A DNA stretch of 64,000 nt from Phenylobacterium sp. Its GTDB lineage: Bacteria; Pseudomonadota; Alphaproteobacteria; Caulobacterales; Caulobacteraceae. Below the pieces are notes generated by a model. That model was not told the origin of the DNA and made no database searches. It worked only from the letters and a program-made list of their open reading frames with translations. The stretch lies in NCBI RefSeq assembly GCF_030679875.1, contig NZ_JAUXSP010000015.1, forward strand, positions 248,001-312,000. The letters are read 5' to 3'. Numbering within the stretch: the stretch's first letter is position 1; each line of letters starts with the position of its first letter. Made by a program: the position numbers and the translations under genes. This document shows positions 1 through 64,000 of this stretch, one piece after another.

Positions 1-441
1 CTGCTGGACCACGACTGGCCCGGCAATGTCCGGCAGCTGGAGAATGCGGTCTATCGGGCCATCGTCCTGTCGGACTCGCCCTATCTGCAGCCCTTCGACT
101 TCCCGGCCATCTCCGGTGTCGTGGCCCCGCCCCCCGAAGCCGCGCCCGCCCCTGCGCCCCTGGCGACATCGGCCATTTCGCCGCAAGCCGCCCGGGAGCT
201 GATGGCGGAACTGCCCAAGGACGCCCCGGTGCGGATCCTGGATGATCGCGGCCATCTGCGGACGCTCGAGGACATCGAGCGCGACCTGATCCAACTGGCG
301 ATCGAGATCTATGCCGGCCACATGAGCGAGGTCGCCCGGCGCCTGGGCATCGGCCGCTCCACCCTCTATCGCAAGGTCCGCGAACAGGGCCTGGACGGGG
401 TGATCAGCGGGTCCGAGGACAGCGAGACTGAGGCGGCCTGA
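1..441 (+). CDS. Sigma-54-dependent response regulator, NtrC family (3' part only)
   Basis: The reading frame is open from the first base, so the N-terminal receiver and most of the AAA+ domain lie outside the window. The visible part begins with DWPGNVRQLENAVYRA, the end of the sigma-54 activator ATPase domain. A Pro/Ala-rich linker follows (about residues 38-60). It ends with a Fis-type helix-turn-helix, MSEVARRLGIGRSTLYRK, near residues 108-125. Proteins of this build activate RpoN promoters after phosphorylation. The HTH resembles those of Caulobacter NtrC-type regulators, but the specificity-giving receiver is missing, so I do not name the ortholog. It is convergent with the gene at 520-834. 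Confidence 0.9.
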   Translation: MLDHDWPGNVRQLENAVYRAIVLSDSPYLQPFDFPAISGVVAPPPEAAPAPAPLATSAISPQAARELMAELPKDAPVRILDDRGHLRTLEDIERDLIQLAIEIYAGHMSEVARRLGIGRSTLYRKVREQGLDGVISGSEDSETEAA

Positions 442-519
442 GGCGGGTCCAGAAATCCAGAGGCGCAAGGCCCCGGATGACGGTGTGGGGTGGCGGCCGC
501 GCCGGCGTCTCGGGCGCCG

Positions 520-834
520 CTATTCCTCCGCCTCGCGCGGTTTGCGGCTGAAGCCCCGGCGGGCCATCTGGGGCTTCTCACCCTTGGCCTTGGCCGAGAT
601 TTCCTTGAGCTTCCGGTGCTGCAGGGCCGACAGCGCCTGGCCCGGCGCACCCTTTTCGGGGTCGCCAAAGGCCCGGCCATAGGTGTTCACCCGATCCTCC
701 ACCGATCCCAGGAACTCGCCCTCCCATTCGGAGAGCTCAACGCCGGTTCGTGCGGCCTCACGCTGAACGCGCTTGAGCGCATTCAGCGCGGCCCGCTTGG
801 CCTGGGCCCTCGGGTCTGGCGGTTTGCGCTTCAA
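520..834 (-). CDS. Conserved hypothetical protein, 104 aa, coupled to gapR
   Basis: A highly charged, Arg/Lys-rich small protein with no signal peptide or membrane segment. I do not recognise a named domain. The start is a TTG whose last two bases form the gapR stop codon (TTGA overlap at 831-834), so translation is probably coupled to gapR. There is no in-frame ATG near this point. The 4-nt overlap and compact length support a real gene. A role linked to GapR or DNA is only a guess from position and basic composition. Expected to be cytoplasmic. Confidence 0.7.
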
Positions 835-1097
835 ATCTCTCCGAGCGCCGAGAGATAGAGGTCGAGGATCGCCTCTTCCTCCTGCCGCTTGGCGCGGTCC
901 TGTTTGCGCAGGCGGACCACCTTGCGCAGCACCTTGACGTCGAAGCCGTTGCCCTTGGCCTCGGCGAAGACTTCCTTGATCTGCTCGGCCACCTCGGACT
1001 TTTCCAGCTCCAGGCGCTCGATGCGCTCGATGATGCTCTTCAGCTGCCCCTGGGCGGTGGTGTTGAGAATGTCGATGTGGGCGCTGTCGTCAGCCAT
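831..1097 (-). CDS. gapR: GapR-like nucleoid-associated protein (DUF2312)
   Basis: This 88-aa protein has the DUF2312 core: [16 protein letters not shown], then [20 protein letters not shown], and [19 protein letters not shown] near the C-terminus. Length and sequence match Caulobacter GapR as I remember it. Known role of the family: GapR clamps overtwisted DNA ahead of replication forks and transcription, assists type II topoisomerases and is important for chromosome replication and asymmetric growth. Predominantly helical with a long coiled coil for multimerisation. It starts at ATG 1097. A GANTC (CcrM-type) site, GACTC, lies about 20 nt upstream. It is followed by an overlapping small basic protein gene. 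Confidence 0.93.
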
Positions 1098-1180
1098 GGG
1101 AAAAGCGTCTTCCGAGTCGAGGGTGGTTTGAAGCGGCGGACCCTACCGCGCATCGGCGACGAACGAAATCCGTCTGAGGC

Positions 1181-1783
1181 CTAGAGGAGCCCGTGGGCCT
1201 CCAGCGCGGGGCGCAGGGCGGCAGGGTCGGTGAAGTGATGGGTCTGCAGGCCAAAGGCCTTCGCCGCGGCGATATTGGTCGCGCTGTCGTCCACGAACAG
1301 GATGTCGCCCGGCGCATGGCCGAACCGCGCGCAGGCGATGGCGTAGATGCGCGGATCGGGCTTGATCAGCTTTTCTTCCGCCGAAACCACATAGCCTTCC
1401 AGGCGGGCGAAGGCCGGGCTCATGGCGATGACCCCGTCAAAGACCTCGTGGGACATGTTGGTCAGGCCAAACTGCGGCACGCCCCGGGCATGCAGCGCCT
1501 CAATGGCGGCCTCGGTCTCGGGGATGGTTCCGGAGAACATCTCCCACCACCGGGTCTCCCAGGCGAGGATCTCAGCCTCGTACTCAGGGAAGCGTTCAAC
1601 CAGGGCCTTGCGGTTCTCCGCGAAGGTGACGCCCAGGTCGTGGTTCACATGCCAGATCATGGTGCAGACATGCGAAAGGAACCGGTCCAGATCGGCCGGC
1701 TCCTGAAAAATCTTCGCATAGAGCGTCTTCGGGTCCCAGCGGACCACGACATTGCCGATATCCCAGAGGACCGCCTGGGCCAT
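1181..1783 (-). CDS. HAD-superfamily hydrolase (YihX-like)
   Basis: 200 aa. The first HAD motif is VLWDIGNVVV near the N-terminus, with Asp8 as the predicted nucleophile. Motif II is GLTNMS near residue 110, the motif III lysine lies in EKLIKPDPRIY near 140, and motif IV is ILFVDDSATN near 160. This is the YihX/HAD subfamily IA layout, whose members dephosphorylate small phosphorylated metabolites such as sugar phosphates; the actual substrate here cannot be read from sequence. Cytoplasmic. It lies 18 nt downstream of rpmJ on the same strand, so co-transcription is likely. Confidence 0.88.
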   Translation of the reverse strand: MAQAVLWDIGNVVVRWDPKTLYAKIFQEPADLDRFLSHVCTMIWHVNHDLGVTFAENRKALVERFPEYEAEILAWETRWWEMFSGTIPETEAAIEALHARGVPQFGLTNMSHEVFDGVIAMSPAFARLEGYVVSAEEKLIKPDPRIYAIACARFGHAPGDILFVDDSATNIAAAKAFGLQTHHFTDPAALRPALEAHGLL

Positions 1784-1801
1784 CTCCGGGGACCGGCGCG
1801 C

Positions 1802-1927
1802 CTAGCCTTGCTTGGCTTTAAAGCGCGGGTCCGTCTTGTTGATGACGTAGACCACGCCCTTGCGGCGAACGAGCTTGCAGTCGCGGTGACGCGTCTTCAG
1901 CGACTTCAGCGAGCTTCTGACCTTCAT
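1802..1927 (-). CDS. rpmJ: 50S ribosomal protein bL36
   Basis: A 41-residue gene translated by hand from the reverse strand: it opens [20 protein letters not shown] and ends FKAKQG. The run of basic residues, the single Cys17 and the [13 protein letters not shown] segment identify bL36 of the longer form without the full zinc ligand set, the form typical of alphaproteobacteria. It is a component of the large ribosomal subunit. It stands apart from the main ribosomal protein operon, as is usual for this paralog type, and precedes the HAD hydrolase gene. Confidence 0.95.
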
Positions 1928-2145
1928 GAGCTTGTCTTCGCGCGTCGCCGCGCGCCGTCTTCCAGAGGGTTACCAACAGAGCCGGCGCATATACGGGCCA
2001 CGCCTGACGGAGTCAACGGGGACTGGGCCAGGAAGCTGGCCTAGTCCCGGCCGGCCCCCGGTCTGGTCCCGGTCTGGCTTGCAGCGCCGGGCCAAAGGCG
2101 CGAGGCTTCACCCATAAGAAAAAAGTCATGGGAGGATCATTCATT

Positions 2146-2961
2146 ATGTCTGCGACCATTAATCCGAACGGAACCCTCAAGGGCAAGACCGCGCTGGTCA
2201 CCGGCGCCAGCCGGGGCATTGGCGAGGCCATCGCCGCGCGTCTGGCCATGGAGGGCGCCCGGGTCGTCGTCTCGGCCCGCACAGCCCAGGAGGGTGAGAG
2301 CCGCCTGCCCGGCACGCTGGCCCACACGGTCGAGCGCTTGAAAGCGGCCGGCGCCGAGGCCGTCCTGGTCAAGGCTGACCTGGCCCAGGCGTCCGAGCGC
2401 GAGCGGCTGGTGGAGGAGGCAGAGGCCGCCTTCGGCCCCATCGACATCCTGATCAACAACGCCGCCATCACCTATTTCATGCCGGTCCAGGACTTCACCG
2501 AAAAGCGCTTCAAGCTGATGATGGAAGTGCAGGTCTATGCGCCCTTCCACCTGGCCCAGCTGGTCATGCCCGGCATGCGCCAGAAGGGCTGGGGCTCCAT
2601 CGTCAACATATCCTCGCCAGCCGGCATCCATCCCAAGCAACCCTATTCCGGCGGCCGTGGCGGCACGGTCTATGGTCTGTGCAAAGCGGCTCTGGAGCGG
2701 TTCACCACCGGTCTCGCCTCGGAGGTCCAAGGGGACGGCATTGCAGTCAATGTGGTCTCGCCGGGCCTGGTGGACACCCCGGGCGTCGCCGTCCACGGCC
2801 TGATCAATGACCAGACCAGGGACCGGGTGCAGCCCATCGAGTTCATCGCCGAGGCGGTCTATCAGCTGGCCAAGGCCGATGCGAAATCCATGACCGGCCG
2901 GGTCGACTATGCCGAGCCGCTGCTCAAGGAGCTGGGGATCAAGCCGTCCGAACTGGTCTGA
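2146..2961 (+). CDS. SDR-family oxidoreductase
   Basis: 271 aa from ATG 2146, preceded by GGGAGGA at 2130-2136; this start is preferred over an in-frame ATG at 2128, which lies on top of that ribosome site. The NAD(P) fold is shown by TGASRGIGEAI near residue 22, DILINNAAIT near 105, and the active-site YGLCK near 175 with an upstream Ser in NISSP. The C-terminal third is somewhat diverged. Likely an NAD(P)-dependent 3-hydroxyacyl or alcohol dehydrogenase; the substrate is unknown. It converges on apbE with only 14 nt between stop codons. The leader has a 12-mer, CACCCATAAGAA, that is also upstream of the SDR at 56644. Confidence 0.9.
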   Translation: MSATINPNGTLKGKTALVTGASRGIGEAIAARLAMEGARVVVSARTAQEGESRLPGTLAHTVERLKAAGAEAVLVKADLAQASERERLVEEAEAAFGPIDILINNAAITYFMPVQDFTEKRFKLMMEVQVYAPFHLAQLVMPGMRQKGWGSIVNISSPAGIHPKQPYSGGRGGTVYGLCKAALERFTTGLASEVQGDGIAVNVVSPGLVDTPGVAVHGLINDQTRDRVQPIEFIAEAVYQLAKADAKSMTGRVDYAEPLLKELGIKPSELV

Positions 2962-2975
2962 GCGCCCCTTAGATC

Positions 2976-3998
2976 CTAGTCGTCGAGAAGGGCCTGGAAA
3001 GCCGGCGAAAGCCGCTCTTCCAGGCCCTTTTTCGTATGGATGAGAAACCGCGCCGGGACCTCGTGCGCGGCGCAGAGCGCCAGGCCCTGCTCAGCCTCCA
3101 GCACCGAAAGCAGGGTGCACCAGGCGTCGGCGACCATGGCCTCGCGGTGGAGGACGCTGACGCAGGCCACGCCGCTCTCACTGGGCCGACCCGTGCGGGG
3201 GTCCAGGGTGTGGTTGAGCCTCTGGCTCTCGTGGATCATGTAGCGACGATAGTCGCCCGAGGTGGCCACCGACATGCCGCACAGGGCCAGCAGAACGGGC
3301 CCCTGCCCGTCGACCTCGCCCGGCAGTCTTTCCAGAGCGGCCCACCAGGGCTGACCGTCGGGCTTGAGGCCTTCGCCTCGCAGTTCGCCCCCCACCTCCA
3401 GCAGGAAGTGGCGCACCCCGAGGCGCAGCAGCGCCCGAGCGGCCAGGTCGACCCCAAATCCCTTGGCGATCCCCGACAGGTCCAGGGCCAGGCCCCCCGG
3501 CTGGCGTAGGCGACGTCCATCGGCGTCAAACTCCAGCCGCCGCCAGCCTGCCTGCGCCAGCGCCAGGCCGATCAGCTCCGGGGGCGGCGGGGCGACGACC
3601 GGGCCAGGCGGGCCAAACCCCCAGAGGTCCGTCAATCGCCCCAGGGTGGGGTCGAAGGCGCCCTCCCCCAGGGCTGCGACCTCCAGGGCGCAGGCCATGA
3701 CGTCGGCGAAACCTTCGGGCAGGCTCACCCACGCGCCCGCCGGGGCGCGGTTGAAGGCGCTGATGTGGGACGATGGGTCCCAGGTGCTCATCTCGCCGAC
3801 GACAGCGTCCAGCCTGCCCTGGACCGTGCGCGCCAGGGCTTCTGGCCCCAGCCCCGGCAGGGTGACGGCCTTCAGCGTCCAGGTCACGCCCATGGACAGG
3901 CCAGAGGCCTCGACATCGAGGCCCCCCGGCGGGGGCGAAAGGGCGTCTGGCAGGCTCAGGGGAACGGCGACCCGGGCGCCAGGGAACGGAGCTGGCAA
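2976..3998 (-). CDS. apbE: FAD:protein FMN transferase (ApbE)
   Basis: 340 aa with the ApbE core: SMGVTWTLKAV near residue 35, DPTLGRLTDLWGF near 115, ALDLSGIAKGFGVD near 170, the glycine-rich EVGGELRGEG near 200, SVATSGDYRRYM near 245 and HTLDPRTGRP near 265. ApbE moves FMN from FAD onto a Thr or Ser of target proteins outside the cytoplasm. The start is a TTG 5 nt after the DUF4198 stop codon; no ATG precedes the conserved core. It is the last gene of the operon with the TonB receptor, PepSY, DUF2271 and DUF4198 genes. The DUF2271 product has the target motif, so it is the probable substrate. Confidence 0.93.
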   Translation of the reverse strand: MPAPFPGARVAVPLSLPDALSPPPGGLDVEASGLSMGVTWTLKAVTLPGLGPEALARTVQGRLDAVVGEMSTWDPSSHISAFNRAPAGAWVSLPEGFADVMACALEVAALGEGAFDPTLGRLTDLWGFGPPGPVVAPPPPELIGLALAQAGWRRLEFDADGRRLRQPGGLALDLSGIAKGFGVDLAARALLRLGVRHFLLEVGGELRGEGLKPDGQPWWAALERLPGEVDGQGPVLLALCGMSVATSGDYRRYMIHESQRLNHTLDPRTGRPSESGVACVSVLHREAMVADAWCTLLSVLEAEQGLALCAAHEVPARFLIHTKKGLEERLSPAFQALLDD

Positions 3999-4003
3999 GC
4001 GCC

Positions 4004-4822
4004 CTATTCCGGCAGCACTTCCAGGGTCCCCACATAGATCGCCATGCGCTCAGCGCCGGCGATCGGGCTCTTGCCGCCGCGCATCTCGGCCTCCATCCAG
4101 TACATGCCGGGCTCTGGCCAGGTAATCTCCAGCAGGCCCTCGGCATTGGTGGTCAGGTTCATCTCCGCGACGTCATTCCGATAGCGTCCGCCGCCACGGA
4201 TCACGGCGACCTCGACGCCCGGGGCGGGCTCCCCATCCAGCAGCAGGCGGAACTGGGCGGTCTCCCCGGCGAACAGGTCATTGGGGTGGGTGATCGGCGC
4301 GAGCTCCAGGCCCTCGCCCGTGGGCTTGAGCGACTCGGTGGTCGGCTCGCCGGCGGTGGCGAAGGTCTCGATGCGGCGCTGCGAATGGGTGATCTTGACC
4401 TCGGTGGCGTCGGCTGGGATCGCGGCGGCCAGTTCCGCAGCCGGCCCGCGCCAACGCTTCTGTTCGCCGCCCAGCCTGTAGGACGCCATCACGCCGTCAC
4501 CGACGCTGGCGATGCGGTAGGTGCCCGGCTTGGAGAGCTGGATATCGAAGGTGCTGCGGTACTTGCCGGTGGCCGCGTTCTGATGCGGCACGGCCGCGCC
4601 GTCTGGTCCGGTGATGACCAGGCCCTCCAGACGCATGGGGACATGTTCGAAGATGAACAGGTCGTTGGACACCGCGGCGTCCACGGTGATCCAGGGGTCA
4701 TTGCCCGACATCACCGTCATGGAGGGCAACATCCACTGCCGGTGCGCCTGGGCCGCCATGGGGGCGGCGAGCATGGCGGTGAGCGCCGCAGCGGCGCAAA
4801 GGGGGCGAAGCAGAGTCTTCAT
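4004..4822 (-). CDS. DUF4198 periplasmic protein (NikM-like)
   Basis: 272 aa with a Sec signal peptide of about 26 residues ending AAPMAAQA. Predicted cleavage would leave a mature N-terminus of HRQWMLPS, the conserved His-x-x-Trp start of DUF4198 proteins; an exposed N-terminal His suggests metal binding, which is inference. The C-terminal half looks like an Ig-like or carboxypeptidase-regulatory fold (GEPAPGVEVAVIRGG, then NAEGLLEITWPEPGMYW). DUF4198 proteins are found with PepSY, DUF2271 and ApbE in TonB-linked metal loci, and the order here fits. It lies 30 nt downstream of the DUF2271 gene and 5 nt upstream of apbE. Confidence 0.9.
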   Translation of the reverse strand: MKTLLRPLCAAAALTAMLAAPMAAQAHRQWMLPSMTVMSGNDPWITVDAAVSNDLFIFEHVPMRLEGLVITGPDGAAVPHQNAATGKYRSTFDIQLSKPGTYRIASVGDGVMASYRLGGEQKRWRGPAAELAAAIPADATEVKITHSQRRIETFATAGEPTTESLKPTGEGLELAPITHPNDLFAGETAQFRLLLDGEPAPGVEVAVIRGGGRYRNDVAEMNLTTNAEGLLEITWPEPGMYWMEAEMRGGKSPIAGAERMAIYVGTLEVLPE

Positions 4823-4852
4823 GGCGCGTCTCTCCGGTCTCAGAAAATGGGG

Positions 4853-5368
4853 TCAGGGCTTCAGGGCGAGAGTCACAGCGCCAAGCTCGGACTGGCCCTT
4901 GGCCTGGCCTGTGGCGGGGGCCTTGGGAGGCCACTGGAAGGGAATGCGGACCATTTCGCGGCCGCCGACTTCGCGAGAGGCTTCAACCACGAGGTTGTAC
5001 TGACCGGCGGGAAGGCTTCCGAGCGGCGCCTGGCCGCCGACGAACTTCAGCTGGCGCCGGCCCGGCGCCTTGGTGGCGCCGCTGACGCCGTCGGCGGGCA
5101 GGGTCATGGTCCGTCCGGCCCGACGCCACCACTGGCGCATGTCCTTGAGCCAGGTCTCGCCTTCGCGGTTCTTGAGCTTGATGTCGTACCAGACCGCCAG
5201 GGTCTTCACGGCGGTCTGGTCGGGCTTCTCCACCCAGATGGCCACATAGGGGTTGTGATACTCGGCCACCGAAAGGCGCGGAATCTCGATGCTGAGACTC
5301 AACTCGGCCGCGGCGGCCGGCGAAACCATCAGGCCGGTGAGAACGGCGGCGGAAGCAAGACGGCGCAT
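4853..5368 (-). CDS. DUF2271 periplasmic protein with SGAT flavinylation motif
   Basis: 171 aa. The start is ATG 5368 (MRRLASAAVLTGL), which gives a clean signal peptide cleaved near AAAA-ELSLS; longer reading upstream is Pro/Arg-rich and overlaps the PepSY gene. DUF2271 hallmarks include PYVAIWVEKPDQ near residue 42, a WYDIKLKNREGETWLKDMRQWW segment in the middle (around 60-85), and DGVSGATKAPG near 100. SGAT matches the [S/T/D]-G-A-[T/S] acceptor used by ApbE, so the Thr is probably esterified to FMN. With PepSY and ApbE in the same operon, it likely carries electrons on the periplasmic side. Confidence 0.9.
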   Translation of the reverse strand: MRRLASAAVLTGLMVSPAAAAELSLSIEIPRLSVAEYHNPYVAIWVEKPDQTAVKTLAVWYDIKLKNREGETWLKDMRQWWRRAGRTMTLPADGVSGATKAPGRRQLKFVGGQAPLGSLPAGQYNLVVEASREVGGREMVRIPFQWPPKAPATGQAKGQSELGAVTLALKP

Positions 5369-5382
5369 AGGGTCGGGTCCGT

Positions 5383-6069
5383 TCAGTGAATGAAGAGCAG
5401 GGCGAGCAGCAGGGGAATGATCAGACCCGCCCCCACCAGCGGCCAGGTGGAACGGCGGGCATGGGCGTGCAGCTGCAGCAGGATCAGGCCGGTGAGGCAG
5501 AACACCACACAGCCGATGGCGAAGAGGTCGAGGAACCACATCCAGGCCACGCCGGTGTTGCGGCCCTTGTGCAGGTCGTTGAGGTAGGCGACCACGCCCC
5601 TGTCAGTGCGCTCATAGATGGCTTCGCCTGCGACGGTGTCGAGGGTCAGCCAGGCGTCGCCGCCAGGGTGCGGCAGGGCCAGGTAGAGCTCCCCAGCCGA
5701 CCATTCCGGCTCGGTCGTCGCCGGCACGCGCACCTGTAGCGCCTCGCCGATCCAGGCTCGAACCGGCTGTGGCAAGGCCGCCTCTTCAGCCTCAGCCGCC
5801 TGCACCAGGGGCAGCAGTTTCGCCGGCAGCTCTGCGGTCCGCTCCGTCACCCGTGGATTGGCGGGAATGGCGCCGGCGTGATTGAGCGTAATGCCCGTAA
5901 TGGCGAACAGCAGCATGCCGATCAGGCAGATGGCCGCGCTGATCCAGTGCCAGCGCATGATCTGACGCAGGAAGCCTGCCCGCCGCTGGGCCTTGCGCCT
6001 GGCGCGCGCCCGGGCTTCGGCGGCGTCATGCCCCGCCGCCGAAACACCCAGCCGTTCAGAAGTCGACAT
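5383..6069 (-). CDS. PepSY-associated transmembrane protein
   Basis: 228 aa. An Arg-rich cytoplasmic N-terminus precedes TM1 (HWISAAICLIGMLLFAITGI, about residues 41-60) and a periplasmic domain of about 110 residues. TM2 (FLDLFAIGCVVFCLTGLILL) and TM3 (WPLVGAGLIIPLLLALLF) close the protein. His41 beside TM1, LNH just after it, LHKGR before TM2 and HAHAR after TM2 are the histidines expected for transmembrane heme in PepSY-TM proteins. Probable role: moving electrons from the quinone pool across the inner membrane to the flavinylated DUF2271 protein. The start overlaps the TonB receptor 3' end by 14 nt and the DUF2271 gene follows after 14 nt. Confidence 0.9.
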   Translation of the reverse strand: MSTSERLGVSAAGHDAAEARARARRKAQRRAGFLRQIMRWHWISAAICLIGMLLFAITGITLNHAGAIPANPRVTERTAELPAKLLPLVQAAEAEEAALPQPVRAWIGEALQVRVPATTEPEWSAGELYLALPHPGGDAWLTLDTVAGEAIYERTDRGVVAYLNDLHKGRNTGVAWMWFLDLFAIGCVVFCLTGLILLQLHAHARRSTWPLVGAGLIIPLLLALLFIH

Positions 6070-8206
6070 TCACCGAAACCCAGAGCCGCCGGGGCTCCTG
6101 CTGGATGGCGTACTCGCCGGCATAGGCCGTCGCCGCACCGTTGGCGTAGGGCAGGTAGTTCAGGAAATCCTGGTCGAACAGGTTGTAGATGCTGGCGTTG
6201 ACCCGGACGTTTTCGACCACCTGATAGCTGCCGCCCAGGTGGAAGAGGGCGTAGCCCTTGTAGTCCCCCAGCGCGGTCTGGGCCGCGCCAGCGCCGCGAT
6301 AGCGCTCGGAGCGCACCTCGGTCCGCACCCAGGCGTTCACCTTCTCGCTGGCGCGCCAGCGGAGAGCCCCGTTCAACATATGCTCAGGGGTGTTGACCAG
6401 CGGCTGACCGGCGGACGGGCCGCTCTTCTGCTCGCTGTCGGTGTAGGTATAGTTGGCCGAGACGCTCCAGGCTTCGCTCAGGGCGTAGCGTCCCGCGACT
6501 TCGACGCCCCGGGTCACGGCCTGATCGATATTGACCGTCTGGCCATAGAGGTCGACCCGCGGGAAGGCGCCATAGTCCACACAGCCAGGCCGGTTGGGAC
6601 TGCCGGCGAAGGAACAGTTGGCCAGGCCCGGCCCCGAAGCGATCTTGTCCTCGAACTCGCTGTTGAAGACGGTCAGATTGGCGTTGAAGCCCGCGCGATT
6701 GTCGAAATAGACGCCGATCTCCGCCGTCGTGCTGGTCTCCGGCTTCAGGGTCGGGGTGCCGATGGTCGGTACCGTGCCCTGAGCCGTGAAGCCGGTGATG
6801 CCGGAGGCGATCTGGTCCAGACGCGGGGTCTTGAAGCCTCGGCTCACCCCGCCCTTGATCGTCCAGAGGTCGCTGGCCGTCCAGACGAGATAGGCCCGCG
6901 GGCTGGTCTGGCCGCCGAACTTGGAGTGGTCGTCATGGCGGACGCCGAGGGTGACGGCCAGATTGTCCAGCAGCCGCCACTCGTTCTCGGCGAAGACAGC
7001 CCACTGGGTATGCTCATAGGTGTCGACGGCCACGCCGTCGACCATCTCGGCCTCCCACCACTGCCCGCCCACCGTGAAGGCGTGAGCCCCCATCTCGGTG
7101 GCCAGACGCGTATTGAAGATCGTGTTGGTGGCCTCGAGCGCCCGGGGGCCACCGGCCGTCCGGCCCGGGGTGCCCGGAGGAATGGTCCGGCCGATCGTCG
7201 TGGTCATGTTGCGGACCAGGTCGGAGGTGATCAGGCCGATGGGCGAGCGCCAGTCATGGGCCAGACCATACTGTTCCCGCTCGAACCGCAGCTCTGGGCC
7301 GTAGCCCCCCTGGATGGTCCCAGTGCCCAGTTGGCTCTCGGTATTGTCATAGGATTGCTCGGCCACATCGATGTCGAGCCACAGGTCGTGGTTCGTGGCG
7401 GGCGCGAAACTCAGCCGCCCGCCCAGGGTCCAGATGTCGGCCTCGACGGGGCTCGGCCCGCGCTTGGAAATGTTCACCGGCTGGCCGTTGGCGTCCACAT
7501 AGGAGAGGTCTGAGGCCTCGCGCCTGAAGACGCCGCCCCGCAGGGCCAAGCCCAGAACGTCAGCCACCAGCGGCCCGTCCACATAAGCCTCTGCGCCATA
7601 GCTGGCCCCGAACTGGTCGTCGCTCTGCAGCGTACCCTGCACGGTCCCTGCCGCCCGCCAGCGCTCCCCGATGCGCCGGGTGATGATGTTGACCACCCCG
7701 CCCATGGCGTCTGACCCGTAGAGCGTCGACATCGGCCCACGCACCACCTCGATCCGCTCGATGGCCGAGGTGGGGGGCATGAAGCTGGTGGAGGTCTCGC
7801 CAAAGCCGTTGGGGGTCACATTGCCCGCCGCGTTCTGGCGGCGCCCATCGACCAGCACCAGCGTGTAGTCGCTGGGCATGCCGCGGATCGAGATGTTCAG
7901 CCCGCCGGTCTTGCCGACGCCATCGCCAACATCGACGCCTTCCACATCAGCCAGGGCCTCAGCCAGGCTCGAAAACCGCTTGGTCTGCAGAGCCTCGCGG
8001 GTGATCACACTCACAGACGCCGGGGCGTCGACAATCTTTCGCTCAAAGGCTGAGGCCGTGACCACGAGCTGATCCACCTCAACCACATCAGCGCCCTGGT
8101 CAGTGGCGCTGGGAGCCTGGGCGCTCGCAGCGCCGGCGCAAAGGCTGAGGCCGAAGGCCGTGGCGAAAAGGCTGCGGCGAAGCGCGCCGCCCTGGAAACC
8201 GGACAT
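6056..8206 (-). CDS. TonB-dependent outer-membrane receptor (CirA/FepA-like)
   Basis: 716 aa from ATG 8206, with a signal peptide ending GAASAQA. The TonB box region is VDQLVVTAS. The plug domain runs to about residue 180 (VSVITREAL, NISIRGMPSDYTLVLVDGRR, IERIEVVRGPMSTLYGSDAM, GGVVNIITRR). A 22-strand barrel follows and ends with a C-terminal Phe (VSVNVDF). The best family match is the colicin I/ferric enterobactin receptor group, so a ferric siderophore or similar metal complex is the likely ligand; the exact ligand cannot be read. First gene of the leftward operon through apbE. A possible Fur-like site lies 65-86 nt upstream of the start. Confidence 0.93.
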   Translation of the reverse strand: MSGFQGGALRRSLFATAFGLSLCAGAASAQAPSATDQGADVVEVDQLVVTASAFERKIVDAPASVSVITREALQTKRFSSLAEALADVEGVDVGDGVGKTGGLNISIRGMPSDYTLVLVDGRRQNAAGNVTPNGFGETSTSFMPPTSAIERIEVVRGPMSTLYGSDAMGGVVNIITRRIGERWRAAGTVQGTLQSDDQFGASYGAEAYVDGPLVADVLGLALRGGVFRREASDLSYVDANGQPVNISKRGPSPVEADIWTLGGRLSFAPATNHDLWLDIDVAEQSYDNTESQLGTGTIQGGYGPELRFEREQYGLAHDWRSPIGLITSDLVRNMTTTIGRTIPPGTPGRTAGGPRALEATNTIFNTRLATEMGAHAFTVGGQWWEAEMVDGVAVDTYEHTQWAVFAENEWRLLDNLAVTLGVRHDDHSKFGGQTSPRAYLVWTASDLWTIKGGVSRGFKTPRLDQIASGITGFTAQGTVPTIGTPTLKPETSTTAEIGVYFDNRAGFNANLTVFNSEFEDKIASGPGLANCSFAGSPNRPGCVDYGAFPRVDLYGQTVNIDQAVTRGVEVAGRYALSEAWSVSANYTYTDSEQKSGPSAGQPLVNTPEHMLNGALRWRASEKVNAWVRTEVRSERYRGAGAAQTALGDYKGYALFHLGGSYQVVENVRVNASIYNLFDQDFLNYLPYANGAATAYAGEYAIQQEPRRLWVSVNVDF

Positions 8207-8224
8207 AGAGACGTAACCCCCAAC

Positions 8225-8292
8225 TTGCGAATGTCTCGCACTAGCAAGCGGCGGGCCGGGCCGCAACATATTTGCGACTAATTCTTATTCGA
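8225..8292. promoter_or_regulatory. Candidate iron-response (Fur-like) region in divergent promoter
   Basis: Between the TonB operon (leftward) and the rightward unit are two candidate sites. One is an AT-rich 22-mer at 8271-8292 (tttgcgactaattcttattc plus ga), which resembles half of a Fur box (AATNATTCTTATT). The other is an inverted repeat at 8226-8240, tgcga-atgtc-tcgca. Placement upstream of a TonB receptor makes iron control plausible. The match is judged by eye; the regulator could also be Irr-like or unrelated. Confidence 0.35.
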
Positions 8293-8325
8293 AGATTCTT
8301 GTTCTTTTTAGTGAAGAGGAACTCA

Positions 8326-8367
8326 ATGGCCGAAGACGCATTTCTCCTTCAGCCAGATGGGTCGTGA
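8326..8367 (+). CDS. Possible 13-codon micro-ORF in a short terminated transcript
   Basis: ATG 8326 follows a good ribosome site (GAAGAGGA at 8313-8320) and encodes MAEDAFLLQPDGS before TGA. The stop is followed 15 nt later by a strong intrinsic terminator (8383-8415). The unit could be a leader peptide, a microprotein mRNA or an sRNA with a chance ORF. The peptide is not hydrophobic and has no codon run suggesting attenuation. Evidence is limited to signal arrangement. Confidence 0.3.
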   Translation: MAEDAFLLQPDGS

Positions 8368-8382
8368 TCCCCCGTCGGCGCC

Positions 8383-8415
8383 AAAGCCCCGGGCCTTCAG
8401 AGGTCCGGGGCTTTT
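8383..8415 (+). terminator. Intrinsic terminator
   Basis: Hairpin with arms AAAGCCCCGG...CC and GG..CCGGGGCTTTT around a short TTCAGA-containing loop, ending in four T. It faces rightward and follows the 13-codon ORF. The next rightward gene starts 60 nt downstream, so that gene needs its own promoter or read-through. Confidence 0.75.
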
Positions 8416-8474
8416 CATTGCCGCAAGGCCGCATGGCGATTGAGGCGGCAAGCCAGGAGCCCTATGGTTCGATG

Positions 8475-9752
8475 ATGGATCGACGCTCCTTCCTTGTACT
8501 TCTTGTGGCCGGCTGCGCCGACCCGGCGACAGGCTTGACGCCCCAGCTGGCCCTCGGCCCTGCGGCGCCGACGCCGCACAATCCGGAACCCGTGATCAAC
8601 CTGGCCACCTCCGGGAGCCCGACCTTCGACGCCTGGCTACGAAGCTTCTACATCAAGGCGGTTCGCGCGGGCCTGCCTTCAGATCTGCTCGACCGGGAGT
8701 TGGCAGGTCTCACCCCCAACGACCGTATTTCGGCCCTGGACTCACGCCAGCCGGAGTTCTCCCGGCCGGTCAGCGACTATATCCGCGGCGTGGTGAGCGA
8801 TGACCGCATCGCCATCGGCCGCCGCCGTCGCGACGCCCTGCCAGCCCTGAGCCGGATTGAGTCCCAGTATGGAGTCCCCCGGGATGTCCTGGTCGCCATC
8901 TGGGGCCTGGAGTCGGGCTTTGGCGCCATCCTCGGGGATTTTGACGTCATCCGCGCCATGGCGACCCTGGCCGCCGATGGCCGGCGGCGAGAATTCGCCG
9001 AAGAGCAGCTCATGGCGGCGCTCAAGATTATCGGCTCCGGAGAGTTCCCACGCTCCCGCCTCGTGGGCTCCTGGGCCGGCGCCATGGGCCAGACCCAGTT
9101 CATCCCCACCACCTTTCTGGCCACCGCCATTGACGGGGATGGGGATGGACGACGGGACCTTTGGGGCTCGTCAGCCGACGCCCTGGCCTCGGCCGCCAAC
9201 CTGCTGGCCAAGGCGGGCTGGCGTCGAGGCGAGAGCTGGCATCGTGAAGTCACTGCGCCACCCGGTTTCGACTACGCCCTGACTGAAGGCCCGCGGGAGA
9301 TACCTAGCTGGTGGGCGGAACGAGGGGTTCGCGCCGCAGATGGCCGCCCCTTCTCGATGGCCGACCAGCAGGCGCCGGCCGAGTTGATTGCGCCCTCCGG
9401 CGCCGGGGGCCCGTTGTTCCTGGCCTTCCCCAACCACTTCATGATCCGTCGCTACAACAACTCGACCGCCTATGCTCTGGGCGTCGGCCTGCTGGCGCAG
9501 CGCCTGGGCGGCGAGGGCCAGCTGGTCCGCGACTGGCCCCAGGAAACCCCCCTCGCCCTCACCGATCGCAGCGACGCCCAGCGAGCCCTGGCCCGCCTTG
9601 GTTTTGACCCCGGCGCGCCGGACGGCATTGTTGGAATCAACACGCGCAAGGCGCTGAGAGAATATCAGGCAAGCCGTGGCCTGGTCGCCGACGGCTATCT
9701 GTCGCTGGAGATGGTCCGGCGTCTGCGGGCCGACAGCATCGGTCAGCCCTAG
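8475..9752 (+). CDS. Lytic murein transglycosylase (MltB family) with peptidoglycan-binding domain
   Basis: 425 aa from the second of two adjacent ATGs (8472 and 8475); AGGAG sits at 8455-8459. The N-terminus MDRRSFLVLLVAGC is a lipoprotein signal with lipobox LVAGC, so it is predicted to be anchored in the outer membrane. The SLT_2 domain covers about residues 50-350, with the catalytic Glu in AIWGLESGFG and the substrate motif GAMGQTQFIPTTF. A peptidoglycan_binding_1 domain ends the protein (ALARLGFDPGAPDGIVG, KALREYQASRGL). It cleaves glycan strands to 1,6-anhydroMurNAc products during wall growth or remodelling. Confidence 0.93.
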   Translation: MDRRSFLVLLVAGCADPATGLTPQLALGPAAPTPHNPEPVINLATSGSPTFDAWLRSFYIKAVRAGLPSDLLDRELAGLTPNDRISALDSRQPEFSRPVSDYIRGVVSDDRIAIGRRRRDALPALSRIESQYGVPRDVLVAIWGLESGFGAILGDFDVIRAMATLAADGRRREFAEEQLMAALKIIGSGEFPRSRLVGSWAGAMGQTQFIPTTFLATAIDGDGDGRRDLWGSSADALASAANLLAKAGWRRGESWHREVTAPPGFDYALTEGPREIPSWWAERGVRAADGRPFSMADQQAPAELIAPSGAGGPLFLAFPNHFMIRRYNNSTAYALGVGLLAQRLGGEGQLVRDWPQETPLALTDRSDAQRALARLGFDPGAPDGIVGINTRKALREYQASRGLVADGYLSLEMVRRLRADSIGQP

Positions 9753-9790
9753 ATTTCCAGAAGCCGCAGGCCGGCGACGGCGACAGCGCC

Positions 9791-11119
9791 CTACTGGCCG
9801 GACTCGTCCCGGCGATCCAAGGTGGCCATCGCAGCGTCGGCCCGGGTCGCAGGCTTGGGATCTGCGTTGCGCAGCTGGGGGCTGCGGAAGGCGTAGTAGA
9901 ACAAGCCGGCCATGATCGCGGCGTTCAGGGCGAACGGCGCCCAGGGGATCAGCTGGTAGAGCAGGACGAAGAACGGCGCCAAGACCACATTGACCCCGTT
10001 GACCGCGGCGATGGCGCCGGCCACCCGGGCCTGTTCGCCCATGTTCACCGCCAGGGATGAGCCCGCCGTGAAGCCTGGACGGGCGAAGCCGAAGCCCAGG
10101 CTTGAGATGGCGTAGCCCGCCACCACCGACCAGTAGTCAGGCGAAAAGGCGACGATCACATTGCCCAGGGCCGCGACCGCCACCCCCCAGCGCAGAAGCT
10201 GCCGCGGGGTCATCTCGAACATGCGGATGATGCCCCATTGGGCGAGCAGGCCGGCCATGGCGCCGAACATCATGGCGATGGCGATGAAGCCCTGGGCCGC
10301 GGCCGGCGACAGGGCCAGCTTGTCGATGATCAGGAACCCCAGAGTCTGACCCTGGGCTGTCTGGCAGGCGGCGACCAGGAAGCCATAGATCAGAAAGGGC
10401 GTGATCCGCGGGTCTCGCCACATGGGGGTTTCCTTGACCCCTGGATTGGCCTTGCGGGTCTCGGCTTCCGCGACGGTGCGCGCCCTGGTCTCCCCGGCGA
10501 ATGGGCTTTCCGGCAGATAGCGATAGACCACGAACAGCATCGCCGCCGCGATCAGGGCGAAGCCGAACAGCGGGCCCGACAACCCCAGGAAGGGCAGGAT
10601 CAGAAGCGGAGCCAGGAAGGGACCGATAACCGTGCCGAGGCCAAAGGCGCCGGCCAGACTGGACATGGCCTGGGTGCGCTTCTCCGGTGCGGTATGCTCG
10701 GCCACATAGGCCTGGGTCGCCGGGTTCGACGCGGCGCCAAACAGGCCAAACAGCGCGCGGGCGAACAGGAAGAAGACAAAGATCACCATCGGTGTGGCCC
10801 AATGGCGAAGGCCTGCGTTCACCACCAGCCCGCAGCAGACCATGGAGACCATGAAGCCGGTCAGGCCGACCAGCATCAGGGGCTTGCGCCCATAGCGGTC
10901 AGAGGCCCGCGCCCAGAAGGGCGAGGAAAAGGCCCAGAGCAGGGCTGAGAGAGAGAAGACAGCCGCCACCAGCGGGTCGGGAATACCGATTGAGCGACCA
11001 ATGGCCGGCAGAACCGAGATCAGTCCCGTATTGCCCATGGCCGTAGCCAGGGAGACCCCGAAGATGATCGCGAACGATCGCTTGGGCAGCACCACAGGCA
11101 GGGGGGAGGACACCGTCAT
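9791..11119 (-). CDS. MFS transporter
   Basis: 442 aa with 12 predicted membrane helices. The motif A loop between TM2 and TM3 is ARASDRYGRKPLMLVG. A long central cytoplasmic loop (about residues 205-235, charged) separates the two six-helix halves. The drug:H+ antiporter 1 family is the closest shape (TetA-like PATQAYVAEHTAPEKR motif near TM5), so export of small drugs or metabolites is likely; the substrate is unknown. Transcribed away from motA across a 112-nt intergenic region containing TTAA and TTAAC half-sites at 11179-11190. Confidence 0.9.
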   Translation of the reverse strand: MTVSSPLPVVLPKRSFAIIFGVSLATAMGNTGLISVLPAIGRSIGIPDPLVAAVFSLSALLWAFSSPFWARASDRYGRKPLMLVGLTGFMVSMVCCGLVVNAGLRHWATPMVIFVFFLFARALFGLFGAASNPATQAYVAEHTAPEKRTQAMSSLAGAFGLGTVIGPFLAPLLILPFLGLSGPLFGFALIAAAMLFVVYRYLPESPFAGETRARTVAEAETRKANPGVKETPMWRDPRITPFLIYGFLVAACQTAQGQTLGFLIIDKLALSPAAAQGFIAIAMMFGAMAGLLAQWGIIRMFEMTPRQLLRWGVAVAALGNVIVAFSPDYWSVVAGYAISSLGFGFARPGFTAGSSLAVNMGEQARVAGAIAAVNGVNVVLAPFFVLLYQLIPWAPFALNAAIMAGLFYYAFRSPQLRNADPKPATRADAAMATLDRRDESGQ

Positions 11120-11231
11120 CTGACCGCTGTTAATGCGGCGGGCTCACCCAGGCAATTGCGATCGCCGCTCACCGGGCATTAAGCATTAACCCCGATGCTC
11201 CCGCAGGATTAGTCGGGGACCCTTCGTCGTC

Positions 11232-12101
11232 ATGTTTCAGATCATCGGCATCGTTCTGCTGTTCGCCATGGTGTTCGGCAGCTACATCCTCGCCGGCGGG
11301 AAGATGGGCATCATCCTGTACTCCCTACCCTATGAACTGATGGCGATCCTCGGCGCCGCAGTGGCCGCCTTCCTGATCGCCAACTCCATGGGGGTCATCA
11401 AGGCGGTGATGGGGGGCTTCGCCAAGGCCTTCGCCGGACCGAAATGGAAGGCGTCTGACTATCGCGACCTGCTGTCGCTGCTCTTTCTGCTCACCAAGAC
11501 GATGAAATCCAAGGGTGTCATCGCCCTGGAAAGCCACATTGAGAACCCCGGCGAGAGCACGATCTTCTCGCGCTATCCGAGGATTACCAAGGACCACTTC
11601 GCCGTCGACTTCATCTGCGACACCCTGCGGATGATGACCATGAACCTGGAAGACCCCCACCAGGTCGAGGATGCGATGGAGAAGCAGCTCGAAAAGCACC
11701 ACCATGAAGCGCTGGCGCCAGCGCACGCCCTGCAGACCATGGCCGACGGCCTGCCCGCCCTGGGCATTGTCGCCGCCGTGCTGGGGGTCATCAAGACCAT
11801 GGGTTCGATCACGGAGCCGCCGGAAGTCCTGGGCGGCATGATCGGCGGCGCTCTTGTGGGCACCTTCCTGGGGGTGTTCCTGGCCTATGGACTGGTGGGG
11901 CCGATTTCCTCACGCCTGACCGCGGTCGTTGAGGAGGAGTCATCCTTCTACAAGATCATCCAGTCGGTCCTCGTCGCCCATCTGCACGGTAACGCCGCCC
12001 AGATTTCGGTGGAGATCGGCCGCGGCAATGTCCCGTCCGCTGCACAGCCGAGCTTCCTTGAGCTGGAAGAAGCCCTGTCAGCCATCCCGGCAGAATCCTG
12101 A
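11232..12101 (+). CDS. motA: Flagellar motor stator protein MotA
   Basis: 289 aa with four predicted TM segments: residues 1-22, about 33-52, about 172-195 and about 203-225. The cytoplasmic loop contains ESHIENPGES and FSRYPRI, with the charged residues that contact the rotor FliG. GIVAAVLGVIKTMG and LVGTFLGVFLAYGLVGPI are the conserved TM3/TM4 blocks. It forms the proton-driven stator with MotB, which is not next to it; separate motA and motB loci are known in Caulobacter. Two TTAA motifs (11179 and 11186, the latter TTAACC) upstream resemble CtrA half-sites but lack 7-nt spacing. Confidence 0.95.
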   Translation: MFQIIGIVLLFAMVFGSYILAGGKMGIILYSLPYELMAILGAAVAAFLIANSMGVIKAVMGGFAKAFAGPKWKASDYRDLLSLLFLLTKTMKSKGVIALESHIENPGESTIFSRYPRITKDHFAVDFICDTLRMMTMNLEDPHQVEDAMEKQLEKHHHEALAPAHALQTMADGLPALGIVAAVLGVIKTMGSITEPPEVLGGMIGGALVGTFLGVFLAYGLVGPISSRLTAVVEEESSFYKIIQSVLVAHLHGNAAQISVEIGRGNVPSAAQPSFLELEEALSAIPAES

Positions 12102-12304
12102 TTTCCGGGGCGACGCCCTTGAAAACATTGGCTCGGTGGGGCGCGGGGAAAAAAGTGATCACGGCGGCGTGATTTGGCGCTTGCTCCGAAGGCGAACACC
12201 GGCATATTCCTGCACTGCGCAGCGATGCTGAAGCTTTTGGCCTCCGGGCCCGTAGCGGCAGCCGCGCCAGGCGCAATCAACCTCCATTCCAGGGGACCAG
12301 GGAC

Positions 12305-12583
12305 ATGACCTCCGAAATTCTTCGCAAGCTGCTCGTGGCCGGCGCCGCCGTCGCCGCCCTCTCCGTCGCCGCCTGCGGCCAGCCCGCCGAAACCGCCGAC
12401 GAAGCCGCCGCTGAAGCCACCACTGAAGCCGCGACCGCCGAAGCCGCCGCCGACACGGCCGTTGACGCCGCCGCGACCGCCGACGCCGCTGCTGACGCCG
12501 CTGGTGAAGCCGCTGCCGACGCCGCCATGGCGCCTGCCGCTGACGCCACGGTCGCAGCCCCGGCTGAAGCCCCGGCTCAATAA
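12305..12583 (+). CDS. Small alanine-rich lipoprotein
   Basis: 92 aa. The signal peptide KLLVAGAAVAALSVAAC ends in lipobox SVAAC with Cys25 as the lipidated residue. The mature part is almost only Ala with regularly spaced Glu, Asp and Thr (EAAAEATTEAATAEAAADTA), likely a long helix or coiled coil. It may act as a structural envelope lipoprotein, like Lpp in appearance but not in recognisable sequence. No family is assigned. An intrinsic terminator follows 31 nt after the stop. The opposite strand shows long open frames that only mirror this composition. Confidence 0.75.
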   Translation: MTSEILRKLLVAGAAVAALSVAACGQPAETADEAAAEATTEAATAEAAADTAVDAAATADAAADAAGEAAADAAMAPAADATVAAPAEAPAQ

Positions 12584-12614
12584 GCCATTCGCGAACGCCT
12601 CGGCGTTTTCGATG

Positions 12615-12642
12615 AAGGGCCGTCCTCCGGGGCGGCCCTTTT
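12615..12642 (+). terminator. Intrinsic terminator after the Ala-rich lipoprotein gene
   Basis: Arms AAGGGCCG and CGGCCCTT around a 10-nt loop, running into TTTT and then GCTTT. It closes the lipoprotein transcript before mnmC. Confidence 0.8.
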
Positions 12643-12690
12643 GCTTTGCGCGCTGTTGCCAGCCGCACCCGCGCGGCGCCATTGGTCCTG

Positions 12691-14505
12691 ATGACCGCGC
12701 CGTCCCCTGACAAGCCCCACGCCGGATCCCCGCTCATCCTGGACGCCCAGGGCCAGCCGCGCTCGCGGCTCTACGGCGATGTCTACTTTTCTGTCGAAGA
12801 TGGACTGGCCGAAGCCCGGACTGTCTTTCTCCAGGGTTGCGGCTTGCCCGACCGATGGGCCGGGCGGCGCGCCTTCACGGTCGGCGAACTCGGCTTTGGT
12901 TCGGGACTCAATGTTCTGGCCCTGCTGGACCTCTGGCGGCGGACTGGCCCCCCAGCGGGGCGTCTGCAGATATTCACCGTTGAGGCCCACCCGATTGAGG
13001 CCGTCGAGGCCGCTGAGATCCTGGCGGCATGGCCGGAACTCGCCGATCTGACCGCCCTGCTGACGGCTCGGTGGCCCGGTCGCCGCCGCGGCTTTCATCG
13101 GGTCGATCTGCCGGAGCTGAAAGCGACATTGGACGTAGCGGTGATGCCCGCCGATGTGGCCTTGAGCGCCTGGACCGGCCAGGCCGACGCCTGGTTCCTG
13201 GATGGCTTCTCGCCCGCTCTGAACCCCGACATGTGGCGCGATGACATTCTGGCGCAGGTGGCGGCGAGGACCGCACCAGGGGGGCGGCTGGCCACCTTCA
13301 CCGTGGCGGGGGGCGTACGGCGGGGTCTCCAGGCGGCTGGGCTAGAGGTCGCAAAACGGCCCGGGCACGGACGCAAGCGCGAACGACTGGAAGCCTGGCG
13401 ACCGGACGTCGTGGTCACGGAGCCCCCCGCGCCCCGGGTGGCGATCATCGGCGCAGGGGTCGCTGGAGCCGCCATGTCGCGGGCCCTGCGGCGCCTGGGG
13501 GCCGAGGTCGAGGTCCTCGATGCGCAGGGCCCTGGCGCCGGGGCCTCCGGCAATCCGGCGGCTCTGGTGACGCCCCGCCTGGATGGCGCCCTTGGTCCCC
13601 TGGCTGGACTGTTCGCCCAGGCGCTGGATCGGGCAGGCCAGCTCTACGCCCAGATCCCTGGCGCCGTTCTAGACGAGGGCGTTCTCCAGCTCGCCCATCA
13701 GCCCCGGGACCCCGCAAGGTTCGAGAAGATTGCCGGGTCCGACCTCTTTGAGCGAGACGACCTGCATCTGGCTGAACCCCGTGAGGCTTCAGACTGGGCC
13801 GGCGAACCCGTGGGCGAGGGATTAAAGCAGATGCGCGCCCAGGTGGTTCGGCCGGCCGCGATCCTGGAGGCTTGGCTTGGCCCGGTTCGCAGAGTGACGT
13901 GCGCCAGCCTTCAACCGATCGACGGCGGCTGGAGGGTCATGGGCCCTGAGGGCGACACCCTCTGGACCGGGGATGCGGTGGTGGTTTGCGCAGGCCAGGG
14001 CGCCGCGCGCCTGACGCCCGACCTTCCTCTGGCGCCCGTTCGCGGGCAGATTTCAGTGGTCGGGGGCCTCAGCGCCCGCGCGATGGCCTGGGGCGGCTAT
14101 GTAGCGACCGCGCCGGAGGGCCTGGTGTTTGGCGCCACCCATGACCGGGACGAGATCCTCGATGACGTCCGGTCGGCCGACCACCAGCGCAATCTTCAGG
14201 TCCTGGCGCAGACCCTCCCGTCTCTGGCCGCCGCGGCCCAGGCGCAGCCGGTGTCAGGGCGCGCCTCTGTGCGGGCGGTGACCCCTGACCGGCTACCCGT
14301 GGCCGGGCCCGTCGGACCGGCAGGGCTGTACGTTCTATCGGGGCTCGGGTCCCGTGGCTTTTGCCTGGCGCCCTTGCTGGCCGAGCACGTCGCCGCTGAA
14401 ATGACCCGATCAGCCTCGCCTCTGCCTGCCGAGATGGCGGGTCTGGTTGATCCCGACCGCTTTCGGCGCCGCGCTCTGCGGCGGGGTGCGGGCCGGCCTG
14501 ATTGA
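12691..14505 (+). CDS. mnmC: Bifunctional tRNA 5-methylaminomethyl-2-thiouridine biosynthesis protein MnmC
   Basis: 604 aa from ATG 12691 (MTAPSPDKPHAG). The N-terminal methyltransferase domain (about 1-240) has the motif FTVGELGFGSGLNVLALL and FLDGFSPALNPDMW. The C-terminal FAD oxidase domain (about 255-590) opens with PRVAIIGAGVAGAAMSRAL and ends with GLYVLSGLGSRGF. The oxidase removes carboxymethyl from cmnm5U34 and the methyltransferase completes mnm5U34 at the wobble position of several tRNAs. The fusion order is that of the usual MnmC(o)(c) enzyme. The gene lies after the lipoprotein terminator, so it is probably transcribed separately. Confidence 0.94.
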   Translation: MTAPSPDKPHAGSPLILDAQGQPRSRLYGDVYFSVEDGLAEARTVFLQGCGLPDRWAGRRAFTVGELGFGSGLNVLALLDLWRRTGPPAGRLQIFTVEAHPIEAVEAAEILAAWPELADLTALLTARWPGRRRGFHRVDLPELKATLDVAVMPADVALSAWTGQADAWFLDGFSPALNPDMWRDDILAQVAARTAPGGRLATFTVAGGVRRGLQAAGLEVAKRPGHGRKRERLEAWRPDVVVTEPPAPRVAIIGAGVAGAAMSRALRRLGAEVEVLDAQGPGAGASGNPAALVTPRLDGALGPLAGLFAQALDRAGQLYAQIPGAVLDEGVLQLAHQPRDPARFEKIAGSDLFERDDLHLAEPREASDWAGEPVGEGLKQMRAQVVRPAAILEAWLGPVRRVTCASLQPIDGGWRVMGPEGDTLWTGDAVVVCAGQGAARLTPDLPLAPVRGQISVVGGLSARAMAWGGYVATAPEGLVFGATHDRDEILDDVRSADHQRNLQVLAQTLPSLAAAAQAQPVSGRASVRAVTPDRLPVAGPVGPAGLYVLSGLGSRGFCLAPLLAEHVAAEMTRSASPLPAEMAGLVDPDRFRRRALRRGAGRPD

Positions 14506-14556
14506 GGCCATGATCTCCGCTCAATCTTGATGCGATCTGGGAAGATGGAGCTGTCC

Positions 14557-14955
14557 ATGCGCGCGCTGATCTTGGTCCTGACCCTGGGCGCGACCGCCCT
14601 GGCGGCCTGCGCCCCAAATCCAGGCGGCAGCAACCCTGTGCAGGCAGCCACATCTGCCCGGGAGTGCTTCTTTACCCGTAGCGTCAATGGCTTCAGCGCC
14701 CCAGACAATGAGACCCTCTATCTCCGAGTGGGGGTGCGCGATGTTTACGAGATGCGGATGTTCTCCCCCTGCCCGGACATGGACTGGGCCCAGCAACTGG
14801 CCGTGGTCTCGCGATCGGGCTCCAGCGTCTGCCGAGGGGCCGATGCGACAATCATCTCACCTGGCCCCCTGGGGGAGCAGCGGTGCCTGGTGCGCGCCGT
14901 GCGCAGGCTGACGCCGGCAGAGGCCGAGGCCCTGCCCCGCGGCAGCCGGCCCTGA
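14557..14955 (+). CDS. DUF6491-like lipoprotein
   Basis: 132 aa from ATG 14557, chosen because GGAG sits 7 nt upstream; ATGs at 14527 and 14545 give longer forms. The signal MRALILVLTLGATALAAC ends in lipobox LAAC. The mature domain has paired cysteines (RECFF, SPCPD, SVCRG and RCLVRAV) and TLYLRVGVRDVYEM, consistent with the DUF6491 group of small envelope proteins common in Caulobacterales. Function unknown; two disulfides in the periplasm are likely. It follows mnmC by about 50 nt and may share its transcript. Confidence 0.8.
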   Translation: MRALILVLTLGATALAACAPNPGGSNPVQAATSARECFFTRSVNGFSAPDNETLYLRVGVRDVYEMRMFSPCPDMDWAQQLAVVSRSGSSVCRGADATIISPGPLGEQRCLVRAVRRLTPAEAEALPRGSRP

Positions 14956-14990
14956 GAGCCCTTGGCTTTGAGCCTTCGGCTGCACTGACC

Positions 14991-15027
14991 CGCAAAGAAA
15001 ATCGGCGCCGCCCAGGGCGACGCCGAT
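14991..15027 (-). terminator. Intrinsic terminator of the TonB receptor gene
   Basis: Read leftward: ATCGGCG, 13-nt loop, CGCCGAT, then TTTTCTTTGCG. A second hairpin, CCCGGCGGC/GCCGCCGGG at 15040-15059, lies between it and the receptor stop codon at 15075 and may support transcript stability. Confidence 0.75.
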
Positions 15028-15074
15028 GAAGGTCACGAACCCGGCGGCGAGCCGCCGGGCCGTAGTACAGCGCC

Positions 15075-18056
15075 CTAGAAGCGCTGCTTGACGCCGATCT
15101 TGAAGGTCCGGCCGAGCGGATTGCCGTTCGTGTAGTCGTAGTTGTACATCGACTGAACGAAGGGCGGATCGGTATCCAGGAGGTTCTGGATGCCTGCGTT
15201 GACCGTAGTGTTCCAAGGCAGTTCAATCTGAGCGTTCAGATCATGCTGCCAGAAGTCATCGCTCTTGCCGACATTGATGAAGGTCGCCGAGGCGCGATCA
15301 TAACGGCAGGCGGCGCTGGCGCCGCTGGCCGGGCAAGGCAGACCAATCTGCTCGGTGCCTTCCCGATACTGGAGCGAGTAGCGGAGATTCCAGTTGCCGC
15401 CATTGACGTTGACGAAGCCGGTCGCCCGAAGACGGGGGTATTAATAGAACTCCCCAGTCAGTTCGTGACGGCCGACACGGTCCTGAGCCCGCTGGATGAC
15501 CACATTGTCCGCCCCAAACAGGGTGAAGTCACTGCGGTCGTAGGTCAGCAGGTAGGTGCCGTCCAAGCCCATCGAGACCCGGGCGTCGACCATGTCGGTG
15601 CCGAAGAAGTCGTCGAAGTCATACTGGGCCTTGAAGTCGAGCCCCGATGTCTTGGTCGCCGGACCGTTGACGACGAAGCGGCTCACATTGATCACGTTCG
15701 CCGGCGCGCAGGCGCCGTCGAAGATGAAGCGAGCCACGATCGCCGCATTGGAGCAGTTCAGCGAGTCATAGATGGCCTGGGTCGGCTCGAGAACAAGTTC
15801 GTCCTCGAAATCGAACTTGAAGTAATCCAGCGAAGCCTTGAAGGCGCCCGTATTGAGCATGACGCCGACGTTGTAGGTTTTGGCGGTTTCCGGTTGCAGG
15901 CCCGGATTGTTGTTGGTCACGACCGCGCGATAGCTGCCACCGATGTTTGACACACCCTTGCTGCTACCGGGCGAGACCGCAGCCTGGCCTGGAGCCCGGA
16001 AGGTGGTGCCCGCCGAAGCGCGGAAGGCCAGCCAGTCCATGGCCTGCCAGCGTGCGGAGATCTTCGGGTTGGTGGTGGAACCCACTTGACCGCCGAACAC
16101 TTCGTGACGGATGGCGCCGCTGACTTCGAAGTCATCGGTGAAGGGCAGGCGGACTTCGGCGAAGATGGCCTCGACGTCGCGATCAACGTCCAGGTCTTCC
16201 TGGGCGCCGAAGAAGACGAACGGACCGACCGGATCGGAGCAAATCGGCAGGCCGTCATCAATGGAGTCGACGCATGGGGTCGCCCGGACGTCGCCGAGGT
16301 TCTCCCAATCTTCCCTTGAGCGGCTGTAGCGGAACTGACCGCCGGCCGCCCAGGCGACTGCGCCCCCACCGAGTTCAATCCCGGTTTGACCGTTGAACAC
16401 CAGGTCAGCAACCAGCAGATTGTTGGTGTTGACGTTGGTGTAGGTGCCGTAGAGCCACTCCACCAGGGCCGGGTTGTTCAGAACAGCCGGGTTGGCGCCG
16501 CCGCGGTAGTAGGGGTTGGCGGCGTCGTTCACCGCGCTGACCGCGATGCTGTTGGTGAAGGGGTTGAAGTACTGGCAGGCGCCGACTCCGGGCGTGCCGG
16601 TAGCCGGATTACAGCCAGGGCCGCCAAGACCATTGAGGGCGTGCTGGATACGGTTCACCAGCAGGTCGTTGGTCACGACCGTGGACTCGACCTCCATATA
16701 GGTCAGGGCCGCGTCCCAGCCGATGCCGTTGTCAAACTGACCCTTGAAGCCGCCGGAGATCCGGAACGAGTTGTTCTGGATGTCCTGGTAGTCGGCGCCG
16801 TCCGGATTGGTCGGATGGCCGGCGTGGGCGATGGCGCGCCAGAAGGCCTTCGCCATGGTCACACCGCCGCCCATGGCGGCGCACTGAGCCGCCGAGAGCG
16901 GAGCCGCGCATTGGGTGCGAAGGTCGATCAGGCCCGGATGGGTCGCGGGCACGAAGTACGGCACCTGACCGTTGAAGCCAGGAACCGCCGTCGAACCGGA
17001 GGTGCCCCCCGCCGTGCGCGGCGTCGGGAACTGGGTCGTCAGGTTGGCCGGCGACAGGCGCTGGTTCGGCACATCACTGCGCTTCCAGGCCACTTCACCA
17101 TGGAAGGTGATGTCGTCGGTGACGTCGAAGTTCAGCTCGCTGTAGAGCTGGTAGTGGTCTTCCTCGTTCACCAGATCGTTGAAGGCCGAGAACTGGAAGC
17201 GACAGACGCTGCCGGTGGCGGTGTTGCTTGTGGGCACCACGCCGGCGGTCAGCTGGCCGCCCAACTCGTTACAACCGTTGTCCCGGAAGAAGGTCGTGCC
17301 GCCGGGCGTGCCGTAGTAGCCCGGGTTCGAGGAGCCGGACCAGCCACCGTAGTAGACGGCGTCCATGGGCGTGCGGGCCCAGTCGCGCTCATTGATGTCC
17401 AGGCGCGAGCGGTGGCGGTAGCCGGCGGTGACCAGGACGTTGCCCCGGTCGAAGATCGAACCCCAGGCGAGGTCGAGGGTGTAGTCCCCATCCGACCCGT
17501 CGATGAACATGTAGTCGCCGCTGACCTCGAAACCGTCCAGGTCTTTGCGGGTGATGAAGTTGACCACGCCGCCGACCGCGTCGGAGCCGTAGGTCGCCGC
17601 CGCGCCGTCCTTCAGGATTTCGACCCGACCGATGGCGGCCGTGGGCACGAAGCCCAGATCCTGACCACCGCCCTGGAAGGCGGCTTGGGTCGAGTCAGCC
17701 AGACGCCGGCCGTTCATCAGCACCAGGGTGCGCGACGAACCAAGCCCGCGAAGATTGATGGTCGCCGTGCCAGCGCCGCCGTTATAGCGGTTGCTTTCGC
17801 CAAGGGCCGACTGTGAGGCGCTGATCGTCTTGACCAGCTGAACGATGCTGGGCGAGCCCTGCCGTTCCAGCTCAGCCGCGCCAAGGACGTCCACGGGCAA
17901 GGCCGCATCTTCCGGCGTTCCGGCGATGAACGAGCCGGTGACGACGACTTCCTCGACCACTGTGGCCTGGGCCTGGGCTGCGGCCGAACCGGCGGCTCCC
18001 ATGGCCAGTGCGACGGCCATGACCGAGCCGCCGCAGAAATAGGTACGTTTCAACAT
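15075..18056 (-). pseudogene. TonB-dependent receptor interrupted by an in-frame TAA
   Basis: ATG 18056 has a strong ribosome site (GGAAGGA) and begins MLKRTYFCGGSVM with a signal peptide ending SAAAQA. A TonB box (VVEEVVVTGS) and plug (NLRGLGSSRTLVLMNGRR, EILKDGAAATYGSDAVGG) follow. The frame runs 871 codons to TAA at 15441-15443, after HELTGEFY. Without any frame change it continues YPRLRATGFVNVNGG for 121 codons to KIGVKQRF and the natural stop at 15075. The lost part would hold the last barrel strands and the C-terminal Phe needed for Bam-dependent assembly, so the short product is probably inactive. This is either a recent nonsense mutation or a sequence error. The receptor type is the large oligosaccharide/polymer-uptake group common in Caulobacterales. 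Confidence 0.85.
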
Positions 18057-18449
18057 TGGTTTCCTTCCCCCTCTTGGCGCCGATCCCCTTATGGAATGGG
18101 GATTTTGACCCGTGAGCAAAAATGATCATCCGGCGCCTTTCGCAAAAGCGCCAGAATTTTTTCAACGCAGAGACATATCCAGACTATTTGACCGGTATGC
18201 AAGTTTTTGCCGTCAAACCCTTATGGCTTAAGGGGGCGCGAGCATACCTCGCCTTCGAGAGTCGGGGAGAAGGCCTGGTTTCAGGTTACATTTGGCCGCA
18301 AAAATGCCGCCAACCTTCCCCAAGGGCAGCCCGCTCCCGCGGTGTAACGCTGACCACCCCGCACCCTTTTTGACAATACCGCAGTTTCTATAAAGGAGGC
18401 CCGGGGCGGCGCGTCAGCCCCCACGACGGCTTCCGTAGGGCGCGCGGAA
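18057..18449. other. Intergenic region without a gene
   Basis: 393 bp upstream of the interrupted receptor gene. It is less GC-rich than its surroundings between 18110 and 18230. It contains a hairpin, ATCCCC-ttatggaat-GGGGAT at 18084-18104, inside the presumed receptor 5' leader, and a weaker inverted repeat GGCGC...GCGCC near 18133-18153 followed by six T. I see no convincing ORF or RNA gene. Confidence 0.6.
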
Positions 18450-19064
18450 TCATTCCGCCGAATCACGCTCAGGGGGCTGGATGATCGGCCCGGCGCCCCA
18501 CTCCTCGGCCAGGAGTCCGTAGATGAGGGTGTCGCGCCACTCGCCTCTCAGTTGACGATCCTGCCGCAACAGACCCTCCCGTCGCATGCCAAGCTTCTCC
18601 ATCACTCGATAGGATCCGACGTTGCGAACGTCGCAGGCCGCGGTGATGCGATGCAGGCCGAGTTGTTCGAAGCCCATGGCCATCAGGGCCCTGGCCGCCT
18701 CACTGACCAGGCCCTTGCCCCAGAGGTCGCGACGCAGCACATAGCCGATCTCCATCGTGGAATGGCGCAGGTCACGCAGATGCAGGGCGATGGCGCCCAC
18801 CACCTGGGCCTCGCTCTTGAGCTCCAGAGCCAGCCCCAATTCGAGCCGGGGCCAGGTCGTTTTCTGTTCCAAAGCGCGGGCTATGAAGGCGGCCGTGTCC
18901 TCGGGACGGTTGGGCCCCCAGGGCATGTACTGCGTGACTTCGGGGTCGGACCCATAGGCATGCACCGCCTCAGTGTCCTCCAGCCGGAAATCCCGCAGGA
19001 TCAGGCGCTCGGTCTCCAGGCGCTCCGGGCGTTGCGTCGGCGGCATAGGGTCAGGGGGAATCAC
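18450..19064 (-). CDS. GNAT-family N-acetyltransferase (RimJ/RimL type)
   Basis: 204 aa. The N-terminal ETERLILRDFRLEDTEAV is typical of RimJ/RimL-like acetyltransferases. The acetyl-CoA site is in IGYVLRRDLWGKGLVSEAAR (about residues 108-127), followed by LGLHRITAACDVRNVGSYRVMEKLGM split across strands 5 and 6. Members acetylate N-terminal alpha-amines or small molecules; the substrate here is unknown. The start is ATG 19064 or, 18 nt in, ATG 19046. It sits alone between the receptor gene and tRNA-Val. Confidence 0.88.
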   Translation of the reverse strand: MIPPDPMPPTQRPERLETERLILRDFRLEDTEAVHAYGSDPEVTQYMPWGPNRPEDTAAFIARALEQKTTWPRLELGLALELKSEAQVVGAIALHLRDLRHSTMEIGYVLRRDLWGKGLVSEAARALMAMGFEQLGLHRITAACDVRNVGSYRVMEKLGMRREGLLRQDRQLRGEWRDTLIYGLLAEEWGAGPIIQPPERDSAE

Positions 19065-19313
19065 GTCTCATCTCCAGGGTCAAAGGCCGCAGGATCCGAG
19101 GACAGTCGACCCCGGCCTTGCGGCGGGGGTCGGGAAAGATCGAGCGCTAAGCGCGCAGGCGAACGTCCTTGCGACCCCGGAAGGGACGATAGGAGCAATT
19201 GGCGCTGTGCGAAGCGAGGATCATAGCCAGAAGCTAGCAGCCCGCCTGTCAAGAGGCCAGCCTCGCGGCGGGCGCCTGCGCAGTCTCTGGGACGGGCAAT
19301 CTTTGGGAAGGAA

Positions 19314-19388
19314 TGGTGGACGCGACAGGGATTGAACCTGTGACCCCCTCGATGTCAACGAGGTGCTCTCCCGCTGAGCTACGCGTCC
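19314..19388 (-). tRNA. tRNA-Val (anticodon GAC)
   Basis: The reverse strand folds as a complete cloverleaf: acceptor GGACGCG with CGCGTCC, D arm GCTC-AGCGGGA-GAGC, anticodon stem CCTCG/CGAGG around loop TTGACAT, and T arm CACAGG-TTCAATC-CCTGT. Discriminator A and an encoded CCA end the gene. Anticodon GAC reads GUC and GUU valine codons. It is a single gene with no neighbouring tRNA, and no integrase or duplicated 3' end suggests insertion here. Confidence 0.97.
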
Positions 19389-19480
19389 AGACCGGACCCC
19401 GTCAGGGGCGGGAAGGGCGGCGGTATAGCGGCGGGACGGGCCCGGCGCAAGCGCCCAGGCCTCCGCCGGCCGCCGGTTTT

Positions 19481-19837
19481 TCAGGCGGCCATCATCCGTT
19501 CAACCTCGGCGACGATCTCGCGCAGGTGGATCGGCTTGGACAGCACCTTGGCGCCAGCCGGCGCGGAGTCGCCCGCCGCCAGAGCCACGGCGGCGAAGCC
19601 GGTGATGAACATGATCCGCAGGGACGGATTGCGGGCGGCCGCCAGGCGGGCCACCTCGATCCCGTCCATGCCGGGCATGACGATGTCGGTGAGCAGCAGG
19701 TCCCAATCCTGGTCCAGGACCGAGGCCGCCTCCTCTCCGTCGGCGCAGGCGCGCACTTCGAAGCCGGCGCGCTCCAGGGCGCGGGCCAGGAAGCCGCGCA
19801 GGGAGTCGTCGTCCTCGGCGAGAAGGATACGGGGCAT
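19481..19837 (-). CDS. cpdR: CpdR-like single-domain response regulator
   Basis: 118 aa from ATG 19837 (MPRILLAEDDDSLRGFLARA), equal in length to Caulobacter CpdR; a longer start at 19864 is possible. It is a receiver domain only, with the acidic pocket EDD, the phospho-Asp in LLLTDIVMPGMDG, IMFITGFAAVAL and the Lys in KVLSKPIHLREIV. Known role: unphosphorylated CpdR binds ClpXP and primes it for degradation of cell-cycle substrates such as CtrA pathway components; the CckA-ChpT relay phosphorylates it. It is divergent from the N-formylglutamate amidohydrolase gene, the same neighbour I recall in Caulobacter. Confidence 0.9.
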   Translation of the reverse strand: MPRILLAEDDDSLRGFLARALERAGFEVRACADGEEAASVLDQDWDLLLTDIVMPGMDGIEVARLAAARNPSLRIMFITGFAAVALAAGDSAPAGAKVLSKPIHLREIVAEVERMMAA

Positions 19838-19910
19838 GGGCGCTTCCAGGGCGTCGTCTTTCATAGACGCGACCATAGGGGCTGCTTTGTAAATCCCCGA
19901 TGAACCGCAC

Positions 19911-19940
19911 GGTCCGTTTGACCAAGGGTCCGTTTGACCC
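19911..19940 (+). repeat. Two 13-bp direct repeats between cpdR and the divergent gene
   Basis: GGTCCGTTTGACC occurs at 19911-19923 and again at 19928-19940, a 17-bp period; a third partial GGGTCCG follows. The position in the divergent promoter region is suitable for a regulator site, but a simple local duplication is equally possible. Confidence 0.5.
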
Positions 19941-19960
19941 CGGGTCCGGCGCATCGTCAT

Positions 19961-20872
19961 ATGCGCGCCATGTCCGCGGTCGAGCCCCTTGACGTCGCCG
20001 AGCCTGCCACCCTTGCGCCGGCTGGGTTCCTGGTGCGCCGGGCCGCGAGCCTGGGCGCGCCGCCGCCGACCCCGGTGATCTTCGCCTCGCCCCACTCCGG
20101 CCGGCTCTATCCGGACGACATGATGTCGGCGACCACCCTGGACGCCCAGGCGATCCGCCGTTCGGAGGACGCCTTTGTCGATCAGCTGGTCGAGGATGCG
20201 CCTCAGGCCGGGGCGGCCCTGATCATCGCCAACTATGCGCGCGCCTATATAGATGTGAACCGGGACGCCTTTGAGCTCGACCCGGGGATGTTCGTCGATG
20301 AGTTGCCGGACTTCGCCCGCAGCCGCACCGCCCGGGTGGCGGCGGGCCTGGGGGCCATCGCCAAGGTGGTCTCCGAGGGCCAGGAGATCTACGCCCGCAA
20401 GCTGACCTTCGCCGAAGCCCAGGGCCGGATCGACGGGGCGCACCGGCCCTATCACGCCGCCTTGTCCCAGCTGATCGCCGAGGCCCAGGCCGCTCACGGG
20501 ATCGCCATCCTTGTGGACTGGCACTCCATGCCCTCCGCCGCCGCCAGGGCGGCCGGGGCCGGCGGTTGCGACATGGTGCTGGGGGACCGGTTCGGCGCAG
20601 CCTGCGCCAACAGCCTGACGCGGCTGGCCGAGGTGGAGCTGGAGGCCCGCGGATACCGGGTGGTGCGAAACACCCCCTATGCCGGCGGCTACACCACCGA
20701 ACACTACGGCCGTCCCGCCCGCCGGGTCCACGCCCTGCAGATCGAGCTGAACCGGGCGCTCTATCTCGACGAGGAGACCCTGTCGCCGACAGCCGACTTC
20801 GCCCGACTGAAGGCCGACATCGCCACCCTGACCGCAGCCCTGACCGCGCAGGACTGGTCTAGGCGGCTCTGA
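19961..20872 (+). CDS. N-formylglutamate amidohydrolase family protein
   Basis: 303 aa from ATG 19961, or 300 aa from ATG 19970; neither has a clear ribosome site. The family signature is VIFASPHSGRLYP near residue 45, with the zinc-binding His, then RSEDAFVDQL, ANYARAYIDVNRD and VDWHSMPSAA with a second His. ARRVHALQIELNRALYLDE closes the domain. Members hydrolyse N-formyl-L-glutamate from histidine breakdown, though many homologs outside hut operons have unknown substrates; no hut genes are seen here. It shares the promoter region with cpdR. Confidence 0.9.
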   Translation: MRAMSAVEPLDVAEPATLAPAGFLVRRAASLGAPPPTPVIFASPHSGRLYPDDMMSATTLDAQAIRRSEDAFVDQLVEDAPQAGAALIIANYARAYIDVNRDAFELDPGMFVDELPDFARSRTARVAAGLGAIAKVVSEGQEIYARKLTFAEAQGRIDGAHRPYHAALSQLIAEAQAAHGIAILVDWHSMPSAAARAAGAGGCDMVLGDRFGAACANSLTRLAEVELEARGYRVVRNTPYAGGYTTEHYGRPARRVHALQIELNRALYLDEETLSPTADFARLKADIATLTAALTAQDWSRRL

Positions 20873-20891
20873 ACAGGCCCCTCCTGTGGCC

Positions 20892-20921
20892 AAAAAAAAG
20901 GCCGCGCTCGAAAGCGCGGCC
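20892..20921 (-). terminator. Strong intrinsic terminator of sRNA candidate 1
   Basis: GGCCGCGCT and AGCGCGGCC form a perfect 9-bp stem with a 4-nt loop, followed in the leftward direction by eight T. There is no T-run on the rightward side, so it serves the leftward transcript, not the gene ending at 20872. Confidence 0.88.
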
Positions 20922-20976
20922 AGTTCATTAGGGAGGAAACGCCCAGGAAGGGCAGAGACGTCCGGAGACGCCTCAC
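20892..20976 (-). ncRNA. Candidate MmgR/suhB-like small RNA, copy 1
   Basis: A leftward promoter (-35 TTGTTC at 21006-21011, 17-nt spacer, -10 TAGATT at 20983-20988) would start an RNA of about 85 nt near 20976. The RNA has a small hairpin GCCC-TTCCT-GGGC, the unpaired GTTTCCTCCCTA and a perfect 9-bp terminator stem with eight U. The 16-mer GGGCGTTTCCTCCCTA (20929-20944, read leftward) is identical at the second locus, 58255-58270. C-rich anti-Shine-Dalgarno stretches like this occur in alphaproteobacterial sRNAs that repress translation. No ORF fits. The family name is from memory of the UUUCCUCCCU motif. Confidence 0.65.
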
Positions 20977-20982
20977 GGTCAA

Positions 20983-21011
20983 AATCTACGGTGCGGCGCA
21001 CAAAAGAACAA
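20983..21011 (-). promoter_or_regulatory. Candidate promoter of sRNA candidate 1
   Basis: Read leftward: TTGTTC, exactly 17 nt, TAGATT. It is a housekeeping-sigma-like element placed to give a transcript of about 85 nt ending at the strong terminator. Judged by eye only. Confidence 0.45.
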
Positions 21012-21215
21012 GGGATAAAATGTCGCAAGTGCGAACGGATGGTCTGGAAGGCGGCTTTCTATAGGCTTTACAACGCGATGATGCCCCGCGATCACGCAAG
21101 ATTTCGTGCTGCAGCGCACAAGTCGCCTACCCCTTCATGGGGGACTGTCACCAGTTCGCGCTAGCCGTGGGGCGTCTTGTCCCCTAAAAGCCGCCGCTTC
21201 CGGAAAAGGTTTCCC

Positions 21216-23048
<1,833 letters not shown>

Positions 23049-23097
23049 GGCCAGACCGGGTCCAGACAGGGCAGGAAGAGGCGGCTAGGATCGTCCC

Positions 23098-24282
23098 ATG
23101 CCCGACGCCACCTTCGCCGCCCTGCCGACCACCATCTTCGAGGAGATGAGCGGATTGGCGCGGGCGCATGGGGCGATAAATCTCGGCCAGGGCTTTCCGG
23201 ACAACCCAGGGCCTGAGGCCCTGCGCCGCAAGGCCGCCGAGGCGGTGATGGACGGCTACAACCAGTATCCGCCCATGGCCGGCCTTCCCGAGCTACGGGC
23301 CGCCGTCGCCGCCCATTACCACCGCACCCAGGGGCTGGACTTCGACCCCGCCGCCGAGGTGGTGATCACGTCCGGCGCCACCGAGGCCCTGGCGGCCGCC
23401 TTCCTGGCCCTGATCGAGCCTGGTGACGAGGTGATCGTCTTCCAGCCCTTCTATGACGCCTATCTGCCGCTGATCCGCCGCGCTGGCGGCGCGCCCAGGC
23501 TGGTCTCGCTTTCCCCGCCCGACTGGCGGTTCACGAAGTCCATGCTGGAAGCGGCGATCACGCCCAGGACCCGCTTTGTGGTGCTGAACAATCCGGTCAA
23601 TCCCACCGGCGTCGTGGTCCCGGACGCCGACCTCGCCCTGCTGGCCGAGATCTGCGTGGCCCACGACCTGATCGCCATCTGCGACGAGGTTTGGGAACAG
23701 GTCGTGTTCAGCCCCGCCGTCCACCGCCCCCTGATGGGCTTCCCGGGCATGGCTGAGCGCTGCGTGAAGATCGGCTCGGCCGGCAAGATGTTCGGCCTCA
23801 CCGGCTGGAAGGTGGGCTTTGCCTGCGCCGCAGCGCCCCTGGCCCGGCACCTGGCCAAGGCCCACCAGTTCCTGACCTTCACGACGCCCCCCAACCTGCA
23901 GGTCGCCGTCGCCTTTGGCCTGGAGTCGATGGACGATTGGTGGAAGCAGATGCCAGCCCGCCTCGCCGCCAGCCAGCAGCGCCTGGCCAGCGCCCTGACC
24001 CGGGAGGGATTTGCGGTCCTGCCCTCCCAGGGGACCTACTTCCTCAATGTTGATCTGGCCGCCTCGGGCGTCGAAATGGGCGATCGCGACTTCGCCCGCC
24101 TGGCGGTGACCCAGGCCGGTGTCGCCACCATCCCGGTGTCGGCCCTCTACGAGGCTGATCCGGTGACCACCATCCTGCGCCTGTGCTTCGCCAAGGCCGA
24201 CGCCACCCTGGAAGAGGGCGCGCTCAGCCTGGCCAGAGCCCGGGATCTTTCGGCTCAGGATCTGGCAGGCCGCGCCATATAG
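23098..24282 (+). CDS. PLP-dependent aminotransferase, class I/II (YbdL/kynurenine aminotransferase-like)
   Basis: 394 aa fold-type I aminotransferase. INLGQGFPDNPGPEALR near residue 26 and YNQYPPMAGLPELR near 60 match the YbdL/kynurenine aminotransferase-like branch. NNPVNPTGVV (about 163) holds the conserved Asn, CDEVWEQVVF the Asp that contacts PLP, and SAGKMFGLTGWKVG (about 224) the Schiff-base Lys. The conserved C-terminal Arg is in ILRLCFAK. Likely substrates are methionine, glutamine or aromatic amino acids with a keto acid acceptor. Its 3' end overlaps the convergent acetyltransferase gene by 28 nt. Confidence 0.92.
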   Translation: MPDATFAALPTTIFEEMSGLARAHGAINLGQGFPDNPGPEALRRKAAEAVMDGYNQYPPMAGLPELRAAVAAHYHRTQGLDFDPAAEVVITSGATEALAAAFLALIEPGDEVIVFQPFYDAYLPLIRRAGGAPRLVSLSPPDWRFTKSMLEAAITPRTRFVVLNNPVNPTGVVVPDADLALLAEICVAHDLIAICDEVWEQVVFSPAVHRPLMGFPGMAERCVKIGSAGKMFGLTGWKVGFACAAAPLARHLAKAHQFLTFTTPPNLQVAVAFGLESMDDWWKQMPARLAASQQRLASALTREGFAVLPSQGTYFLNVDLAASGVEMGDRDFARLAVTQAGVATIPVSALYEADPVTTILRLCFAKADATLEEGALSLARARDLSAQDLAGRAI

Positions 24283-24707
24283 ACGTCGAGATCGTCGTGA
24301 CCGGTGACCACGAAGCCCCGCCGGTCGTAAAGGCGCTGGGCGTCGCTCTGGCGCAGCACCGTCAGGATCACCCGCGCGCCAGCAGCGTCCGCCTCGGCCA
24401 GAAGACTGTCCAGGATGGCCGTGCCCAGGCCCCGGCCCTGCCAGCGGGGGGCGAGGTAGAAGTGCTCCAGTTTCAGGACGCCGGCCTCGACCTCATGGAA
24501 GGCGACGCAGCCGGCCATCTCCCCGCCCACATGGAGCAGCCGGGTGGTTTCGGGGCGGTAGGTGTCGGCGAACCAGGCCCGCGCCCGCTCGGGATTGAAG
24601 CGGCCGATGCGGTTGAAGCTCTCGGCCATCACAGCCAGACGCAGCTCGGTCAGGGCCGGAAGGTCCTCGGCCTTCGCTGGCGAAAATGCGAAGGCCGGAA
24701 CGCTCAT
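24255..24707 (-). CDS. GNAT-family N-acetyltransferase
   Basis: 150 aa with EDLPALTELRLAVM at the N-terminus, KLEHFYLAPRWQGRGLGTAI (acetyl-CoA loop RWQGRGLG near residue 88) and LTVLRQSDAQRLYDRRGFVV. The substrate is unknown. It begins 2 nt after the stop codon of the upstream SDR gene, so the two form a tight operon. The 3' end runs into the last codons of the aminotransferase on the other strand. Confidence 0.88.
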   Translation of the reverse strand: MSVPAFAFSPAKAEDLPALTELRLAVMAESFNRIGRFNPERARAWFADTYRPETTRLLHVGGEMAGCVAFHEVEAGVLKLEHFYLAPRWQGRGLGTAILDSLLAEADAAGARVILTVLRQSDAQRLYDRRGFVVTGHDDLDVYMARPARS

Positions 24708-24709
24708 GC

Positions 24710-25471
24710 TCAGCAGGTGGCGCCGCCGTCGACCACGATGGCCTGGCCGGTCATCCAGCCGCCGGCCTTGGAGGCCAGGAAGACCGCCGCGCCGGCGATG
24801 TCGTCGGGCTCGCCGAGGCGACGCAGGGGATTGTTGGCGCTGGAGCGCTTCTCGGCTTCGGGGGTGTCCCAGAGGGCCTTGGCGAAGTCGGTCTTGACCA
24901 GGCCCGGCGCGATGCAGTTGACGCGGATATTGTCCGGGCCGAACTCGACGGCCAGGTTGCGGGCCAGCTGGAAGTCAGCGGCCTTGGAGATGTTGTAGGC
25001 GCCGATGCCGGTGGAGCCGCGCAGGCCGCCGATGGACGAGATGATGATCACCGCCCCGTCGCGGCGCTCGCGCATCTGCGGCGCGGCCATCTGGATCAGC
25101 CAGTTGTTGGCGATGATGTTGTTGTCGAGGATCTTGCGGAAGGCGTCGTCCCCAATCCCGGCCATCGGACCAAAATAGGGGTTTGTGGCGGCGTTGCAGA
25201 CGACGATGTCGATCTTGCCGAAGGCCTTGTTGGTCTCATCCACCAGCCGCTGAAGATCTTCCTTCGAGGAGATCGAAGCCGGCACGGCGATGGCGGCGCC
25301 CGGGTGCTTTTCGTTGATGGCCGCAGCCACCTCGTCACAGGGTCCGGCCTTGCGCGAGGAGATCACCACCTTGGCGCCATGATCGGCCATGCGCTCGGCG
25401 ATGGCCTTGCCGATGCCCCGCGACGATCCGGTGATCACCGCCACCTTGCCGGTGAGATCGAACAGTTCCAT
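24710..25471 (-). CDS. SDR-family oxidoreductase
   Basis: 253 aa classical SDR: TGSSRGIGKAIAERM near residue 15, DIVVCNAAT near 90, IIISSIGG with the catalytic Ser near 140, YNISK near 155 and the C-terminal GQAIVVDGG. It resembles DHRS4/FabG-like dehydrogenases acting on carbonyls or 3-ketoacyl substrates; substrate not determined. The leader contains TTGTTTGAATG at 25497-25507, identical to half of the palindrome between the acyl-CoA dehydrogenases at 62 kb, hinting at shared control. Confidence 0.92.
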   Translation of the reverse strand: MELFDLTGKVAVITGSSRGIGKAIAERMADHGAKVVISSRKAGPCDEVAAAINEKHPGAAIAVPASISSKEDLQRLVDETNKAFGKIDIVVCNAATNPYFGPMAGIGDDAFRKILDNNIIANNWLIQMAAPQMRERRDGAVIIISSIGGLRGSTGIGAYNISKAADFQLARNLAVEFGPDNIRVNCIAPGLVKTDFAKALWDTPEAEKRSSANNPLRRLGEPDDIAGAAVFLASKAGGWMTGQAIVVDGGATC

Positions 25472-25558
25472 GGCGCGTCTTCCCCAAATGAAATGCTTGT
25501 TTGAATGGCCGCCATTTGCGGCGCCCCCCGACGCTGGGTCAAGCCGGCTGCGGCGGCT

Positions 25559-26311
25559 TCAGGCGCAGAGCGGGCGTCCGCCCATGTCCAGGTGGAAGTG
25601 GTCCAGGTGGGCGTCGTTATAGTCCGGCGAGAGGGTGGTCAGGAACACCTTGCAGGCCCCGTCCCGGACCTGTCGCAGGAAGACGCCCTTGGGGCCGGGG
25701 TCATCCCAATGGTCCTTGAGCCGCACCACCTGGCCATCCGCCAGCCGGAAGCCGGAAACGTCCAGGGCGTTGGCGCTGGCGTGCTCGCTGGGCGGCCCCG
25801 CCTGCTGTCCATAGATCCGCCGGCAGGAGAAGGAGCCGAAGTGCTCTACCGCCACCACAGCCTGGCCGAGGGTCTCGAAGGCGGCGGTCTGCACCACCTG
25901 ACGCTCCCAGATCGCCACGGCCAGGGCCTGCTTGCAGGTCATCACCGCATCGGCCGGCACAAGGGGCGCCATGCCGCCGGTGAACTGGATGGCGTCCTTC
26001 ACCGAACAGAAGCCGTCCTCGGTCTCAGGCGCGATCTGATAGGTCAGTCCGCCCTTGGCCAGGACCGCCCGGCAGGCCGCGGCGTCCTGGCCGGTGCGGG
26101 CGGCCTTGGCCTTGGTGGCGGCCCCCACCGGATCAATGACGCTGAGCGGCTTCCAGGGCAGATGCTCGTCTGGGATGGCGCGCTCGGCCACAAGGACCAG
26201 AATCGCCACCAGCACCCACAGGATCGACAGGCCCACCAGCCGGGCCACCAGGGTCTGGCGTCGCGCATGGTGTTCGACCTGTGGATGACGGGGTGCGCGA
26301 TAGCCGGCCAT
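25559..26311 (-). CDS. Extensin-like protein, copy A
   Basis: 250 aa. It has a short basic N-terminus, one TM helix (LVGLSILWVLVAILVLVAE, about residues 25-43) and an external Extensin_2 domain. Conserved features are CRAVLAKGGL, paired Cys, PPSEHASANALDV near 177 and LDHFHLDMGG near the C-terminus. The SxHxxxxAxD plus HxH arrangement resembles the zinc ligands of D-Ala-D-Ala/M15 peptidases, so a wall peptidase activity is plausible but unproven. A paralog follows upstream at 26403-27152. Confidence 0.88.
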   Translation of the reverse strand: MAGYRAPRHPQVEHHARRQTLVARLVGLSILWVLVAILVLVAERAIPDEHLPWKPLSVIDPVGAATKAKAARTGQDAAACRAVLAKGGLTYQIAPETEDGFCSVKDAIQFTGGMAPLVPADAVMTCKQALAVAIWERQVVQTAAFETLGQAVVAVEHFGSFSCRRIYGQQAGPPSEHASANALDVSGFRLADGQVVRLKDHWDDPGPKGVFLRQVRDGACKVFLTTLSPDYNDAHLDHFHLDMGGRPLCA

Positions 26312-26402
26312 GAACCTTTGGGAGGACGCCCTGAACTGGAGGCGACCTTAGCCGCCGCGCCAGGCTGAGGCCACACATGGCGAGGGCCGCCTCAAGGCTT
26401 GG

Positions 26403-27152
26403 CTATCGACAGATGCCGAAACGCCCATAGTCCAGATGCAGATGATCGGCGTGGGCGGCATTGTAGTCTGGGCTGAGGACCGAGCGGAAATAGTCGCAGG
26501 CGCCGGTGCGGATGGCCCGCATCAGGGTTCCACCGTCATCGGCGTCATTGAAGTCGCCCAGTACGGAGAGCCGTCGCCCGTCCTCCAGCACGATGGCGGC
26601 CACGTCCAGGGCGTTGGCGCTGGCATGCTCGCTGACCCGGCCCTCGCTGCGGCCATAGACATTACGGCAGGCGAAGACCCCGTAGTGCTCCACCCGGGCG
26701 ACGTCGGTCTCCATCACGGCCTGTGTCGCCGGCCCCAGGACGTGGCGGTCCCAGAAGGCGTAGGAAAGGGCGAGCGGACAGGTCATGACCGGCGCGGCCG
26801 GCGCCAGGGGCGTCACCCCATCGCGGAGGCGCACCGTATTGGTCAGCGGACAGGTTCCGGCGACCCGGTCCGGCTCCTCGGTGAACGCGATCCCGCCGGC
26901 GGCCAGGACCTCACGACAAAGCGCCGGGTCAGAGGCCGCGCGCTGGAACTTCACCACCGTCGCAAGGCCAGGAGGGTCGCTCAGGGCCAGCGGCTTCCAG
27001 GGCAGGTCCTGCGGCGGGGCAAAGGCGTCGATGGCCCAGACGAGCCCAATGGCCAGAAGGCTCATGTCGAGCAGAAAGGCCCAGAGGCCGCCAAAGGCCA
27101 GGGCCTCGGCCGAGGCCGGCTTGAGCGGAGGGAGCCAGGGAGGACGCGTCAC
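26403..27152 (-). CDS. Extensin-like protein, copy B
   Basis: 249 aa with one N-terminal TM helix (about residues 18-43) and the same extracytoplasmic domain as copy A: CREVLAAGGIAF, FACRNVYGR, RVSEHASANALDV and HADHLHLDYG. Copies A and B share the PWKPLxxxDP start of the domain and the zinc-ligand-like motifs, so they are a tandem duplication that has diverged strongly elsewhere. 91 nt separate them. It is divergent from the M20 peptidase gene, leaving 107 nt. Confidence 0.88.
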   Translation of the reverse strand: MTRPPWLPPLKPASAEALAFGGLWAFLLDMSLLAIGLVWAIDAFAPPQDLPWKPLALSDPPGLATVVKFQRAASDPALCREVLAAGGIAFTEEPDRVAGTCPLTNTVRLRDGVTPLAPAAPVMTCPLALSYAFWDRHVLGPATQAVMETDVARVEHYGVFACRNVYGRSEGRVSEHASANALDVAAIVLEDGRRLSVLGDFNDADDGGTLMRAIRTGACDYFRSVLSPDYNAAHADHLHLDYGRFGICR

Positions 27153-27259
27153 GGTCTGACCAACGGCCGGGAATGGCGCAGGTTCACCAGGGCGGCGGGA
27201 AAACGGCTCCCAATTCGCCCGTGGCCCACTATGGTCGCGCTATCTTGAGGGGGACGGCC

Positions 27260-28726
27260 ATGGGAATCCTGAGCAAGGCGGCGATGGGCGTGGGGGTGGC
27301 CGCAGTGGCGCTCGTGGCGGTCGTGGGGGTGCGCACCGCCCTCTACGAGCCCCCGGCCCTTGTCGCCGCCACTGATCTGGAACTGGCCCCGGCGGCGGTT
27401 TTTGACCTGCAAGCTGCAGCCGGACGACTGTCCCAGGCGATCACCTTCCAGACGGTCAGCCACCAGGACGCCGCCGACAATGAGCTGGCCGAGTGGGACC
27501 GCCTGCATGCCTGGCTGCTGGCCACCTATCCCCGCGCCCACGCCGTCATGTCCCGCGATGTGATCGCCGGTCACACCTTGGTCTACACCTGGACCGGCGC
27601 CGACCCGGCCCTGGACCCCATCGTGCTCATGGCCCACCAGGATGTAGTCCCGGCCGAGGCCGCAGACGGCTGGACCCATCCACCTTTTGCCGGCGTCATC
27701 GCCGACGGGGCGGTCTGGGGTCGCGGGGCCATCGACGACAAGGGCTCCCTGATCGGGCTGTTTGAAGCGGTGGAGACCCTGGCGGCGGCGGGCTTCCAGC
27801 CCCGACGCACAGTGATTCTGGTCAGTGGCCACAACGAAGAGGTCGGCGGCGACGGAGCGCCGGCCGCCAACGCCCTGCTGAAGTCCCGCGGCGTGTCGGC
27901 TCAGTTCGTGCTCGACGAGGGCCTGCTGGTGGTCGCCGATAATCCCCTGACCGGCGGACCCGCAGCCCTGATCGGGGTGGCGGAGAAGGGCTACGCCACC
28001 CTGGTGGTGACCGCGCCGTCTGAAGGCGGCCACTCCTCAGCCCCGCCCCCACAGACTGGGGTCTCAACCCTCGCGCGGGCGGTGACCGAGATCACCGACA
28101 GCCCCTTCCCCATGCGCCTCCAGGGGCCGGGCGCCGACATGCTGCATGTGCTGGGCGCAGGGGCAGGCCTGCCCATGCGTGCGGCGCTCGCCAACACCTG
28201 GGCCACCGAGCCTTTGATTGTCCGACAGATGGCCGCCACGCCGGCCGGCGCGGCCCTCCTGCACACCACCATCGCTCCGACCATGCTGCAGGGCAGTCCG
28301 AAGGAGAATGTCCTGCCCCGGGACGCCAGGGCCTGGATCAACTACCGCATCGCGCCTGGCGACACCTCCGAAGATGTCCTGGAACGGGCCAGGGCCGCCG
28401 TAGGCGACCTCCCCGTGGAGTTCGCCTGGGCCCGGCCGCCGCAGGAGCCTTCGGCGGTGTCTTCCACCGATTCAGAGGGCTGGAAGGTGATCGCCGCCCT
28501 GGCCGCCGAGGTCACCGGCGCCCCCGTGGCGCCTGGCCTGGTGACCGCCGGCACCGACAGCCGCTTCCTCGCCGAGGTGGCCCAGGACACCTATCGCTTC
28601 CAGCCGATCACGCTGAGCATGGCCGAGACCGCCATGATCCACGGCGTGGATGAGCGGATGACCCTGCCCAATCTGGAACGAATGGTGCAGTTCTATGCGC
28701 GGCTGATCGCGACAGCGGCGCGCTGA
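27260..28726 (+). CDS. M20-family metallopeptidase with N-terminal membrane anchor
   Basis: 488 aa from ATG 27260 with GAGGGGGAC just upstream. An N-terminal hydrophobic helix (VGVAAVALVAVVGVRTAL) anchors or exports it. Zinc ligands are visible in LMAHQDVVP and WGRGAIDDKG, the catalytic Glu in SGHNEEVGGDG, and the last His in TAMIHGVDERM. The dimerisation domain with EGGHSSAPPPQTG lies between. The architecture is that of the CPS1/PM20D1 carboxypeptidase-aminoacylase branch. Likely cleaves dipeptides or N-acyl amino acids at the periplasmic face. clpP follows after 63 nt. Confidence 0.93.
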   Translation: MGILSKAAMGVGVAAVALVAVVGVRTALYEPPALVAATDLELAPAAVFDLQAAAGRLSQAITFQTVSHQDAADNELAEWDRLHAWLLATYPRAHAVMSRDVIAGHTLVYTWTGADPALDPIVLMAHQDVVPAEAADGWTHPPFAGVIADGAVWGRGAIDDKGSLIGLFEAVETLAAAGFQPRRTVILVSGHNEEVGGDGAPAANALLKSRGVSAQFVLDEGLLVVADNPLTGGPAALIGVAEKGYATLVVTAPSEGGHSSAPPPQTGVSTLARAVTEITDSPFPMRLQGPGADMLHVLGAGAGLPMRAALANTWATEPLIVRQMAATPAGAALLHTTIAPTMLQGSPKENVLPRDARAWINYRIAPGDTSEDVLERARAAVGDLPVEFAWARPPQEPSAVSSTDSEGWKVIAALAAEVTGAPVAPGLVTAGTDSRFLAEVAQDTYRFQPITLSMAETAMIHGVDERMTLPNLERMVQFYARLIATAAR

Positions 28727-28789
28727 CCCCTTGCGGCGAGGCGCTGCAAGTCGCACGTTCCGCCCCACTGATGAATCTAGGAGAGCGTA

Positions 28790-29395
28790 ATGGGTTTCCG
28801 TCTCGAAGATGAAGACGACGACGAAAAGGGCCGCCTTCCCGACATGCCGATGAGCGCCGGGCCGGTGCAGAACGCCCTGTTCAAGTCGCGTACGGTCCTC
28901 ATCTTCGGCGAGATCGACATGCGGCTGGCCGAGCGCGTCTCGGCCCAGCTTCTGGCCCTGGCCTCGGACGGCAAGGGCGACATCAAGGTCTTCGTCAATT
29001 CCCCCGGCGGCCACGTCGAAAGCGGCGACACCGTCCACGACATGATCCGCTACTGCGGTCCGCAGGTGAAGGTCATCGGCACCGGCTGGGTGGCCAGCGC
29101 CGGCGCGCACATCTTCCTGGGCGCCACCAAGGAAAACCGCTTCTGCCTGCCCAACACCCGGTTCCTGCTGCATCAGCCCATGGGCGGCGTGCGGGGCCAG
29201 GCTTCGGATATTCAGATCGAAGCCCAGGAGATCGTGAAGATGCGCGAGCGGGTCAACCGCATCATCGCCCGCGAAACCGGCCAGCCCTATGAAAAGGTGG
29301 TCACCGACACCGAGCGTAACTTCTGGATGAACGCCGAGAAGGCCGTCGAGTACGGGCTGGTCTCGAAGGTCATCGAGAACGCGACGGCGGTCTGA
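28790..29395 (+). CDS. ClpP-like protease subunit with Ser-His-Asn triad
   Basis: 201 aa, a ClpP fold with an acidic N-terminus (LEDEDDDEKG). The nucleophile is in GTGWVASAGAHIFLGA, and the His in RFLLHQPMGG. Where ClpP has its third residue (TERD), this protein reads DTERNFWM, so Asn replaces Asp. The NSPGGHVESGDTVHDMI loop and the YGLVSKVI end are normal. Listeria ClpP1 has a similar Ser-His-Asn triad and depends on a partner ClpP, so this may be a second, less active subunit. It is not beside clpX or tig, unlike housekeeping clpP. The next gene starts 1 nt after its stop. Confidence 0.92.
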   Translation: MGFRLEDEDDDEKGRLPDMPMSAGPVQNALFKSRTVLIFGEIDMRLAERVSAQLLALASDGKGDIKVFVNSPGGHVESGDTVHDMIRYCGPQVKVIGTGWVASAGAHIFLGATKENRFCLPNTRFLLHQPMGGVRGQASDIQIEAQEIVKMRERVNRIIARETGQPYEKVVTDTERNFWMNAEKAVEYGLVSKVIENATAV

Positions 29396-29396
29396 C

Positions 29397-31007
29397 ATGG
29401 CGCCCTGGTGGAAGGGGGCGGTGGTCTACCACATCTACGTCCGCAGCTTTTTCGACAGCGACGGCGACGGCCACGGCGACCTTGCGGGCGTCATGGCCAA
29501 GCTGGACTATCTGAAGAGCCTCGGGGTCGATGCGATCTGGCTCTCCCCCATCCACCCTTCGCCCAATCGCGACTGGGGCTATGACGTCGCCGACTATGAC
29601 GACGTCCACCCCGACTACGGCTCGGTCGCCGACTTCCAGGCTCTGACCAAGGCCGCCCACGCCCTGGGCATGAAGGTGCTGCTGGACGAGGTGCTGTCGC
29701 ACACCTCCGATGAGCACCCCTGGTTCGCCGCCAGCCGCGACGAGGGGGCCGACGGCGACAAGGCCGACTGGTATGTCTGGGCCGATCCCGCCGATGATGG
29801 GACCGCGCCCAACAACTGGCTCAGCGTCTTCGGCGGCCCGGCCTGGGCCTATCAGCCGGCGCGCCGCCAGCACTATCACCACAAGTTTCTGCGCCAGCAG
29901 CCCAAGTTGAACTGGCGCCAGCCAGGCGCCAAGGAAGCCGCCCTGAAGGTCCTGGACACCTGGCTCGCCCGGGGCGCGGACGGCTTCCGTCTGGATGTGG
30001 CCAACGCCTTTCTCCACGACGCAGCCTTGACCGACAATCCGCCCATTCCACCGGGGGAGCGAACCCGGTCCGACTGGGGCCATGCCAGTGACATGCAGCG
30101 ACACCTGTTCGACTCCAACCTGCCGGAGAACATCCCGCTGCTGGACGAGGTCCGCCGCCGGGTGGAGGCCCACGGCGGCGACCGCTTCGTGTTCGGGGAG
30201 TTCTCGGAGGAAGAAGAACGCTGCGGCGCCTATTGCGCCCCCGATGAGGGGCTGCATTCGGCCTATACCTTCGTCCTGCTCAAGGCCCGCCGGATGGCCG
30301 CCCAGGTGTTCAAGGATCACTACCAGACCCTGGGCGCCCACCCTGGCCACTGGCCGACCATCTCCTTCTGCAACCATGACGTGGCGCGCACGCTCACCCG
30401 CTTCGGCGGACCAGAGGCGGGGCCGCCCATGGCCAGGCTCATGCTGGCCCTCCTGATGGCCCTGCGGGGCACCATCCTGCTCTATCAGGGCGAGGAACTT
30501 GGGCTGCCGGAGGCCGAGCTGTCCCGCGGCGAGCTGCGCGATCCCGTCGGCGACCTCTACTGGCCTATCGCCAAGGGCCGGGATGGGGCGCGGACCCCCA
30601 TGCCCTGGCAGGCCGAGGGCGCCCATCTGGGCTTCTCCAATGGATCAGCCTGGCTGCCGGCGGCCGAGGCCCACCGCCCCCTGGCCGTTGACCGCCAGGA
30701 ACTCGACCCCAAGTCCACCCTGGCCTTCGCCCGCCAGATGATCGCCCTTCGGAAGGCCTCCCGCGCCCTGACCCACGGGGAGATCGAGTTCCTGGACACG
30801 CCTGAGCCCGTCCTGGCCTTTCTCCGCCGGCACGAGGGACAGACGGTCGCCTGTGTCTTCAACATGAGCGCCCGGACCGCCCGGGCCGAACATCCCGCCC
30901 TGACCGGCGGTGAACTGCTGCCGGTCGCATCAGGGGTCTGTGAGAGCCTGCCCGGCGGGCTGGCCCTTGGTCCCTATGCCTGCCGGTTCCTCAAACATCC
31001 CTCATGA
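29397..31007 (+). CDS. GH13 alpha-glucosidase
   Basis: 536 aa, no signal peptide, cytoplasmic. The (beta/alpha)8 barrel has YVRSFFDSDGDGHGDL, the DYDDVHPDYGS substrate loop, the nucleophile in GFRLDVANAF, acid/base Glu in FVFGEFSEEE and the stabiliser in ISFCNHDVART. A C-terminal beta domain follows after about residue 440. This matches the GH13 oligo-alpha-glucosidase group (subfamily 23-like), which releases glucose from maltose or short alpha-glucans. It begins 1 nt after the ClpP stop, so the genes are co-transcribed, without an obvious functional link. Confidence 0.93.
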   Translation: MAPWWKGAVVYHIYVRSFFDSDGDGHGDLAGVMAKLDYLKSLGVDAIWLSPIHPSPNRDWGYDVADYDDVHPDYGSVADFQALTKAAHALGMKVLLDEVLSHTSDEHPWFAASRDEGADGDKADWYVWADPADDGTAPNNWLSVFGGPAWAYQPARRQHYHHKFLRQQPKLNWRQPGAKEAALKVLDTWLARGADGFRLDVANAFLHDAALTDNPPIPPGERTRSDWGHASDMQRHLFDSNLPENIPLLDEVRRRVEAHGGDRFVFGEFSEEEERCGAYCAPDEGLHSAYTFVLLKARRMAAQVFKDHYQTLGAHPGHWPTISFCNHDVARTLTRFGGPEAGPPMARLMLALLMALRGTILLYQGEELGLPEAELSRGELRDPVGDLYWPIAKGRDGARTPMPWQAEGAHLGFSNGSAWLPAAEAHRPLAVDRQELDPKSTLAFARQMIALRKASRALTHGEIEFLDTPEPVLAFLRRHEGQTVACVFNMSARTARAEHPALTGGELLPVASGVCESLPGGLALGPYACRFLKHPS

Positions 31008-31044
31008 CAGGTGCGGGGCCCCCAAAGCCCCGCTAGAAGACGCC

Positions 31045-32145
31045 ATGGCCGAAGGCGACAGCAAGAGCTCCACCGCGACATCCACCCGATTCGGTGAGGG
31101 CTTCCTCACCGACATCTGGTACTTCGCCGCCCTGTCGTCGGACCTGAAGCCCGCCAAGCTGCAGCGCTTCGAAATCCTGGGCGAACCGATTCTGATCGGC
31201 CGGGGCCGCAAGGGGGGGGCCTATGCGGTGCGCGACATCTGCCCCCACCGGGCTGCGCCGCTCTCGGCCGGAAAGCTGACCGCCGAGCCAGACGGCCGCG
31301 AAAGCGTCGAATGCCCCTATCACGGCTGGCGCTTTGGCCTCGACGGCGCGTGCACGGCCATTCCATCCCTGGTGGCCGACCAGGCGATGGACGTCAGCAA
31401 AATCCGGGTCCGGCGATATCCGGTGCGCGAGAGCCAGGGGATGGTCTTCATCTGGATCAGCGCCGATCCCCGCTTCGACGGTGAACCTGACATCGAGCCG
31501 CCGGTCTTCCCCGGCGTGGTTGGCGGCAAGCCCAAGCTGGTCGACCGCATGACGTTCGACGCTCATATCGACCACGCCGTGGTGGGCCTGATGGACCCGG
31601 CGCACGGCCCCTATGTGCACCAGCAGTGGTGGTGGCGCTCGGCCAAGAGCCAGCATGAAAAGTCCAAGCCCTTCGAACCCCGCGACGCCGGCTTCGCCAT
31701 GGTCCGCCACGAGCCGTCCAAGAACAGCCGGGCCTACGCCATCCTCGGCGGCCAGCCCCTGACCGAAATCTCGTTCCAGATCCCCGGCCTGCGCTGGGAG
31801 CATGTGACGGTGGGCGAGCGCCAGGTGCTGTCGCTCACCTGTCTGACGCCGCTCAATGCGAGCCAGACGAAGATCACCCAGATCGTCTGGTCCGATCATC
31901 CGGCCTTCTGGTTCCTGCAGCCGCTGATCGCGGCTGGGGCCCGGGCCTTCCTGCGCCAGGACGGCGACATGGTGAACCTGCAGAACGAGGGCCTGCGCTA
32001 CGATCCCAGCCTGCTGTGGATCGATGACGCCGACCGCCAGGCCAAGTGGTACCAGCAGCTCAAGCGAGAATGGACCCAGAGCCGCCGGGAAGGCCGCGCC
32101 TTCGTCAATCCCGTCGAGCCGACCCGTCTGCGCTGGCGGAGCTAA
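31045..32145 (+). CDS. Rieske [2Fe-2S] aromatic ring-hydroxylating oxygenase, alpha subunit
   Basis: 366 aa from ATG 31045. The Rieske cluster site is CPHRAAPLSAG and CPYHGWRFG (about residues 65-100). The catalytic domain has the mononuclear iron motif MDPAHGPYVH, the D-x2-H-x4-H pattern near residue 180. Single-component VanA-like O-demethylases have this size and layout. It would need a separate reductase, which is not adjacent. The substrate is unknown and could be a methoxylated aromatic, a sterol or a lipid. It follows the glucosidase by 37 nt. Confidence 0.9.
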   Translation: MAEGDSKSSTATSTRFGEGFLTDIWYFAALSSDLKPAKLQRFEILGEPILIGRGRKGGAYAVRDICPHRAAPLSAGKLTAEPDGRESVECPYHGWRFGLDGACTAIPSLVADQAMDVSKIRVRRYPVRESQGMVFIWISADPRFDGEPDIEPPVFPGVVGGKPKLVDRMTFDAHIDHAVVGLMDPAHGPYVHQQWWWRSAKSQHEKSKPFEPRDAGFAMVRHEPSKNSRAYAILGGQPLTEISFQIPGLRWEHVTVGERQVLSLTCLTPLNASQTKITQIVWSDHPAFWFLQPLIAAGARAFLRQDGDMVNLQNEGLRYDPSLLWIDDADRQAKWYQQLKREWTQSRREGRAFVNPVEPTRLRWRS

Positions 32146-32164
32146 CCTCGACTATCCTCAGCCC

Positions 32165-33145
32165 TTAGGCGGCCTCCGGCTGACCCACCAGCTCAATGGG
32201 GGCGAAGCCGCCTTGGATCGTCCAACTGATCCGGGCCCCCAGCTGAGCGGCCAGGGCCATGGGCTCGGCGCGCTCGAAGGGCGTCGCGGCGGCCTGGGCG
32301 TGGGTCAGGGTCAGCTGAAGGATCGGGTGGCGTTCGAACAGGCCGCTCCTGGGGTCTCGAAGATCTCCATGGACCACCACTTCCACCGCATCCAAAGGCA
32401 GGAATCCCAGCATCTCGACGGCGAAACGAAGGGCTGCGGCGCAGACATTGGCGCCCTGCATCTGATTTCGCTTCCCGATCGGCGCCGGACGGAACACCGC
32501 GCGGCCCTGCGGAAGCCGCTCGGCCTCCTCGGCTGGCATGGCGGCGAGGTCCAGGGCCTCGATCTGCACCTGGAACTGGCCCTTGGCCGGCGAGCAGAAC
32601 CGGAACCGCTCTACGGCCCCGTAGGCTTCGCTGAGTTGGGTGTGCTCGGCCAGGGACTCGTTGATCGTCCGCATGTCCAGTTCGGCGAGCTTGCAGGCGA
32701 AATCGATCTCCACATTGTGCGCCTGTGCCTCGCGCCAGGCCGTGCGATAGGCGTGCTCATCCTCGCTGGCGGCTTCGGCGACCCGCGCGGCCAACTGCCG
32801 GCGTTTGTCGCGGTCAGACCCGAACAGCTGAGCCAGCCAGCCCGGCTGATAGGCGTGCAAGGCTTGCCTGGCCTCGGCCTCCCGCTCCTGGGTACGAACG
32901 ATATTGATCCGCGGTCGGGCGGCCACCGTGGCCCAGTCCCGGGGCTTGTAGGGGACCCGGTGGCACTGGATGAGACTGGCGATCCTGGCCGCAAGGGCGT
33001 CGGCCTCGGCGGCTGGCCCCAGGCGCCCGTCTTGCGCCCCGCCAAAGCGCGCCTGCTCGGCCTTGGCCTGAGCCGCGCGCTTTGCCTCGCGCTCGATCCG
33101 GTCCATGGTGAGTTCGATCGACTGATCGGGACGCATTTCGTCCAT
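32165..33145 (-). CDS. Hypothetical protein, 326 aa
   Basis: A perfect AGGAGG ribosome site 6 nt before ATG 33145 and normal composition support a real gene. The first 130 residues are highly charged and probably helical (IEREAKRAAQAKAEQARFGG). No signal peptide or TM is seen. GDLRDPRSGLFERHPILQLT near the C-terminus looks like a beta-rich domain. I do not recognise the family. It converges on the Rieske oxygenase gene (19 nt between stops) and is divergent from an alpha/beta hydrolase gene. Cytoplasmic location is inferred. Confidence 0.8.
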   Translation of the reverse strand: MDEMRPDQSIELTMDRIEREAKRAAQAKAEQARFGGAQDGRLGPAAEADALAARIASLIQCHRVPYKPRDWATVAARPRINIVRTQEREAEARQALHAYQPGWLAQLFGSDRDKRRQLAARVAEAASEDEHAYRTAWREAQAHNVEIDFACKLAELDMRTINESLAEHTQLSEAYGAVERFRFCSPAKGQFQVQIEALDLAAMPAEEAERLPQGRAVFRPAPIGKRNQMQGANVCAAALRFAVEMLGFLPLDAVEVVVHGDLRDPRSGLFERHPILQLTLTHAQAAATPFERAEPMALAAQLGARISWTIQGGFAPIELVGQPEAA

Positions 33146-33219
33146 CAGAACCTCCTGCCGTCATCCGCTCTCTGGCGGCTTCGGAGCCATAATCGAATAA
33201 CTGCGTTATCGAGCCTTTA

Positions 33220-34017
33220 ATGCCCTCATTTAGAAATTCTGGCGTCGAAATCGCCTATGACGATTTGCCCCCTCAAGGGGAGGCGTTACGGACCATGGTC
33301 CTGGTCCACGGCTTCGCCTCCAACCGGAAGGAAGGCTGGCGGCGAACCGGCTGGTACGCCGCCCTGGAGCGGCGGGGAACCCGGTGCATTGCTCTGGACC
33401 AGCGCGGTCACGGCGAGAGCGAGAAGCTCTACGATCCGCAAGACTATGGCCGCGAGGCTCTGGGCGGTGACATTGTCGCCCTGATCGACCATCTGGGGCT
33501 GCAGCGGGTGGATCTGTTCGGATACTCCATGGGCGCCCGGACCGCCTTGGCCGCCGCCCTGGCCGCCCCTGACCGGATCGGCCATCTGATCCTCGGAGGG
33601 GTCGGCGAGCGGCTGCTGGAGCCGCGGGCCGAAGGCGCACCGACCGACGCCATGGCCCAGGCCATGCTGGCGGACGATCCCGAGACGATCAGCCATCCCA
33701 TGCTGCGCAGCTTTCGCCACTTCGCCGACGAACAGGGGGAGGACCGCCGCGCCCTGGCGGCCTTTGTCGGGGCCCGCAACCCGCCTCTGGATACAGCGGC
33801 CATGGGCCAGCTTGACGTCCCGGTTCTGGTGGTCGCAGGCCAGAGAGACGAGGCCGCCGGCGACCCTGACGGGCTGGCGGGCGCCTTCCCGCAGGGTCGA
33901 GGCATCACGGTGGTCGGTTGTGACCACTTCTCCGCCATCCCCCACGCCCTCACCAAGGCCGCAACCTTCGACTTCCTCGACGGCATGCTGGATGACCCGT
34001 TCGGGGACCGCTTCTAG
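33220..34017 (+). CDS. Alpha/beta-hydrolase
   Basis: 265 aa with LVHGFASNRKEGW as the oxyanion-hole HG motif near residue 28, ALDQRGHGES, the nucleophile elbow GYSMGA near 107, the acid in VAGQRDEAAGD and the His in GCDHFSAIPHA. No lid insertion is large enough to name the substrate. It is an esterase or C-C hydrolase of unknown role in the cytoplasm. It converges on a GST gene. Confidence 0.9.
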   Translation: MPSFRNSGVEIAYDDLPPQGEALRTMVLVHGFASNRKEGWRRTGWYAALERRGTRCIALDQRGHGESEKLYDPQDYGREALGGDIVALIDHLGLQRVDLFGYSMGARTALAAALAAPDRIGHLILGGVGERLLEPRAEGAPTDAMAQAMLADDPETISHPMLRSFRHFADEQGEDRRALAAFVGARNPPLDTAAMGQLDVPVLVVAGQRDEAAGDPDGLAGAFPQGRGITVVGCDHFSAIPHALTKAATFDFLDGMLDDPFGDRF

Positions 34018-34038
34018 TCCTCGCAGGCCGAAGACGCC

Positions 34039-34665
34039 CTACCGCCCCAGGGCGTAGGGGCCGCCGCGTTCAATGGCCGCCTTGTAGGCGGGTCGGGCGT
34101 GCAGCCGGTCGAGCCAGGCGTCGGCATTGGGGTATTTGGGCAGCAGGCCAAAGGCCCGGGCGACCTCGCCGACGAAGCTCGTCTGGATGTCGGCGCCGGT
34201 CAGGGCCTGCCCCATCAGATAGTCCCGCCCAGCCAGGGCTTGATCCAGATAGGACATGTGGTTGTCGATTTCGCTGGCGATCCGCTCATGCAGCGGCCCG
34301 CCGGCCTCCCCCAGGCGCATGACGTACATCTGAAGCATCAGGGGCAGCATGGCCGAACCTTCGGCGTAATGCAGCCATTGCAGATAGGCCTCGTAGTCGG
34401 GGTCGCTCACCGCCGGCTGCAGCTTGCCCGCCCCGTGATGACGGATGATGTAGTCGATGATGGCGCCGGATTCGTGCACCGTGGCCTCACCATCGGTGAC
34501 GACCGGCGACTTGCCGAGGGGATGGATGGCGCGGAGCTCGTCGGGCGCGAGTCGCGTCTTGGCGTCGCGCTCATAGGCCTTGATCTCGTACTCTACGCCC
34601 AATTCCTCCAGCAGCCAGAGGATGCGCTGCGAGCGCGATTCGTTGAGGTGATGGACGACGATCAT
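34039..34665 (-). CDS. Glutathione S-transferase family protein
   Basis: 208 aa. The N-terminal thioredoxin fold has LNESRSQRILWLLEELG, with Ser or Tyr at the usual catalytic place, and the GSH-binding KSPVVTDGEATVHESGAI. The helical C-terminal domain contains the GADIQTSFVGEVAR capping motif near residue 160. Resembles bacterial GSTs used in detoxification. ATG 34665 is chosen because the conserved fold starts at once; the open frame upstream is a shadow of the divergent gene. 75 nt separate it from the acyl-CoA dehydrogenase start. Confidence 0.92.
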   Translation of the reverse strand: MIVVHHLNESRSQRILWLLEELGVEYEIKAYERDAKTRLAPDELRAIHPLGKSPVVTDGEATVHESGAIIDYIIRHHGAGKLQPAVSDPDYEAYLQWLHYAEGSAMLPLMLQMYVMRLGEAGGPLHERIASEIDNHMSYLDQALAGRDYLMGQALTGADIQTSFVGEVARAFGLLPKYPNADAWLDRLHARPAYKAAIERGGPYALGR

Positions 34666-34740
34666 GGCGGCTCCAGGGTTTGGCTTACATCGTATAGGGG
34701 TCGGGCGTGACCCACGGCAAGCTAGGCCTATAGTGATCCC

Positions 34741-36402
34741 ATGACCTCCGCCCCCTCCCCCGACCGCGTGGCTGACGCCCCCACCCGCCTCCTGGCCGCC
34801 GCATCGGCCGCCGAGGCCTGTGTTGCCCAGGCCCGCATCACCCTGGCCGCCCGTATCGCGCCGGAGGGCCGACTGGACCGCCGCATTCTGGACGCCGAAC
34901 AGCGGGCGGCCCACGGTCTGGCCTGGGCGGCGGCCTATGCCGAGACCCTGCGGCAGACCGCCGACTGGGCGGGCGCCCTGGCGGCGGCCGGGACCTGGGA
35001 TGAGGCGAGCGCACGGCCGGCCCTGCTGCTGGCGCATGAATATCTCAGCCAGCTCGCCGGCGGCCTGCCCATGAGCCAGGGCGAGATGGCGCGGCCCGTC
35101 GATCTGGGCTTTGATCCCGCGAGGCTCTTTCCCGCCATCGCGGCCCTGGCGCCCGACGCCACGCCCGAGGCCCGCCAGCGCATTGTCGAACTCCTGGCCG
35201 AGGCCCGCGGGCGCCCCTCCCTCGAGACGAGCGGCCTGGACGAGACGCATCAGGCGATCTTTGCGCAGTTCACCGATTTCGCCGCCGAGAAGATCGCCCC
35301 CCTCGCCCACGGCTGGCACCTGCGCGATGAGCTGATTCCCCTGGCCCTGATTGAGGAGCTGGCCGCCCTCGGCGTGTTCGGCCTGACCTTGCCCGAAGGC
35401 TATGGTGGGGCGGGTCTGGGGAAGGTGGCCATGTGCGTGGTCTCTGAAGCCCTGTCCCGGGGCTATATCGGCGTCGGTTCCCTGGGCACTCGATCAGAGA
35501 TCGCCGCCGAGCTGATCCTGGCCCATGGGACAGATGCGCAGAAGGCGCAGCTGCTGCCAGCCATCGCCTCGGGCGCGATGCTGCCCACGGCGGTCTTTAC
35601 CGAGCCGGGGGCGGGTTCGGACCTGGCGTCCCTGCGCACCCGCGCCGTGCGCCAGGACGGCGCCTGGAAGGTCACCGGCGCCAAGACCTGGATCACCCAC
35701 GCCGCCCGGGCTGATCTGATGACCCTGCTGGTGCGCACCGATCCCGACAGCGCCGACCACCGGGGTCTGTCCATGCTCCTGGCGCAGAAGCCGCGGGGGG
35801 AGGACGAACAGCCCTTCCCCGCCGCCGGCATGAGCGGCGGCGAGATCGCCGTCATCGGCTATCGCGGGATGAAGGAATACGAGATCGCCTTCGACGGCTT
35901 TGCGGTCCCCGAGACGGCGCTGCTTGGCGGACAGGAAGGTCAGGGATTTATCCAACTCATGGCCACCTTCGAATCTGCCCGGATTCAGACCGCAGCTCGC
36001 GCCATCGGGGTCGCCCAGAACGCCCTGGACCTGGCCCTGGACTACGGCCTCTCCCGTCGCCAGTTCGGCCAGCCCCTGACCGCCTTCCCCCGGGTCGCCG
36101 ATAAGCTGGCCATGATGGCGGCGGAGATCCTCGGGGCCCGGCGCCTGGCCTGGTTTTCGGCCCGGGCCAAGGACGCGGGCCGCCGCTGCGATCTTGAAGC
36201 GGGCATGGCCAAGCTGACGGCCGCCCGTATCGCCTGGGCCTGCGCCGACAACGCCCTGCAGATTCATGGGGGAACGGGCTTTGCGGTGGAACAACCCATC
36301 AGCCGCCTGCTGGCCGACGCCCGCATTCTCAACATCTTCGAGGGCGCCGGAGAAATACAGGCTCAGGTGATCGCGCGGCGCCTGCTTGAGGGCGCCAATT
36401 GA
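34741..36402 (+). CDS. mcd: Acyl-CoA dehydrogenase, probable (2S)-methylsuccinyl-CoA dehydrogenase
   Basis: 553 aa, about 170 longer than an ordinary acyl-CoA dehydrogenase because of an Ala-rich helical N-terminal extension (residues 1-160). This length and extension are what I know from Mcd of the ethylmalonyl-CoA pathway. The core shows VFTEPGAGSDLAS (flavin), ITHAARADL, LSRRQFGQPL, ALQIHGGTGFAVEQPISRL and the catalytic Glu in IFEGAGEIQ. Mcd oxidises methylsuccinyl-CoA to mesaconyl-CoA and passes electrons to ETF, which is encoded 3 kb downstream. Substrate assignment is inference; other pathway genes (ccr, ecm) are not in the window. Confidence 0.82.
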   Translation: MTSAPSPDRVADAPTRLLAAASAAEACVAQARITLAARIAPEGRLDRRILDAEQRAAHGLAWAAAYAETLRQTADWAGALAAAGTWDEASARPALLLAHEYLSQLAGGLPMSQGEMARPVDLGFDPARLFPAIAALAPDATPEARQRIVELLAEARGRPSLETSGLDETHQAIFAQFTDFAAEKIAPLAHGWHLRDELIPLALIEELAALGVFGLTLPEGYGGAGLGKVAMCVVSEALSRGYIGVGSLGTRSEIAAELILAHGTDAQKAQLLPAIASGAMLPTAVFTEPGAGSDLASLRTRAVRQDGAWKVTGAKTWITHAARADLMTLLVRTDPDSADHRGLSMLLAQKPRGEDEQPFPAAGMSGGEIAVIGYRGMKEYEIAFDGFAVPETALLGGQEGQGFIQLMATFESARIQTAARAIGVAQNALDLALDYGLSRRQFGQPLTAFPRVADKLAMMAAEILGARRLAWFSARAKDAGRRCDLEAGMAKLTAARIAWACADNALQIHGGTGFAVEQPISRLLADARILNIFEGAGEIQAQVIARRLLEGAN

Positions 36403-36421
36403 GCCTTTTCAGGCTGCGGGC

Positions 36422-37036
36422 TCAGGCCGCCGCGGCAGCCGGCGCAAAGCCCCGGGCGATCAGGGCGATCTGGCGTTCCAGTTCAGCGCTCATCTGGTCG
36501 GGCCCGGCCTGTTCCCAGGCCGCCATCCGATAGTTCCAGGCATAGGCGGCCATCAGGGTGTCGACGATCAGGGCGATGTCGGCCTCGGCCGCCACCTCGC
36601 CTCGCGCGCGGCCATCGGCGATGCAGTCGTAAATCATGCCCCGGAGGCGGGGATTGCGCCCGTAGGGGACGGAATCCGACCCGGGACGCCAGTTATAGGC
36701 CGCCGCGATGTGGGCCAGGAACAGGGGCGTGCGCCGGGTCTCGAAGGCATAGTGCAGGGCGAAGATGGACGACAGTCGATCCACGACCGACCCCCGCAGA
36801 TGCGGGGTGATGCGGTCAAGCTCGGCATAGAGGTCTTCGAGCCGATCCAGCATCACCTGGCTCAACACCTCGGCCTTGGAGGCGAAGCAGGTGAAGACGC
36901 TGCCCACCGCCACCCCGGCCTGGGTGGCGATCTCGCGCACTGTCGTCTCTTCGTACCCCACCGTCTCGAACAGCTGTCGGGCGGCGTCGAGAACGCGTCG
37001 ACGGGTCGCCTCCTTTTGGGTCTGGCGTAGATTCAA
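36422..37036 (-). CDS. TetR-family transcriptional regulator 1
   Basis: 204 aa. There is no ATG near the domain start; TTG 37036 (LNLRQTQKE) has a GGGGGG ribosome site 4-9 nt upstream. The HTH is TTVREIATQAGVAVGSVF followed by TCFASKAEVL, where Cys replaces the common Tyr/His. The ligand domain is all helical with no named family. It lies convergent to mcd and may control acyl-CoA genes, but this is only from context. A second TetR gene lies 116 nt upstream on the same strand. Confidence 0.85.
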   Translation of the reverse strand: MNLRQTQKEATRRRVLDAARQLFETVGYEETTVREIATQAGVAVGSVFTCFASKAEVLSQVMLDRLEDLYAELDRITPHLRGSVVDRLSSIFALHYAFETRRTPLFLAHIAAAYNWRPGSDSVPYGRNPRLRGMIYDCIADGRARGEVAAEADIALIVDTLMAAYAWNYRMAAWEQAGPDQMSAELERQIALIARGFAPAAAAA

Positions 37037-37152
37037 TTTCCCCCCAAGCGCGCTCTGACGGCGCGTCCTGATATCCGTCCCGCCGACAGGAGACCCGGCA
37101 TGGCCCCCGGTAGCAAGCGCCTTTCCCTGGGGGGAGGCCAATCGACTCGCCC

Positions 37153-37803
37153 CTAGCCCCGGCGCGCCCCGGCCAGGATCACGCGGATCTGGTCGCGAGA
37201 CCGGGCCTGCAGCGCATCCAGGCTCCAGCCGCCGAATACGGCCTGCGGGTAGTTGGCCAGGTAGTTGTCGAACAGCATCTGGCTGCGAAGCTTGATCTCG
37301 CACTCCTGGGACAGCTCTCCGCGCTCCACGCCAAGGGCCAGCTGGTCGGCGAACAGCTCAATGGTGTCCTGCATGGCCGGCAAGGCCCGGAGCGCCTGAC
37401 CATCTTCGAACGACCACGACAAGCCAAGGGCCGCCCGGACCAGCGGCATCTGGCCGCGATAGAAGGCGTAGCCGGCGCTGAACGCCTTGAGCAGGGCGTC
37501 ATCCACCGTACGACCTCGGGCCGCGGCCTCGGACATGGCGCTCTGTACGGCGTTCAGGTCCGAGGTCATGATCTCGCGGAACAGCTCGGACTTGTCGGTG
37601 AAGTTGGCGAAAACCGCCCCGGTGGACATGCCCGCAGCCGCGGCGATGTCCCGGATGGTCGCGCCCTCATAGCCCTGGGTGCTGAACAGTTCCCGGGCGG
37701 CGGCGAGCACCTTGGCCCGAGTCTGCTGCTTGGCCAGCGCCCGACGGGTGGGCATGCGGACACGGGTTTCGGCCTGGCCCTCGACCTCGGCGACGTGCTT
37801 CAT
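37153..37803 (-). CDS. TetR-family transcriptional regulator 2
   Basis: 216 aa from ATG 37803; ATG 37755 is an alternative nearer the domain. The HTH is GATIRDIAAAAGMSTGAVF then ANFTDKSELFREI. The C-terminal helices have no diagnostic motif. It shares general layout with TetR 1 but little detailed identity outside the HTH, so it is an old paralog or an independent member. Targets are unknown; candidates include the PsrA-like palindrome at 62 kb. Confidence 0.88.
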   Translation of the reverse strand: MKHVAEVEGQAETRVRMPTRRALAKQQTRAKVLAAARELFSTQGYEGATIRDIAAAAGMSTGAVFANFTDKSELFREIMTSDLNAVQSAMSEAAARGRTVDDALLKAFSAGYAFYRGQMPLVRAALGLSWSFEDGQALRALPAMQDTIELFADQLALGVERGELSQECEIKLRSQMLFDNYLANYPQAVFGGWSLDALQARSRDQIRVILAGARRG

Positions 37804-38025
37804 CGACAGTACAACTCCAACTTGCCGTGGCGGGGGAGACCATCGGCGCATGCGCCCCACGGCGCCCGGAGAGACCGGGGCCACGGGGGCTGATTTCTAG
37901 GGCTTCCGCAGATCGTCGATGCGGTCACCGGGGCGGCACATTCGGCGAGTGCGTTCAGCTACTCGCGGTTCGGCTCTTCGAGCCCAGGAGATATCGGAAT
38001 TATGTCGACCTTGCGGCGCGACCTG

Positions 38026-38054
38026 TTGTCGCAATTAAATCCCGTTAATATACA
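38026..38054 (+). promoter_or_regulatory. Candidate sigma-70-like promoter
   Basis: TTGTCG at 38026, a 17-nt spacer and TATACA at 38049-38054. Transcription would meet the hairpin at 38069 within about 10 nt, so either the terminator regulates read-through into the HIG1 gene or one of the two signals is chance. Confidence 0.35.
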
Positions 38055-38068
38055 GAATGTTAACGCTG

Positions 38069-38095
38069 AAAACCGCGCGTCTGCAGCGCGGTTTT
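38069..38095. terminator. Bidirectional intrinsic terminator-like hairpin
   Basis: AAAACCGCGC and GCGCGGTTTT form a perfect 10-bp stem with a 7-nt loop, so each strand ends in four T. It could insulate the TetR genes from the HIG1-adenosyltransferase operon. Confidence 0.65.
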
Positions 38096-38217
38096 GATTG
38101 AACCAGATTCAGTGAGTGCGATCAACCGTTTGCGCGACTGCGAGGCGAAATCAGCTTTGTGCAAATCCGTGGCGAAGCCCTACATTCCATGAAGCTGAAG
38201 CATCCAGATGACAGGCC

Positions 38218-38424
38218 ATGACCCAGATCTTCGCCGTGCTGATTCCCGCGAGCCTGCTCGCCGTCACCCTCACCCTTGGTGTGGGCATCTACGCGCTCTT
38301 CCGGGGCGGAGATTTTGGCCGCTCCTACTCCAACAAGCTGATGCGCCTTCGGGTCGTGCTGCAGGCCGCCGCCGTCCTGATCCTTGTGACCGCCGTTTGG
38401 TGGCGCAACACCTACGGGGGGTGA
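38218..38424 (+). CDS. HIG1-domain small membrane protein
   Basis: 68 aa with two TM helices (about residues 4-25 and 45-62) joined by GGDFGRSYSNKLMRLRVVLQ, the HIG1-type motif (N-K-x-M-R-x-R-V-x-x-Q). Mitochondrial HIG1 proteins assist cytochrome c oxidase assembly or stability; the bacterial role is less clear and probably respiratory. The adenosyltransferase gene starts 7 nt after the stop, so they form an operon. Confidence 0.88.
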   Translation: MTQIFAVLIPASLLAVTLTLGVGIYALFRGGDFGRSYSNKLMRLRVVLQAAAVLILVTAVWWRNTYGG

Positions 38425-38431
38425 GCACGTC

Positions 38432-39007
38432 ATGGTGGTCCTGAACCGAATCTACACCCGCACCGGCGACGGCGGCGCCACCCGGCTGGCCAATGGCGCC
38501 GAGGTGTCGAAGACAGACCTGCGGGTTGAGGCCTACGGGTCGGTAGATGAGACCAACGCCTGTCTGGGCCTGGCGCGCCTGCACACCGCTGACGACGCCC
38601 TGCTCCATCCCCTGCTGGAGCGGATCCAGAATGATCTCTTCGACCTGGGCGCCGATCTCGCCAACCCTCCGGCGGCCGGAGAGGATCCCGAGCGGGTCCT
38701 GCGGATCACTGAGGGCCAGGTGGCGCGGCTTGAGGAGGAGATCGACCAGATCAACAGCGCCCTGTCGCCCCTGACCTCGTTTATCCTGCCCGGCGGAACG
38801 CCTGCCGCCGCGGCCCTCCATCAGGCGCGCACCGTCTGCCGTCGGGCGGAGCGGGCGGCGGTCAGTCTGGCCCAGGCCGCCGATGTGGCCGCGCCGGCGC
38901 TGAAATATCTCAACCGTCTCTCAGACCTGCTGTTCGTGGCCGCCCGCCGCGCCAACGCCCAAGGGGCGCTTGACGTGCTCTGGAGGCCCGGGGCCACCCG
39001 GGGCTGA
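38432..39007 (+). CDS. Cob(I)yrinic acid a,c-diamide adenosyltransferase, PduO type
   Basis: 191 aa, close to family length. Motifs are IYTRTGDGGATRLANG (ATP binding), VEAYGSVDETNACLGLA, FILPGGTPAAAALHQARTVC and RRAERAAV with the conserved Arg residues, then YLNRLSDLLFVAAR. It transfers adenosyl from ATP to cobalt(I), making coenzyme B12. B12-dependent mutases of the ethylmalonyl-CoA and propionyl-CoA routes would be the users, matching the mcd-like gene 2 kb upstream. Cytoplasmic trimer by family precedent. Confidence 0.95.
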   Translation: MVVLNRIYTRTGDGGATRLANGAEVSKTDLRVEAYGSVDETNACLGLARLHTADDALLHPLLERIQNDLFDLGADLANPPAAGEDPERVLRITEGQVARLEEEIDQINSALSPLTSFILPGGTPAAAALHQARTVCRRAERAAVSLAQAADVAAPALKYLNRLSDLLFVAARRANAQGALDVLWRPGATRG

Positions 39008-39014
39008 CGCCGCC

Positions 39015-39293
39015 CTAAGGGACCGGGGCGGCCTCGGCCTGGGCCTCAGCCGCCGCGGCGGCCTGCTCGGCGGCCTTGCGCTCGGGGATGGTCCGGCCGG
39101 TGATATCGGAAATCAGCACTGGGCGGGCGCAAACCCGGCCATCGGGATCCCACCAGTCGCCTTTCGCCTCACAACGCTCTGCGGGCCGGACGACATAGAC
39201 CTGGTAGGCGAATATCCCAACCAGGGAGAGGACGAAGACGCCCAGGAAAACGAGTTTCAGACGGTCGATGGTGCGGCTCATCGGATGGCTCAT
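39015..39293 (-). CDS. Small single-span membrane protein, hypothetical
   Basis: 92 aa with one TM helix (LKLVFLGVFVLSLVGIFAYQVYVV, starting near residue 12) and a short external part with two Cys around KGDWWDPDGRV. It ends in an Ala/Glu-rich tail. Start at ATG 39293 or ATG 39281. The Cys-x7-8-Cys loop with Trp-Trp may form a disulfide. No family assigned. It converges on the adenosyltransferase gene, 7 nt apart. Confidence 0.75.
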   Translation of the reverse strand: MSHPMSRTIDRLKLVFLGVFVLSLVGIFAYQVYVVRPAERCEAKGDWWDPDGRVCARPVLISDITGRTIPERKAAEQAAAAAEAQAEAAPVP

Positions 39294-39423
39294 ATTCGGG
39301 CTTTTTCTCCCTGGCTAGGCTCGACATCGGCGCAAAATGCCCCATGTCCCTGACTTGCAAACCGCGCGGGAAACGTTATGCCCCGTGCGTCCCATTCTTA
39401 CGCAATGCGAATTTGAGGCTTTC

Positions 39424-40172
<749 letters not shown>

Positions 40173-40173
<1 letters not shown>

Positions 40174-41105
40174 TGGCCGTTCTCGTCATCGCCGACCACA
40201 CCGGCGGCGCGCTCAGCGACAACACCCACAAGACCGTCTCGGCCGCCAAGGCCATCGGCGGCGACATCGACATCCTGGTCACCGGCAAGGACTGCAAGTC
40301 CGCCGCTGAGGCCGCCGCGAAGATTGAAGGCGTGCGCAAGGTCCTGCTGGCCCAGAGCGACGACCTGGGTCACGGCCTGGCCGAGGCCATCGAGGCGGTC
40401 GTGGTTCCGCTGATGTCCGGCTACGACGCCGTGCTGACCCCGGCCACCTCGCAGGGCAAGAACTTCTCGCCCCGCATCGCGGCCAAGCTGGACGTCTCGC
40501 ACATCTCCGACATCGTCGAAGTCGTTGACGCCTCCACCTTCGTGCGCCCGATCTATGCGGGCAACGCCCTGGAGACCGTGCAGTCCTCCGAGGCCAAGAA
40601 GGTCATCACCGTGCGCCCGACCGCCTTCAAGGCGGCTGGCGAAGGCGGTTCGGCCTCGGTCGAGGACGTCGATGCGGGCGCTGGCGCCGGCGCCACGAAG
40701 TTCGTGACCGAAGAGATCGTGAAGTCCGAACGTCCGGAACTGACCGGCGCCAAGATCGTGGTCTCCGGCGGTCGCGCCATGGGCTCGGCTGAAGAGTTCC
40801 AGAAGGTCATCGAACCCCTGGCCGACAGGCTGGGCGCCGCCGTCGGCGCCAGCCGCGCTGCGGTGGACGCCGGATACGCCCCCAACGACTATCAGGTGGG
40901 TCAAACCGGCAAGGTGGTCGCGCCAGAGCTCTACATCGCCATCGGCATTTCGGGCGCTATCCAGCACCTGGCCGGCATGAAGGACTCCAAGGTCATCGTG
41001 GCGATCAACAAGGACGGCGATGCGCCGATCTTCCAGGTCGCCGACTATGGACTGGTGGCGGACTACAAGGCCGCCGTGCCCGAGCTGATGACGGCCCTGG
41101 GCTGA
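40173..41105 (+). CDS. etfA: Electron transfer flavoprotein subunit alpha
   Basis: 310 aa. The C-terminal FAD domain has [50 protein letters not shown] and [20 protein letters not shown], the typical ETF-alpha block. Translationally coupled to etfB. An intrinsic terminator at 41135 ends the operon. It serves as the common electron acceptor for the three acyl-CoA dehydrogenases seen in this window and others in the genome. Confidence 0.97.
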
Positions 41106-41134
41106 TCCTCCCCGGCCCTCTGGCTTCTGAGATG

Positions 41135-41166
41135 CGAGGCGGCGCCCCAAGCGCCGCCTCGTTTCG
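41135..41166 (+). terminator. Intrinsic terminator after etfBA
   Basis: CGAGGCGGCGC and GCGCCGCCTCG form an 11-bp stem with loop CCCAA, followed by TTTCGCTT. The U-run is interrupted but the stem is very stable. Confidence 0.75.
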
Positions 41167-41319
41167 CTTCAGGGTGCGGCTTTGGCGCCACAAGGGATGA
41201 CCCCTTCACATTGCGGCGCAACATAAAGACCTTGGCGGGGCCGCCTTCGCCCATGTTAGAAAGCCGTCACAGACCAGAGGCGGCCCTTAGGGCGGCCCGC
41301 AGATTTGGGGCGAATGGAC

Positions 41320-42198
41320 ATGGTTGAGATCAGATCGGTGGGCGTGATCGGCGCCGGCCAGATGGGCTCCGGCATCGCGCACGTCTGCGCCCTGGGCGGC
41401 TACGACGTCCTCCTGCATGACGTCAGCCCCGAGCGGATCGAGGCGGGCCTCGCCCACATCGATCAGGCCATGTCCCGCCAGGTATCCCGGGGGCAGATCG
41501 ATGCGGCCGCCAAGGATACGGCCCTGGCGCGCATCAAGCCGGCGGCCGAACTGCAGGCGGTGGGCGCCACAGACCTGGCCATCGAGGCGGCGACGGAGAA
41601 CGAAGAGGTCAAGAAGTCGATCTTCCGGGCCCTTTCACCCCATCTCGGGGCCAACACCCTGCTGGCCTCCAACACCTCGTCCATCTCGATCACCCGCCTG
41701 GCCTCGGCGACGGATCGGCCCGAACGGTTCATCGGCCTGCACTTCATGAACCCGGTGCCGCGCATGAATCTGGTGGAGATCATCCGCGGGATCGCCACCG
41801 ATGCGGTGACCTATGAGGCGGCGGTCAATTTCGCCCGCTCCCTCGGCAAGACCACCGCCAACGCCGAAGACTTCCCGGCCTTCATCGTCAACCGCGTCCT
41901 GGTGCCGATGATCAATGAGGCGATCTACACCCTCTATGAGGGCGTCGGCACGGTTGAGGCCATCGACACGGCCATGAAGCTGGGCGCCAACCATCCGATG
42001 GGCCCCCTTGAGCTGGGCGACTTCATCGGCCTGGACACCGTCCTGTCGATCATGAACGTACTTTATGACGGCCTGGCCGACTCCAAGTACCGGCCCTGCC
42101 CCCTCCTGGTGAAGTATGTCGAGGCGGGCTGGCTGGGCCGCAAGGCGGGCCGCGGCTTCTACGATTATCGCGGCGAAAACCCCGTCCCCACCCGCTAG
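41320..42198 (+). CDS. 3-hydroxybutyryl-CoA dehydrogenase
   Basis: 292 aa. ATG 41320 is preferred because GGGG at 41307-41310 is 9 nt upstream; ATG 41314 is too close. The NAD fold is VGVIGAGQMGSGIAHVCA, then LASNTSSISITRLA and the signature FIGLHFMNPVPRMNLVEII with the catalytic His, and Asn in DFPAFIVNRVLVP. It interconverts acetoacetyl-CoA and 3-hydroxybutyryl-CoA in fatty acid or PHB metabolism. Just after etfBA, a familiar neighbourhood in alphaproteobacteria, but after a terminator. Confidence 0.95.
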   Translation: MVEIRSVGVIGAGQMGSGIAHVCALGGYDVLLHDVSPERIEAGLAHIDQAMSRQVSRGQIDAAAKDTALARIKPAAELQAVGATDLAIEAATENEEVKKSIFRALSPHLGANTLLASNTSSISITRLASATDRPERFIGLHFMNPVPRMNLVEIIRGIATDAVTYEAAVNFARSLGKTTANAEDFPAFIVNRVLVPMINEAIYTLYEGVGTVEAIDTAMKLGANHPMGPLELGDFIGLDTVLSIMNVLYDGLADSKYRPCPLLVKYVEAGWLGRKAGRGFYDYRGENPVPTR

Positions 42199-42309
42199 AG
42201 CCCAGAGGCCTGCGGCCATTCCGCCCCCGGCTTGGGCGCAATCGTTAATCTGTTCGACTTGCGCCCCCGGCGTGACCGATACTGCCAGGCGATTCGAACA
42301 GGCGGGTTC

Positions 42310-43569
42310 ATGCGAAGGCTGACGCTTGCGCTGCTCTGCGGCGCCTATCTCTGTCTGGCGCTGATCATCGCCCTTTCCCTCTGGCGGAATGGCGGCGGCT
42401 GGGGTGCGGGCGTGGCGGCCCTGGTGGGCGGCCTGGGCCTGGCCTTCGCCTTTCACGGCCTGATCGAGCATGCGCTCACCGCCACCGGCCTGCGCGGCGA
42501 GATCGCCGCCCTGCGCGACGCCCACCGCATCCTGATCGACCAGGTCGAAAAGGTGGACGCCCGCCTGTCCCAGGTGGTCGAGACCGTGACCGACGACGCC
42601 CTGCGCCGCTCCGAGGAGTTGTCTGACGAAGTCCATATGCTTGAGGACCTAGTCCAGCGCATGGGCCAGCGGCTGGAGGAGCGGGTGACCGCGCCGCCGG
42701 TGCACAGCCGGCCGGGCCACGATCCGCGGCGCGAGGCGGCCCTGCTTGAGACCGTCCGCGGCGCCCTGGCCGACAACCGGGTGGATCTGTACCTGCAGCC
42801 CGTCGTCGCCCTGCCCCAACGCAAGACCATCTTCTACGAAAGCTTCTCGCGGCTGCGGGATGAGAGCGGCCGCATCCTGATGCCGGCCGAGTACATCAGC
42901 GTGGCCGAGGCCGAGGGCCTGATGACGGCCATCGACAACCTGCTCCTGTTCCGTTGCGTGCAGATTGTCCGCCGCCTGGCCAAGCAGGACCGCAAGGTCG
43001 GGATCTTCTGCAATGTGGCGGCCACCAGCCTGGGCGACGAGAGCTTCTTCCCGCAGTTCCTGGACATGCTGTCAGCCAATCGCGATCTGGCCGGGGCCCT
43101 GATCTTCGAACTGGGCCAGGGCGCGTTTGAGGCCCGCGGCTCGGTTGAGGCGCGCAATATGGCCAAGCTGGCTGATCTCGGCTTCCGCTTCTCTCTCGAC
43201 AAGGTCACCGACCTCGACTTCGACCTGCAGGACCTCGCCCGCTCCGATGTGAAGTTCGTCCGGGTCGGGGCCCAGATGCTGCTGGACGAGATGGTCGAGA
43301 TGGACGGGCGGCTGGTGCTGAAGTCCCTGCCCGACCTCGCCGCCGAGGACTTCTGCCAGCTGACGCGACGCTATGGGGTCGAGGTGATCGTCGAGAAGGT
43401 GGAGAGCGAGCGGCAGATCGTCGACCTGCTGGAACTGGAGGTCGGCTACGGCCAGGGCCACCTGTTCGGCGAGCCGCGGCCGATCCGCGAGGCTGTGCTG
43501 GCCGAGGCCGATCCCCCGGCGGACTTCCTCCGCCAGGGCCTGCGCCGACGGGCTGGCGGCCGGGCCTGA
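42310..43569 (+). CDS. tipF: TipF-like EAL-domain flagellar regulator
   Basis: 419 aa from ATG 42310. Two N-terminal TM helices (about residues 4-25 and 31-50) and a coiled coil (LRDAHRILIDQVEKVDARL to about 120) precede an EAL domain from about 155. The EAL signature is degenerate (FYESFSRLRDE, ESF in place of EAL) and the catalytic loops are diverged, so it probably binds c-di-GMP without hydrolysing it. This matches Caulobacter TipF, a c-di-GMP receptor that positions flagellum assembly at the new pole. The HAD gene follows after 61 nt. Confidence 0.85.
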   Translation: MRRLTLALLCGAYLCLALIIALSLWRNGGGWGAGVAALVGGLGLAFAFHGLIEHALTATGLRGEIAALRDAHRILIDQVEKVDARLSQVVETVTDDALRRSEELSDEVHMLEDLVQRMGQRLEERVTAPPVHSRPGHDPRREAALLETVRGALADNRVDLYLQPVVALPQRKTIFYESFSRLRDESGRILMPAEYISVAEAEGLMTAIDNLLLFRCVQIVRRLAKQDRKVGIFCNVAATSLGDESFFPQFLDMLSANRDLAGALIFELGQGAFEARGSVEARNMAKLADLGFRFSLDKVTDLDFDLQDLARSDVKFVRVGAQMLLDEMVEMDGRLVLKSLPDLAAEDFCQLTRRYGVEVIVEKVESERQIVDLLELEVGYGQGHLFGEPRPIREAVLAEADPPADFLRQGLRRRAGGRA

Positions 43570-43630
43570 GACCTGCGCTTCCGCACACCCCGATTGACCG
43601 CGGACCCGACGACCTTTACCGCCGCAGGCC

Positions 43631-44494
43631 ATGACCAAGCCGCAGACGCCCCAGGGACTTTCCGACCTTATCGACCACTATGACGTCCTGCTGAGCGACG
43701 TCTGGGGCGTGATCCATAACGGTCGCGAGAGCTTCCCAGACGCCTGCGCCGCGCTCGCCCGCTGGCGCGCCGAGCGCGGACCGGTGATCCTGATCTCCAA
43801 CTCCCCGCGCCCCTCGGCCGACGTGGTCGCCCAGCTCGACGCGCTGGGGGTGCCCCGGGAGGCCTGGTCGGCCTTTGTCACGTCAGGCGACGCCACCCGG
43901 CTGCTGCTGGCTGAGCGCGCCCCTGGTCCGGCCTGGCGGCTTGGGCCTGACCGGGACGCCCCGCTCTATGAAGGTCTGGGGCTTTCGTTCGAGGCCCTCG
44001 ACAAGGCCGCCTTCATCGCCTGCACCGGCCCCATCGATGATGAGACCGAGGGCCCTGGCGACTATCAGGCGCGTTTCGAGGGCGCGGCGGCGCGGGGCCT
44101 GGAGATGGTCTGCGCCAATCCCGACATCGTCGTCCAGCGCGGCGACAAGCTGATCTATTGCGGCGGCGCGCTGGCCCAGCTCTACGAGACCCTGGGCGGC
44201 AAGGTGCTGATGGCCGGCAAGCCGCATGCGCCCATCTACGATCTGTGCGTCGCCGAGGCCGAGCGCCTGACCGGAAAACCGACGGATCGCGCCCGCCTGC
44301 TCTGCATCGGCGATGGGGTGGCCACCGACGTCAAGGGCGCCAACGCCCAGGGCCTGGACGTGATGTTCGTCGCCGGCGGCATCCATGGGGCCGAGACGAT
44401 CACCGACCAGGGCCTGGACCCCGCCGCCGTCGAAGCCTTGCTTCGCCAGGAAGGGGCCGAGGCCCGCTGGGCGATGGCCGGTCTGTCCTGGTAA
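43631..44494 (+). CDS. HAD-family hydrolase, TIGR01459-like
   Basis: 287 aa with LLSDVWGVIHNGRESFP (motif I, NagD-like), VILISNSPRPS (motif II), the Lys region MAGKPHAPIYDLC and LCIGDGVATDVKGANAQG (motif IV). The NagD/HAD-IIA group dephosphorylates small phosphates such as nucleotides or phosphoglycolate; the substrate for this subgroup is not established. Cytoplasmic. Its position after a tipF-like gene is as I recall in Caulobacter relatives. Confidence 0.9.
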   Translation: MTKPQTPQGLSDLIDHYDVLLSDVWGVIHNGRESFPDACAALARWRAERGPVILISNSPRPSADVVAQLDALGVPREAWSAFVTSGDATRLLLAERAPGPAWRLGPDRDAPLYEGLGLSFEALDKAAFIACTGPIDDETEGPGDYQARFEGAAARGLEMVCANPDIVVQRGDKLIYCGGALAQLYETLGGKVLMAGKPHAPIYDLCVAEAERLTGKPTDRARLLCIGDGVATDVKGANAQGLDVMFVAGGIHGAETITDQGLDPAAVEALLRQEGAEARWAMAGLSW

Positions 44495-44498
44495 GCGC

Positions 44499-44618
44499 CT
44501 ACGGCGCCGGTCCATCCACCGGCGTCTGTGGCGGCGGCGTGACCGGATCGGCGGGTGTCTGGTCGCACGCGGCCAGTAGAACCAGGGCCGCAGCGACCCC
44601 AAGCAACGTCTTGCGCAT
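44499..44618 (-). CDS. Very small lipoprotein, 39 aa
   Basis: ATG 44618 with GAGAGGG upstream gives MRKTLLGVAAALVLLAAC, a lipoprotein signal with lipobox LLAAC. The mature peptide of 22 residues is Pro-rich (DQTPADPVTPPPQTPVDGPA). Such mini-lipoproteins are common in Caulobacterales and include the entericidin-like class, but I see no specific motif. It converges on the HAD gene with 4 nt between stops. Confidence 0.7.
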   Translation of the reverse strand: MRKTLLGVAAALVLLAACDQTPADPVTPPPQTPVDGPAP

Positions 44619-44733
44619 GTCCCTCTCTCTCCCCATTGGAACCCTGTCAGGGCCATCTTCGGCGCTGATTGGGGCTCGCGTCCAGCGCAAGCGCCTTCGC
44701 TTTGTGCAGGGTTGCGTCTATGCAGGGCCAAAA

Positions 44734-45171
44734 ATGGGGAGCGTTTCCTTGCCGGGACTATTCTTCGAGGACCTCAGTCTGGATCAGAGCGCGCAGATCG
44801 CCCGCACGGTCAGCGCCGCCGATGTGGAGGCCTTCGCTGCGGTGTCCGGCGACGACAATCCCCTGCATCTGAATGACGCCTATGCCGCGACCACCCCTTT
44901 CAAGCGCAGGATCGCCCACGGCATGTTGACTGGCGCCCTTATCTCCGCCGTCCTCGGCTCCCGCCTGCCAGGCCCCGGCGCGGTCTATGTCTCGCAGAGC
45001 CTGCGCTTTCGCCGCCCCGTGGGGATTGGCGACGAGGTCACCACGACGGTCACGGTCCGCGAACTGGACCCCCGACGGAGCCAGGCCACCTTCGCCACCG
45101 TCTGCACGGTCGCAGGCAAGACCGTGGCCGACGGCGAGGCCGTGGTTCTCGTGCCCAAGCGGGACGCCTGA
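44734..45171 (+). CDS. MaoC-family (R)-enoyl-CoA hydratase
   Basis: 145 aa from ATG 44734. It has the hydratase-2 motif in SGDDNPLHLNDAYA and KRRIAHGMLTGALIS, with Asp and His as the expected catalytic pair. Single hot-dog domain, as in PhaJ-type enzymes that hydrate crotonyl-CoA to (R)-3-hydroxybutyryl-CoA and feed PHB or polyester formation. It precedes ribF by 3 nt and is probably co-transcribed, although no metabolic link is obvious. Confidence 0.9.
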   Translation: MGSVSLPGLFFEDLSLDQSAQIARTVSAADVEAFAAVSGDDNPLHLNDAYAATTPFKRRIAHGMLTGALISAVLGSRLPGPGAVYVSQSLRFRRPVGIGDEVTTTVTVRELDPRRSQATFATVCTVAGKTVADGEAVVLVPKRDA

Positions 45172-45174
45172 ACA

Positions 45175-46110
45175 ATGCGTGTGATCAAGGGATGGAAGGG
45201 GCTCATGGCCCGTGATCGCGGCGCGGCCGTCGCACTCGGGAACTTCGATGGCGTCCATCGCGGCCACCAGCAGGTGATCGCCCTGGCCGCCCAGGGCGCC
45301 CAAGAAAAGGGCGCGCCCCTGGGCGTCATCAGCTTCGATCCGCATCCGCGGCAGATCTTTGCGCCCAATGCGCCGGCATTTCGCCTGATGCGGCCGGGTC
45401 AGCAGGCCCGCGCCCTTGAGGCCCTGGGCGTGGACCTGTTCTACGTTCTGCCCTTCGACCAGGAGATGGCCAGCCTGACCGACCGCGATTTCGCCCAGCA
45501 GGTCCTGCATGCGGGCCTGGGGGTGGCGCACGTGGCGGTGGGGTTCGACATCTCCTTCGGCAAGGGCCGCACAGGGAGCCCCGCGACCATGAAGGACTAC
45601 GGGCAGGACTTCGGCTTCGGCGTCTCGGTGGCCGCGGCCGTGGCCGATGACAGCGGTGAGAAATACTCCTCGACCGCCGTCCGTGACGCCCTGAGGGATG
45701 GTCAGCCCGAAGCCGCCGCCGCCATCCTGGGTCGCCCCTTCGCCATAGAGGGCGTGGTCCAGCGGGGCCGGCAGCTGGGCCGCGAGCTCGGCTTCCCCAC
45801 GGCCAATGTCCAGGTGGACGACTATGTCCAGCCCAGGTTCGGCGTCTACGCCACCCGCACCCGCCTGCCCGACGGGCGCGAGGTGCCCGGCGTGGCCAAT
45901 ATCGGGGTCAATCCCACCGTGGGCGAGGTGGCCCCGGTGCTGGAGGTCTGGCTGTTCGACTTCGACGAGGACATCTACGACCAGACCATCGAGACCGACC
46001 TGATCACCTTCCTGCGGCCAGAGCAGAAGTTCGCAAGCCTGGACGCCATGGTGGAGCAGGTGATGCGCGACGCCGGCCAGGCCCGCCAGATCCTGATGCC
46101 GGACTTCTGA
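45175..46110 (+). CDS. ribF: Bifunctional riboflavin kinase/FMN adenylyltransferase
   Basis: 311 aa. The N-terminal nucleotidyltransferase has ALGNFDGVHRGHQQVI and VGFDISFGKGRTG, then YSSTAVRDALRDG. The C-terminal kinase has GRELGFPTANVQ and FGVYATRTRLPDG, and ANIGVNPTV near its end. It converts riboflavin to FMN and FAD. Start ATG 45175 lies 3 nt after the MaoC stop. FAD and FMN are cofactors for the many flavoproteins nearby and for ApbE. Confidence 0.96.
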   Translation: MRVIKGWKGLMARDRGAAVALGNFDGVHRGHQQVIALAAQGAQEKGAPLGVISFDPHPRQIFAPNAPAFRLMRPGQQARALEALGVDLFYVLPFDQEMASLTDRDFAQQVLHAGLGVAHVAVGFDISFGKGRTGSPATMKDYGQDFGFGVSVAAAVADDSGEKYSSTAVRDALRDGQPEAAAAILGRPFAIEGVVQRGRQLGRELGFPTANVQVDDYVQPRFGVYATRTRLPDGREVPGVANIGVNPTVGEVAPVLEVWLFDFDEDIYDQTIETDLITFLRPEQKFASLDAMVEQVMRDAGQARQILMPDF

Positions 46111-46305
46111 GGCCGGTCACCGGACTTAAGCGCCAAGCCTAAAGGGCTCGCCCGCGCCGCGACGGTCTGCTAGGACCGCCCGATGACGAGGGGCCGCAAA
46201 TCCTTGCGAATTACGCGCCCGGCGTGACGCCGCCGGAGCCTATGATCCAGCGCGCGCCGGGACCTGTTCCGCCCTCCTCCGCCTCCGACTTGGACGAAAA
46301 ATCCC

Positions 46306-49245
46306 ATGGCCGACGACGCTGAAAAGCGCACCGCTTCCCCCGAAACTGCGGGACGCGACTATCGCGAGACCGTCTTCCTGCCCCAGACCGACTTCCCCAT
46401 GCGCGCAGGCCTGCCGCAAAAGGAGCCGCAGATCCTGGCCAAGTGGGACGAAATTGGCCTCTATCACGCCGCCCGCAAGGCCCGTCAGGCCGCCGGCGCG
46501 CCGCTGTTCGTCCTGCACGACGGGCCACCCTACGCCAATGGCGCCATCCATATCGGCCACGCCCTGCAGAAGACCCTGAAGGACTTCGTGGTCCGCTCGC
46601 GGTTCGCCATGGGCTACGACGTGGACTTCGTGCCCGGCTGGGACTGCCACGGCCTGCCCATCGAGTGGAAGATCGAGGAGGAGCTGCGCAGCAAGGGCCG
46701 TCGCAAGGACGAGGTCTCCAAGGCTGAGTTCCGTGAGAAGTGCCGCGCCTATGCCGGCCAGTGGATCGACGTCCAGCGGGACGGCTTCAAGCGCCTGGGC
46801 GTGCTGGCTGACTGGGAGAACCGCTACGCCACCATGGACTATCGGAGCGAGGCGGCGATCGTCGCGGAGTTCCACAAGTTCGTGGCCTCGAACCAGCTCT
46901 ATCGCGGCTCAAAGCCGGTGATGTGGAGCCCGGTGGAGCGCACGGCTCTGGCCGACGCCGAGGTCGAGTATCACGACCACGTCTCGCCGACGATCTGGGT
47001 CAAGTTCCCGGTGACCCAAGGCTCCGACGCCGCCCGCGGCGCCAGCGTGGTCATCTGGACCACCACGCCCTGGACGATCCCGGCTAACCGGGCGATCGCC
47101 TATAACGAGTCCATCGCCTATGGCGCCTATCTGGTCGAGGCCCTGGAGGAGGGGCTGGAGTTCGAACCCTGGGCCAAGCCAGGCGACAAGCTGATCGTCG
47201 CCGACAAGCTGGCCGAGGAGGTCTTCAAGGTGGCCAAGATCGGCAAGTGGCGCAGGATCGAGACCATCGACTGCCAGGGCATGGTCTGCGCCCACCCGCT
47301 GGCGGCCCTCGACAGCCACTACGCCTTTAGCGTGCCCCTGCTGGCCGGCGACCATGTGACCGAAGAGGCGGGCACCGGCTTTGTCCACACCGCGCCTGGC
47401 CATGGCGCCGACGACTATGTGGTCTGGTTGGCCCATGGCCATCGGGAGATCCCCGAGACGGTGGACGCCGACGGCGCCTACTATCCGCATGTGCCCCTGT
47501 TTGGCGGGCTCAAGGTTCTGGAGACCGAGGGCAAGAAGTCCGGCAGGTTCGGCCCCGCCAACCCCGCGGTGATCGAAAAGTTGATCGAGGCCGGCGGCCT
47601 GCTGGCCCGCGGCCGGCTTGAGCATTCCTATCCGCACTCCTGGCGCTCCAAGGCGCCGGTCATCTTCCGCAACACCCCGCAGTGGTTCATCCGCATGGAC
47701 GAGCCCCTGGATACGCCGGAACACGGCGGCCGCACCCTGCGCGAGACCGCGCTGGAGTCCATTGAGGCCACCGCCTTCTATCCCGAGGCCGGGCGCAACC
47801 GCATCCGCACCATGGTCGAGAGCCGGCCCGACTGGCTGATCAGCCGCCAGCGGGCCTGGGGGGCGCCGCTGGCCATGTTCGTCGACAAGGAGACGAACCA
47901 GCCCCTGCACGATGAAGAGGTCAACGCCCGCATCATTGCGGCCATCGCCGCCGAAGGCGCCGACGCCTGGTTCAACCGGCCGGTGACCGACTTCCTGGGC
48001 GCCCACGACGCCGACCGCTACGAGAAGGTCGAGGACATCCTCGATGTCTGGTTCGACTCAGGCTCCACCCACGCCTTCACCCTTGAAAACCGCGAAAACA
48101 CCCGCTGGCCCGCCGACCTCTATCTCGAAGGCTCCGACCAGCACCGCGGCTGGTTCCAGTCTTCCTTGCTGGAGAGCTCCGGGACCCGGGGCCGCGCGCC
48201 CTATAACGGCGTCCTCACCCATGGCTTCACCATGGATGAGAACGGCGAGAAGATGTCCAAGTCCAAGGGCAACACCGTCGATCCGCACCAGATCATCAAG
48301 GAGTCCGGGGCCGAGATCATCCGCCTGTGGGCGGCCATGGTCGACTATTCGGACGACCAGCGGATCGGCAAGACGATCCTCGCCACTACGGCCGACGCCT
48401 ATCGCAAGCTGCGCAACACCCTGCGCTACATGCTGGGGGCGCTGGCCGGCTACAGCCCGGCCGAGGCCGTCGCCGTCGACGACATGCCGCCCCTGGAGCG
48501 CTACATCCTGCACCGGCTCCACCAACTGGATGGCGAAGTGCGCGACGCCTATGCCGCCTACGCCTTCCAGGACGTGATCCGCCCGCTGATCGCCTTTTGC
48601 CAGGAGGACCTGTCGGCCCTGTTCTTCGACGTCCGCCGCGACGCCCTCTATTGCGACCAGGCCTCGACCCTGCGCCGTCGGGCGGCCCGCACGGTGATGG
48701 ACGCCGCGTTCGAACGGCTGACGGTCTGGCTCGCCCCGCTCATGCCCTTCACCACCGAGGAGGCGTGGACGATGCGCTTCCCTGAGGCCGGGTCCAACGC
48801 CCTGCGGGTCTTCCCTGAGACACCGGACGTCTGGGCCAATCCTCAGGAAGCCGCCCGCTGGGCCAAGGTCCAGGCGGTCACCGCCGTGGTCACCGGCGCC
48901 CTGGAGGTGGAGCGTCGCGAGAAGCGCCTGGGCGCCGCCCTGGAGGCCGCCCCTGTGGTCCATATCAACGACCCCGACCTGCTGGCCGCCCTTGAGGGTC
49001 TCGACGCCGCCGAGGTGTTCCGCACCAGCCAGGCGACCCTGGTCGCCGGCGATGGCCCTGCTGGCGCCTTCCGCCTGGCTGAGAGCCCCGCCGTGGCCGT
49101 GGAGCCCCTGCGGGCCGAGGGCAAGAAGTGCGCCCGCTCCTGGCGGATCCTGCCCGAGGTGGGCGACGACCCCCGCTACCCCGACCTGTCCCTGCGTGAC
49201 GCCGAGGCCGTGGCGGCCTGGGACGCCGCCCACGGCGCGGCCTGA
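46306..49245 (+). CDS. ileS: Isoleucyl-tRNA synthetase
   Basis: 979 aa class I synthetase. The HIGH motif is in GAIHIGHALQ, GWDCHGLPIEWKIEEE follows, the editing CP1 domain holds TTPWTIPANRAIAYNES, and KMSKSKGNTV is the KMSKS loop. The C-terminal region reads KKCARSWRILPEVG and LSLRDAEAV, where other bacteria have CxxC pairs binding zinc; only one Cys remains. This loss appears to be common in alphaproteobacteria. lspA starts 12 nt after the stop. No T-box or other leader structure was recognised in the 195 nt upstream. Confidence 0.97.
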   Translation: MADDAEKRTASPETAGRDYRETVFLPQTDFPMRAGLPQKEPQILAKWDEIGLYHAARKARQAAGAPLFVLHDGPPYANGAIHIGHALQKTLKDFVVRSRFAMGYDVDFVPGWDCHGLPIEWKIEEELRSKGRRKDEVSKAEFREKCRAYAGQWIDVQRDGFKRLGVLADWENRYATMDYRSEAAIVAEFHKFVASNQLYRGSKPVMWSPVERTALADAEVEYHDHVSPTIWVKFPVTQGSDAARGASVVIWTTTPWTIPANRAIAYNESIAYGAYLVEALEEGLEFEPWAKPGDKLIVADKLAEEVFKVAKIGKWRRIETIDCQGMVCAHPLAALDSHYAFSVPLLAGDHVTEEAGTGFVHTAPGHGADDYVVWLAHGHREIPETVDADGAYYPHVPLFGGLKVLETEGKKSGRFGPANPAVIEKLIEAGGLLARGRLEHSYPHSWRSKAPVIFRNTPQWFIRMDEPLDTPEHGGRTLRETALESIEATAFYPEAGRNRIRTMVESRPDWLISRQRAWGAPLAMFVDKETNQPLHDEEVNARIIAAIAAEGADAWFNRPVTDFLGAHDADRYEKVEDILDVWFDSGSTHAFTLENRENTRWPADLYLEGSDQHRGWFQSSLLESSGTRGRAPYNGVLTHGFTMDENGEKMSKSKGNTVDPHQIIKESGAEIIRLWAAMVDYSDDQRIGKTILATTADAYRKLRNTLRYMLGALAGYSPAEAVAVDDMPPLERYILHRLHQLDGEVRDAYAAYAFQDVIRPLIAFCQEDLSALFFDVRRDALYCDQASTLRRRAARTVMDAAFERLTVWLAPLMPFTTEEAWTMRFPEAGSNALRVFPETPDVWANPQEAARWAKVQAVTAVVTGALEVERREKRLGAALEAAPVVHINDPDLLAALEGLDAAEVFRTSQATLVAGDGPAGAFRLAESPAVAVEPLRAEGKKCARSWRILPEVGDDPRYPDLSLRDAEAVAAWDAAHGAA

Positions 49246-49257
49246 GGCGATCTGGGC

Positions 49258-49749
49258 ATGACCCTCTCACACCTGATCAACCGCCACGGCTGGACCGCCT
49301 ATGGGCTGGCCCTGGCGGTCATCGTCCTCGACCAGCTGTCCAAGCACTGGATCCTGTTCGTCTATGACCTGCCAGCCAAGATCAGCGAGCAGGTGGTCGG
49401 TCCCTTCTTCCTGACCATGGTCTGGAACCAGGGGGTCAGTTTCGGTCTCCTGCGGGCCGACCAGGATCTCGGCCGCTGGCTGCTGGTGGCCTTCTCGGTC
49501 CTGGTGGCGATCGCGCTGGCGGTGTGGGCGCGGCGGGGCGACCGGACCCTTATGGCCCTGGCGCTGGGGCTGGTGATGGGCGGGGCGATCGGCAACGCCA
49601 TCGACCGCGCCCGCTTCGGCGCGGTGGTGGACTTCCTGGATTTCTCGCGGCTCTATTTTCCGTGGGTGTTCAATATCGCCGACGCCGCCATCTCCGTGGG
49701 GGTCGTTCTGCTGCTGATCGATGGGTTCAGGCGCGACGCCAAGACCTAA
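49258..49749 (+). CDS. lspA: Signal peptidase II (prolipoprotein)
   Basis: 163 aa with four TM helices. The two catalytic Asp lie in GNAIDRARFGAVVDFLDF and FNIADAAISVG, and the WNQGVSFGLL motif is intact. It cleaves the signal peptide of diacylated prolipoproteins at the lipobox Cys. Several lipoproteins in this window would be its substrates, including the DUF3035 protein encoded next. The ileS-lspA pair is a common arrangement. Confidence 0.97.
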   Translation: MTLSHLINRHGWTAYGLALAVIVLDQLSKHWILFVYDLPAKISEQVVGPFFLTMVWNQGVSFGLLRADQDLGRWLLVAFSVLVAIALAVWARRGDRTLMALALGLVMGGAIGNAIDRARFGAVVDFLDFSRLYFPWVFNIADAAISVGVVLLLIDGFRRDAKT

Positions 49750-49827
49750 GGACATTGGCGCCGCGCCCCTGTTTGCGCTAATGCAATGGACTTTCCGGCC
49801 GGGGGCGGCCTTTGGGAGCGTATTGTG

Positions 49828-50376
49828 ATGACCCTCAACCGCGTGATCCTCGCCGGCGCCCTGGTGGCGACCGTCGGTCTGGCCGGCTGCAGCTCCACCC
49901 GCTCGGCCCTTGGCATGACCAAGGTGACCCCGGATGAATTCCGGGTCGTCACCAAGGCGCCCCTGGTGGTGCCGCCTGACTATTCCCTGCGCCCGCCGGC
50001 CCCTGGCGAGCCGCAGCCCCAGGAGCTTCGCCCCGAAAGCGCGGCCCGCGCCGCCCTGGTGGGCGAGCGTGAAGGCATGAACCGCAGCGCTGGCGAGCAG
50101 CAGCTGGTGGCCAAGGCCGGTCTGGCCGGAGCCGACCCCCTGATCCGCTACGTGGTCGACGACGAGTTCGGCGACATCGCCCACAAGGACAAGGGCTTCG
50201 CTGACCGGGTCATGTTCTGGCGTGGGAACGAGGCTCCGGCCCAGCCCGCCGGTGCTGATCTGTCGGGCCCGGTGGACGCCGAGGCCGAACAGGCCCGGGT
50301 CAACGCCATCACCGGCGGCGGCGACGTCGTCATCCGCCGCGACGCCAGCAGCCGAATCAAGCTGCCAGGCCTCTAA
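49828..50376 (+). CDS. bamF: DUF3035 lipoprotein, BamF-like
   Basis: 182 aa from ATG 49828. The signal MTLNRVILAGALVATVGLAGC ends in lipobox GLAGC. The conserved DUF3035 segment is VTPDEFRVVTKAPLVVPPDY and LRPPAPGEP, which resembles the N-terminal motif of BamC. As I recall, DUF3035 is the BamF subunit, an alphaproteobacterial outer-membrane lipoprotein of the barrel assembly machine. The rest is loosely structured. It follows lspA by 78 nt in the same direction. Confidence 0.85.
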   Translation: MTLNRVILAGALVATVGLAGCSSTRSALGMTKVTPDEFRVVTKAPLVVPPDYSLRPPAPGEPQPQELRPESAARAALVGEREGMNRSAGEQQLVAKAGLAGADPLIRYVVDDEFGDIAHKDKGFADRVMFWRGNEAPAQPAGADLSGPVDAEAEQARVNAITGGGDVVIRRDASSRIKLPGL

Positions 50377-50385
50377 GGCTCGGCC

Positions 50386-51339
50386 TCAGTCCTCCGCCGG
50401 CGTCCTGATCTCGTAGCCGAGCGCCCCCAGGCGATCGAGCACGCCCCCCTGCGCCAGCAAGGGGCGCAACTGCACCACCGCAATGCTGTGCCCTGGCCGC
50501 TTCAGGGCGGCGACAATGGCGGCGGTCTGGTCGGCCTTCAGCCGGGCGTCCAGCTCCGCAGCTCCAGGCGCGGCGGCGATGCACCGCTCGTAGCTCCGCT
50601 CGCCGCCGAGGGCGTCTCGCACACGCCCCCAGGCCCAGGCCCGGGCCGCGGCCTCCGCTGAGGCGGGGCCGGCCTCCACAGCGGCCAGGGCTTCCATCAC
50701 GCAGGCCTGCTGCGCGGCGGCTGGCGTACGCACCACGGCGGCCAGAAGCGAGGCGGCGTCATAGGTCTTGGCCTCCACCCGGATTCCCCGCGCCGCGGCC
50801 ATCCGGCCGATGGTCTTGGCGGGATCGGCCGCCGTCAGGCTGGCGGCGTCGCGATAGTCACTGACCAGCAACAGGGCCGCGGCCATGCCGTTGCGGGTCT
50901 TGTAGCGGTCGGCCGCCTGGCCGGCCTGGGTTCGGGCGGCGACAAAGCGCGCCCGCAATGGCGGCTCGAGGGTCTCCTCGAATGGCGTTGAGGACCGCAG
51001 CCTCAGCAGGCTGACCACCGCACCTGGCGCGGTCAGCAGATTCACGCTGGCGTTGTTGAAGGGCAGGATGACGACATTGGCCCCCTCCAGACGCCGCTCC
51101 AGCACGCTGGCGTCCCACCCCGACCCCTTGGGGATCACCGAGGGCGCGCCCATCACATAGACGATGGAATCGCCGTCCGAGACCCGCCACCAGGCCGGGC
51201 CGATCTCCCGGGCGGTGACCACCAGCTCCTCGACCAGCACCGCATCCGGATCTGTCGGCAGGCCGGCCGATGTCTGAGCCGCCGCCGCCAGGGGTGAGAC
51301 CAGCAGCAGCAGTCCGCACAGGACGGCGGTCAGGCGCAT
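50386..51339 (-). CDS. TraB/GumN-like exported protein
   Basis: 317 aa from ATG 51339, chosen for AGGAG 6 nt upstream; an adjacent ATG is at 51342. The signal peptide ends AAAAQT. The fold start (DSIVYVMGAPSVIPKGSGWD, then GANVVILPF) follows the TraB/GumN layout, and KRPGHSIAVVQLRPLLAQGG with GVLDRLGALGYEI is the conserved C-terminal block. The usual GxxH His near the start is replaced (GAPS), and the EVD motif reads LPF, so a metal-dependent hydrolase function is doubtful. It converges on bamF and is divergent from mutL. Confidence 0.8.
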   Translation of the reverse strand: MRLTAVLCGLLLLVSPLAAAAQTSAGLPTDPDAVLVEELVVTAREIGPAWWRVSDGDSIVYVMGAPSVIPKGSGWDASVLERRLEGANVVILPFNNASVNLLTAPGAVVSLLRLRSSTPFEETLEPPLRARFVAARTQAGQAADRYKTRNGMAAALLLVSDYRDAASLTAADPAKTIGRMAAARGIRVEAKTYDAASLLAAVVRTPAAAQQACVMEALAAVEAGPASAEAAARAWAWGRVRDALGGERSYERCIAAAPGAAELDARLKADQTAAIVAALKRPGHSIAVVQLRPLLAQGGVLDRLGALGYEIRTPAED

Positions 51340-51409
51340 CATCTTCTCCTCATGGGCCGCCCCCGCAGCCTGAATCGGCCTATAATGCCCTTTGGACCCA
51401 GGCTCGAAC

Positions 51410-53272
51410 ATGCGCATCCATCGCCTTCCCCCCGAAACCGTCAATCGCATCGCCGCCGGCGAGGTGGTCGAGCGGCCGGCCAGCGCCATCAAGGAGCTGG
51501 TCGAGAACGCCCTGGACGCTGGCGCGCGGCAGATCGAAGTGCAGGTCGATGGCGGCGGCCTGTCCCGCATCCTGGTGGCCGACGACGGCTTTGGCCTCTC
51601 GCCCGAGGAGCTGCTGCTGGCCGTCGAGCGCCACGCCACCTCCAAGCTGCTGCCTGACGACGCCGGGGACTATGACCTGCTGCGGATCGCCACCCTGGGT
51701 TTCCGGGGAGAGGCCCTGCCCTCGATCGGCTCAGTGGCGCGGCTCTCGATCACCAGCCGCGCCAGGGGCGCCAGCGACGCCTACGCCCTGCGGGTGGACG
51801 GCGGCGCAATGGGTCAGGTCTCGCCGGCCGCCTTCCCCGGCCCCCACGGGGCGCGGGTAGAGGTGCGCGACCTCTTCTATGCGACCCCGGCCCGGCTCAA
51901 ATTCATGAAGTCCGAGCGGGCCGAGGCCATGGCCATCGCCGAGGAGATAAAACGCCAGGCCATGGCCCATGAGGCGGTCAGCTTCAGCCTGGAGATCGAC
52001 GGCCGAAAGGTCCTGCGTCTGCCCGCTGAACCGGCCGGCGACGCGGGACGGCTGGCCCGGCTTTCGGCCATCATGGGCCGGGAGTTTTCCGAGAACGCGC
52101 TGTTGATCGACCATGTCCGCGAAGGGGTGCGCCTGTCTGGCTATGCCGGTCTGCCGACCCTGAACCGGGGCAATGCGGCCCACCAGTATCTGTTCGTCAA
52201 TGGCCGCCCGGTGCGCGACCGCCTGCTGCAGGGCGCCCTGCGCGGGGCCTATGCCGACTTCCTGGCGCGCGACCGCCATCCCCTGACGGCCCTGTTCCTT
52301 GAGCTCGACACCGCCCTGGTGGATGTGAACGTCCATCCGGCCAAGGCCGAGGTGCGGTTCCGCGACCCGGCCCTGGTGCGTGGCCTGATCGTCGGGGGTC
52401 TGCGTCACGCCCTGGCTGGCGCCGGCCACCGGGCTTCGACCACTGTGGCCGCCGACGCCCTGCAGGGTCTGCGCCCCGGCATGACGCCGGCGCCAGCCTA
52501 TCGGCCGGGGCCCTCGGCGCAGGGCTTTTCCAGCTGGGACGGCGGCGGCTGGGGCCCAGCCCTGGCCCAGGCCATCCCGGGCCTGAGTGAAACCTCCGCC
52601 CGCCACGAGCCTGTCTATGAGCCGGCGACCTATGGCGCCGCAGGGTTCGCCGAGAGCGATCTGGCCCAGGGTCCCGCGCCGGACCTGGTGGACTATCCCC
52701 TGGGCGCGGCCAGGGCCCAGGTGCACGAGACCTATATCGTCGCCCAGACCCGCGACGGCGTCGTCATCGTCGACCAGCATGCGGCCCATGAACGACTGGT
52801 CTACGAGAAGATGAAGGCGGAGATGGCGGTGGGCGCGGTGGCGCGCCAGGCGCTACTGATCCCCGAGGTGGTCGAACTCGACCCCGCCGAGGCCGAGCGG
52901 GTGGTGGCCCGCGCCGACGAACTCGCCGCGCTGGGCCTCGTCATCGAGCCCTTCGGCGTCGGCGCGGTCCTGGTCCGCGAGACCCCGGCCCTGCTGGGGG
53001 CGACGGACGCCGCGGGCCTGGTCCGCGACATCGCCGATGATCTGGCCGAAACCGACCAGGCCCTGGCGCTCAAGGAGCGGCTGGCCGAGGTCTGCTCGAC
53101 CATGGCCTGTCACGGCTCGGTCCGGGCCGGCCGACGGCTGACGGCTCAGGAGATGAACGCCCTGCTCCGCCAGATGGAGGCCACCCCCCATTCGGGCCAG
53201 TGCAACCATGGCCGCCCCACCTATGTGGAGCTCAAGCTCGCCGACATCGAGCGGCTGTTCGGGCGGCGCTGA
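51410..53272 (+). CDS. mutL: DNA mismatch repair protein MutL
   Basis: 620 aa from ATG 51410. GHKL ATPase motifs are [34 protein letters not shown] and [12 protein letters not shown], and YLFVNGRPV lies in the transducer. After a linker (about 340-420) the C-terminal domain has [12 protein letters not shown], the DQHA(x)2E(x)4E endonuclease motif, then [13 protein letters not shown] and [11 protein letters not shown]. It therefore should be a MutL with its own nicking activity, as expected where MutH is absent. 70 nt lie between its start and the divergent TraB/GumN-like gene. Confidence 0.96.
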
Positions 53273-53475
53273 TTGCCTGTGAGGCGGCGAGGCTCTAAGC
53301 TTGGCCGGAACTCTGAAAGAGGGATGTTCATGTCACCCGCTGCGACGACCGCCCGGGCCTGACGGACCACAGGACGGCCATCGGCTGTCCATCCGTGACC
53401 AGGCCAGAACCCTGCGACCCGCGCCGCGTCAGCGCGCGGGCCGCTTGGCATGGGCTATTCTCCCGGACTCTTTCT

Positions 53476-53751
53476 TTGAACATTCCCAAATCGCAGCAAA
53501 GGACGCTGCACGCCCTCGCCCAGGGGGCCACCATTCGCCCTGTCCGAGACACCCGCGGGCATATCATCGACGTCGACTGCATCACCGGGGAGGGCTGGCG
53601 CCTGACCGATTGCGACCTCGCCGTCTTCCAGGCCCTGCGGCGGCGAGGTTTCGTCGCCAGCCGTAGTGGGGGTCCCTACCGGATCACCCGGGAAGGCCTG
53701 GTGAACCTGCGCAGCCGGCAGGACAACCGGACCACCTCACGCCTCTGGTGA
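53476..53751 (+). CDS. YjhX family (UPF0386) protein
   Basis: 91 aa using TTG 53476 (LNIPKSQQRTLHALAQG); family proteins start at this point, so the longer GTG form from 53395 is less likely. YjhX landmarks are NIPKSQQRTLHALA, ITGEGWRLTDCDLAVF and GGPYRITREGLVNLRSR ending with QDNR. YjhX in E. coli has been described as a toxin with antitoxin YjhQ (a GNAT protein). No antitoxin gene is adjacent. A winged-helix-like DNA-binding fold is suggested. The 3' end overlaps rsmD by 15 nt. Confidence 0.85.
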   Translation: MNIPKSQQRTLHALAQGATIRPVRDTRGHIIDVDCITGEGWRLTDCDLAVFQALRRRGFVASRSGGPYRITREGLVNLRSRQDNRTTSRLW

Positions 53752-54309
53752 GTATTTCAGGAAGTGGACGCGCGCGGCGCCATAGTCGCGGGCGTCCATT
53801 TCGGCGTACCGCGCCACAGTCGGCGGGGGTTCGCTGGCCCCGCGCTCCCACACGATCAGGGCGCCGGGGGCGAGCCAGCCCCCGTCGGCCAGGGCCGGTA
53901 GCGCCGCCTCGCCGAGGCCCTTGGCATAGGGCGGGTCGAGGAAGGCGAGCTCGAAGGGGGGACCATCGCCGCCAGGGCGAAGACCAAGGTCGGTGGCGTC
54001 GCGGCGGTGGACCCGGGTGCGGCCAAACAGGCCCATGGCGTCCACATTCTCGCGGATGGCGCCTCTGGCCTCTTCGTCGGTCTCGACAAACAGGCAGAAC
54101 TTCGCACCCCGGGACAGGGCTTCAAAACCCAGGGCGCCGGAGCCTGCGAACAGATCGATGACGCGGAGATCGCGCAAGCCTTCCGACCAGGGGGCGTGCT
54201 CCAGGATGTTGAAGATGGCCTGGCGGGCGCGGTCAGAGGTGGGGCGCGTGTTCACCCCTTGCGGCGCGGCCAGGCTCTTGCCGCGGAATTCTCCCGAAAC
54301 GATACGCAC
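53737..54309 (-). CDS. rsmD: 16S rRNA (guanine(966)-N2)-methyltransferase RsmD
   Basis: 190 aa. MRIVSGEFRGKSLAAP and RPTSDRARQAIFNIL are the RsmD N-terminal signature, VIDLFAGSGALGFEALSRGA binds SAM and AFLDPPYAKGLGE holds the catalytic DPPY. It methylates G966 of 16S rRNA in the 30S subunit. It starts 3 nt after the stop codon of the upstream pseudouridine synthase gene, so the two RNA-modification genes form an operon. Confidence 0.95.
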   Translation of the reverse strand: MRIVSGEFRGKSLAAPQGVNTRPTSDRARQAIFNILEHAPWSEGLRDLRVIDLFAGSGALGFEALSRGAKFCLFVETDEEARGAIRENVDAMGLFGRTRVHRRDATDLGLRPGGDGPPFELAFLDPPYAKGLGEAALPALADGGWLAPGALIVWERGASEPPPTVARYAEMDARDYGAARVHFLKYSPEA

Positions 54310-54312
54310 GAC

Positions 54313-56085
54313 CTAGCCTCGGGACTTGGGTCCGCGGGGGCCGCCCGACCCGCGCGGAGGTCCAGACGGCCGCGGGCCGCTACGCGCCGGACCGGAGGGC
54401 CGACCGCCCTTGGCGCCGCCGGGGGGCCCCTTCCGGTCGGACGGCGCCTTTTCGCCAAGCTGGGCCTTGCCGGCCGGGTAGGCCTTGCCCGAGGCCGGGC
54501 GAGGCCGAGGCGGGGCCGACCCCGCCGCGCGATCCGCCTTTGGCGCAGAACGCGGCGCCTCGGATCTCGGGCGTTCAGACCTGGGACGGTCCTCGCGAGG
54601 ACGCTCCGAGGCCGGCCGCGCCGGTCTTGGACGGTCCGCCTGCGGGCGTTCGGACCGCGACCGCTCAGGAGGGCGCTCAGACCGTGACCGCTCGGGACGC
54701 TCACCCTGGGGCCGTTCGGAACGCGACCGCTCAGGGCGATCAGCCTGCGGGCGTTCAGAACGCGACCGCTCGGGACGGTCCGCCTGCGGGCGCTCAGACC
54801 GTGACCGCTCGGGACGGTCTCCCTGGGGCCGTTCGGAACGCGTCCGCTGAGGACGGTCAGCCTGCGGGCGTTCGGACCGCGACCGCTCGGGACGGTCCGC
54901 GGGGGGTTTCGCGGCCTCAGGGCGCGCCGGCCTCTCGGAGCGGGCCGGCTCGGGTCGCGTGGGCCGATCTGTGCTGGCCGCGGCGCTGGCGCGGGCCGCC
55001 TGGACTCTGGCCTTATTGATCATCACCCGGCCCTCGGCGAGGGCGGCGTCACGGCCACTGACCTTAGGCGCGGGCTTTCCCTTGGGCGCGCCCTTGGGCC
55101 GCACAGTGATCTTGGCCTTGGCCCATCCGGGCTTGTAGGCCTTCTTTTCCACCGGCTTGACCTCGACCCGCTCCACCTCGGCGCTCGCCCGACGGGCCGC
55201 GCCGGCCGAACGATTGCGCTTGGGCGGTGAATAGGCCGGCCGGTCGCCCTTGGGCATGTCTTCGGCGGCGATGAAGTCGGCGAACTGCTCGCGCAGGACG
55301 CGGGGCCCGACCTCTTCGATCTCGCCGGCCTCCAGCACGCCCAGGGCCAAGGGGCCGTAGGAGAGGCGGATAAGACGGTTCACCTTCAGGCCCAGGGATT
55401 CCAGAACCCGCCGGACCTCGCGGTTCTTGCCTTCGGTCAGGGTCAGGCTGATCCAGACATTGGCGCCCTGGGGGCCTTCCCGGGCCTTGTCGATGCGCGC
55501 CTCGATGGGGCCATAGCTGACGCCTTCGACGGTGACCCCGTTCTTGAGGACGTCCAGCTTGTCCTGGGTGATGCGGCCATGCGCCCGGGCGCGATAGCGG
55601 CGTTGCAGGCCAGTGGACGGCAGCTCCAACGCCCGGGCCAACGCCCCGTCATTGGTCAGCAGCAGCAGGCCCTCGGTGTTCAGGTCCAGCCGGCCGACGG
55701 AGATCAGCCGCGGTAGCCCGTCCGGCAGGGCCTCGAACACCGTGGAGCGGCCCGCAGGGTCGGAATGGGTGGTCACCAGGCCTGCGGGCTTGTGGTAGCG
55801 GAAGAGGCGGGCCGGTTCGCGGTCGTCCACCACCTCGCCATCGACGGTGAGGATGTCGTTGGCCTCGACCTTGACCGCAGGGGTGGTCAGGACCTGACCA
55901 TTGAGCGCCACGCGGCCGGCCTCGATCAGGCGCTCCACCTCCCGGCGGGAGGCGACGCCGGCGCGGGCCAGGGCCTTGGCCACCCGCTCTCCGCCGCCCT
56001 CGGCGCCATCGGGCGCAGTGGGGTCGTGGGCGTCTGGGGCTTGACCGGAGGGGGGTCGGGGAGTTCGTTGCCGTTCGTGGACCAT
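54313..56085 (-). CDS. RsuA/RluB-family pseudouridine synthase with long repetitive tail
   Basis: 590 aa from ATG 56085; a GTG at 55983 (VAKALARAG) is an alternative start. The S4 domain is ARAGVASRREVERLIEAGRV (about residues 40-60). The synthase has FRYHKPAGLVTTHSDP, the catalytic Asp in SVGRLDLNTEGLLLL and EGKNREVRRVLESLGL. After about residue 300 the protein is basic and disordered, including a 13-residue repeat (RSRSERPQADRPE, about six copies). RluB-type enzymes modify 23S rRNA near position 2605. The tail probably binds RNA. Its start is head-to-head with tadA. Confidence 0.92.
   Translation of the reverse strand: MVHERQRTPRPPSGQAPDAHDPTAPDGAEGGGERVAKALARAGVASRREVERLIEAGRVALNGQVLTTPAVKVEANDILTVDGEVVDDREPARLFRYHKPAGLVTTHSDPAGRSTVFEALPDGLPRLISVGRLDLNTEGLLLLTNDGALARALELPSTGLQRRYRARAHGRITQDKLDVLKNGVTVEGVSYGPIEARIDKAREGPQGANVWISLTLTEGKNREVRRVLESLGLKVNRLIRLSYGPLALGVLEAGEIEEVGPRVLREQFADFIAAEDMPKGDRPAYSPPKRNRSAGAARRASAEVERVEVKPVEKKAYKPGWAKAKITVRPKGAPKGKPAPKVSGRDAALAEGRVMINKARVQAARASAAASTDRPTRPEPARSERPARPEAAKPPADRPERSRSERPQADRPQRTRSERPQGDRPERSRSERPQADRPERSRSERPQADRPERSRSERPQGERPERSRSERPPERSRSERPQADRPRPARPASERPREDRPRSERPRSEAPRSAPKADRAAGSAPPRPRPASGKAYPAGKAQLGEKAPSDRKGPPGGAKGGRPSGPARSGPRPSGPPRGSGGPRGPKSRG
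54631..54899. repeat. 39-bp coding tandem repeat in the pseudouridine synthase tail
   Basis: About six copies of a 39-bp unit (for example CTGCGGGCGTTCAGAACGCG onward) encode RSRSERPQADRPE variants; one unit is shortened to nine codons (RSRSERPPE). The near-identity of adjacent units suggests recent expansion or contraction by slippage. Copy number may vary between strains. Confidence 0.85.
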
Positions 56086-56565
56086 GATCACCGCACCATG
56101 CGCATCGCCCTGCGCGCCGCGCAAGACGCCGCCGCACGCGGGGAAACCCCCGTGGGCGCCTGTGTGGTCGATCCGGCCACGGGCGAGGTGATCGCCATCG
56201 GCGCCAATGGCCCCATCGGGACCCATGATCCCACCGCCCACGCCGAGATCGTCGCCCTGCGCGAGGCCGCCCGCAAGTTGGGCAATTACCGGCTGACCGG
56301 CCTGACCCTGGTGGTCACGCTTGAGCCCTGCGCCATGTGCGCCGGCGCCATCAGCCATGCGAGGATCGGCCGGGTGGTGTTCGGCGCCGATGACCCCAAG
56401 GGCGGCGCGGTCCTGCATGGCCCGAGGTACTTCGAACAGCCCACCTGCCACTGGCGTCCGGAAGTGACCGGCGGCATCCTCGCCGACGAGAGCGCCGAGC
56501 TGCTTCGCGGCTTCTTCCGCGCCCGGCGTGGGAAGTCGGCCCCCGAGGCGCCAGCAGGGACCTAG
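56077..56565 (+). CDS. tadA: tRNA adenosine(34) deaminase TadA
   Basis: 162 aa from GTG 56077 (VDHDHRTMRIALRAAQ); homologs usually have several residues before MRIAL, with GGGGAG upstream supporting it. ATG 56098 is the alternative. Zinc and catalytic residues are THAHAE-type: PTAHAEIVAL with the proton-shuttling Glu, and EPCAMCAGAI with both Cys. It deaminates A34 to inosine in tRNA-Arg(ACG). The start overlaps or lies 12 nt from the pseudouridine synthase start on the other strand, so their promoters lie inside each other's genes. Confidence 0.94.
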   Translation: MDHDHRTMRIALRAAQDAAARGETPVGACVVDPATGEVIAIGANGPIGTHDPTAHAEIVALREAARKLGNYRLTGLTLVVTLEPCAMCAGAISHARIGRVVFGADDPKGGAVLHGPRYFEQPTCHWRPEVTGGILADESAELLRGFFRARRGKSAPEAPAGT

Positions 56566-56643
56566 GCGCCGCCGACCTTGCCAAGGCCCCCTGCCCGGTC
56601 GGATGATGCCACCCATAAGAATTCGAACATTTGGGAGACGACC

Positions 56644-57519
56644 ATGGGATTGCTCGACGGAAAAGTGGCCATTGTGACCGGGGCCGGCGGCGGCCTGGGG
56701 GAGGCCTATGCCAAGCTGTTCGCCAAGGAAGGCGCCAAGGTGGTGGTCAACGACCTGGGCGGGACCCGCGACGGCTCCGGCGCCGACCGCAGCGCGGCCC
56801 AGAAGGTGGTCGACGAGATCAAGGAAGCCGGCGGCGAGGCGGTGGCCAATGGGGATGATGTCTCCACCGTCGAGGGCGGCGAGAACATCCTCAAGACCGC
56901 CCTGGACACCTGGGGCAAGATCGACATCCTGGTCTGCAACGCTGGCATCCTGCGCGACAAGACCTTCGCCAACACCTCGGAGGCCGACTGGGACCTGGTG
57001 GTCAAGGTCCACCTGAAGGGCACCTATTGCTGCGCCTGGCCGGTCTGGAAGTGGATGAAGGAGAACAACAATCCCGGCGTCATGGTGCTGACCTCGTCCA
57101 CCTCGGGCCTGTATGGCAATTTCGGCCAGGCCAATTACGGGGCGGCCAAGGCCGGCATCTACGGCCTGATGCGCGTGCTTTCCATCGAGGGCCGCAAGTA
57201 CGGCATTCGGGTCATGGGCCTGGCGCCTGGCGCCTTCACCCGCATGACCTCGGACCTGCCCGGCCGCCAGGGCAAGGAGCCCGACGCCATGAGCCTGCCG
57301 GAAAACATCGCGCCGGGCGTGCTCTACATGGTCTCCGACCTCGCCGCCGATCACTCCGGCAAGGTGCTGGGGGTGTCGTCCCGCGGCGTGCGCGAGATCA
57401 AGATGGTCCAGACCGACGGCTTCAATCCGGGCAAGCCCTACACCGCCCAGGACGTGGCCAAGCACGCTGAAGAGGTGTTCTTCCCGGCGGCGGCCGAACG
57501 CACCGCCGCCAGCGCTTAG
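56644..57519 (+). CDS. SDR dehydrogenase (MFE-2-like hydroxyacyl-CoA type)
   Basis: 291 aa from ATG 56644, with GGGAG 8 nt upstream. TGAGGGLGEAYAKLFAKEGA, then VVVNDLGGTRDGSG, DILVCNAGILRDKTF, VLTSSTSGLYGNFGQANYGAAK and the C-terminal extension ending FFPAAAERTAASA. The NDLGGxxxG insertion is typical of the SDR part of peroxisomal multifunctional enzyme 2, which oxidises (3R)-hydroxyacyl-CoA. Likely in lipid or steroid side-chain metabolism. The leader has TTCGAACATTTG, similar to half of the 62-kb palindrome, and the 12-mer shared with the SDR at 2146. Confidence 0.92.
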   Translation: MGLLDGKVAIVTGAGGGLGEAYAKLFAKEGAKVVVNDLGGTRDGSGADRSAAQKVVDEIKEAGGEAVANGDDVSTVEGGENILKTALDTWGKIDILVCNAGILRDKTFANTSEADWDLVVKVHLKGTYCCAWPVWKWMKENNNPGVMVLTSSTSGLYGNFGQANYGAAKAGIYGLMRVLSIEGRKYGIRVMGLAPGAFTRMTSDLPGRQGKEPDAMSLPENIAPGVLYMVSDLAADHSGKVLGVSSRGVREIKMVQTDGFNPGKPYTAQDVAKHAEEVFFPAAAERTAASA

Positions 57520-57538
57520 CGGGCAGGCCCCTCCTCTT

Positions 57539-57571
57539 CCGTCATGGTCGGGCTTGACCCGACCATGACGG
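57539..57571. repeat. Intergenic palindromic element
   Basis: CCGTCATGGTCGGG and its exact reverse complement flank CTTGA, a perfect 14-bp stem. It lies between two convergent genes and may stop transcription both ways. Similar GTCAT...GGGCTTGACCC palindromes are scattered in alphaproteobacterial genomes in my recollection, so it may be a dispersed repeat. Confidence 0.8.
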
Positions 57572-57583
57572 CGATCGGGCCTG

Positions 57584-58165
57584 TCAGAGCGCCGTCAGTC
57601 GCGCATCCAACTGCGCTCGGACCGCCGGCCATTCCTCGGCCAGAATGGAGAAGACCACCGTGTCGCGGATGCGGCCGGTCCAGACGACGCGGTGCTGGCG
57701 CAGGATGCCCTCCTGCACAGCCCCCAGTTTGAGGACCGCAGCGCGGGAGCGGTGGTTGATGGCGTCGACGTTCAGTTGCACCCGCCGGGCGCCGGCCTCG
57801 AAAGCATGGCCCAGCATCAGGCGCTTGGTGGCTGGGTTCACCGCCCCGCCCCGGTGGTCGGGGTGGTAGTAGGTGCCGCCGATCTCAACGGACGCATTGG
57901 CGGGATCGGGACCGATATAGCTGGTCATGCCGATGCACCGCCCCTCGAGCAGAACCGCATGGGGAATCCAGCTGCCCTCGGCGGCCTGAGCCATCATCCG
58001 CGCCCAGCCGGCGTCGAAATGCTCTGGTTCCATGGAGTGGGGATAGAGGTCGCGCCAGACCTGCAGGTCGGCGGCGCAGGCGGCCTGCAATTGGGCGCGA
58101 TGGCGTTCGCCCATCGGCTCAAGCCGCACATGCCGATTGTGCGAATTCTGGCCTTCCAGCTGCAT
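57584..58165 (-). CDS. GNAT-family N-acetyltransferase
   Basis: 193 aa from ATG 58165 with GGGGGTGAA upstream. HVRLEPMGERHRAQLQAAC, then VEIGGTYYHPDHRGGAVNPATKRL with the acetyl-CoA loop, and VQLNVDAINHRSRAAVLKLG. This is the RimL-like branch with the HRGGAxNPxxK variant of the usual Q/RxxGxG/A site. The substrate is unknown. It is divergent from sRNA candidate 2. Confidence 0.9.
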   Translation of the reverse strand: MQLEGQNSHNRHVRLEPMGERHRAQLQAACAADLQVWRDLYPHSMEPEHFDAGWARMMAQAAEGSWIPHAVLLEGRCIGMTSYIGPDPANASVEIGGTYYHPDHRGGAVNPATKRLMLGHAFEAGARRVQLNVDAINHRSRAAVLKLGAVQEGILRQHRVVWTGRIRDTVVFSILAEEWPAVRAQLDARLTAL

Positions 58166-58240
58166 TTCACCCCCTGTGACGCAACGGCACGAAGAATCTT
58201 TCACCCGCCCTCTTGCCTTTGGCCAGGAGGGTATTATCTC

Positions 58241-58312
58241 AGCCTGGCCCTTTTGGGCGTTTCCTCCCTATAACTTTTGAGTCGCGCCCTTCATGGACGC
58301 GGCTCTTTTTTT
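58241..58312 (+). ncRNA. Candidate MmgR/suhB-like small RNA, copy 2
   Basis: A TATTAT element (58232-58237) would start an RNA near 58241-58244. About 70 nt follow: hairpin GCCC-TTTT-GGGC, then GTTTCCTCCCTATAACTTTT unpaired, then a terminator stem with seven U. The 16-mer at 58255-58270 is identical to that of copy 1 at 20929-20944, and both have the same order of elements. No ORF fits. Size and motif match alphaproteobacterial MmgR-type sRNAs as I remember them. The -35 element is unclear (TTGCCT at 58213 is only 13 nt from the -10). Confidence 0.68.
58279..58312 (+). terminator. Intrinsic terminator of sRNA candidate 2
   Basis: GAGTCGCG and CGCGGCTC pair (one G-U) around an 11-nt loop and run into seven T. 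The stop codon of the convergent TauE/SafE gene is 3 nt further on. Confidence 0.87.
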
Positions 58313-58315
58313 GCC

Positions 58316-59071
58316 TCAGGCGCGACCGAGCAGCATCAAGCCCTGGATCAGGAAGCCGGCCCCCAAGGCCGTGAAGATCCATCGGCGCCATCGGCGGAAA
58401 TGATCTTCAGAGATGATGTCCAGGAACCGGCGGCCAACCGCCGCGCCGAGCACGGCGGCCAGGACCGCTCCCGCCACCAGGGCGAGACCCAGGCCCTCCC
58501 CCTCAGCGCCGACCGAAATCAGCGCCCCGCCGTAAAAGACGAGCTTGGCCAGGTGGGCGAAGACCTGGAAGGCGGCCTTGGTGCCGATGACCTCGTGACG
58601 GTTGAGGGAGCTGCGCACCAGAAACAGTTCGCTCAGAGGCCCGGAAACCCCCACCGTCAGGGCCATGAGGGTGGCCAGGAAGCCGCCCGCCAGGGCGTGG
58701 GTCGGACGGGCGGCGTCCAGGGGAATGAGCCTCGGCGGAAGCCAGACCAGGACCGGCAAGAGGCCCATGCCGATGAAGATCGCCGCCTTGGAGGGCTGGA
58801 AGGCCATGAACGAGAGCAGTCCCATGCCAGCAATGGCGCCGAGGCCAAACCACCCCACCGTGCGATAGCGCACATGCCGGGCGTTGAAGCCTGCCCTGGC
58901 AAGGTTCGAGGCCAGCTGCGCAGCGCCATGCAGGGCGAGCGCCGCACCCACCGGCAGGATCAGGGTCAGGACCGCCATCAACAGCGAGCCGCCGGCCATG
59001 CCCAACAGCCCCGATATGGCCGAGGCGGCGAAGACCGCAGCCAGGACCAGCCCGACGCTGAGCCCGCTCAC
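58316..59071 (-). CDS. TauE/SafE-family membrane permease, copy 1
   Basis: 251 aa starting at GTG 59071, which overlaps the stop of the upstream paralog (GTGA, 4 nt). About eight TM helices. Family landmarks are SGLLGMAGGSLLMAVL in the first repeat, HGAAQLASNLARA, and VGVSGPLSELFLVRSSL with TKAAFQVFAHLAKL in the second. TauE/SafE proteins are proposed exporters of sulfite, sulfoacetate or other anions; the substrate here is unknown. Translationally coupled to copy 2. Confidence 0.88.
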   Translation of the reverse strand: MSGLSVGLVLAAVFAASAISGLLGMAGGSLLMAVLTLILPVGAALALHGAAQLASNLARAGFNARHVRYRTVGWFGLGAIAGMGLLSFMAFQPSKAAIFIGMGLLPVLVWLPPRLIPLDAARPTHALAGGFLATLMALTVGVSGPLSELFLVRSSLNRHEVIGTKAAFQVFAHLAKLVFYGGALISVGAEGEGLGLALVAGAVLAAVLGAAVGRRFLDIISEDHFRRWRRWIFTALGAGFLIQGLMLLGRA

Positions 59072-59826
59072 GAACCCGCCATCAGAAGCTGGGCGGCCTG
59101 GATCAGGTAGAGGACGCCGACGGCGGTGACGATCCAGCGGGTCCAGCGCTTGAAGTTCACGTCGCTCATCCGCTCCAGGATCAGGCCGCCGCACCAGGTG
59201 CCGGCCATGGAGAGCGGAATGGCCAGGGCGAACAGCCAGAGCGGCGGCATGTCGGCATCCCGCGCCCCGACCAGCAGCGGCGCCCCATAGACGATGATCT
59301 TGGCCAGGTGGGCGAAGACCTGGGTGGCGGCCTTGGTGGCGACGATGGCGTGGCGGGTGAGTTCGGTGCGGACGAAGAAGATGTCCAACAGGGGGCCGGC
59401 GACGCCTGCCATCAAGTTCAGGCCGGTGACGAGGAAGCCCGAGGCGAAGGCCTGGTGCGGCCGGGCGGCGTCCAGCTTCAGCCAGCCCGCCGGTAGCCAG
59501 GTGAGCCAGGGCACCAGGCCCAGCATCAGGAACAGGAACGGCTTGGACGGGGTGAAGGCCGCCAGCGACACCAGCACGCCGGCGATCAGGGAGGCCAGGG
59601 CATACCAGCCGACAATGTCCCAGCGGACGTGACGCCTATGCAGCAGGGCCCGCCAGCCATTGGCGACCAGCTGCAGAATGCCGTGGGTGACGAAGGCCGC
59701 TGAGACCGGCAGGACGAGCGCCAGGGCGCCCATCAGCACCAGGCCGCCGGCCATGCCGAAGACGCCAGACAGGGTGGCCGTCAAAAAGGCGGCGGCCAGG
59801 ATGAAGATCGCAGTAGGTAGGGTCAC
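59068..59826 (-). CDS. TauE/SafE-family membrane permease, copy 2
   Basis: 252 aa from GTG 59826 with GGAGA 9 nt upstream; this start places the first TM helix (TAIFILAAAFLTATLSG) at the N-terminus. SGVFGMAGGLVLMGAL, HGILQLVANGWRALLHRRHV and AGVAGPLLDIFFVRTEL with TKAATQVFAHLAKI parallel copy 1 throughout, so the two are tandem duplicates. They may work as a heterodimer or have different anions. A GNAT gene lies 105 nt upstream on the same strand. Confidence 0.88.
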   Translation of the reverse strand: MTLPTAIFILAAAFLTATLSGVFGMAGGLVLMGALALVLPVSAAFVTHGILQLVANGWRALLHRRHVRWDIVGWYALASLIAGVLVSLAAFTPSKPFLFLMLGLVPWLTWLPAGWLKLDAARPHQAFASGFLVTGLNLMAGVAGPLLDIFFVRTELTRHAIVATKAATQVFAHLAKIIVYGAPLLVGARDADMPPLWLFALAIPLSMAGTWCGGLILERMSDVNFKRWTRWIVTAVGVLYLIQAAQLLMAGS

Positions 59827-59931
59827 GGGCAGTCTCCAGAAAGGCGGCCTGTCCTCCAGGGCGGTCACAGGCCGCCTCGGATTGCAGAACCGCAGCGCGT
59901 CGCGCGCGGGACGGAGCAGGCGCTGCAAACC

Positions 59932-60456
59932 TCATTGGGCGAGCGCCTTGTAGAAGACGGTGGTGGCCTCGGGCCGGCCGTCTGTGGAAAGGGCGAAGTC
60001 GGGAATGACGCCGACGCGAACCCAGTCGCCGCGGGCGTAGAGCCGCTCGGCGTCGCCGCCGGTGACGGTGTCGAGCACCAGGAGCGTCAGGCCCATCTGG
60101 CGGGCGGCGGTTTCGGCATGGGCCAAGAGGGCGGCGCCAACACCCCGGCGGCGAACGCGAGGATGGACGAGCATCTTGGCCACATCCCCGCGATGGGGCT
60201 GGTTCTCCGGCCCGGCGGGGATCACCTGGACCACGCCGCAGAGACCCGCCGCGTCATGGGCCAGGATCAGGGCGCGCCCGTCATCGGCGCTGAGTTGACC
60301 CGCCCACCATTGGCCGGCGCGATCGGCGTCCAGACCCTCAAGAAACGAAACTGAAGCGCCGCCCGCCACGCACGCCGCCAGCAGCTCGCCGAGCGCAGCG
60401 GCGTGGGCTGCGGCGTCGGCGGCGGACAGGCGGCTGTAGCGGACGGCGGCGGTCAT
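59932..60456 (-). CDS. GNAT-family N-acetyltransferase
   Basis: 174 aa from ATG 60456 (MTAAVRYSRLSAADA); ATG 60468 adds four residues. Ala-rich helices precede LCGVVQVIPA, VAKMLVHPRVRRRGVGAALLA (acetyl-CoA loop RRRGVG) and LLVLDTVTGGDAERLYARGDW. The pattern LDTxTGxxAExLYxxxGW is seen in many antibiotic or small amine acetyltransferases. Substrate unknown. It is upstream of the TauE/SafE pair and downstream of a terminator. Confidence 0.88.
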   Translation of the reverse strand: MTAAVRYSRLSAADAAAHAAALGELLAACVAGGASVSFLEGLDADRAGQWWAGQLSADDGRALILAHDAAGLCGVVQVIPAGPENQPHRGDVAKMLVHPRVRRRGVGAALLAHAETAARQMGLTLLVLDTVTGGDAERLYARGDWVRVGVIPDFALSTDGRPEATTVFYKALAQ

Positions 60457-60499
60457 TGACGATCCCATACACCCGCCAAAGCTTGACCGCCACAAAGCC

Positions 60500-60529
60500 A
60501 AAAGGCCCCGGCGGTGACGCCGGGGCCTT
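60500..60529 (-). terminator. Intrinsic terminator of the acyl-CoA dehydrogenase gene
   Basis: AAGGCCCCGGCG and CGCCGGGGCCTT form a perfect 12-bp stem with loop GTGA; read leftward it ends in TTTT. It separates the dehydrogenase from the GNAT gene. Confidence 0.9.
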
Positions 60530-60562
60530 GGCACTTGCGGGCTGTTGTAAGCCTTGCGTCGC

Positions 60563-61882
60563 CTAGTTCCGGAACACGGCCGCCGTGGACGGGTCCTGGG
60601 GCATTTCGCGGTACTGGCGCAGCTCGTTGCGGCCCACCACCATGTGGTGGACCTCATCGGGGCCGTCGGCCAGGCGCAGGGTGCGGGTGGAGGTATACAT
60701 CCGCGCCAGGGGGGTCTTCTGCGAGACGCCGGTGGCGCCGTACATCTGGATGGCCTGGTCGATGATCTGGCAGACCCGCTCGGGCACCATGGCCTTGACC
60801 ATGTGGATCCAGATGCGGGCCTCCTGGCGATCGAGGACGTCCATGGCCTTGGCGGCCTTGAGCACCATCAGGCGCATGGCCTCGATCTCGATGCGGGCGC
60901 GGCTGACGATCTCGACATTGCCGCCCAGCTGGATGATCGGCTTGCCGAAGGCTTCCCGGGTCAGGCCGCGGGTGACCATCAGGTCGAGCGCCTTCTCGGC
61001 CTGGCCAATGGCGCGCATGCAGTGGTGAATCCGGCCGGGACCCAGGCGCAGCTGGCTGATCTCAAAGCCGCGGCCTTCGCCCAGCAGCATGTTCGAGGCC
61101 GGCACCCGGACATTGTCGAACACGATGTGCATATGACCGTGCGGCGCGTCGGGATCGCCGAACACGTTCATCGGGCCGACCACCTTGACCCCAGGGGTGT
61201 CCATGGGAACCAGGATCTGGGACTGGCGCAGATGGGGCGGACCTTCGGGGCTGGTCTGCACCATGGTGATCATCACCTTGCAGCGCGGGTCGCCGGCGCC
61301 GGAGATGTAGTGCTTCTCGCCATTGAGGACGTACTCGTCCCCCACCAGGGTGGCGCGCATGCGGATGTTCTTGGCGTCGGAGGAGGCCATGTCCGGCTCG
61401 GTCATGGCGAAGGCCGAGCGGATCTTGCCTTCCAGCAACGGCTTCAGCCACATTTCCTTCTGCTCGGGCGTGCCGACGCGCTCGAGAACTTCCATGTTGC
61501 CGGTGTCGGGCGCGGCGCAGTTCATCGTCTCAGAGGCCATCGGGTTCTTGCCGAGCTCGACGGCGATATAGGCGTAGTCCAGGTTCGACAGACCCTCGCC
61601 GGTCTCGGCGTCAGGCAGGAAGAAGTTCCACAGGCCCTCGGCCTTGGCCTTGTCCTTGGCGGCTTCAAGGACTTCCAGCTGGCCTGGCGCATAGGACCAG
61701 ATGTCGGTCTTGCCCTCACCAAGCCGGTGGAATTCCACGCTCATCGGCTGGACCACCTCGGCGATGAACGTCTTCACATGGTTCAAGAGCGGCACCGCCT
61801 TTTCGGAGATGCGGAGGTCGTTAAGCGCGTCCAGCGGGTTCAGCGCGAAGCTGGATTGAGCTTTTTCAGCGGCGATATTCAT
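60563..61882 (-). CDS. Acyl-CoA dehydrogenase (ACAD10/11-like subgroup)
   Basis: 439 aa from ATG 61882, with GGGAGGA 7 nt upstream. AMTEPDMASSDAKNI is the flavin-contact strand, LNGEKHYISGAGDPRCKVMI follows, and [20 protein letters not shown] and REAFGKPI mark the helical domain. At the usual catalytic Glu position (YEGT) it reads LADGPDEVH, so Asp is the probable base. This and the [12 protein letters not shown] segment are shared with the divergent paralog. Likely a specialised acyl-CoA dehydrogenase using ETF. A PsrA-like palindrome lies in the shared promoter region. Confidence 0.92.
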   Translation of the reverse strand: MNIAAEKAQSSFALNPLDALNDLRISEKAVPLLNHVKTFIAEVVQPMSVEFHRLGEGKTDIWSYAPGQLEVLEAAKDKAKAEGLWNFFLPDAETGEGLSNLDYAYIAVELGKNPMASETMNCAAPDTGNMEVLERVGTPEQKEMWLKPLLEGKIRSAFAMTEPDMASSDAKNIRMRATLVGDEYVLNGEKHYISGAGDPRCKVMITMVQTSPEGPPHLRQSQILVPMDTPGVKVVGPMNVFGDPDAPHGHMHIVFDNVRVPASNMLLGEGRGFEISQLRLGPGRIHHCMRAIGQAEKALDLMVTRGLTREAFGKPIIQLGGNVEIVSRARIEIEAMRLMVLKAAKAMDVLDRQEARIWIHMVKAMVPERVCQIIDQAIQMYGATGVSQKTPLARMYTSTRTLRLADGPDEVHHMVVGRNELRQYREMPQDPSTAAVFRN

Positions 61883-61995
61883 GGTGGTCCTCCCGGGGAC
61901 ATGGCGTTGAAGCTGGGGCGCCGGGGCCGGCCGCAGGGGCCAGGACGCGCCCGGATCGATCTCTGCCCCACCATCGGCGCAGAATTGCTGAAAAT

Positions 61996-62047
61996 CAAAC
62001 GCCTGTTCGTCTAGGCGGCCTAAAAGGCGTTCAAACATTTGTTTGAA
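61996..62047. promoter_or_regulatory. PsrA-like TetR operator between divergent acyl-CoA dehydrogenase genes
   Basis: TTCAAACATTTGTTTGAA at 62030-62047 is a near-perfect palindrome and contains CAAAC-N4-GTTTG, which matches the known PsrA consensus (G/C)AAAC(N2-4)GTTT(G/C). A weaker copy, CAAAC-gcct-GTTCG, is at 61996-62009. Both lie in the 180-nt region between the two starts, so one TetR-type repressor could control both genes. Confidence 0.6.
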
Positions 62048-62062
62048 TGAGAGGCCTGCCCC

Positions 62063-63361
62063 ATGGATTTCGAATATTCGGCACGACAGAAGGCCCTGAT
62101 CGCCCGGGTCAGCGCCTTCATGGACGAGCATGTGATCCCCGCCGTCCCCCTCTATGAGGCCCAGCAGGCGGAAGGGCCGCGGTGGAAGGTTCTGCCTGTC
62201 ATTGAGGATCTGAAGACCAAGGCCAGGGCCGCGGGCCTGTGGAACATGTTCATGCCGCCGTCCTCCGGCGTCGCCCACGTGGATGACAGCTTCGCCTTCG
62301 AGGGCCAACAGCTGACCAATCTGGAATACGCGCCCATCGCCGAGCTTCTGGGGCGGGTGGAGTTCGCCTCCGAGGTCTTCAACTGCTCAGCGCCGGACAC
62401 CGGCAATATGGAGATCCTGAACCGCTACGGGACCCTGGCCCAAAAGGAACGCTGGCTGCGACCGCTGATGAATGGCGAGATCCGCTCGGCCTTCCTGATG
62501 ACCGAACCCCAGGTGGCCTCGTCTGACGCCACCAATATCGAGACCCGCATCGAGCGCGACGGCGACCACTATGTGATCAACGGGCGCAAGTGGTGGTCGT
62601 CCGGCATGGGCGATCCCCGCTGCAAGGTCGCCATCGTCATGGGCAAGACCGACATGGAGGCCCCGCGCCACCAGCAGCAGAGTCAGGTCCTGGTCCCCAT
62701 GGACGCGCCCGGGGTGAAGATCGTGCGGATGCTGCCGGTGTTCGGCTATGACGACGCGCCCCACGGCCACGCCGAGGCGGTTCTGGAGAATGTCCGGGTG
62801 CCGGTGAATGAGGCCCTGCTGCTGGGCGAGGGGCGTGGTTTCGAGATCAGTCAGGCGCGCCTGGGGCCCGGCCGCATCCACCACTGCATGCGCACCATCG
62901 GCGCGGCCGAGGTCGCCCTGGAAAAGATGTGCCGCCGGCTCAAGAGCCGCACGGCCTTCGGCAAGACGATCGCCGAACACTCGGTCTGGGAGGAACGCAT
63001 CGCCCGGGCCCGCATCGATATCGAGATGACCCGCCTGCTCTGCCTGAAGGCCGCTGACATGATGGACAAGGCCGGCAACAAGGTGGCCCGGCTGGAGATC
63101 GCCATGATCAAGGTCCAGGCCCCGACCATGGCGCTCAAGGTCATCGACGACGCCATCCAGGCTCATGGGGGCGCCGGCGTGACCAGCGATTTCGGCCTGG
63201 CCAAGGCCTATGCCGGCCAGCGCACCCTGCGGCTGGCCGACGGTCCCGACGAGGTCCACAACCGGACCATCGCGCGGATGGAGCTGGCCAAGTACGGGGA
63301 TCTGCGGGGGAGGCTGGAAGCCGAACAGGACGCCCAGCGCGTGCCCGTGGGCTCGCGCTGA
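62063..63361 (+). CDS. Acyl-CoA dehydrogenase (ACAD10/11-like subgroup)
   Basis: 432 aa from ATG 62063. [55 protein letters not shown] and RTAFGKTI mirror the divergent paralog, and [11 protein letters not shown] is shared. At the catalytic position it also has LADGPDEVH, with Asp in place of Glu. [18 protein letters not shown] is the conserved helix near the FAD. Probably oxidises a different acyl chain from its neighbour; both need ETF. The first codon is 16 nt from the operator-like palindrome, so repression would be by blocking initiation. Confidence 0.93.
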
Positions 63362-63391
63362 ACGCCGGCGGCGGCTGAATTGGCGACTGGG

Positions 63392-64000
63392 TCAGGCGAC
63401 CCAGTCGTGCTTCAGCCGCCGCGATCCCACGATGAACAGCGCCGAGGCGACCAGATAGAAGACCAGCCCCGAATAGATGGCGTAGCGCAGGGACTCCTCG
63501 CCGAACCGCGGCGTCAGGGCGTCGGAAACCGCCCCGAAATACCAGGTGCCCAGGCCCAGGCCGATCAGGTTGTTGACGAACAGGAAGCAGGCCGAGGCGA
63601 CCGAGCGCTGGGCGACCGGGACCAGATGCTGGACCGCGGTGATCACGGGACCAAGCCAGGCGAGGTTGAGGCCCTGGGGGATAATGAACAGGAAGAAGGC
63701 CAGGGCCAGGGACTGGGACTGGATCGCCAGGAAGAAGCACGGCAGGGCGATCAGGAAAGCCCCGGCCGGCACCAGCAGATAGGCCGCCGGACGCTTGGGC
63801 CCCAGGCGGTCGCCGAGCCAGCCCCCCGCCCAGACGCCGATCACCCCGCCCACCAGGGTGATCACCCCGAGGAACAACGAGCGGTCCACCAGGCTCATGC
63901 CGAGGCTGCGCTCGAAGAAGGACGGCAGCCAGAAGGCCACGCCGTAACCGCAGACCGACGAGGCCGCGGCCCCCAGTGAAATCAGCCAGAAGCTGGGCTT
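63392..64000 (-). CDS. MFS transporter (5' part outside the window)
   Basis: 203 codons of the C-terminal half, open to the window edge. Six TM helices are visible, starting FWLISLGAAASSVCGYGVAF. The motif GVIGVWAGGWLGDRLGPKRP is the MFS loop between TM8 and TM9. FFLFIIPQGLNLAWLGPVIT and ASACFLFVNNLIGLGLG suggest the Spinster/sugar-phosphate-like or anion-cation-symporter branch. Substrate unknown. It converges on the acyl-CoA dehydrogenase gene, 30 nt apart. Confidence 0.88.
   Translation of the reverse strand, partial: KPSFWLISLGAAASSVCGYGVAFWLPSFFERSLGMSLVDRSLFLGVITLVGGVIGVWAGGWLGDRLGPKRPAAYLLVPAGAFLIALPCFFLAIQSQSLALAFFLFIIPQGLNLAWLGPVITAVQHLVPVAQRSVASACFLFVNNLIGLGLGTWYFGAVSDALTPRFGEESLRYAIYSGLVFYLVASALFIVGSRRLKHDWVA

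Follow-up and report, generated by a model that had tools for sequence, protein, structure and literature searches.

Within the 64,000 nucleotides of a Phenylobacterium sp. genome analysed here (the window), two short elements on opposite strands and 37 kb apart carry the same 16-nt core. This raises the question of whether the two are genes of one small RNA (sRNA) family and, if so, what sets them apart. We refer to the element on the forward strand as copy 2 and to its counterpart on the reverse strand as copy 1.

An Rfam scan of the window gave three matches over threshold, one to tRNA and two to RF00519 (suhB or ‘Makes More Granules Regulator’, mmgR; the alphaR8 sRNAs), whose gathering cut-off is 41 bits. 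Both RF00519 matches are full length, that of copy 2 covering positions 1–77 of the 77 in the covariance model, and no others exceed the cut-off anywhere in the genome, which comprises 3.5 Mb on 32 contigs. The initial annotation had proposed a paralogous sRNA family with at least two loci, which this result bears out, and its candidate span of 58241–58312 fits the gene at 58240–58318 almost exactly. In a permissive scan of 58180–58380 no other Rfam family came close to its own cut-off around copy 2. A third genome locus (G000:C17:90957-91036, 32.1 bits, sub-threshold) was rejected because it lacks the core and corresponds to the rpsD 3′ end with its terminator. The family itself is already known under the names RF00519, alphaR8, MmgR and SisA–D, its studied members being MmgR of Sinorhizobium meliloti and SisA–D of Caulobacter crescentus (PMC12559287). 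What is added here is that copy 2 is a paralogue at a place shared within the genus, and that its upstream region, of a kind peculiar to its class, is without the PhaR operator core found before its sibling. The features of the two loci are:

58240..58318, + strand: copy 2, alphaR8 (suhB/mmgR/Sis-type) sRNA gene (RF00519, 56.8 bits)
58212..58237, + strand: promoter-like element CTTGC...TATTAT of copy 2 (sequence pattern, descriptive)
58247..58258, + strand: short hairpin GCCC-TTTT-GGGC, reaching into the core from its 5′ side (folding; individual class-2 folds)
58260..58269, + strand: 10-mer TTTCCTCCCT, pairing (anti-Shine-Dalgarno) seed of alphaR8 (sequence; published 10-mer UUUCCUCCCU, PMC12559287)
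58279..58312, + strand: Rho-independent terminator, stem 58279–58305 and U-run 58306–58312 (sequence and folding)
57584..58204, − strand: gene for a GNAT acetyltransferase, running divergently from copy 2, start codon tentative (PF13302, PF00583)
58316..59194, − strand: gene of the TauE/SafE family, running convergently with copy 2, start codon tentative (PF01925)
20885..20960, − strand: copy 1, alphaR8 sRNA gene, FGase-linked like sisA of Caulobacter (RF00519, 62.4 bits; linkage, PMC12559287)
20930..20939, − strand: 10-mer seed TTTCCTCCCT of copy 1 (sequence match)
20992..21000, no strand: TGCGGCGCA palindrome of the PhaR/AniA operator core TGCRNYGCA type, upstream of copy 1 (published consensus)
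19970..20872, + strand: N-formylglutamate amidohydrolase (FGase) gene adjoining copy 1, start codon tentative (PF05013, 251 bits)
21216..23048, + strand: typA/bipA, divergent from copy 1 (GTP_EFTU and BipA_C)

The shared 16-mer, GGGCGTTTCCTCCCTA, was confirmed at 58255–58270(+) and 20929–20944(−). These are its only matches in the window even when up to two mismatches are allowed (shuffles average 0.08), and under a base-composition model an exact 16-mer is expected 4.5e-5 times in the window and 0.0025 times in the genome, in agreement with the earlier view that a chance match is unlikely. Nor is the core abundant at unrelated sites, since AGGGAGGAAACG, the complement of its central part, occurs exactly at these two loci only in the genome. 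The annotation had also described the same hairpin before both cores; the GCCC/GGGC stem is indeed common to the two, its 3′ arm forming the first four bases of the 16-mer, whereas the loops differ (TTTT in copy 2, TTCCT in copy 1). Its independent terminators held up, both copies folding with a separate terminator hairpin followed by a U-run (fold z scores of −3.3 and −4.1 for copies 2 and 1, respectively). Copy 1 has an additional 5′ stem-loop (GAGGCGTC...GACGTCTC) that is absent from copy 2, assuming that its transcript starts as far upstream as the sequence folded. The 10-mer is predicted to be open in both RNAs, with mean unpaired probabilities of 0.965 (copy 2) and 0.961 (copy 1). A weak hairpin followed by the unpaired 10-mer UUUCCUCCCU defines the alphaR8 sRNAs (PMC12559287); in its predicted fold copy 2 displays this arrangement, and by sequence and folding it has the 3′ Rho-independent terminator of the family.

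Linkage to an FGase gene is reported for most single alphaR8 copies and for sisA, with the other three Caulobacter paralogues lying elsewhere (PMC12559287). Copy 1 has this linkage and copy 2, located between GNAT and TauE, does not; FGase linkage is not a defining feature of the paralogues. The TauE/SafE gene adjoining copy 2 is part of a tandem pair on the − strand (58316–59928).

To place the two loci we fetched the over-threshold loci of a set of relatives and sorted them by their neighbours with tblastn. RF00519 exceeded its threshold in 55/60 genomes of this set and in 194/199 Caulobacteraceae genomes (own genome included in both), with up to nine matches per genome in the family set, sub-threshold matches included. 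Within the genus, class 1 (FGase and/or TypA in the locus) was found in 33/36 genomes, own included, and class 2 (GNAT and/or TauE in the locus; the class of copy 2) in 19/36. The class-2 figure comprises 17 loci plus L067 and L089, which were restored after seven core matches without TTTTT had been skipped (L017, L049 second site, L065, L067, L074, L082 and L089); L017, the second site of L049, L065, L074 and L082 were left out of the promoter counts. Seed conservation within the classes is partly built in, the loci having been chosen by the exact 9-mer TTTCCTCCC; the tenth seed base differs in one class-2 sequence (L076). Two loci over the RF00519 threshold, L083 and L093, lack the exact TTTCCTCCC core and were left unclassed; they are possible diverged members.

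Both copies lie on one contig in nine genomes: in seven they are 37–71 kb apart on opposite strands, and in two they are separated by more than 660 kb. The class distribution and this recurring spacing and orientation relative to copy 1 suggest an early presence of copy 2 in the genus, as opposed to a recent duplication. Phenylobacterium records L129, L131 and L136 carry loci with GNAT and/or TauE neighbours, and in L136 the copy-2 locus shows 88–99% identity to the GNAT, TauE and SDR proteins. The GNAT/TauE setting was absent from the loci of other genera that were read (L252–L298 and titled records, mostly one best match per genome). In a collection of 84,980 species, the 15-mer and T-run pattern GGGCGTTTCCTCCCT-N20-50-TTTTTT occurred in at least 119 stretches; among the 80 matches listed, 77 have titles that we read as Alphaproteobacteria, two are titled ‘Proteobacteria bacterium’ and one Mesoflavibacter. 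The last, a metagenome-assembled genome (L163), has a typical alphaR8-like gene and 65% G+C over 8 kb, which we take to be ill-suited to Mesoflavibacter, so its title may be wrong. At another locus (L004; G028:C3:1829692-1829927) two alphaR8 genes stand in tandem, with starts 159 bp apart and unlike upstream sequences.

The upstream regions separate the two classes. The core of the PhaR/AniA operator is TGCRNYGCA, or TGCRNYGCASMA in Bradyrhizobium (PMC6201568), and in S. meliloti the operator WNWD2NYGCRNYGCRNH2WNW sits in the mmgR promoter, which PhaR binds as judged by EMSA (PMC12542648). We first spotted a TGC-N3-GCA motif by eye and then counted it with the published consensus. Between −110 and −15 before the core, TGCRNYGCA was present in 33/33 class-1, 0/19 class-2 (none upstream of copy 2 itself) and 7/12 other (class-3) genus loci, where letter shuffling predicts 0.2, 0.12 and 0.08, respectively. 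The looser YGCRNYGCR gave 33 class-1, 2/19 class-2 and 7 class-3 loci, with a class-2 expectation of 0.6. Because the core marks every class-1 promoter and no class-2 promoter among those counted, the siblings probably share their seed but not a carbon-storage switch; and because its promoter differs from that of copy 1, copy 2 is probably switched on under conditions unlike those of its sibling. This contrast was not found in print in the open-licence PMC literature searched, which also yielded no paper joining Phenylobacterium, sRNA and mmgR; a term search of PMC12559287 returned zero mentions of PhaR.

The same counts bear on the proposal that copies 1 and 2 are regulated together and redundant, and have been retained for their combined dosage, as reported for the OmrA/OmrB and Qrr sRNAs. 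Their identical pairing regions imply that the target sets should overlap, as redundancy would require. Class-specific upstream regions are not expected of co-regulated copies, however, and SisA–D of Caulobacter have distinct expression patterns (PMC12559287), which together make this explanation unlikely.

The class-2 promoters have an element of their own, consisting of CTTG and a CATA- or ATTAT-type box that ends 22–25 nt before the core in 18/19 loci; this count is descriptive, as the pattern was fitted to the sequences after they had been seen by eye. RNAalifold on the class-2 alignment returned four pairs, all of them outside the terminator and without covariation, a result that we think is due to misaligned terminators. 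The sequences were for this reason folded one by one, and 21/21 formed the 3′ hairpin despite their varying sequence. Copy 2 could in principle be a decaying duplicate that still scores with the model and has no function of its own, a view favoured by its lower score relative to copy 1 and by the 17/36 genus genomes that have no class-2 locus in the set, many of which are drafts. Against decay, the 3′ hairpin is kept in all class-2 sequences although they have diverged, the promoter-like element recurs at the same place and the neighbours of copy 2 are common to the genus, with the caveat that seed conservation does not count fully in loci picked by their seed. We consider decay very improbable. 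Still harder to credit is the idea that the element mainly serves as the terminator of the convergent TauE gene and matches the core incidentally: the hairpin does lie just beyond the point where the TauE frame ends (58316), but the U-run is on its + strand side, with AAAAGTTA following the hairpin on the − strand, and both the exact 16-mer and the full-length RF00519 match are left unexplained.

We are highly confident in the preferred reading as a whole, that 58240–58318 is the gene for a trans-acting alphaR8 sRNA of ∼70–80 nt, a paralogue of the copy at 20885–20960, which would act through Hfq and its seed and differ from its sibling at the promoter.

In the own genome, the pattern TTGTGCNNNGCA had 13 matches (two being one overlapping palindrome) versus four for the reversed pattern. 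Two sites lie between copy 1 and typA, and others precede a Phasin_2 gene (88.5 bits) as well as a gene with a marginal PHB_depo_C match in its first 250 residues (27.5 bits, cut-off 27). The Phasin_2 and PHB_depo_C sites are as expected for a putative PhaR operator; no such link to PHB genes was seen for the remaining sites. A second TGCRNYGCA palindrome, TGCAGCGCA at 21110–21118, is situated 118 nt from the first, in the stretch that separates copy 1 from typA, and typA may therefore share the regulator of copy 1. A profile search for the PhaR domain PF07879 found no match in the own genome. As the domain is present in 56/60 genus genomes searched (own among the 60), the PhaR step in this strain is uncertain. 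The 3-kb ends of all 32 contigs matched neither the phaR neighbourhood of the sister genome G005 at the protein level (frames of ≥120 aa), nor the phaR-neighbourhood DNA of G005 and G001, nor Caulobacter hisG, and an explanation by contig ends is therefore not supported. Upstream of other Caulobacteraceae siblings (L256, L264, L265, L279, L280, L285, L293, L294 and L297) we saw by eye GTTAGCGCTAWCA-like or TGACAACGTTGTCA palindromes. These presumably resemble LacI operators, as if each sibling were tied to a different sugar regulator.

The likely action of the copy-2 RNA follows from its studied relatives. In SisA the 10-mer UUUCCUCCCU base-pairs close to the start codon of mRNAs and thereby represses them; for the mRNA of a TonB-dependent receptor, where the site precedes the start codon, and likewise for the sponge CrfA, pairing was demonstrated with compensatory mutations, and 8/10 tested RIL-seq targets were repressed (PMC12559287). 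The targets reported for SisA are TonB-dependent receptors along with further genes of transport and metabolism (PMC12559287). Because the core is identical to that of SisA, copy 2 is best inferred to act in the same way. Its RNA would be bound by Hfq, and its UUUCCUCCCU would pair with Shine-Dalgarno regions to lower translation of a broad set of mRNAs. Judging by the promoters, copy 1 would be under PHB-sensing PhaR control, as mmgR is in S. meliloti, and copy 2, without the operator, would supply the same seed under other conditions. The annotation had suggested targets with GGGAGGA ribosome-binding sites, which agrees with the SisA mechanism as reported (PMC12559287). GGGAGGA-N3-12-ATG has 66 sites in the genome versus nine for the reversed pattern, an excess that is not proof of targets, since GGGAGGA is simply a good Shine-Dalgarno sequence. 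Of 64 distinct sites, 45 begin a reading frame that either spans at least 80 aa or continues past the edge of the sequence read. Seven of these, chosen by look and treated as candidate sites with no claim of enrichment, were scanned and encode three TonB-dependent receptor plug domains, one enoyl-CoA hydratase, one AMP-binding enzyme and two acyl-CoA dehydrogenases, one of the latter within the window (60563–61882). Exact AGGGAGGAAA occurs opposite both sRNAs and at two other places in the genome.

In Caulobacter the siblings are countered by CrfA, which was footprinted with all four of SisA–D (PMC12559287). Guided by the published description of CrfA, we searched two Caulobacter genomes for GGGAGGAAA accompanied by a hairpin and a terminator; in locus L333 this led to GGCGTTTC-GGGGAG-GAAACGCC, downstream of hisG. 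Rfam identifies this hairpin locus as CrfA (RF01527, 147 bits) and also names RF01527 for L356 and L363 of other genera, which with L333 are all the hairpin loci so checked. The second stem-loop of CrfA is complementary to the alphaR8 core, over 14 nt in L333, and hisG is in the locus in L333, L354, L356, L357 and L358. The hairpin pattern CGTTTC-N0-6-GGAGGAAACG occurs in 358/390 Caulobacteraceae genomes, mostly once, with none for the reversed control among the matches listed; not all matches are necessarily CrfA, L353 being unlike it. Counted from the matches listed, 95/100 genus genomes other than the own have the pattern. The own assembly has none, and a search of the genome with the 12-mer complement, allowing one mismatch, gave four sites, none sponge-like by eye.

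These observations allow a broader, more tentative proposal. Across the genus, alphaR8 may be split at the promoter, copy 1 keeping a PHB-sensing PhaR operator and copy 2 providing a PhaR-independent source of the anti-Shine-Dalgarno seed, such that the seed dose would depend only in part on the carbon-storage state. The circuit of this strain may even run without CrfA and a recognisable PhaR, with transcription of the siblings as the main control. We rate this extension as possible, at somewhat below even chances.

Among known systems, MmgR of S. meliloti shares the Rfam model and the core with both copies. Copy 1 further resembles mmgR in having an upstream palindrome of the PhaR/AniA type that controls mmgR (PMC12542648, PMC8401924); copy 2, unlike mmgR, has no such palindrome. 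S. meliloti is reported to have one copy (PMC12559287), whereas the window genome has two. CrfA (RF01527) is an antagonist of alphaR8 RNAs and not a member of the family. The closest parallel is SisA–D of C. crescentus, which share the family and the 10-mer and occupy several loci per genome, one adjoining the FGase gene as copy 1 does, with promoters that are unlike one another, as here (PMC12559287). The present case differs in the position of copy 2 between GNAT and TauE, a setting seen in the genus of the window only, among the loci read, and in that CrfA was not found in this assembly. Copy 2 is ordinary in kind, a further case in which sibling sRNAs combine a common seed with separate switches. 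The contrast in the PhaR core across the genus, together with the sponge hairpin missing from this assembly, makes the question of why several siblings are kept testable by comparing strains. For the four siblings of one species, PMC12559287 describes no motif common to the upstream regions; comparing one orthologous class across species, in contrast, reveals class-specific motifs.
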